Virus record (IMG/VR): IMGVR_UViG_3300025132_000260
Location: 1-25,818 of that record
Source of the DNA: a virus
DNA length: 25,818 nucleotides
Reading direction: 5' to 3' (one strand)
Under the pieces are notes generated by a model that searched no databases, was not told the DNA's origin, and saw only the letters and a list, made by a program, of their open reading frames with translations. Both the position numbers and the translations under genes were made by a program. Shown in pieces: positions 1 through 25,818 of the stretch; the stretch's first letter is position 1; the number at the start of each line of letters is the position of its first letter.

Positions 1-869
1 AGTTTGTATTTCAAGAAACATTTATTGAAGAAGTGGAGGAGTGGTTTGAGGAAGAGACAATTGTGGAAGAAGAACTTGCGTATGCAGAGGAGCCGGAGGA
101 AGAACTTATTGAAGAGATTGTTGAAGAAGAAGATGAGGTTATAGAAGAAGAGATAGAAGAAGAACTTGTTGCTGAAGAAAAAGGTTCTAGTTTAACAAAA
201 GAAAAATCGTTAGCTGTTGTTGCTTCTACAATTAAAACAGCAAGAGAAAGTGTTTATACGACAACCGGTGGTAATACATCAACCAACTCTACTTCAAATT
301 TATCTGCATCTAGTTCAATGTCATCTAGTTCGACAGGAAGTCTTAGTAATTCACCTAGTATCTCTGACCAATTTTCATCTTCAGCTGCACAGACAAATCA
401 ATTGTTAGACATGAGCACTACAGTCACAACTACAACAACTTCAACGACTTCGATTGATTCTAGTATAAGCTCTAGTACGAGCACAACTTTTAGTTCTAAT
501 ACGAATACAAATAACAATCTTCAAAATCAAATTGATGTTTCTGTTTCTAGTGGTGGCGATGCTGATGTTGAGCAGTTAGTAGAAAATATTATTGCACAAA
601 ATTTACGGGCCGCACAAGAAGATGTCAAAGCTAAACAAGAAGAGACAGGACAGTATGGTTCGGAAAATACAATTATTGCTTACATGGGTTTTGTTCCTAA
701 CTTTGATAACTATAGATTAGTTACGTTAATGGACCAGGAAACATGGTACGAGCCTACATCTATTTATACAGATAGTATATTGTCTGATAATGTAGAAGGA
801 TTTTATCAAATGGCAGGACAAAGCTTAGACACTTTGACTAGCATGAGAGAACTACAACCAAACTTATAG
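1..869 (+). CDS. Glu-rich and Ser/Thr-rich low-complexity protein, 5' end outside window
   Basis: The reading frame is open from base 3 to the TAG at 867-869. The GTG at 33 is the first possible start in the window, but the frame continues upstream with the same Glu-rich composition, so the gene is probably cut by the window edge. From the GTG, residues 1-50 are dominated by Glu, residues 80-165 are an almost pure Ser/Thr/Asn tract, and only the last 90 residues look like a folded domain. A 9-bp gap with an AGGAGG ribosome site separates it from the next gene. Position at the end of the rightward unit suggests a late virion or tail-associated protein, but I recognise no family. Function unknown. 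Confidence 0.75.
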   Translation, partial: FVFQETFIEEVEEWFEEETIVEEELAYAEEPEEELIEEIVEEEDEVIEEEIEEELVAEEKGSSLTKEKSLAVVASTIKTARESVYTTTGGNTSTNSTSNLSASSSMSSSSTGSLSNSPSISDQFSSSAAQTNQLLDMSTTVTTTTTSTTSIDSSISSSTSTTFSSNTNTNNNLQNQIDVSVSSGGDADVEQLVENIIAQNLRAAQEDVKAKQEETGQYGSENTIIAYMGFVPNFDNYRLVTLMDQETWYEPTSIYTDSILSDNVEGFYQMAGQSLDTLTSMRELQPNL

Positions 870-878
870 GAGGAAATT

Positions 879-1235
879 ATGGATTGGTTACAAAATAAAA
901 CAACACAATTTATTGCATTGATGGGTATCATAGGAACTCTCGCAGGTTTTGGATATACCGGTGCAACTTATGTCAATAGAATAGAAAACCTAGAAGCTAA
1001 AGCTCAACAAGCTAAAGAGACTGATGATGGTCTAGGTGAGATTGAGAAAAGAATCGAAGCACTAGAAACTTCAGTATCTTACATAAATAAAACTATTGAT
1101 GAAACTGTTTTACTAAAACTTAATAACATAGACACAATTAAGTCTGATATATCAGGTATGAAAGCTGATATTGAAAGTGTTAAGACGGATATTAAAATAT
1201 TTAAAGAAGAAAATAAAAACCCATTAGCAGGGTAA
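879..1235 (+). CDS. Small membrane-anchored coiled-coil protein
   Basis: A 118-residue protein preceded by a strong AGGAGG site. Residues 11-31 form one hydrophobic, Gly-rich membrane segment, and residues 35-110 have heptad-like coiled-coil character with many Lys/Glu. It is the last gene of the rightward unit; its TAA (1233-1235) directly abuts the stop of the opposing gene. One short TM plus a coiled coil at the end of a late operon would fit a lysis accessory protein (holin- or spanin-like) or a virion-membrane protein, but no diagnostic motif is visible. Real gene very likely; role is inference only. Confidence 0.75.
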   Translation: MDWLQNKTTQFIALMGIIGTLAGFGYTGATYVNRIENLEAKAQQAKETDDGLGEIEKRIEALETSVSYINKTIDETVLLKLNNIDTIKSDISGMKADIESVKTDIKIFKEENKNPLAG

Positions 1236-1454
1236 TTACTTTAAAACATTTAATTCTCTTTGAAAAAAATTATGTAACGTAGATAACTTGTATTCTCCGT
1301 TTCTAAGAATAGATTTAATTACATCCCTTTCATCTGGTGGAAATATTTCATCCACCATATCAATAGGTAATGTGCTAAACTCGGTTACAATTTTATTATC
1401 TCGTGTTAACAAAACTTTGAAGCTTACTAAGTTAGCTTCTTTTTTATTAATCAT
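1236..1454 (-). CDS. Hypothetical 72-aa protein downstream of nrdB
   Basis: The last gene of the leftward unit. It starts inside the 3' end of nrdB (8-bp overlap) and ends exactly where the opposing gene stops. The sequence is mixed alpha/beta in character (FKVLLTRDNKIVTEFSTLP at residues 12-30), soluble and without cysteines. No family recognised. The overlap suggests translational coupling to NrdB. Confidence 0.65.
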   Translation of the reverse strand: MINKKEANLVSFKVLLTRDNKIVTEFSTLPIDMVDEIFPPDERDVIKSILRNGEYKLSTLHNFFQRELNVLK

Positions 1455-2430
1455 TATTACTCCCCAATCGTGAAAAAGTTATTTTATCTTGTCTACCTCT
1501 TAATCCAGCCTTCATATAAGAAGTTGCCCGACCCTCAAAAAAGTTCTGATGTTCTACCCCCATTACTTCGTCTAGCCATCCTAAAGGATTCTCACGTTGG
1601 TCAAAATTGGTCTTGAGTCCAAGCTGAAGCAATCTTCTATCAGCTATGTATCTGTTGTAAGCATACATGTCTTTCTTGGTAAGCCCTTCTAAATCTCCCA
1701 TATCAAATACTAAGTCTAGAAACTTGTCTTCTAGTTCTACCATTTGCCTACAAATTTCATAAAGTTCTTTCTTAAAATCATCGGTCCAAATATCTAAGTT
1801 CTCTTGGATAAACTCTCTAAATAATTTAGTCATAGCTTCTACGTGCATAGATTCATCACGAATCGAATAGGTTACTATCTGTCCCATGCCTTTCATGCGG
1901 CCAAAGCGTGGAAAGTTTAACAAAATTGCGAAGCTGCTAAACAACTGTAGTCCTTCTGTAAAAGCTGAATAAACTGCTAAAGTCTTTGCAATACTTTTTT
2001 TATCTTTCTTTGTAGTTTTAATGTTATGGATATATTCATGTTTATCTGACATTTCTTCATACTCAGCAAAAGCTTTGTATTCTATTTCAGGCATACCAAC
2101 TGTATCTAGTAATAGACTGTATGCATGTTGATGAATAGATTCCATATTAGCAAAAGAACCCATCATCATTCTAGCTTCAGGTTTTTTAAAGATACGCATA
2201 TATCTATCAACATATCCTGCACCCACATCTACATCAGATTGAGTAAACAATCTAAAGATTTGTGTAAGTAAATTCTTTTCTTTTGGGTCTAACTCTTGCC
2301 AATCTTTAACATCGGTGTGTAATGGTACTGACTCCGGCATCCAATGCATTTGGTTTTGTAAGACATAATAGTCAAACATCCAAGGGTTATCGAATGGTTT
2401 GTAGTAATCTCTAGTGCTTAATAAACTCAT
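1447..2430 (-). CDS. nrdB: Ribonucleoside-diphosphate reductase class Ia, beta (radical) subunit
   Basis: NrdB houses the diiron-tyrosyl radical used with NrdA to reduce ribonucleotides to dNTP precursors. At 327 residues it is slightly shorter than cellular NrdB. All expected ligands can be placed: D66, E97 and H100 (NMESIHQHAY), radical Tyr Y104, E159 (FTEGLQLF), and E193/H196 (RDESMH). The D66-E97-H100-Y104 spacing equals that of the E. coli enzyme (D84-E115-H118-Y122). This should make it a tyrosyl-radical enzyme rather than a Tyr-less variant. It sits downstream of nrdA with a small unknown gene and an oxygenase between. Identification is secure. Confidence 0.97.
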   Translation of the reverse strand: MSLLSTRDYYKPFDNPWMFDYYVLQNQMHWMPESVPLHTDVKDWQELDPKEKNLLTQIFRLFTQSDVDVGAGYVDRYMRIFKKPEARMMMGSFANMESIHQHAYSLLLDTVGMPEIEYKAFAEYEEMSDKHEYIHNIKTTKKDKKSIAKTLAVYSAFTEGLQLFSSFAILLNFPRFGRMKGMGQIVTYSIRDESMHVEAMTKLFREFIQENLDIWTDDFKKELYEICRQMVELEDKFLDLVFDMGDLEGLTKKDMYAYNRYIADRRLLQLGLKTNFDQRENPLGWLDEVMGVEHQNFFEGRATSYMKAGLRGRQDKITFSRLGSNND

Positions 2431-2623
2431 TAAAGTTTTCCTCCAAGTTTTTTAATTTATCGTTTGCATGAACAAATCTATTTAATAGTTTATCCATTGT
2501 TTTAATTATATCTGGATGGTCAGCAATAGCCACACTAGATTTAAAATATAAATCTAAATTTGCTTTTGCTTCTTCTCGTTCTGCCAAATATTTTAGTTTT
2601 AATACTTCATAATAATTATTCAT
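2411..2623 (-). CDS. Hypothetical 70-aa helical protein between the RNR genes
   Basis: A 70-residue, charged, predicted all-helical protein (two long amphipathic stretches, residues 1-30 and 38-68) with no cysteines or TM segment. It overlaps the start of nrdB by 20 bp and begins 9 bp after the oxygenase stop, so it belongs to the RNR transcription unit. No known family recognised; it could be a small regulator or partner of the reductase, but this rests on position alone. Confidence 0.7.
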   Translation of the reverse strand: MNNYYEVLKLKYLAEREEAKANLDLYFKSSVAIADHPDIIKTMDKLLNRFVHANDKLKNLEENFNEFIKH

Positions 2624-2631
2624 AATATATC

Positions 2632-3210
2632 CTATCTAAATGGTTTAATATCTTGTATCCATGTAACTAAAGACCATCGTTCTCCTTTAGTAATTGGGGT
2701 TATTTTGTGTAGTACGTAACTTGGAAACATTACTAAGTCTCCAACTTCCATATGTATTGGCCTATCTGCTCCTTGTTTTAAGACAAGCTCACCACCATCA
2801 CAGTTATCAGATAACAAAATAGAAACAGATATCTTTCTATTAGAGTATATACCATCACCTATATCTGTGTGCCAATCATAGTGGTGTCCTTTTTTATAAT
2901 GTAATAATTGTAAATTATCAAATATTCCTGCTATGTCAAAATTAAAGTAATCTTTATTACAATCTTTAACAGCATCAAAAATCATTTGATATAACGATAC
3001 ATAGTTTTCATCCATAGGTATTGGATAAACATCTACTTCTCTAACTGCCTTAACTTTTGTAGATTCTTTAGCGTTATCGTGCACCTTACCTTCCCACTTC
3101 TCTACATCTTTAGCTATTGATTTTATTTGAATACACTCTGATTGAGTTAAAAAGTGTTGAAGATTTTTAAATGTATTTGGTTTTTTATTTATTGGTTGTG
3201 GTAAAAACAT
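2632..3210 (-). CDS. 2-oxoglutarate/Fe(II)-dependent dioxygenase (PKHD/P4H-type)
   Basis: A 192-residue protein with a double-stranded beta-helix oxygenase signature. The HxD iron ligands are H114 and D116 (HTDIGDG), the distal His is H168 (SYVLHKI) and the 2OG-binding Arg is R178 (GERWSLV). The frame is open 33 bp further upstream, but the ATG at 3210 has a GAGGGA ribosome site and lies directly after the nrdA stop, so I choose it. Members of this family hydroxylate protein side chains or other small targets; phage copies are common in marine myoviruses and podoviruses, with unknown substrates. Here it sits between nrdA and nrdB, which is unusual and may mean co-expression rather than a shared function. 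Confidence 0.9.
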   Translation of the reverse strand: MFLPQPINKKPNTFKNLQHFLTQSECIQIKSIAKDVEKWEGKVHDNAKESTKVKAVREVDVYPIPMDENYVSLYQMIFDAVKDCNKDYFNFDIAGIFDNLQLLHYKKGHHYDWHTDIGDGIYSNRKISVSILLSDNCDGGELVLKQGADRPIHMEVGDLVMFPSYVLHKITPITKGERWSLVTWIQDIKPFR

Positions 3211-3211
3211 A

Positions 3212-5110
3212 TTATCCCTCACAAGCAATACATTCAACATCATCTAATTTAATTCGTTGAACTTTTGTATTTACATTTTCAATACTACGGGCCGCATTAG
3301 ACCTAAAGTAGTATAAAGATTTAAGTTTGTTCATACCATACCAATGTACATCATTTACATACTGCATGTATTCATCATGTACTTCTTGAGGTTCAGTAGC
3401 TTTTGGTAGTGTAAAAAATAAATTAACAGACTGTGCTTGACATATAAACTCTTGACGTTTTGATGCGTGTTCAATAACCCACATTTGGTCTATCTCAGTT
3501 GCAGTTTTAAATATTTCTTTTTCTTCATCTGTAAGAATATCAAGATGTTGAACTGAACCATCTTTACCTGCTATGTCTTTCCAAAGAGCTGTTAATTCGT
3601 TTTTCTTTAAACCTTTTTTTTCTAGTACCTCTTCTAAGTATTTGTTTTTGACTTGAAAGGAACCGGAAAGAGTTTTGTGCGTATAAACGTTAGCCCTGTA
3701 TGGCTCAATCGAAGGAGATGCCCCACCACATATGATACTAGAAGAAGCGTTAGGAGCAACAGCGAGTAAATGAGCATTACGGCAGCCACTACCACCGATA
3801 TCAGGTGACTCGCCACGTTCATCAGCAAGTCGTTTAGTTGCTCTAGTCGCATGTTTTTTAATGTGTTGAAATGCCTTATAATTGAAGCCCGTAGCGAAGA
3901 TACCTTCAAAAGGAATGTTGCGTGATTGGAGATACGAATGGAATCCCATCGCACCAAGACCCAACGACCTTTCTCGATAAGCCGAGTAGGCAGATTTAGT
4001 AAAGCCCTCTTTGCCTGGCTTAATATGTTTTTGAAATCTTTTAAAGTTTGCATTATACTCTCCTAAGTTATTTGTATCGACAGCGTTATCAATATAATGT
4101 TGAAGAACGTTGTCAAGCATGGTTATTAAATCATCAATGAACATTGGGTTTTCAGACCAATCATCAAAGTATTCTAAGTTTACAGAAGATAAACAACAGA
4201 CTGCTGTTCGTTCTTCATTAGTCGGTAAAGTAATCTCGGAACAAAGGTTGCTCTGTTTGATTTCTAAACCTAAATCTTTTTGTTCTTTAGGTAAAGCTTC
4301 ATTACATGTATCTATGTTTATCATGTAAGGCTCACCTGTTTCAGCTCTTGCGTTTATTATTTGCCACCATAAATCTCTAGCATTAACAATCTTAGTAGGC
4401 TCATTAGTCTTAGGGTCAATCAATCTAAAGTCTGCATCTTCTTCAACAGCTTTTAAAAACTCATTGGTAATATTAATACCGTTATGAAGATTAAGATTTT
4501 TACGATTTATATCTCCACCAGACTCTTTACGCATATTAATAAACTCTTCAATCTCCGGATGCGAAATGTCCATGTAGGCCGCATAAGAACCCCGTCTTGT
4601 TGTGCCTTGATTAAAGGCTAACATTTGTGAGTCTACGACATGCATGAAAGGTATTGAACCAGTAGACTTACTACCGTGAGTAGTAGAAATACCATTGCTT
4701 CTAATATCTCCCCAATATCCACCAATACCTCCACCCGAACTCGCCAACCATATATTCTCGTCATAATGAGAAGATAACCCGTCACGACTGTCAGGTACAT
4801 AATTGAGGAAACAGCTAATAGGAAGGCCACGACTTGTTCCCCCGTTGCTAAGTATAGGAGTGCTAAACATGAACCAACAATTGGAACTGTAGTGATAAAG
4901 TCTTTGAGCCAATTCAAAATCTGTATGACCTTTGTACGTAGCTGCGAAAACTGAGGCTCTTGCGAAGGCTTCTTGTGCATGTGTTTCATTCTCCCATAAA
5001 TATCTATCTTTAATTGTATCTAAACTAAACTTGTCTAATAGTCTCTCATTACTGTAATTAATTTTTATACCAAGGTATTCCTTGATACCCACTTTATCTT
5101 CAATCACCAT
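3212..5110 (-). CDS. nrdA: Ribonucleoside-diphosphate reductase class Ia, alpha (catalytic) subunit
   Basis: NrdA binds the ribonucleotide and performs reduction with active-site cysteines. Visible are the first redox Cys C100 (LPISCFLNY), the N-x-C-x-E triad N288/C290/E292 (SNLCSEITLP), the second redox Cys at C305/C306, the radical-path YY in SLYYFRS, and a C-terminal C627-x2-C630 pair for re-reduction by glutaredoxin or thioredoxin. At 632 residues it begins directly with the barrel-associated region and lacks the N-terminal ATP-cone, so dATP shut-off of overall activity is probably absent. A strong AGGAG site lies inside the end of the upstream gene (11-bp overlap). Secure assignment; the required glutaredoxin is not in this window. 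Confidence 0.97.
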   Translation of the reverse strand: MVIEDKVGIKEYLGIKINYSNERLLDKFSLDTIKDRYLWENETHAQEAFARASVFAATYKGHTDFELAQRLYHYSSNCWFMFSTPILSNGGTSRGLPISCFLNYVPDSRDGLSSHYDENIWLASSGGGIGGYWGDIRSNGISTTHGSKSTGSIPFMHVVDSQMLAFNQGTTRRGSYAAYMDISHPEIEEFINMRKESGGDINRKNLNLHNGINITNEFLKAVEEDADFRLIDPKTNEPTKIVNARDLWWQIINARAETGEPYMINIDTCNEALPKEQKDLGLEIKQSNLCSEITLPTNEERTAVCCLSSVNLEYFDDWSENPMFIDDLITMLDNVLQHYIDNAVDTNNLGEYNANFKRFQKHIKPGKEGFTKSAYSAYRERSLGLGAMGFHSYLQSRNIPFEGIFATGFNYKAFQHIKKHATRATKRLADERGESPDIGGSGCRNAHLLAVAPNASSSIICGGASPSIEPYRANVYTHKTLSGSFQVKNKYLEEVLEKKGLKKNELTALWKDIAGKDGSVQHLDILTDEEKEIFKTATEIDQMWVIEHASKRQEFICQAQSVNLFFTLPKATEPQEVHDEYMQYVNDVHWYGMNKLKSLYYFRSNAARSIENVNTKVQRIKLDDVECIACEG

Positions 5111-5372
5111 TATTCTCCTGCCTATGTATATCTAACATTATAACAGCATAATGTAATATTTTTAATAAATCTTTTTTATTATAACCATCTTTATTTCCAT
5201 AACGTTTTGCATACTTTATTATATTGCCAATACAAAATCCTGGGCCATGTCCAGCATCAATAATAACATCAGTTGCTTGATACTTATCAGATGCATAGTG
5301 CTCTCCATAAGTACTGTCAATATATGCTTTTAATTCAGCAATGTGTTCTGGTTCGTTAAATTTATAATTCAT
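5100..5372 (-). CDS. DUF3310 protein (T7 gp1.7-like nucleotide kinase family)
   Basis: A 90-residue protein whose core (FCIGNIIKYAKRYGNKDG, residues 47-64, then KKDLLKILHYAVIML) matches the GNvIKYl-R-G-K-G plus helix pattern of DUF3310. In T7, gp1.7 of this family is an unusual nucleotide kinase acting on dTMP/dGMP, which would fit with the adjacent ribonucleotide reductase. The protein here is about half the length of T7 gp1.7 and probably contains only the helical core, so enzymatic activity is not assured. Its ATG shares one base with the stop of the small gene upstream (TAATG). Confidence 0.85.
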   Translation of the reverse strand: MNYKFNEPEHIAELKAYIDSTYGEHYASDKYQATDVIIDAGHGPGFCIGNIIKYAKRYGNKDGYNKKDLLKILHYAVIMLDIHRQENNGD

Positions 5373-5527
5373 TAGTGCACCACTCTATTTAATTTTTTAG
5401 CAACAAAATCACGAACTAATTCTGAAAACATTTGTAATGTTTCATTGTCAAAATTATCTAGTGTTTCCCCTTCTTCTTTTAATATTTCTCCCATAGCAAT
5501 AATTACTTTTTCTAAATCATATTTCAT
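5372..5527 (-). CDS. Small 51-aa hypothetical protein
   Basis: A short frame of 51 codons plus stop, starting MKYDLEKVIIAMGEILKEEG, that exactly fills the gap between its neighbours. It overlaps the upstream gene by 11 bp, and its TAA shares a base with the ATG of the DUF3310 gene (TAATG). Acidic, helical, no cysteines or TM. The tiling on both sides is the main evidence that it is real. Function unknown. Confidence 0.7.
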   Translation of the reverse strand: MKYDLEKVIIAMGEILKEEGETLDNFDNETLQMFSELVRDFVAKKLNRVVH

Positions 5528-5786
5528 TTGTTAAGTCCTCCACAGTTATATCATTTAAGTTTTTAGTTTTAATTAATTTTTTAATTTTTTTAGTAATCCA
5601 TTTAAATGAAAATGAAGAAAGCATAAACCTACCATTTGCATAAACATGAGTTTCTTTTGGAACTAAATCATAAGCTTGTTGCATTGTAATGTTTTTAGCT
5701 TCTTCTTCAGATACTAAAGTCTTAACCCAATCTACTAATAAAAATAAAGCTTTAGTTCTAATTTCTTTTGCTTTTCTTCCATTCAT
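5517..5786 (-). CDS. Hypothetical 89-aa basic helical protein
   Basis: An 89-residue protein with a Lys-rich middle (ITKKIKKLIKTKN, residues 64-76), possibly nucleic-acid binding. Residues 6-33 form a helix-rich stretch. It overlaps the exonuclease gene by 4 bp (stop/start ATGA type) and the next gene by 11 bp, so it is translated as part of the replication operon. I do not recognise the family. Confidence 0.7.
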   Translation of the reverse strand: MNGRKAKEIRTKALFLLVDWVKTLVSEEEAKNITMQQAYDLVPKETHVYANGRFMLSSFSFKWITKKIKKLIKTKNLNDITVEDLTNEI

Positions 5787-6658
5787 AATATCTCCTGAAC
5801 ATTTGGAACTTTTTCTATGTGAGTAAAATAAACTGGCCCTTTTGCATAATCAAATACTCTAAGTCCTTTACCGTTATTGGAATCTTTATGACACTCGTAT
5901 TTATGAGGACACCAATTACATTCTTTTGCTAGTTTCATGTTTCCACCTTTACCTTCTGGTACAGGTTCATAACAAAAATTAGGGGGAGTTTTTCTTTTGA
6001 GTATTCGTTTGACAGTTTTTATTTTATTTTTAATATTAGGTTTATCTAATTCTTGAGGTTTAAAAAATGTTAACTCGCCTGACTCTTTATTTAAAACAAG
6101 AAAGCCGCCTTGAGATGTTTGTTCTGCTTCTTCATACCCTGCAAGTTGAGCTAAGTATCCAAAGTTATCTGACTCTGCAAGAGTTCCCTCTTTAAACTTT
6201 TTAAAAGCAAAACCAGAAGCAGTCTTTACATCTACGACTTCACCATCTATCTTGCAATCCATGTGCCCTTTAATGCCACTAACTGTTACCTCTTTTTGTT
6301 GTGAGTCTAACTTATGTCCGGATAGTTTAACAAAGAATAAAACTAAAACTTCTAATAAATGTCCGTATAAAAATTTAATTAAAGTGCTAGGTTCTATTTG
6401 ATTTGATGGGTCTTTTTTTAAATTTATATCATACCAAAGCTGCCTTTGTGGTCTTCCAATGTTAGACATTCTAAGTGTATTTACATCAATTTTATCAGCT
6501 CCACGAGGAGTAGCCCATTGTTTTAATGCATCAGCCATATCTTCACCAAAAACTTTTAAGTCTTTAGGTTCTAATTTTATATCTTGGCCTTTAGTTAAAG
6601 CTGATATTGTAGAATAAATATCTTCTACAACAGTATCAACAGTCTTCTTTTTTACCAT
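5783..6658 (-). CDS. Cas4-like PD-(D/E)XK exonuclease with predicted Fe-S cluster
   Basis: A 291-residue nuclease. The PD-(D/E)XK core can be read as H100/E103 (GHLLEV), D134 (GHMDCKIDGE), D143-V-K145 (VVDVKTAS) and Q171 (YLAQLAGY). A cysteine set C229...C247-x2-C250-x5-C256 matches the C-terminal Fe-S motif of Cas4/AddB-type nucleases, although the first Cys lies close to the other three rather than near the N-terminus. The ATG at 6658 has AAGGAG seven bases upstream; a TTG two codons earlier is less likely. Likely role: 5'-3' DNA degradation and recombination in phage replication, equivalent to T7 gp6 or lambda Exo. It overlaps the upstream nuclease gene by 23 bp. Confidence 0.87.
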   Translation of the reverse strand: MVKKKTVDTVVEDIYSTISALTKGQDIKLEPKDLKVFGEDMADALKQWATPRGADKIDVNTLRMSNIGRPQRQLWYDINLKKDPSNQIEPSTLIKFLYGHLLEVLVLFFVKLSGHKLDSQQKEVTVSGIKGHMDCKIDGEVVDVKTASGFAFKKFKEGTLAESDNFGYLAQLAGYEEAEQTSQGGFLVLNKESGELTFFKPQELDKPNIKNKIKTVKRILKRKTPPNFCYEPVPEGKGGNMKLAKECNWCPHKYECHKDSNNGKGLRVFDYAKGPVYFTHIEKVPNVQEIL

Positions 6659-7064
6659 CTTCAAACTCCTTAAATGCTTTAATCACATCAGATGAAAAAA
6701 GTTTTTGTAAATTAACTAAATACATTTGACTAGCGTTGTGGTCTCCACCTGAAACAGTTCTAAATGTATCTAAACTATCAACAATAGTTCTCAACACTTC
6801 GGTTTTAAATACTAAAGTACAATATTCATTATCACCAATACAAAGATTGTGAAACCAATAATCTGATTCAGTTGCTTTTATTCCAGAAGGTTTACCATAA
6901 CTTTGATATTCAATTGCTATGTTTCCTGTTTTCATCCAAAGCCCCCTTTCAGATTTAACTTCAACCTTTTTATTAGTTAGCATTTCTGCTATTTTATCCT
7001 CTCTTATTGTACCATACTCGAGGTCTATATCAAATTTCTTACGGTCTTCTTTAGTGGGTTTCAC
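6636..7064 (-). CDS. Small PD-(D/E)XK-type endonuclease-like protein
   Basis: A 142-residue protein with a compact nuclease-like N-terminal half: a helix with E22/E27, then VEVKSE (E35-x-K37) and IEYQ (E52-x-Q54) before a KPSGI motif (residues 58-62). This spacing resembles phage Holliday-junction-resolvase or restriction-like folds. The SGI...SDYWFH stretch is typical of a small family seen in phages. It overlaps the polymerase gene by 14 bp. A junction resolvase would functionally replace T7 gp3 at this genome position. Fold assignment is by motif pattern only. Confidence 0.65.
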   Translation of the reverse strand: MKPTKEDRKKFDIDLEYGTIREDKIAEMLTNKKVEVKSERGLWMKTGNIAIEYQSYGKPSGIKATESDYWFHNLCIGDNEYCTLVFKTEVLRTIVDSLDTFRTVSGGDHNASQMYLVNLQKLFSSDVIKAFKEFEDGKKEDC

Positions 7065-8868
7065 TCCAATTACCTCCTACTTTATACTCGCCATCCATAG
7101 GACAACGAAGTTTTAAATGTTTACCTGCTTCAATAATACTAGTGACTGCTTTTTCACCTACAAAATTAGATTGAGTTTCTTTAACTTGAATCTGCCATTC
7201 ATCATGAATATTAGCAACAAATTTATAATCAATGGTGTTTAATTGTAATGCTTTGTCAAGAAGAACTAAAGCTTGTTTCATTAGAATAGCTCCTCCTCCT
7301 TGCAGTAAAGTGTTTAGGGCCGCATGTTTATGTCTCAAAAATATTTTACGACCATCTAATCCTTTGAGGAATCCTTTCCCTGTTGCTCTATCAATGCGTT
7401 TTTTAAGAGCACTAAATGATGGGTTACCACTAAGAAAGCGTTCTCGCAATCTCTTACCGTCCTCTCTGCTTCCTTCAACGACTTTGCCAATCTTTTCATC
7501 TCCGGCTCCGTATATGAGGGCATAGATGAAAGTTTTTGCCTGGTCTCTTGATTCAAGTCCTGCAAGTTTTTGGTTAGTTGTATGAATGTCGCCATTAATG
7601 ATTTCATTTATATAATCCTCGTCAGCCATGTAGTGTGCTAACATTCTTAATTCTAATTGACTTGCATCTACACCTACAAGTTTGTACCCGTTTGGAACTA
7701 TCCAACAAGCTCTGCATTCTTTACCATATGAACTATAAACAGCAGGGACTTGGGCCATGTTAGGTTTTTGATGTGTCATTCTGCCTGTAATAGCTCCGAT
7801 AGTAATAACATCTGCATGAACTCGACCATCATATTTACCTGCAATAGCAACTGCATCAATCCAAGACTCAACTTGTGCTGCTCTCTTTTGTAATAATAAA
7901 TACTCGGCAATTAACTTTGCTTCTGGAATATGATTAATTAATTTTAATGTGCCTTCATCTACAATTGGTTGTCCTGTTGGTGTAAACCTTGTAGGTTTCC
8001 ATCCAAAATCTTTTAGATACTCTCCTATTTGTTGTCGTGAACCAAGATTAAATTCCTTCAGCTCTTTTCTCATAAAAGGAGTTATATCATTCGTAGCAAC
8101 TCGTTCTTCATATTCAACTTGATTAAGTCCGGATTTAGAAAGCGTTCCATCTTTTTTAAGTTTCGGAATAACTTGTTTAACATCAATCCACTTTGGTTTA
8201 AATGTTTCATGAACCTCTTTCTCAACTTCTTTCTTTCGTTGATTTAAAGAACTTAGTAAAAAGGTTGCTTCTTTTTCATCAAATAAAAAACCATTGATAT
8301 GTTGTTGAGCAAGGATTTTACTAACAGCATGTTCAAGCTCAACACATTGTTTAGAAAATCCTAAACTTTCTTTCTTCAAAGCTTCTAAAACTTTTTTGTT
8401 AAGCTTCACATCTTGAATACAATACTCTAACATCTCTTCACTAAACTCTGTAAAGTCAGGAGCGTTAGCTTTAGGACAATTTAGTTTCCAACCCCACTTT
8501 TCTAAACTGTGGCCGCTCTCACGGGTGGGGTGGAAAAGTCTTGACAGGGTCAAGGTATCAAGAACTTCTGTATAGTTATACAGGTCCACCCCTTTTAGTT
8601 TTTTGATAGCAGGAACATCAAATGATATGACATTGTGACCAATAATTTTATCTGCGTTGCATAAAAATTCTATGCCTTCATCAATCTGATGTGGTCTAAA
8701 CGAATAAACTTTATCGTCTTCGTCAATTGCTACTATACAAAAAATCTTTGTAGCTGCTGGTTTAATTACTTCAACTGATTTTTTTAATTCTTCATCCCAA
8801 ACTTTTTTCTTAAAATCAAACAACAGTCCATTAGTTTCTATATCAAAAACTAAATTCATCTTACTCAT
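7051..8868 (-). CDS. polA: Family A DNA polymerase with 3'-5' exonuclease domain
   Basis: The phage replicative polymerase, T7 gp5-like, 605 residues. The proofreading domain is intact: D9-I-E11, N79...F83-D84, and Y149...D153. Polymerase motif A is DASQLELR (D401), motif B is R441...K445...Y449...Y453-G (RDQAKTFIYALIYGAG), and motif C is IHDE (D556/E557). The residue equivalent to E. coli F762 / T7 Y526 is Tyr (Y449). T7 gp5 is about 700 residues with a thioredoxin-binding insert in the thumb; this protein is about 100 shorter and the insert seems absent. AGGAG eight bases upstream of the ATG; ATGA overlap with primase-helicase. Confidence 0.97.
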   Translation of the reverse strand: MSKMNLVFDIETNGLLFDFKKKVWDEELKKSVEVIKPAATKIFCIVAIDEDDKVYSFRPHQIDEGIEFLCNADKIIGHNVISFDVPAIKKLKGVDLYNYTEVLDTLTLSRLFHPTRESGHSLEKWGWKLNCPKANAPDFTEFSEEMLEYCIQDVKLNKKVLEALKKESLGFSKQCVELEHAVSKILAQQHINGFLFDEKEATFLLSSLNQRKKEVEKEVHETFKPKWIDVKQVIPKLKKDGTLSKSGLNQVEYEERVATNDITPFMRKELKEFNLGSRQQIGEYLKDFGWKPTRFTPTGQPIVDEGTLKLINHIPEAKLIAEYLLLQKRAAQVESWIDAVAIAGKYDGRVHADVITIGAITGRMTHQKPNMAQVPAVYSSYGKECRACWIVPNGYKLVGVDASQLELRMLAHYMADEDYINEIINGDIHTTNQKLAGLESRDQAKTFIYALIYGAGDEKIGKVVEGSREDGKRLRERFLSGNPSFSALKKRIDRATGKGFLKGLDGRKIFLRHKHAALNTLLQGGGAILMKQALVLLDKALQLNTIDYKFVANIHDEWQIQVKETQSNFVGEKAVTSIIEAGKHLKLRCPMDGEYKVGGNWSETH

Positions 8869-10526
8869 AGGATTAACTCCTCTTCTTTGACTTCAAATTC
8901 TGAAATGTCATGTTCTGAAAGGCGACCAGTGTCCGTATCGTATACTAAAGATGTTGCCATTCCTACATCTCCGGTATATCTTGATTTAAGTATGCGAAGT
9001 TTTGTAGTCCTGGATTCTAAATCATCATCTGATTGTTGATTTCTTTCTAAAGCTATAACACAATCAGACAACTGTCCAATACTATTAGAGCCACGCAAAT
9101 GTGATAAGCTTACCTCCACTCCATTTTCGTGACCTTTGTTGCCATCTACTCTTCTTAAATGAGATACTAAGATAAGACCTGCACCTGTTTCTTCTACTAA
9201 ACTTCTAAGTCTTGTCATAATATTATCTATAGCTCTGCGTTCATCTCCCTCTGCTAGAGCACTTACTAACATATGTAGATGGTCTACTATTACCCACCTA
9301 CAATCACACCCTACAATTAAGTATCTAAGCTTGGCAAAGATAGACTCAATATCATTCGTGCCAAAGTGAGCATGAATAAATACTTTATCATCAGAAAAGA
9401 TTTTATTAAACATATCTATAATAGTTTCTTTAGCAAACTTATCTCTTTCCTGGTCTATGTATAATCTAGCATTAGCTTCAATTGAAAGTATACCATCAAC
9501 AGTTCTTTTCCAATCTTCTTCTAAAGCTATGATGCCTACATTATCATTAGTATTTTTTACAAGCCAATGCTCTAACTCTCTCGTTATACTAGACTTACCA
9601 AGTCCGGTGCCCCCTGTTAGTGTAACTAATTCTCCTTGCCTTAAACCATAAAGTTTATTGTTTAGCCCATCCCACGGATAAGGTATGCTTTCTTTTCTTT
9701 CTCTGTTTAAAAATTCAGATTGTTTTTCTGATACTCTTATGATACCACTTGGAGTATAAAGTTTTGCATCCCACCACGCACTAGTAAATTCTTTAAATTT
9801 ACCTTTGTGTAGCATATCGTTTGCATCTTTGTATCCATTAGGTAAAGTAACTATCTTTGCCTTTCCAGGTTTAAGAATAGTAGCAACTTTCTTTGCTGCT
9901 TCTTGGCCATGCTTATCTTTATCAAAACATATCACAACATTATCAAAACTTTCTACATATTCTAAATTTTCTTTGATATCTTTAACAGCCGAAGCTGCAC
10001 CTCTAACGATGGATACGACTGCCCACTTACTACCAAGTAGTTCATAAGCAGCCATAGCATCGCATTCCCCTTCCGTTATGGTCAGATACTTTCCTCCTCC
10101 CTTAAATAATTGTTGACCAAAAAGACCAACTCCATTCGGAGTTATATCAAATGAAAACTTCTTATCCCTGACATATCTAATTTTATTAGAAGTCAGTTCG
10201 TTGTTTATATATAGTGGATATATATGTTGAGCTAATGTTCCGTTGGTATCATAGACAACTTTAACTCCATACTTTTCAGCAGTCTCCTTTGAGATGTTTC
10301 TATCTGTTAGTTTTGCAAACACACCTCCATGTGCGTTTACTTCTTTAATTGTTTCCTGCATTTTAGCATTCTCCTGATTAAGATTAAAAGAAGAGTCTAG
10401 ATTAGGAAAAAATTTTTGACAACTGAAACATTTACCAGAACCATTCTCGTTTATTGAAAGAGCATCGCTGCTTCCACAAGCAGGACAAGGTTGATGATAC
10501 TTAATAAATTTTAAATTGTTTTCCAT
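8865..10526 (-). CDS. T7 gp4-like primase-helicase
   Basis: A bifunctional replication protein of 553 residues. The zinc ribbon is C14-x2-C17...C33-x2-C36. The TOPRIM primase domain includes TEGECDAMA (E152) and FDKDKHG (D202/D204). The C-terminal RecA-like helicase has Walker A GGTGLGKS (305-312), Walker B WVIVDHLHML and an SHLRR sensor motif. The acidic C-terminus (EVKEEELIL) resembles the T7 gp4 tail that contacts polymerase. The start lies only nine bases after the T-run of a strong terminator (10536-10574) and has no good ribosome site, so expression may depend on readthrough. Confidence 0.96.
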   Translation of the reverse strand: MENNLKFIKYHQPCPACGSSDALSINENGSGKCFSCQKFFPNLDSSFNLNQENAKMQETIKEVNAHGGVFAKLTDRNISKETAEKYGVKVVYDTNGTLAQHIYPLYINNELTSNKIRYVRDKKFSFDITPNGVGLFGQQLFKGGGKYLTITEGECDAMAAYELLGSKWAVVSIVRGAASAVKDIKENLEYVESFDNVVICFDKDKHGQEAAKKVATILKPGKAKIVTLPNGYKDANDMLHKGKFKEFTSAWWDAKLYTPSGIIRVSEKQSEFLNRERKESIPYPWDGLNNKLYGLRQGELVTLTGGTGLGKSSITRELEHWLVKNTNDNVGIIALEEDWKRTVDGILSIEANARLYIDQERDKFAKETIIDMFNKIFSDDKVFIHAHFGTNDIESIFAKLRYLIVGCDCRWVIVDHLHMLVSALAEGDERRAIDNIMTRLRSLVEETGAGLILVSHLRRVDGNKGHENGVEVSLSHLRGSNSIGQLSDCVIALERNQQSDDDLESRTTKLRILKSRYTGDVGMATSLVYDTDTGRLSEHDISEFEVKEEELIL

Positions 10527-10535
10527 ATTTGACCC

Positions 10536-10574
10536 AAAAAAAAGCTAGGCACAGAACTTAATCTGCGGCCTAGC
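10536..10574 (-). terminator. Rho-independent terminator after the SSB cassette
   Basis: On the minus strand, GCTAGGC pairs with GCCTAGC. An inner CAGA/TCTG stem extends the hairpin with a small bulge and a six-base apical loop (TTAAGT). The 3' arm is followed at once by eight T residues (10543-10536). This is a textbook intrinsic terminator for leftward transcription. It sits between the 102-aa gene and the primase-helicase start. Confidence 0.88.
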
Positions 10575-10584
10575 GTAGTTTAAA

Positions 10585-10893
10585 TTAAGAAGCTTTTGAT
10601 TTAGAAGGTTTTTTACCACCTTCCCAAGCTTCATTGACATCCGGAGTTGAAGGGTCGTCAGCAATGTAATGACCCTTTTCATTCCTTGCTCTCTTCGGTT
10701 CAACCAAAGCTTCATCCCTTGGTCTAATGACATCAGCTAATTTATTTTCATAAGTATTAACTAATATCTGAAAGCCTTCTGCGTTTAACCTATGATGATT
10801 AATCTTAGCAATTAAAACACTAACTTCAAGTTTTGTTTTATCATCACTAATATTATCTATTTCATAGACTTTATCTTGAATTGTAATTTCCAT
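10585..10893 (-). CDS. Hypothetical 102-aa protein co-transcribed with SSB
   Basis: A 102-residue protein. Residues 1-65 are alternating strand/helix, and the tail is flexible, containing GHYIADDPSTPDVNEAWEGG (73-92) and then Lys/Ser-rich residues. The frame begins with the last base of the SSB stop (TAATG-type junction). The tail motif looks like linkers I know from other phage small proteins, but I cannot name a family. As the only gene between SSB and the terminator, it may be an SSB partner; this is inference. Confidence 0.75.
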   Translation of the reverse strand: MEITIQDKVYEIDNISDDKTKLEVSVLIAKINHHRLNAEGFQILVNTYENKLADVIRPRDEALVEPKRARNEKGHYIADDPSTPDVNEAWEGGKKPSKSKAS

Positions 10894-11330
10894 TAAAATT
10901 CCTCGCCACCAGAGATAGCTTCAAATTCATCGCCATCCCCTGCTTTATAAGATACTAAGTCAATAACTTGCATAGCCTGGAAATCTAATCCTTTAAAAGT
11001 TCCAAATTTATTAGTGGCTTCCCACTCATTGTATTGAACTTTTACCTTAGAACCATTGCCAACATTTTCATCCAATGGAACTTTATTTGCATCCATTAAT
11101 AAAGGGGCTTTACGAACCATCCCGTTAGGGCCATTCACTTTCCTCTTAATGTTAATAGCACGGCCAACGACCTCGTCATTAACTGTTAGCTCTTTTACAC
11201 GATAGCCACGACTTTCAAAGTCATTAGCCACCTCGTCACTTACAACTAAGTCTACTGTATAAACAGGTTCAAACTTAGTGTTTGGTGTTGTTACACTAGC
11301 CCAATAGGCTATTCCTTCTTGTATTGCCAT
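10893..11330 (-). CDS. ssb: Single-stranded DNA-binding protein (T7 gp2.5-like)
   Basis: A 145-residue OB-fold-like protein whose C-terminus (GDGDEFEAISGGEEF) is acidic and ends in an aromatic residue, the hallmark of T7 gp2.5, whose terminal Phe contacts polymerase and primase-helicase. The body has beta-rich segments (EPVYTVDLVV; SKVKVQYNEWEA; FGTFKGLDFQAMQVIDLV). It is shorter than T7 gp2.5 (232 aa) and lacks some loops. An AAGGAG site precedes the ATG, and a near-consensus sigma70 promoter lies 39 bp upstream. SSB assignment is by composition, tail and context rather than strict motif match. Confidence 0.85.
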   Translation of the reverse strand: MAIQEGIAYWASVTTPNTKFEPVYTVDLVVSDEVANDFESRGYRVKELTVNDEVVGRAINIKRKVNGPNGMVRKAPLLMDANKVPLDENVGNGSKVKVQYNEWEATNKFGTFKGLDFQAMQVIDLVSYKAGDGDEFEAISGGEEF

Positions 11331-11368
11331 ATATAATTACTCCTTTGTTTGGCATTATTGCATTAAAT

Positions 11369-11397
11369 ATTATACACTCGCTGACCAGAATAGTCAA
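11369..11397 (-). promoter_or_regulatory. Strong sigma70 promoter for the SSB cassette
   Basis: On the minus strand, TTGACT (11397-11392) and TATAAT (11374-11369) are separated by exactly 17 bp. Only one base deviates from consensus. It drives SSB and the 102-aa gene toward the terminator at 10536-10574. The TGA stop codon of the upstream gene is inside the -35 hexamer. Confidence 0.88.
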
Positions 11398-11609
11398 CCC
11401 CTTTCGTTGAATATATCAACAAAACTTACTACATCATTAACCGGTAAGGTAACAGTAAAAGTATCTTTTAGTTTATCAAAATGAACATCATAACCTACCT
11501 TGTGAGTATACATATCTTGATAATGTTCATTCACATAGTTATCAAAAATTCTATACTCGTCCCGAGTTAAAATTCTAACATCTTCTTGAGCATTCATATA
11601 AATATACAT
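11394..11609 (-). CDS. Hypothetical 71-aa acidic protein
   Basis: A 71-residue soluble acidic protein (residues 1-33 helical, 36-60 beta-rich: VGYDVHFDKLKDTFTVTLP). It is preceded by AAGGAGA 10-12 bases from the ATG; an ATG four codons later is an alternative. Its stop lies in the -35 box of the SSB promoter. No family recognised. Confidence 0.7.
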   Translation of the reverse strand: MYIYMNAQEDVRILTRDEYRIFDNYVNEHYQDMYTHKVGYDVHFDKLKDTFTVTLPVNDVVSFVDIFNERG

Positions 11610-11622
11610 ATCTTCATTCTCC

Positions 11623-12312
11623 TTAAATGTTTATTGTAAAAGGTAAAGAACATCCTCGAACAGTTACTTCTCCTGGAAATTTAAAATCTGAAATATATCT
11701 GTTTACAGCTCTCTTTAAACTATTAGGAACTGGGCCATCGTAATTAATATTTGTGGCTTGTCCTGCAATGACATCATACAAGGCAGTAAAAGATAAACTT
11801 CTATTAATAACAATCCTGGAGATATAAGAATCAAAACTTTTACGAGCAGTAGGTTTTGGACATTCAACAACAGCTGCTTCTTCAACAACTGTCTCTCCTA
11901 AAACATGAGCACCTGTTAAAACTCCTAACCCTGCATTGACACCTTCAAATTCTGTTTCTTTAACTTCTGGTTCAATAAATTTTTCTACAACTACAGTTGC
12001 TACCGGCGGCCTATTTAAGCGTTCATCTAAATCATTTAAAATACGATATATTTCAGAGTTAGTTTCTTCGATTGCGTTTAATCTATCTGTTAAATTTATC
12101 AAAGAGTTACGATAGTTCTCAGATGTAGTTTTTATTATTTTAGTATTAGCTTTAACACTCTCGAACTCTTCGCTTAAAGACAAAAAAGATTTATGTAATC
12201 TAGAAAGCCCTGCTTTGTTTTCAGATATATTATCTGCTGTTATATTAACTGCATTAAACATAGCTACAGATATAGCTAAAAATACAGCACCAATTATGAT
12301 ATTAAATTTCAT
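11623..12312 (-). CDS. Membrane-anchored coiled-coil protein with TonB-like C-terminal domain
   Basis: A 229-residue protein. Residues 4-22 form an uncleaved signal-anchor TM. Residues 28-100 are a strongly heptad-like coiled coil. Residues 105-150 form a Val/Glu-rich linker. The last ~80 residues carry two Cys and a pattern (GPVPNSLKRAVNRYISDF, then GEVTVRGCSLPF) resembling TonB/TolA-type periplasmic C-terminal domains. With an N-in anchor, the C-terminal domain would lie in the periplasm. It is encoded in the middle of early leftward genes, not with lysis or tail genes. Resemblance to TonB is weak and by eye; possible roles include superinfection exclusion or envelope remodelling. ATGA overlap with the gene upstream. 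Confidence 0.72.
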   Translation of the reverse strand: MKFNIIIGAVFLAISVAMFNAVNITADNISENKAGLSRLHKSFLSLSEEFESVKANTKIIKTTSENYRNSLINLTDRLNAIEETNSEIYRILNDLDERLNRPPVATVVVEKFIEPEVKETEFEGVNAGLGVLTGAHVLGETVVEEAAVVECPKPTARKSFDSYISRIVINRSLSFTALYDVIAGQATNINYDGPVPNSLKRAVNRYISDFKFPGEVTVRGCSLPFTINI

Positions 12313-12512
12313 TTACCTTCCTCAATTTTAAATGCTTCGTTAAGATGATATAGTAAGTCTGCTATAGCATGTACCTCCTGGATATCTATACCACCATATT
12401 CAAACAAACTAGTCGTACCTTGTTTAGATTTACGATAGTTTTTTATAATCCATTCCAAATGTCTTTCTGGAATTTTAACTGTTATTCTTTTTTCTTTTGG
12501 TTGGTCTTTCAT
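12309..12512 (-). CDS. Hypothetical 67-aa protein
   Basis: A 67-residue protein with a basic N-terminal strand (KEKRITVKIPERHLEWIIKN, residues 6-25) followed by a helical C-terminal half. The beginning is reminiscent of ribbon-helix-helix-type small DNA-binding proteins, although the register is not convincing. It overlaps its neighbours on both sides by 4 bp (ATGA), so translation is coupled. Function unknown. Confidence 0.68.
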   Translation of the reverse strand: MKDQPKEKRITVKIPERHLEWIIKNYRKSKQGTTSLFEYGGIDIQEVHAIADLLYHLNEAFKIEEGK

Positions 12513-12658
12513 TTACCTTGCCCTCGATATTTTTTATAGTTGCTTTTTGTATTTTTATTCATGGTAGAGAAAGCAACATTACCTCTACCTTGACTTGTCT
12601 TTTTACCTCGAACACCTGTTGCAGGAACATGTTCAGTCTTTCGCCATATCTTGGCCAT
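12509..12658 (-). CDS. Small basic 49-aa protein
   Basis: I choose the ATG at 12658 because CCAGGAG lies seven bases upstream; an earlier in-frame start would overlap the preceding gene further. The product is highly basic (MAKIWRKTEHVPATGVRGKK...RGQGK), Gly/Lys/Arg-rich and probably disordered or nucleic-acid binding. Similar tiny conserved proteins occur in other phages, without a known role to my knowledge. Confidence 0.65.
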   Translation of the reverse strand: MAKIWRKTEHVPATGVRGKKTSQGRGNVAFSTMNKNTKSNYKKYRGQGK

Positions 12659-12845
12659 ATTTAAACTCCTGGTTTTTTTTGCGTTTATCTTTATGTTCAA
12701 TTACAACTCTATCACTTTCATAGGTTGTTTGAAAATAGTTTTCATCTTTAGTTTTATGAAGATATAAACTTTTAACTCGTTTATCTTTTTCTTCTTCAGT
12801 TAAACTATCTCTGCGTTTTTGCACATCTTTTAAAAATTCTGTCAT
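12633..12845 (-). CDS. Hypothetical 70-aa Lys/Glu-rich protein
   Basis: A 70-residue highly charged helical protein (MTEFLKDVQKRRDSLTEEEK at the N-terminus). Its 3' end overlaps the next gene by 26 bp and its start overlaps the preceding stop by 4 bp. No motif recognised. Confidence 0.65.
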   Translation of the reverse strand: MTEFLKDVQKRRDSLTEEEKDKRVKSLYLHKTKDENYFQTTYESDRVVIEHKDKRKKNQEFKYGQDMAKD

Positions 12846-13102
12846 AGTTTTTTACCCTCTACTTTTACTGACCAATTGTTCTGACTGTGTAATGTTTCAA
12901 ACTTTACACCCAAAGTTTTACGAATCCTATCTTCCTGCAAACTAATTTGATTTAATATCTCTTGCTGCTCTCGTTGAGTAGCTTGTTTAAAATTATCATC
13001 AGTATGCTCTTCCGGATTGTCATATAACTTTGTCATGTGTTTATAAGCCAGATGTTTTGCATAAGTTTTAGCTGTTACTTTTTTATCATTAAGAATAATC
13101 AT
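12842..13102 (-). CDS. Hypothetical 86-aa protein
   Basis: The ATG at 13102 lies 8 bp after the preceding stop and is preferred to an upstream TTG that would overlap that gene. The product is helical and charged, with a possible coiled coil in residues 40-65 (ATQREQQEILNQISLQEDRI). No Shine-Dalgarno motif is seen; the region upstream reads TATAAT about 12 bases before the ATG, a possible but unproven -10 box. Function unknown. Confidence 0.6.
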   Translation of the reverse strand: MIILNDKKVTAKTYAKHLAYKHMTKLYDNPEEHTDDNFKQATQREQQEILNQISLQEDRIRKTLGVKFETLHSQNNWSVKVEGKKL

Positions 13103-13109
13103 ATAAATA

Positions 13110-13403
13110 TTATACACTAACTTTTCTGTATAAAGAAATATCAGACATATTATCAAAAAAAAACTTTCTAAAATTATTGTTTGTATCTATATATCCACAA
13201 ACCAAAACATCTCCATCGTTGTTATATTTTAACTCAACAATGTTTTCTAAAGTTCTCCTTTCGTATTCTCCTTTCTCTCCTGGTTCTCCTATAACTTTGT
13301 AATAATTAAAAAATAAACCATAGTTATTAAAGAATGCATGAGCTACTAACCTTTCATTTTCAACTGTATCTATATTTTCAAAATTTATAATTGGAATATT
13401 CAT
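13110..13403 (-). CDS. Hypothetical 97-aa protein, weakly WYL-like
   Basis: A 97-residue alpha/beta protein. The C-terminal half (ENIVELKYNNDGDVLVCGYI then NNFRKFFFDNMSDI) has the layout of a short WYL-type or SH3-like sensor, with a strand, a turn and an R-x-F-x-x-D-x-I ending. This is a by-eye similarity only. It joins the upstream gene by a TAATG stop/start overlap. Confidence 0.62.
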   Translation of the reverse strand: MNIPIINFENIDTVENERLVAHAFFNNYGLFFNYYKVIGEPGEKGEYERRTLENIVELKYNNDGDVLVCGYIDTNNNFRKFFFDNMSDISLYRKVSV

Positions 13404-13609
13404 TAGTCCACCCCCACAATATTTTTAACATAGATGCTTCCAATCTCGTCAAACAAACCAACTTCTGCACCTTTCACATCAACAAGTAAAGTCTTTTTAA
13501 ATCCTTTGCCTTGTTTAATACTTTCCATAGCTGTTGCCCTCGTTATAATACCTAAATGATTGGTATATATTTTCGTTCCTTTTTTAATTGTTTCTAATTT
13601 ATATATCAT
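13403..13609 (-). CDS. Hypothetical 68-aa beta-rich protein
   Basis: A 68-residue, Gly-rich, predicted beta-barrel-like protein (TKIYTNHLGIITRATAM; LLVDVKGAEVGLFDEIGSIY). It begins by ATGA overlap with the gene upstream and ends by TAATG overlap with the next. No family recognised, but the tiling supports a true gene. Confidence 0.65.
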   Translation of the reverse strand: MIYKLETIKKGTKIYTNHLGIITRATAMESIKQGKGFKKTLLVDVKGAEVGLFDEIGSIYVKNIVGVD

Positions 13610-14337
13610 ATTGACCTCGCTTTAATTAGATTATTATCAATTACAAAACCAGAAGTATCCTTCTTAGCTTCACCCTTTTCAATGAGGCCAACGACAACTT
13701 GAGTTTCATCTAAGAACCTCATGTCATGCTTATCCCCATCGATAACTTTAAATCCTTTAAACACTTCTGGTAGAGCTTCCCTAAATACTACTGCTATATT
13801 GTTGGAGACAGTTTCAATTAAAGCAGCATATTTTTTATTGGCCTCTGAATAAGACCAAGTTAAATGGTAGTTAGGTATATGCTCTACCTTTCGTGTTGGA
13901 ATTTTTGTATAGTCATAAAATTGTATCTGTGGAAACATAACAAAGATATTATCATGCCCCTCTACTTTGATATGTTCCCATTGAATATCTGATGTGCCAT
14001 TTAATCGAAGAGCAGGTTTCTTATCTTTCCTTGCACATTCTCGTAAAAATGTATGGACATCTTGAACAAGTTGTTTCATAAATTCGTCTTGGTCATTTAA
14101 AAATAACAAAGACTTTCTAATCCTGGATTCTTGAACATTAGAAAATTTACCATGTCCTGAAGTATTTAAACAAGCTTCATAACAATTAGCTTTAATTGAG
14201 AAAGGACATAAGGTTCTTTTACCATCTGCTAAATTGTGTGGTGCAAGATACATTATCCGACTAAACCATTCATCAGATAACTTGTTGCTCTTTTCAATTT
14301 TGGTGCTACCTTGTGATAGTAAATTATACTTTGGCAT
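13606..14337 (-). CDS. Cysteine-containing phage protein (GP88-like), function unknown
   Basis: A 243-residue protein with a conserved-looking N-terminal CP...C...C cluster (C44, C52, C56 in CPFSIKANCYEACLNTSGHG), then RLNGTSDIQWE (111-121), FYDYTK, NYHLTWSYSEAN and a C-terminal VVGLIEKGEAKKDTSGFVI. This order resembles a family of phage proteins related to mycobacteriophage gene product 88. The three Cys within 13 residues could bind metal or an Fe-S cluster, but the CxxxCxxC radical-SAM spacing is not present. The resemblance is from memory, not a search. It overlaps neighbours by 4 and 14 bp. Confidence 0.72.
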   Translation of the reverse strand: MPKYNLLSQGSTKIEKSNKLSDEWFSRIMYLAPHNLADGKRTLCPFSIKANCYEACLNTSGHGKFSNVQESRIRKSLLFLNDQDEFMKQLVQDVHTFLRECARKDKKPALRLNGTSDIQWEHIKVEGHDNIFVMFPQIQFYDYTKIPTRKVEHIPNYHLTWSYSEANKKYAALIETVSNNIAVVFREALPEVFKGFKVIDGDKHDMRFLDETQVVVGLIEKGEAKKDTSGFVIDNNLIKARSI

Positions 14338-14599
14338 TGTCTCTCATCTCCTTTAAATTAGTTAATAATTTTTCATCGTGTTCTTTTCTTGCAAACTCAT
14401 AATCTTGAGTAGACATGGCTTGACTACAATGGTTAGATAAAAATTCTATAACTAAGTAAATGATAGAATTTTCTCCATACCTTTCAAGCACATAATGACA
14501 GCAGTCGTCCTCTAAATCTGGGCGGCCTTTCATAACCCAAAGTTCATGAACCGAGTCCCGTATAAGTTCGTAAATTTCATCGTTGTAAATATTGCTCAA
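14324..14599 (-). CDS. Hypothetical 91-aa acidic protein
   Basis: A 91-residue acidic helical protein with a CC pair at residues 33-34 and a third Cys at 58. It overlaps the GP88-like gene by 14 bp, so it is probably co-translated. No family recognised. Confidence 0.65.
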   Translation of the reverse strand: MSNIYNDEIYELIRDSVHELWVMKGRPDLEDDCCHYVLERYGENSIIYLVIEFLSNHCSQAMSTQDYEFARKEHDEKLLTNLKEMRDNAKV

Positions 14600-14603
14600 T
14601 TTA

Positions 14604-14786
14604 TTACCTCCACATTTCTTTGTATAAACTTGCAGCTAATTCTAATTCGCCATGTCGATATGCGAATACACTATCAGCTAAAACTTCTAATATAATTTCA
14701 CGATTTAAAATAGCTGTTAATATTGAATGACTATCAATACTATCAAACTTTTCTAACCACTCATTTAAATGTTCCTGGTTAAACAT
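14604..14786 (-). CDS. Hypothetical 60-aa helical protein
   Basis: A 60-residue acidic, all-helical protein (MFNQEHLNEWLEKFDSIDSH at the N-terminus). A GAGG ribosome site lies about ten bases upstream, overlapping the end of the methyltransferase-like gene. No family recognised. Confidence 0.62.
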   Translation of the reverse strand: MFNQEHLNEWLEKFDSIDSHSILTAILNREIILEVLADSVFAYRHGELELAASLYKEMWR

Positions 14787-14788
14787 AA

Positions 14789-15433
14789 TTAACTTACCTC
14801 ACTTATTAAATTAAAATCATCATCTAAATTACCCCATTGCTCTGCCATTGCAACTGCAATACCCTCAAAGGTTTTACTTCTAACATGACTGCGTTGTTCT
14901 TTAGGAAGCTTCCAAGTTTCATAGTGCCACTTAGACATTCTCTTACCATTCTTCATTTCAACCATCTCTGGTTCAACAACTTCTGTGTGTTTTAACTTAG
15001 GAAGATTTTTCAACCAAAGGCAAGTAGTTTTCATGGTGGCATGTCCAAACTGATAAGGCTGTATAATCTGTTCAGGTTTTCTAATCTTGCTAGAGATTAC
15101 ACTAACCGGATTTTCAATACAAATTCGTTTAATAGGTGCATCCATAAGTTTTTGAACAAACTCTAAAGCTTCTTCTTGTAATGACCAAGGCTTTCGCCCT
15201 TCAGTAAACCATCTTGCCCCACTTACAGCTAAGTGAGTGCAAGGGGGATGAGCAATCATTAAATCCCAATCCTGGTTTAAAACTTCTAACACATCTTGGC
15301 GAAAGTGATAATGATGGGCATTATCTAAATTACTTTCGCAAGGCAAGATATCACAACTATAAGCATCATGACCTCGTTTAATAAACTCGTCACGAACTGC
15401 ACCACTATATTCACAAGCAACTAATACTTTCAT
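14789..15433 (-). CDS. C5-cytosine methyltransferase-like protein, compact
   Basis: A 214-residue protein of the Rossmann-type methyltransferase fold. MKVLVACEYSGAVRDEF (1-17) stands where C5-MTase motif I lies; HPPCTHLAV has the motif IV PPC with likely catalytic C65; and IENPVS (E107-N108-P109) replaces motif VI ENV. The usual C5-MTase is longer and carries a target-recognition domain between motifs VIII and IX; here little more than 60 residues could serve. Possible roles are self-methylation of phage DNA against host restriction, or a related base-modifying reaction. AGGAG lies seven bases upstream. Confidence 0.78.
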   Translation of the reverse strand: MKVLVACEYSGAVRDEFIKRGHDAYSCDILPCESNLDNAHHYHFRQDVLEVLNQDWDLMIAHPPCTHLAVSGARWFTEGRKPWSLQEEALEFVQKLMDAPIKRICIENPVSVISSKIRKPEQIIQPYQFGHATMKTTCLWLKNLPKLKHTEVVEPEMVEMKNGKRMSKWHYETWKLPKEQRSHVRSKTFEGIAVAMAEQWGNLDDDFNLISEVS

Positions 15434-15457
15434 TTTGTCTCCTATTTAATTTATATT

Positions 15458-15856
15458 CTATTTGTTATTGTATTTGATGTCAATTTCTTCGCCATGAACA
15501 TTTTCATAATAACTAACAGTAGTATTAAAATTAGCCAAGGTATCTTTAACATCTTGCAAATCTTTTAACCTATCATGCTCTGCTTCAACTTTAGAACTGT
15601 AATCAGGTTTTTCATCAATGTAAAGAGCAATGCGTTCTGCATCTTCTAATGGCATAGAATCATACCAACCTTTACCTCTTGGCCTACCTCTAAATTTATA
15701 ACGAGCAGTTAGTCTGCACTTCTCCATAATAAATTGATAGACTTCATAACCATTGGTTAAAGGTTTATCTAATTGTCCCGTTGGAATATCCAAAGGATTT
15801 CTAGGTGCAGTTTTAAACTCTTTTGTGTTTGTTCTGCGTTCAATTTTATATTTCAT
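15458..15856 (-). CDS. Hypothetical 132-aa protein
   Basis: A 132-residue protein with a basic Arg/Gly segment in the middle (YKFRGRPRGKGWYDSMP, residues 53-69) and a charged helical C-terminus. A good AGGAG site is present. It is among the first genes of the leftward operon, where phages often encode small host-takeover proteins. Function unknown. Confidence 0.7.
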   Translation of the reverse strand: MKYKIERRTNTKEFKTAPRNPLDIPTGQLDKPLTNGYEVYQFIMEKCRLTARYKFRGRPRGKGWYDSMPLEDAERIALYIDEKPDYSSKVEAEHDRLKDLQDVKDTLANFNTTVSYYENVHGEEIDIKYNNK

Positions 15857-15875
15857 TATTACTCCTGGTTTTTAA

Positions 15876-16322
15876 TTAATTAGAAAATTCGTTTACTAAA
15901 TCTTCAATAAGTTGATAAACATCAAAGTCTCCACTAATTGTTTGAAGTCTTAGCTTGGTGGATATTGCACTTCTCTTATCCCAATCTAAATTCCAAACAG
16001 CATCGCAAGTTATATCAGAATCAGAATGATAACCGGTATTTAATTTAATACCTTGATTAGTAGAATAGTCATTTACAAATCCATTAGCTTTTTGAAAGCT
16101 ATCAACTAAAGATTCAAGATTTTCCTTTTCAGCTTTAATATCTCTATTAATGGATTTATATTCTTCTTGTAGCAATTTAATGTTTTCGATTAAACGATTA
16201 GCATTTTTAAATACTAATTTAAAATCTTTTCTAGATTTAAGTAATTCTAGCTCATTGCTTTCGATTTTATTTATGACCTGCTCAACAATTAAGTCTTGGT
16301 CTTTTACTCTCATTTGTGCCAT
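15876..16322 (-). CDS. Hypothetical 148-aa coiled-coil protein, first gene of the long leftward cluster
   Basis: A 148-residue protein. Residues 10-80 form a long charged coiled coil. Residues 85-148 are mixed, with a Cys at C105 (DSDITCDAVWNLDW). The AAGGAGG ribosome site is the strongest in the leftward unit. It is preceded by an untranslated leader with a hairpin (16354-16395) and a possible promoter (16414-16442). No family recognised. Confidence 0.72.
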   Translation of the reverse strand: MAQMRVKDQDLIVEQVINKIESNELELLKSRKDFKLVFKNANRLIENIKLLQEEYKSINRDIKAEKENLESLVDSFQKANGFVNDYSTNQGIKLNTGYHSDSDITCDAVWNLDWDKRSAISTKLRLQTISGDFDVYQLIEDLVNEFSN

Positions 16323-16353
16323 GTTATACCTCCTTGATAGTATAGTTAGCGTT

Positions 16354-16395
16354 AAAAAATCGGTGGTAGTTTTTTAGTTCCGAAGATAACTACCA
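16354..16395 (-). terminator. Terminator- or attenuator-like hairpin in the leader
   Basis: On the minus strand TGGTAGTT (16395-16388) pairs with AACTACCA (16371-16364) around a 16-base loop, followed by CCGA and six T residues. It lies between the putative promoter at 16414-16442 and the first gene at 16322, so a full terminator would block that gene; an attenuator or a 5'-protecting hairpin is more likely. Confidence 0.45.
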
Positions 16396-16413
16396 ACTCC
16401 TCCAACAGCAACA

Positions 16414-16442
16414 TAACTATTGGTTTTTATAGTGCCTGTCAA
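16414..16442 (-). promoter_or_regulatory. Putative sigma70 promoter of the leftward operon
   Basis: Consensus TTGACA on the minus strand (16442-16437), a 17-bp spacer, then TAGTTA (16419-16414), which is a weak -10. Placed about 92 bp ahead of the first gene (start 16322). The -10 is the doubtful part. Confidence 0.5.
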
Positions 16443-16829
16443 CACTTTAAATGATTAGGTGGCAAACCTGATTCTGCCTACTAATAACTCTCACATTGTT
16501 TTAGTAGCACAGTAGACTTACTCGGTTGTGATACCTTCCCATCTACACTCCTCCTCAGTCAAGGGTATTAGCCTTGTCCATTCCTAATTAAGTGCTAGTT
16601 TTGAAATGGAACTAGCAAACCATATAACCAGAGATGTTTTATGTCGTCTTGTAGTTTCATAAGGATAAAATATGAAAAAAAATCCCTTATGTCTTTCGTT
16701 GGAGTCTTACAACTCTGATTAATCTATTAAGCTTTACAAAGATATAGTAAAGAATAATAAAGATTATAGTTTAGTATCTATGAAGTTAAATAGGCTAAGT
16801 AGTCTGCCTAGCCTAGCCTAAAACCATTG

Positions 16830-16862
16830 TGGCATATCTCGTGGTGGTCTGTCAAGCCCCCC
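16830..16862 (-). promoter_or_regulatory. Copy 1 of a duplicated TTGACA/GATATGCCA element
   Basis: Read on the plus strand: TGGCATATC, 10 bp, CTGTCAAGCCCCCC. On the minus strand it is a GC-rich run, TTGACAG, then GATATGCCA. A partner with the same blocks lies at 17238-17269. The best -10 for this copy is CACAAT, 18 bp after TTGACA. The stop codon of the 109-aa gene lies inside TTGACA. Likely a promoter and/or operator facing left. Confidence 0.5.
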
Positions 16863-17181
16863 ATCTTAAACCTTCCATTGGTAATGCATAGACACATTCC
16901 CATGGATTATTACCTAATGGATTATACTTTAAATCTTTAGCCCTTAGATTAACTTTAGTTAAACCAGGCATTAAAGTAAATGGTAAACAGGTTGTATGTC
17001 TTGGAGATTGTGAGGTATCAGTAATTTCTGATATAAACAAATCATTCTCGCAATCTTGATTATACTTCTTAGCTTTGTTTAAATACTTAGTATAGTTTTT
17101 TGATTTAACCTTAACCACGCTTTCAGTTTCTCTAAAACCATGCTCGTTAAAGTTTTTATATGTATATGTTATAATTAACAT
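16852..17181 (-). CDS. Hypothetical 109-aa protein at the head of the leftward arm
   Basis: The ATG at 17181 has AGGAG seven bases upstream, so I prefer it to a TTG 27 codons earlier that lies in the promoter element. The product has a basic, beta-rich N-terminal half (MLIITYTYKNFNEHGF) and a C-terminal part with PLGNNPWECVYALP. It stands alone between two copies of the same promoter-like element, which suggests separate, tightly controlled expression, as for a phage regulator. No DNA-binding motif is recognised. Confidence 0.7.
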   Translation of the reverse strand: MLIITYTYKNFNEHGFRETESVVKVKSKNYTKYLNKAKKYNQDCENDLFISEITDTSQSPRHTTCLPFTLMPGLTKVNLRAKDLKYNPLGNNPWECVYALPMEGLRWGA

Positions 17182-17237
17182 GTTGTCTCCTATTTTAATT
17201 ATGCAGCTACTGTCTCTTTCGCTACCTTTTCCTAGCA

Positions 17238-17269
17238 TGGCATATCCCCATAATTCTGTCAAGCACCCC
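17238..17269 (-). promoter_or_regulatory. Copy 2 of the TTGACA/GATATGCCA element, upstream of the 109-aa gene
   Basis: Plus strand: TGGCATATC, 9 bp, CTGTCAAGCACCCC. The minus-strand TTGACA is at 17262-17257. A -10 with 17-bp spacing would be CATGCT, a poor match. The two copies are nearly identical in their outer blocks while the middle differs, which points to protein binding at the blocks. It precedes the start at 17181 by about 55-80 bp. Confidence 0.5.
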
Positions 17270-17362
17270 TCGAAAAGCCCACAACCACAAGGCTTTGCGA
17301 GGTTTTGCGTAGTGTTTATACTGCCCAGATTTAACTAACTTGTATTAAACACTCTGTATAAT

Positions 17363-17499
17363 GCATTCTCCTGCTCATGTTTTTGTGGCCTAGGTTTAAT
17401 GAAAAAAAATAAAAAACGCATTCTCGTTTATATAATCTAATTCCAGGAGTTTAACCAAATTGCATTCTCGTTTAATTATTCTTAATCCGGTGGTTTAAC
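17363..17499 (+). repeat. Three copies of a 37-bp repeat (GCATTCTC-N24-TTTAA)
   Basis: Copies start at 17363, 17418 and 17462. In each, GCATTCTC is followed at exactly +32 by TTTAA. Copies 2 and 3 also share GTTTA after the first block and GTTTAAC at the end, about 30 of 38 positions. The start-to-start distances are 55 and 44 bp. Iteron- or operator-like layout at the divergent control region. Confidence 0.75.
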
Positions 17500-17600
17500 T
17501 GCAGCCGATTATTTACAAAGCAAATTAAAACATTGGGGTATAAGTGGCGGCCAAAAGGTAAATTTGCAATTTTTTTGCAATGGGTGTATTTTGGGGCAAT

Positions 17601-17620
17601 GAAAAGAAATTAATCTTTTC
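17601..17620. repeat. 20-bp perfect palindrome upstream of the rightward operon
   Basis: GAAAAGA and TCTTTTC flank a 6-bp centre (AATTAA), which itself nearly continues the symmetry. Located 43 bp before the ATG at 17663; operator-like for a dimeric regulator. Confidence 0.55.
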
Positions 17621-17662
17621 TGAAATTGTCTTGATATCTAATAAATTGATGGACTTTAAAAT

Positions 17663-18001
17663 ATGAAAAAATCTACTAATAAAACAGCTTTCAAAAAAAA
17701 GCTACTTAGTAAAGGCGATACTAACCAAATTTATAGAAATATAAATTCTGTTGCGTATCATTTGGCAAATAATACTGTTCAAGCTTCAAGCGAAGCAAAG
17801 GCGAGAACAAAAAAGTATTATGAGCTTCAACGAGCAATAAGAACTTTATTTGTTGCTTATGATAGCGATAAAAAAAGAGCTACTTTAATTGCTGATACTT
17901 CTAAGCTTGATACATGGTTAAAAGCGAAAAAAATACCATCAACACTTTTAAGCAAAGCTAAAAACAAAGCAAAGCCTAAAAGCAACGCAAAGAGAATATA
18001 A
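17663..18001 (+). CDS. Hypothetical 112-aa lysine-rich protein, first rightward gene
   Basis: A 112-residue very basic protein. Residues 1-22 are Lys-rich, residues 25-75 helical, and the tail (SKAKNKAKPKSNAKRI) Lys/Ala-rich as in histone-like tails, suggesting nucleic-acid binding. No Shine-Dalgarno is visible before the ATG (GACTTTAAAAT precedes it). It forms a two-gene rightward operon with the next gene, closed by the terminator at 18285. Its place next to the repeats and palindrome would suit a regulator; function not recognised. Confidence 0.72.
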   Translation: MKKSTNKTAFKKKLLSKGDTNQIYRNINSVAYHLANNTVQASSEAKARTKKYYELQRAIRTLFVAYDSDKKRATLIADTSKLDTWLKAKKIPSTLLSKAKNKAKPKSNAKRI

Positions 18002-18003
18002 TC

Positions 18004-18261
18004 ATGATTGATATGGAAAAAACTGTCATGATGAATTTTGATGACATTGATATGTATTTGACTGTTAAACAATCAAGCTTGAATTTTTATGTTGCCCTCG
18101 TAAGTGTTTTTACAATGGGTAAGAAAAGCATTGAGAGAGCACAGTCAATTGATAGCGAAGTTTTTAATTGCTATGAACACGCAAGGCGACACGCTCTTAG
18201 CATGATTAGAAAACATGGTGCATATGAAAGTGTCGAATTTAAAGGAGGTGCTACACATTAA
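18004..18261 (+). CDS. Hypothetical 85-aa protein
   Basis: Starts two bases after the preceding stop; an ATG three codons later is an alternative. The product is helical with a mildly hydrophobic middle (LNFYVALVSVFTMG, residues 26-39) and His/Arg-rich later part (CYEHARRHALSMIRKHG). Last gene before a strong terminator. No family recognised. Confidence 0.68.
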   Translation: MIDMEKTVMMNFDDIDMYLTVKQSSLNFYVALVSVFTMGKKSIERAQSIDSEVFNCYEHARRHALSMIRKHGAYESVEFKGGATH

Positions 18262-18284
18262 ATAATTAAACATACTTAAAAATT

Positions 18285-18313
18285 AAAGGGTGCTTTTTAG
18301 TGCCCTTTTTTTT
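18285..18313 (+). terminator. Rho-independent terminator of the two-gene rightward operon
   Basis: AAAGGG (18285-18290) pairs with CCCTTT (18303-18308) around a 12-base segment; the T-run spans 18306-18313 (eight T). It separates the first two rightward genes from the packaging module. Confidence 0.85.
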
Positions 18314-18345
18314 GGCCTAATACTTCACCATCTATTAAAAATTAC

Positions 18346-18373
18346 AAGCTCATAGACGAGCTTATATGAGCTT
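18346..18373. repeat. Three-arm inverted repeat with alternative pairings
   Basis: AAGCTC(AT) at 18346 can pair with GAGCTT at 18358 (loop 6) or, as AAGCTCAT, with ATGAGCTT at 18366 (8-bp stem, loop 12). The pairings exclude each other. Confidence 0.6.
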
Positions 18374-18545
18374 CTAGGGTGTAGTTAACACTCAATCATT
18401 CATATGTTGTTTAATGTTTGCTGAGAGAACCTATCAAGAACACTTAAACGCCCATAGGTCAATTAGTTATGCATAGACTGTAAAGCTCTATGAAGTGCTA
18501 CAAATTAAATTACTAGCTCAACAGCTTTTATTTTTGAATGTTAAG

Positions 18546-18606
18546 ACTTCAAAAACTTTTCAGAACTTCAAAAACTTTTCAGAACTTAATGATTAGATTT
18601 TTGAAG
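18546..18606. repeat. 19-bp tandem duplication with 9-bp inverted repeat
   Basis: ACTTCAAAAACTTTTCAGA is present twice in tandem (18546-18564, 18565-18583), with four bases of a third copy. CTTCAAAAA of copy 2 (18566-18574) is the exact reverse complement of TTTTTGAAG at 18598-18606. Confidence 0.75.
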
Positions 18607-18822
18607 CTTGAAAAGTCTATAAAATTTTTACAGTTTAAGATGGCGGCCTATAAAAAACTGTCAAGATTAAAAAGTCTTGATAGGGTGGCAGGAACACCAC
18701 CCCCGGTCCCCCATATATATACTAAATCTCATACATTTCCAGAGATTTTCAAGTGTTAAGTAGGAGGTTTGGTCGGGTTCGTGGAACTTTAAAGACTATA
18801 AAGTACGTGGAAGGAGGTCCTG

Positions 18823-18930
18823 GTGTTTGTTACTATGCAAACCCTGCGGCACCTAAAGGTATTATATAGAAATATTCTTAATTTGTCAAGACCTTTAAGG
18901 AATATATTCGTTTTTTTACAAAAAACTTGA
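18823..18930 (+). CDS. Possible 35-aa small basic/hydrophobic protein
   Basis: A GTG frame of 35 codons preceded at five bases by AAGGAGG. The product begins VFVTMQTLRHLKVLYRNI and is basic and aliphatic. The TGA stop is inside the -35 hexamer of the terS promoter, as seen for two other genes in this window. Non-ATG start and short length make this tentative. Confidence 0.3.
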   Translation: MFVTMQTLRHLKVLYRNILNLSRPLRNIFVFLQKT

Positions 18931-18954
18931 CAAAATTCTAAAATACTGTATAAT
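18927..18954 (+). promoter_or_regulatory. Sigma70 promoter of the packaging module
   Basis: TTGACA (18927-18932), a 16-bp spacer, TATAAT (18949-18954): both hexamers are perfect. The ATG of terS follows six bases after the -10, so transcription should begin at or next to the start codon. Confidence 0.82.
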
Positions 18955-18960
18955 AAAGGT

Positions 18961-19380
18961 ATGCAGAACTTACCCTCAGAACGTAAATTAACAGAAAAAC
19001 AACAAAGTTTTCTGAATAATCTTATTGAAACTAAGGGTGACTTAAAACTTTCCGCAGAACTTGCAGGATACTCCGGCAATCACTATCAAGTACTCAAGAG
19101 TTTAAAAGAAGAAGTAGTAGATTTAGCCCAAAACGTACTTGCAAGGGAAGCACCTAAAGCAGCTTTTAAGTTAGTAGAGGTTATGACAGCAGATAGTTCT
19201 ATTCCTCAAGCTAATGTTAAACTTCAAGCTGCTCAAACGATTCTAGACCGTGTAGGTTTAGGTAAACAAGACAGAGTAGAAGTAAATCACAACGTAAAAG
19301 GTGGTATATTTATTCTACCAGAAAAAGAAACTATTGATTTAAAAGCTGAAGATGGAGATTATGAAGAGGTATCTACATAA
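18961..19380 (+). CDS. Terminase small subunit (putative)
   Basis: A 139-residue protein. Residues 9-45 form a helix-turn-helix-like N-terminus (LTEKQQSFLNNLIETKGDLK ... AELAGYSG) as in many phage small terminases. Residues 45-95 are helical (oligomerisation), and the acidic C-terminus would contact TerL. Small terminases recognise pac/cos DNA. Position as first gene of the packaging block, ahead of TerL and portal, supports the assignment; six small genes and TerL follow. The start seems nearly leaderless. Confidence 0.8.
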   Translation: MQNLPSERKLTEKQQSFLNNLIETKGDLKLSAELAGYSGNHYQVLKSLKEEVVDLAQNVLAREAPKAAFKLVEVMTADSSIPQANVKLQAAQTILDRVGLGKQDRVEVNHNVKGGIFILPEKETIDLKAEDGDYEEVST

Positions 19381-19465
19381 TTTGATAAATTTTTGTAAAG
19401 CATACCCGTTTCAAGCTGCTCTAATGTTTTTATGTGGATGGTATATAGGTATTTTAATTAGATGA
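19361..19465 (+). CDS. 34-aa single-span membrane protein overlapping terS
   Basis: A short frame beginning with ATG inside the terS 3' end (different frame), with GGAG four bases upstream, ending in an ATGA overlap with the next gene. The basic N-terminus (MKRYLHNLINFCKAYPFQ) is followed by a membrane span (AALMFLCGWYIGILI). It exactly bridges the gap between terS and 19462. The stop/start tiling makes it credible as a real small membrane protein; function unknown. Confidence 0.55.
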   Translation: MKRYLHNLINFCKAYPFQAALMFLCGWYIGILIR

Positions 19466-19668
19466 AAATATTTTTAACAGAAATGGATGTTCATGGTGTA
19501 ACTTTTGCAGGTCCAAACATTATAGCTCCTAATTTTGACACAGCAGAACTAGCGGCCTCAAAAAATAACTTAGTTGTTGTTGGTGAACTAGATAGTATCT
19601 ATGTTGATGAAACTAAAACTAAACATGATAATGTAGTTCATCTAGATGATTATAGGAATTTACACTAA
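19462..19668 (+). CDS. Hypothetical 68-aa acidic protein
   Basis: A 68-residue acidic protein with beta-strand character (MKIFLTEMDVHGVTFAGPNI; NNLVVVGELDSIYVD) and an HLDDYRNLH end. It overlaps the small membrane ORF by ATGA and the next gene by TAATG. No family recognised. Confidence 0.7.
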   Translation: MKIFLTEMDVHGVTFAGPNIIAPNFDTAELAASKNNLVVVGELDSIYVDETKTKHDNVVHLDDYRNLH

Positions 19669-19877
19669 TGTTATTAAAAAGAATACAATTTAGAAAGGGT
19701 GGTAAAGCTAAGTCAACTGTTAATAAAGCAGGAAACTATACTAAACCTGGAATGCGTAAAAGAATTTTTCAAAGAATTAAAGCAGGTAGTAAAGGTGGTA
19801 GACCTGGACAATGGTCTGCACGAAAAGCTCAAATGTTAGCTAAAGCTTATAAAAAAGCAGGTGGAGGATACAAATAA
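19668..19877 (+). CDS. 69-aa basic protein, DUF5872-like
   Basis: A 69-residue strongly basic protein with AGNYTKPGMRKRIFQRIKAG then GGRPGQWSARKAQMLAKAYK and KAGGGYK at the end. I recall this GG-x-PGQWSARKAQ...GGGY pattern from a small family found in phages and large DNA viruses (DUF5872); the role is unknown, and the charge suggests nucleic-acid binding. TAATG overlaps on both sides. Confidence 0.75.
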   Translation: MLLKRIQFRKGGKAKSTVNKAGNYTKPGMRKRIFQRIKAGSKGGRPGQWSARKAQMLAKAYKKAGGGYK

Positions 19878-19963
19878 TGGCTCAACCTATGGTTCAACAA
19901 ACTATTAAACATCCAGATAAAAAAGTAATAAAACAACAAAAAGATAAACGTCATAATCAATAA
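19877..19963 (+). CDS. 28-aa basic small protein
   Basis: A 28-codon frame (MAQPMVQQTIKHPDKKVIKQ then QKDKRHNQ) whose ATG and TAA share bases with the stop and start of its neighbours (TAATG on both sides). The exact tiling in an operon where the other junctions are the same type is the evidence. Lys/Gln-rich; function unknown. Confidence 0.55.
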   Translation: MAQPMVQQTIKHPDKKVIKQQKDKRHNQ

Positions 19964-20271
19964 TGGTTAAACGTAAAGACCCTAAAGTGGGCACAGGAAA
20001 AAAACCCAAAGGTAGTGGGAGGAGATTATATACAGATGAAAATCCAAAAGATACTGTCAGAATTAAATTTGCGACTCCAGCAGATGCAAGAGCAACTGTG
20101 GCAAAAGTTAAAAGAATTAAAAAACCTTTTGCAAGAAAGATACAAATTCTCACAGTCCTTGAGCAGAGGGCAAAAGTCGCAGGTAAAACGCAACAAGCCC
20201 AAATCGCCAAGAAAGGCAAAGAAGCAATAAGGAAAAAGCATGGCACTCAAAAAAAGTCAAAGAAGTCTTAA
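19963..20271 (+). CDS. Hypothetical 102-aa basic protein
   Basis: A 102-residue Lys/Arg-rich protein. Its N-terminal part (GTGKKPKGSGRRLYTDENPK, residues 6-25) and the middle (IKFATPADARATVAKVKRI) look like a small conserved phage family; the tail is Lys-rich. It overlaps the next gene by 32 bp. A role in DNA condensation or packaging is a guess from charge and position. Confidence 0.7.
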   Translation: MVKRKDPKVGTGKKPKGSGRRLYTDENPKDTVRIKFATPADARATVAKVKRIKKPFARKIQILTVLEQRAKVAGKTQQAQIAKKGKEAIRKKHGTQKKSKKS

Positions 20272-20482
20272 ACGTTGGACTAAACAAAAATGGCGAACAG
20301 CTAGTGGTAAAAAGTCTTCAGAGACTGGTGAGGTCTATGCTCCTGCAGCTACAATTAAAAAATTAAAATCTACTCCTAAAGGTAGACGTAAACTTGCAGC
20401 GGCTAATAGAAAAAAAAGAGCAGCTACAAAGAAAGGTAAACAACATGCTCGTCATGGATTACATAAAGGTAAGAAAAGATAA
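20240..20482 (+). CDS. 80-aa very basic protein, DUF6321-like
   Basis: An 80-residue protein in which about a third of residues are Lys or Arg. The start (MALKKSQRSLKRWTKQKWRT) and GEVYAPAATIKKLKSTPKG are familiar from a small conserved family in marine phages and viruses (DUF6321, from memory). AAGGA precedes the ATG, and the 32-bp overlap with the upstream gene is the longest in this block. Function unknown. Confidence 0.72.
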   Translation: MALKKSQRSLKRWTKQKWRTASGKKSSETGEVYAPAATIKKLKSTPKGRRKLAAANRKKRAATKKGKQHARHGLHKGKKR

Positions 20483-20790
20483 TGGCTAAGGAAAAGGATG
20501 GAAGACTAAGACGAGCCGGAGTAAGTGGTTATAATAAACCCAAGCGTACTCCTAATCATCCTACTAAGTCTCACATTGTTGTTGCAAAAGAAGGTAACAA
20601 AATTAAAACCATTAGGTTTGGACAACAAGGTAAAAAAGTAGGAACTTTAAAAGGTACAGCAGGAAAACCTAAAAAGGGTGAGTCTGCTAGAATGAAAGCT
20701 AAACGTAAATCTTTTAAAGCAAGACACGCTAAAAATATTAAACGTGGTAAAATGTCTGCGGCTTGGTGGGCTGACAAAGTTAAGTGGTAA
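20482..20790 (+). CDS. 102-aa basic phage protein
   Basis: A 102-residue protein containing GVSGYNKPKRTPNHPTKSHI (13-32), a central strand (KIKTIRFGQQG), then ESARMKAKRKSFKARHAKNI and a C-terminal AWWADKVKW. This block order is familiar from conserved small phage proteins near terminase genes; no biochemical role known to me. TAATG junction with the preceding gene. Confidence 0.75.
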   Translation: MAKEKDGRLRRAGVSGYNKPKRTPNHPTKSHIVVAKEGNKIKTIRFGQQGKKVGTLKGTAGKPKKGESARMKAKRKSFKARHAKNIKRGKMSAAWWADKVKW

Positions 20791-20791
20791 A

Positions 20792-20950
20792 ATGCCATCA
20801 GTAGGTTCAGAACAAAAACCCGTTATTATTTCTTCTAAGAATAAAAAGAAGAAACGCATATTAGGTTTGACAGGAAAATTCTATACTAAAGAAGAACAGT
20901 CTCAATATGCTGAAGGTTGGGATAGAATTTTTAATAAGAAAAAAAAGTAA
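20792..20950 (+). CDS. Small basic 52-aa protein
   Basis: I choose the ATG at 20792, one base after the preceding stop, rather than an upstream ATG inside that gene. The product (MPSVGSEQKPVIISSKNKKK ... FYTKEEQSQYAEGWDRIFNK) is basic at the N-terminus and ends with a YAEGWDRIF helix and Lys tail. Last of the small basic genes before TerL. Function unknown. Confidence 0.65.
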   Translation: MPSVGSEQKPVIISSKNKKKKRILGLTGKFYTKEEQSQYAEGWDRIFNKKKK

Positions 20951-20953
20951 ACA

Positions 20954-22726
20954 ATGGACATACCTTCGGATTATCTAAAGAAAAAAGGTAAGACTACTCC
21001 ATTTGGATATGAAGTTAGTGAAATAGAAGGTTACTTTAAACCTATTCCCTCCGAACTAAAAGTTCTCAATAAATATCTTAAATTAATCCAAGAACAAAAA
21101 TGTTCGTTGCGAGAAGCTTCAACATTAATAGAAGAAGAAACACAAAGAAAAATTAGTCATGTTTCTTTAAAAAATTATTTAGATAAAGGTCCTTCACTTG
21201 AAAGTAGACGAAAAAAAACTCTAGATAAGAAAAAGAAAAAATTAGCTCAAGAAAGAAAACAGCTTAGAGAAAAAGAAACTAGACTCAAAACAGAACAAGA
21301 AGTTTTAAAAAAAGCAACCGAACAAACTAAATCTAAAGTAGTTACAGAAGATGAACTACAAAGTACAACCCCATCTATTCAAGAGACCTTAAAAAATTCT
21401 AAAGTTATCTTTCATGCTAACGAAGGTCCACAAACAGATTTCTTAGCTGCCGGGGAAAAAGACGTACTCTATGGTGGTGCTGCAGGTGGTGGTAAATCAT
21501 TTGCGATGATTGTTGACCCACTACGATATTGTCATAAGAAAGCTCATCGTGCTTTAATTCTTAGACGTTCTATGCCAGAGTTACGTGAGATGATTGATAA
21601 GTCTCGTGAGTTATATCCACAAGCTTTCCCTGGTGCTAAGTTTAGAGAGGTAGAAAAACTTTGGAATTTTCCCAGTGGTGCGAAGGTAGAGTTTGGATTC
21701 CTTGAGCGAGATGCAGACGTGTACAGGTATCAAGGACAAGCCTACTCTTGGATTGGGTTTGATGAAATAACTCATTTACCCACAGAGTTTAGTTGGAATT
21801 ATCTAGCTTCACGACTTCGTACTACTGACCCCTCTATACAAACATACCTTCGTTGTACAGCCAACCCTGGAGGAGTTGGTTCTCATTGGGTTAAAAAAAG
21901 ATATATAGAACCGGCAGAACACAACACAAGCTTTTTAGGAACAGACGGACTTACAAGAAAGTTTATTCCTGCTAAACTAGCTGATAATCCATACTTAGCA
22001 AAAGACGGAGTCTATGAGCAAATGCTTAATTCTTTGCCTCCAATACAACGTAGACAACTACTTGAAGGTAATTGGGACGTAGCTGAAGGTGCAGCCTTTG
22101 TTGAATTTAGCCCATCTATTCATGTTATTCCTCCGTTTGAGATACCTTTACCTTGGGAAAGAGTAAAAGGAATTGACTATGGATATGCTTCTGAAAGCTG
22201 TTGTTTGTGGGGAACTATAGATATAAACGATGGAACTTTAATAATTTATAGAGAATTATACAAAAAAGGCTTGACAGGTGAAGAATTAGGTAGTATAATA
22301 ACAGATATGGAACTTGTAGACCCTTTTTCGGTCTCAGGTGTGTTAGATACAGCAGCGTGGGCTAGAACAGGTACTACTGGTCCAACTGTCGGAGAAGCTT
22401 TGATACGAGCAGGTCATAAACTTAGACGTGCAGATAAAAATCGAATACAAGGTAAAATTCAAATGCACGAGTTCCTAAAGGTTCGTGAAAATGGTAGGCC
22501 AAAGCTACAGATATTTAACACATGTCCTAACTTAATTAGAGAACTGCAAAGTATACCACTTTCTAAAACGAATCCTGAAGATGTAGACACACATGCATCA
22601 GACCACGCATATGATGCATTGCGTTACATGATAATGAGCAGACCTAGAATGGATAGCCCATTAGAAAGAATGAGGGGGTTAAAAAGAGAAATACATCAAC
22701 CTGCTGATTCTACATTTGGATATTAA
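20954..22726 (+). CDS. terL: Terminase large subunit
   Basis: The genome-packaging ATPase/nuclease, 590 residues. Walker A is GGAAGGGKS (174-182); Walker B WIGFDE (D270/E271); coupling motif TANPGG (302-307). The RNase-H-like nuclease has GIDYG (D408), VLDTAAW (D465) and a late DHAYDAL. Residues 35-80 form an HTH-like segment (CSLREASTLIEEETQRKISH), and 82-128 a highly charged coiled coil before the ATPase, an unusual ~150-residue N-terminal extension. The ribosome site is poor (AAGTAAAC), so coupling with the preceding gene four bases away is likely. Confidence 0.95.
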   Translation: MDIPSDYLKKKGKTTPFGYEVSEIEGYFKPIPSELKVLNKYLKLIQEQKCSLREASTLIEEETQRKISHVSLKNYLDKGPSLESRRKKTLDKKKKKLAQERKQLREKETRLKTEQEVLKKATEQTKSKVVTEDELQSTTPSIQETLKNSKVIFHANEGPQTDFLAAGEKDVLYGGAAGGGKSFAMIVDPLRYCHKKAHRALILRRSMPELREMIDKSRELYPQAFPGAKFREVEKLWNFPSGAKVEFGFLERDADVYRYQGQAYSWIGFDEITHLPTEFSWNYLASRLRTTDPSIQTYLRCTANPGGVGSHWVKKRYIEPAEHNTSFLGTDGLTRKFIPAKLADNPYLAKDGVYEQMLNSLPPIQRRQLLEGNWDVAEGAAFVEFSPSIHVIPPFEIPLPWERVKGIDYGYASESCCLWGTIDINDGTLIIYRELYKKGLTGEELGSIITDMELVDPFSVSGVLDTAAWARTGTTGPTVGEALIRAGHKLRRADKNRIQGKIQMHEFLKVRENGRPKLQIFNTCPNLIRELQSIPLSKTNPEDVDTHASDHAYDALRYMIMSRPRMDSPLERMRGLKREIHQPADSTFGY

Positions 22727-22731
22727 AGTTT

Positions 22732-24924
22732 ATGGCAGATAGTGACAATACATTTTTAAACGCTAACAACATTTATACTGAAGTTGAAGGTGAAGCTGGA
22801 AAAAATCTTGAGCTTGAATTTGAACAACGTAGTAATCTTGTTGGTATTATAAAAGGTCGTTTTACTATTGCTGAAGATGCTAGACGTTCAGATGAATCCC
22901 GTTGGCTACGAGCCTATGAAAACTATCGAGGACTTTACAACAAGTCTGTTAAGTTTAGAGACTCAGAGAAGTCTCGTATCTTTGTAAAAATTACTAAAAC
23001 AAAAGTACTTGCGGCCTTTGGTCAACTTGTCGATGTAATTTTTGGTACAGGTAAGTTTCCGATAGGTATAGCTGAAACTAAGATACCTGAAGGTGAATTA
23101 GCATCAGCTCATTTAGATATTCAAACAGCACCTCCAGGAATTGAAACACCAATGGGTGGTGGAGAAATACCAGACGATATAGGTAATAGAGTTGACAATC
23201 CTTATGATATTGGTTATGAAGGAGACGGTAGAACTTTAAAACCAGGTACAACTTTTAGTAATGGTTTTATAGAACCTCCTATCGAAAATAAAGTAGAAGA
23301 ATTACTTGTAGAAGGATTTAGTCCTATGCCTACAGCTTTAGAAGTTTCTCCTGCACAAAAAGCTGCAAGAAGAATGGAAAAGCTTATTCATGACCAAATA
23401 GATGAATCTAAAGGTTCATCAGAAATTAGAAGTGCACTTTTAGAAGCTTCTTTACTTGGTACAGGAATTGTTAAAGGACCTTTTAATTTTAATAAGAAAC
23501 TTCATAAGTGGGATGATAGTGACGGGGAAAGAACTTATAATCCTTTAGAGGTTAGAGTTCCACGTATAGAGTTTGTTAGTTGTTGGGATTTTTATCCTGA
23601 CCCTGCGGCCACTAGTATTGAAGAATGTGAGTATGTTATTCACAGACACAAGTTAAATAAGTCACAGCTTAGACAACTTCGTAACATGCCTTACTTTGAT
23701 GAGGATTCAATTAGACTTACAATACAAATGGGTGCTAATTACGAAGAAAAAAGTTTTGAATCTCATTTAAAAGATGATGCTAGAGCAGATGAAGATTATC
23801 AAACAAACTTTGAAGTTTTAGAATATTGGGGCATCATGGATGCAGAATATGCACGTGAAGTTGGTATTGAACTTGATGAAGATATTGATGATTTAGATGA
23901 AGTTCAAATTAATGCTTGGGTATGTGGTAATACTTTATTAAGAGCAGTAGTTAATCCTTTCACTCCATATAGAATACCATATCATGCTTTCCCATACGAA
24001 AGAAATCCTTATAACTTCTTTGGTATTGGTGTAGCAGAAAACATGGATGATTCACAGCAGATTATGAATGGTCATGCAAGAATGGCTGTAGATAATCTAG
24101 CAATGGCAGGTTCGTTAGTATTTGATGTTGACGAATCAGCTTTAGTAGGTGGTCAGTCAATGGAAATATATCCCGGTAAAATATTTAGGCGACAAGCAGG
24201 TATGCCTGGACAAGCAATACATGGATTAAAGTTTCCTAATACAGCCCCTGAAAATATGATGATGTTTGACAAGTTTAGACAACTTGCAGACGAACAAACA
24301 GGTATTCCTAGTTATTCACATGGACAAACAGGTGTACAGAGTATGACAAGAACTGCTTCGGGCATGTCTATGTTATTAGGTGCATCAAGTTTAAATGTTA
24401 AAACAGTTGTTAAAAATCTTGACGACTTTTTATTAAGACCTTTAGGAGAAGCTTTCTTTCAATGGAACATGCAGTTCTTTGAAGGCTCACTAGATGTTGA
24501 TGGTGATTTAGAAGTTAAAGCTACAGGAACAAATAGCTTAATGCAAAAAGAAGTACGAAGTCAAAGACTAACTACATTCTTACAAACTGCACAAAATCCT
24601 GCTATTGCTCCTTTTGTTAAAATTTCTAAACTTGTAAGTGAACTTGCCTACAGCTTAGATTTAGACCCTGATGAAATACTCAATGACCCTGAAGAAGCTG
24701 CAATGATGGCACAAATAATAGGAATGCAAAATGTTGGACAAACAATTAGCCCTGAAGCTCAAGGCTTTGACGGGCAACCAAATGTTATGGGAGGCCCTCA
24801 AGGAGCACCTGAACAACCTCAAGACCTTGGAGTTACAGGCACTGGTGGCGGCAACATCGGAATCGGAAATGTTCCGACTCCAGGGGAAGGTGAGTTCTCT
24901 GGTACGATTGGAGCAGCTACCTGA
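22732..24924 (+). CDS. Portal protein
   Basis: A 730-residue portal, the ring at the capsid vertex through which DNA is packaged. It directly follows TerL (5-bp gap) and precedes the scaffold-like gene. Typical portal features are the N-terminal helical region with repeated RW/Y residues (about 45-100), a central beta-rich wing, and the late TGIPSYSHGQTGVQSMTRTA stretch near residues 523-542, followed by LNVKTVVKNLDDFLLRPL and WNMQFF. The C-terminus is Gly/Gln-rich and flexible. No clear Shine-Dalgarno. The length suggests a podovirus-type portal. Confidence 0.9.
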   Translation: MADSDNTFLNANNIYTEVEGEAGKNLELEFEQRSNLVGIIKGRFTIAEDARRSDESRWLRAYENYRGLYNKSVKFRDSEKSRIFVKITKTKVLAAFGQLVDVIFGTGKFPIGIAETKIPEGELASAHLDIQTAPPGIETPMGGGEIPDDIGNRVDNPYDIGYEGDGRTLKPGTTFSNGFIEPPIENKVEELLVEGFSPMPTALEVSPAQKAARRMEKLIHDQIDESKGSSEIRSALLEASLLGTGIVKGPFNFNKKLHKWDDSDGERTYNPLEVRVPRIEFVSCWDFYPDPAATSIEECEYVIHRHKLNKSQLRQLRNMPYFDEDSIRLTIQMGANYEEKSFESHLKDDARADEDYQTNFEVLEYWGIMDAEYAREVGIELDEDIDDLDEVQINAWVCGNTLLRAVVNPFTPYRIPYHAFPYERNPYNFFGIGVAENMDDSQQIMNGHARMAVDNLAMAGSLVFDVDESALVGGQSMEIYPGKIFRRQAGMPGQAIHGLKFPNTAPENMMMFDKFRQLADEQTGIPSYSHGQTGVQSMTRTASGMSMLLGASSLNVKTVVKNLDDFLLRPLGEAFFQWNMQFFEGSLDVDGDLEVKATGTNSLMQKEVRSQRLTTFLQTAQNPAIAPFVKISKLVSELAYSLDLDPDEILNDPEEAAMMAQIIGMQNVGQTISPEAQGFDGQPNVMGGPQGAPEQPQDLGVTGTGGGNIGIGNVPTPGEGEFSGTIGAAT

Positions 24925-24960
24925 ACAAGTTATAGAAGCTATAAATAGAAAAGAGGAACA

Positions 24961-25677
24961 ATGAGCTTACTACAAGACGATAAAGAAAAACTAATTGGTG
25001 GTCAAAAAAAACTTGATGCCAATAAAGATGGTAAAATATCTAGTAAAGATTTTGAATTATTAAGAGAAAAAAAACAAGAGGGTGGTCCAATGATGGACAA
25101 ACCATCTCCACTTCCTGAAGAGCAAGAACAAGATATGCTTCCAAAAGCTGAACCTATGATGGATTCAGACGAAGTAATGGAAGATGAATATCTAGACTTC
25201 ATACTTGATGAAGCTCTTGATGAAGAGGAAGAAGATTTTTTAATGGAACAATTAGAAGCAAACGAAGAACTATCAATTATATTTGATAAAGTTATTGAAG
25301 TTGCTTCAGAGTTTGCTGGGTCGGGTTCAGTTATTGGACCTGGTTCAGGAGTCTCCGACAGTATACCTGCGAGGTTATCTGATGGAGAATTTGTCTTTAC
25401 TGCAAAAGCTGCAAAAGAAATCGGAGCTGATGAATTGATGCGTATGATGAAAGATGCAGAAATGAGAGCAGATAAAAGACAAGGAATGGCGAATGGTGGT
25501 GAAATGGAAGAAGATACCGTTACGGTTGAAGCTACTGACCCTGATGTGCCAACACAAGTAATAAGAGTTGAAAGGCCAAATGTTGGACCTGAAGCATCTA
25601 TGCAAGAAGAAGAAGACTTGGTTAAACAAAACATTATTACACGTGGCATGTCTGGTAAACCATCACCAGTAAGCTAA
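24961..25677 (+). CDS. Scaffold-like acidic protein with EF-hand loop
   Basis: A 238-residue very acidic protein between portal and probable capsid, the usual site of the scaffold. Residues 19-30 (DANKDGKISSKD) form an EF-hand loop with Asp/Asn/Asp at positions 1, 3, 5 and Asp at 12. Residues 60-105 are Asp/Glu-rich helices. Residues 121-158 hold GPGSGVSDSIPARLSDGEF, a motif known from several phage structural proteins. Function as scaffold is inference from position and acidity; it could be a head-associated protein. Starts 36 bp after the portal stop. Confidence 0.72.
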   Translation: MSLLQDDKEKLIGGQKKLDANKDGKISSKDFELLREKKQEGGPMMDKPSPLPEEQEQDMLPKAEPMMDSDEVMEDEYLDFILDEALDEEEEDFLMEQLEANEELSIIFDKVIEVASEFAGSGSVIGPGSGVSDSIPARLSDGEFVFTAKAAKEIGADELMRMMKDAEMRADKRQGMANGGEMEEDTVTVEATDPDVPTQVIRVERPNVGPEASMQEEEDLVKQNIITRGMSGKPSPVS

Positions 25678-25689
25678 CTAAAGCGTAGA

Positions 25690-25794
25690 GCTACCCTAAG
25701 ATATTAGGCACTCTATTAAATTAACTTTTGAAAGGCTACCTTTACAAGACAAGCCCTATAGTGCACATATAGCTACCTTGTTAAACGAAGCCCT
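25690..25794 (+). repeat. Three degenerate 23-bp repeats before the probable capsid gene
   Basis: GCTACCTT-N8-AAGCCCT at 25735-25757 and 25772-25794 share both blocks exactly. A third copy at 25690-25712 (GCTACCCT-N8-AGGCACT) matches most block positions. The region 25678-25809 holds no gene. Confidence 0.65.
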
Positions 25795-25809
25795 GAGTAG
25801 GAGGAGAAT

Positions 25810-25818
25810 ATGACTACA
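25810..25818 (+). CDS. Start of next gene, probably major capsid protein
   Basis: An ATG with AGGAGGAG five bases upstream begins a frame cut off by the window edge after three codons (MTT). Order TerL-portal-scaffold suggests the capsid gene; nothing in the three visible codons can confirm it. Confidence 0.5.

Follow-up and report, generated by a model that had tools for sequence, protein, structure and literature searches.

Tandem direct repeats occupy the divergent control region of a relative of HTVC103P-type pelagiphages, between two promoter-like sequences and upstream of a gene of a small protein family (family A), and diverged tandem repeats recur at the same position in relatives that carry family A. 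The array is real, and its position is conserved; probably, if only just, it acts in cis by offering multiple sites to a regulator of the two divergent promoters, a reading that we draw from sequence comparison. Arrays of operators or iterons are already known from regions between divergent promoters, and no description of the present array was found in the literature searched.

The window (the whole stretch of DNA analyzed, 25,818 nucleotides) is a 25.8-kb virus contig and a fragment of an HTVC103P-type pelagiphage relative. Its terminase large subunit shares 66 to 69% identity with those of HTVC115P, HTVC103P, and HTVC104P, and the virus is, judged by its sequence, an ocean phage akin to SAR11-infecting phages; according to the literature, the HTVC103P-type group has HMO-2011-like packaging genes (PMC8528129). 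Rfam and tRNA searches gave nothing above threshold and, as regards a reading of the region as an integration site, no integrase was seen and no tRNA is present in the window. Genes run leftward on one side of the array and rightward on the other. From translations read by eye, we take the leftward arm to encode replication functions (presumably a pol A-type polymerase and a T7-like primase-helicase) and ribonucleotide reductase; the rightward arm encodes terminase and portal. The first-pass annotation had placed the array between the two transcription arms, and it is indeed confined to the divergent control region, where it comprises the following.

17324 to 17334, plus strand: extra (fourth) right-half box CCCAGATTTAA, preceding unit 1
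17363 to 17399, plus strand: array unit 1, GCATTCTC-N24-TTTAA with a diverged interior and a CCTAGGTTTAA box
17418 to 17454, plus strand: array unit 2, with CATTCT[C/G]GTTTATATA and TCC[A/G]GGA-N-TTTAAC in common with the units of relatives L134 and L139
17462 to 17498, plus strand: array unit 3, 44 bp past unit 2

The three reported copies of GCATTCTC-N24-TTTAA are exact at these positions, with half-sites 32 bp apart (start to start) in each. The pattern was found in 0 of 100 dinucleotide shuffles and has no further match in the 25.8-kb record; the concern that it might be equally frequent elsewhere was unfounded, as it is confined to the control region within the window. Interiors diverge as described, copy 1 far more so than copies 2 and 3, which match each other as a direct repeat over 43 nt with 77% identity (17413 to 17455 and 17457 to 17499). 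The right half-site extends beyond the one first noted, reading CC-N-GG-(N)-(N)-TTTAA(C), and the stretch of the 17324 box (CCGGGTATAACTAACTTGTCTTAAACAC in relatives) is the most conserved part. Copies 1 and 2 are separated by a 55-bp step, identical to that between two units in L133, L136, and L141. Folded as single-stranded DNA, the array was unremarkable (z about 0), and it therefore probably functions in double-stranded form. Viral contigs contained 120 scattered single matches to exact GCATTCTC-N24-GTTTAA, which were uninformative, and the strongest matches to the right-half motif outside arrays, in the leftward arm, resemble ribosome-binding sites (CCAGGAGTTTAAA) and were treated as coincidence.

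Loci of relatives were collected through homologs of two genes, the terminase small subunit gene and the one at 16852, and arrays were detected by autocorrelation over 480 bp preceding the 17663 gene or its positional counterpart; a strict-cutoff repeat scan missed known arrays. Family A occupies this position in 18 loci including the window (several are near-duplicates, leaving about 12 lineages by our own grouping), and another small protein, family B, occupies it in 24 other loci. Tandem arrays were present in 18/18 family A loci, with 0 of 200 local shuffles matching the score. At 60 shuffles each, 18/18 family A loci, 5/24 family B loci, and 12/127 random windows passed; because the shuffles preserve local composition and not dinucleotides, the rate of 9% among background windows is the better standard of comparison. 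Family A arrays begin roughly 230 to 325 bp upstream of the family A gene and have periods of 38 to 61 bp. Two of three family A loci added later also have arrays (L228, a duplicate type, and L240, L194-like), and the third, a diverged locus (L242, 30% identity), has none. The first-pass annotation had proposed that related phages be searched for its pattern and regarded absence from close relatives as damaging; the exact pattern is absent, but diverged tandem units keep the same place, so in substance the element persists. Arrays of this kind might share no function and represent a duplication-prone, fast-drifting spacer between two promoters, in keeping with their high divergence and with variation in both copy number and period. 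That account is quite improbable, however, given that every family A lineage of the initial sample has an array, that arrays are rare at the same place in family B loci, and that a common motif was recovered across lineages.

Family B proteins (about 95 amino acids [aa], invariant CPKDIK-GT--GH) replace family A upstream of the terminase small subunit gene, terS (L163, 1726 to 2007, and 23 others). They have no PHROG function and their model has no fold match; profile comparison of families A and B as possible homologs gave a pairwise E value of 0.008 and a probability of 5%.

The fixed internal geometry claimed for the repeats holds within a clade and fails between clades. Left and right elements stand 31 to 32 bp apart in nine units (window, L133, L136, and L141); counted from the same base, the spacing is 27 to 28 bp for L134, L139, and L150, and L209 has 33 bp. 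As spacing is constant in each clade only, a general rule is unsupported. Unit sequence varies across lineages. Window unit 2 and the L134 units nevertheless share the CATTCT[C/G]GTTTATATA stretch, a 16-mer found in only 51 stretches of the whole viral collection, so the array types are related. Motif searching of 12 representatives recovered TCCNGGNNTTTAAC with a score (303, against a shuffle maximum of 244) that is inflated by sequence relatedness and within-locus repeats. Between L133 and L134, bins flanking the array are mostly 93 to 100% identical and the array itself 35 to 60%, which suggests that the whole array was exchanged in one piece. Of all features of these loci, such block replacement in phages otherwise nearly identical is the one least expected.

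The surroundings of the array were annotated as follows.

16852 to 17181, minus strand: first gene of the leftward arm, 109 aa, ATG at 17181, Shine-Dalgarno AGGAG
17234 to 17262, minus strand: P_L, leftward sigma-70-like promoter, TTGACA-17-CATGCT, same or similar in most family A relatives
17268 to 17302, no strand assigned: dyad CCTCG-a-AAAGCC-N11-GGCTTT-g-CGAGG, immediately upstream of P_L, DNA fold z = -3.1
17564 to 17592, plus strand: P_R, rightward promoter, TTGCAA-17-TATTTT, weak (8/12) in the window
17663 to 18001, plus strand: family A gene, 112 aa, pI 10.4, net charge +21
18004 to 18261, plus strand: 85-aa gene, second in the short rightward operon, with a terminator-like hairpin after it (18285 to 18308)

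The array sits between P_L and P_R and overlaps neither (these promoters are sequence matches only). P_R was placed by alignment and scores under the scan threshold in the window; its counterpart in L150 is TTGACA-18-TATAAT. The nearest unit lies about 65 bp from the P_R -35 element and 100 bp from that of P_L, distances greater than simple promoter occlusion or class I/II activation would allow. For the 16852 gene, ATG 17181, with its Shine-Dalgarno sequence, is a more likely start than 17262. The dyad has an 11-nt loop, and in L150 its inner sequence is inverted with the dyad still present.

Phage-specific promoters, an earlier suggestion, would make the units a tandem series from which a phage RNA polymerase, or a modified one of the host, transcribes; this reading fits two-block sites with a spacing constant per clade and AT-rich interiors. 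We consider it very improbable, since a block gap of 27 to 33 bp is incompatible with sigma-70 geometry, separate sigma-70-like promoters stand on both sides of the array, and units occur nowhere else: a 39-kb relative has none outside its control region, and there are none at other transcription units of the window or of this relative (both incomplete).

We infer protein binding, a regulatory role, and the binder's identity along the following lines. A DNA-binding regulator would bind the array units, each made up of a left element, (G)CA[T/A]TC[T/C]-N-GT, and a right element, CCNGG-N(1-2)-TTTAA(C), between divergent host-type (sigma-70) promoters, of which P_L would start the leftward replication and nucleotide-metabolism arm and P_R the short operon that contains family A. 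Serial occupancy of the sites, with the promoter cores uncovered, would set the P_L/P_R balance from upstream, the regulator working as an activator or by formation of a nucleoprotein complex. The sites are repeated beyond chance similarity in the control region only, and the divergent promoters that flank them (P_L conserved; P_R weak here and perfect in L150) also argue for a regulatory array. The family A protein, which is small, very basic, and encoded directly downstream, is a candidate binder and may regulate itself.

Family A gave no significant match in Pfam, PHROGs, PDB, or BFVD, and its predicted structure, although fairly confident (pLDDT 82), had no fold match and no recognizable DNA-binding fold. 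The family A proteins of L133 and L134 are about 88% identical and their arrays differ, and in general family A proteins with about 88 to 90% identity accompany different arrays, so family A specificity does not track array type unless the shared core alone is read; the terminase small subunit and the 16852 protein likewise do not track it. When the leftward arms of three phages were compared (type I L294, type II L293, and the window), a 70-aa protein (window 12633 to 12845) followed array type, with 77% identity within a type versus about 36 to 41% between types, and its neighbors in L294 and L293 were 98 to 100% identical. With three phages and several mosaic breaks in the comparison, this covarying candidate is a lead only.

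The chief rival to a regulatory array is a replication origin, in which the repeats would be iterons for an initiator, beside an AT-rich melting stretch and the dyad, with replication running outward. Iteron origins (lambda ori and iteron plasmids) resemble this locus in their tandem direct repeats, AT-rich stretch, and nearby dyad, and the fast-changing alleles in near-identical phages resemble incompatibility-driven iteron divergence. Cumulative GC skew of the window also reaches its minimum at about 17 to 18 kb, but this signal is confounded because gene direction changes at that same point. One of the least stable 80-mers of the whole locus adjoins the array in L134, L148, L194, and L202, and L139 likewise has an AT-rich melting region beside its repeats; an unusually unstable stretch of this kind accompanies the array in about half of lineages. 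For the window, as for L136, L150, L159, and L161, stability is lowest at the P_R leader and not adjacent to the array. The T7 counterparts of the replication genes seen need no iteron-binding initiator, and no initiator gene was found among the neighbors in Pfam or PHROGs, where several neighbors are matchless and half of the genome is absent from the record. An origin is, in our judgment, somewhat unlikely.

Known switches offer closer parallels to a regulatory array in some respects than in others. The phi29 p4 sites are inverted repeats near promoters, and its promoter A3 drives late genes, whereas the units here are direct repeats and P_R would drive a short operon ending before terS. The phi29 switch region (A2c/A2b and A3, with p4 and p6) is, like the present one, a multi-site region between divergent host-polymerase promoters, at which p6 complexes help p4 to repress A2b/A2c and activate A3 (PMC10899789). 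Its regulator is small and phage encoded, as is the candidate here, but family A has no sequence or fold link to known proteins. Lambdoid O_R/O_L are alike in having several similar sites between divergent promoters and a regulator gene next door. The lambda operators, at 17 bp, are partial palindromes and overlap their promoters, in contrast to direct units of about 37 bp clear of both promoters and to a locus in which no repressor was found. HTVC103P, HTVC104P, and HTVC115P share with the window a divergent layout about the same point but have no family A and, by unit profile, no array; family A and any similar control region were absent from the isolated phages searched.

Lambda cosB contains R sites, which three repeats upstream of terS recall, and the array could accordingly be read as a pac or cosB-like packaging site to which the terminase small subunit (gene at 18961) binds. 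This is extremely unlikely: terminase small subunits are about 90 to 97% identical across phages with different array types, and a far better conserved noncoding block stands directly before terS.

That block (18540 to 18856; for example, TTTAACACTTGAAAAT) is conserved in 10/10 aligned loci, more than the array is, and may alternatively itself be a packaging site. Between it and terS, a perfect leftward sigma-70-type promoter (18889 to 18861, TTGACA-17-TATAAT) stands back to back with a perfect rightward one (18927 to 18954, TTGACA-16-TATAAT), the pair lying within 18853 to 18961; the latter stops immediately short of the terS start codon (ATG), and terS may therefore have a leaderless mRNA. 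Similar promoter pairs were seen by eye before terS in HTVC103P and HTVC115P. Together with a terminator-like hairpin (18366 to 18343), the leftward promoter would yield a noncoding RNA of about 0.5 kb. Contigs carrying terS (18/54 among L138 to L211) end less than 900 bp upstream of it, near local direct repeats; these clustered ends were considered as genome ends, and assembly breaks at the local repeats are more likely.

Something of a long shot is that pelagiphages otherwise almost identical exchange entire arrays that differ in specificity, while the flanks stay conserved, as a fast-switching control or origin cassette at which family A, a new small basic family, acts. If so, this is perhaps because shared arrays would make coinfecting phages interfere. 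No description of gene timing or replication start in HTVC103P-type pelagiphage relatives was found in the literature searched, and a positionally conserved array between the two transcription arms provides a concrete target for such study. Its rapid turnover between near-identical phages points to selection on the specificity of the control region.
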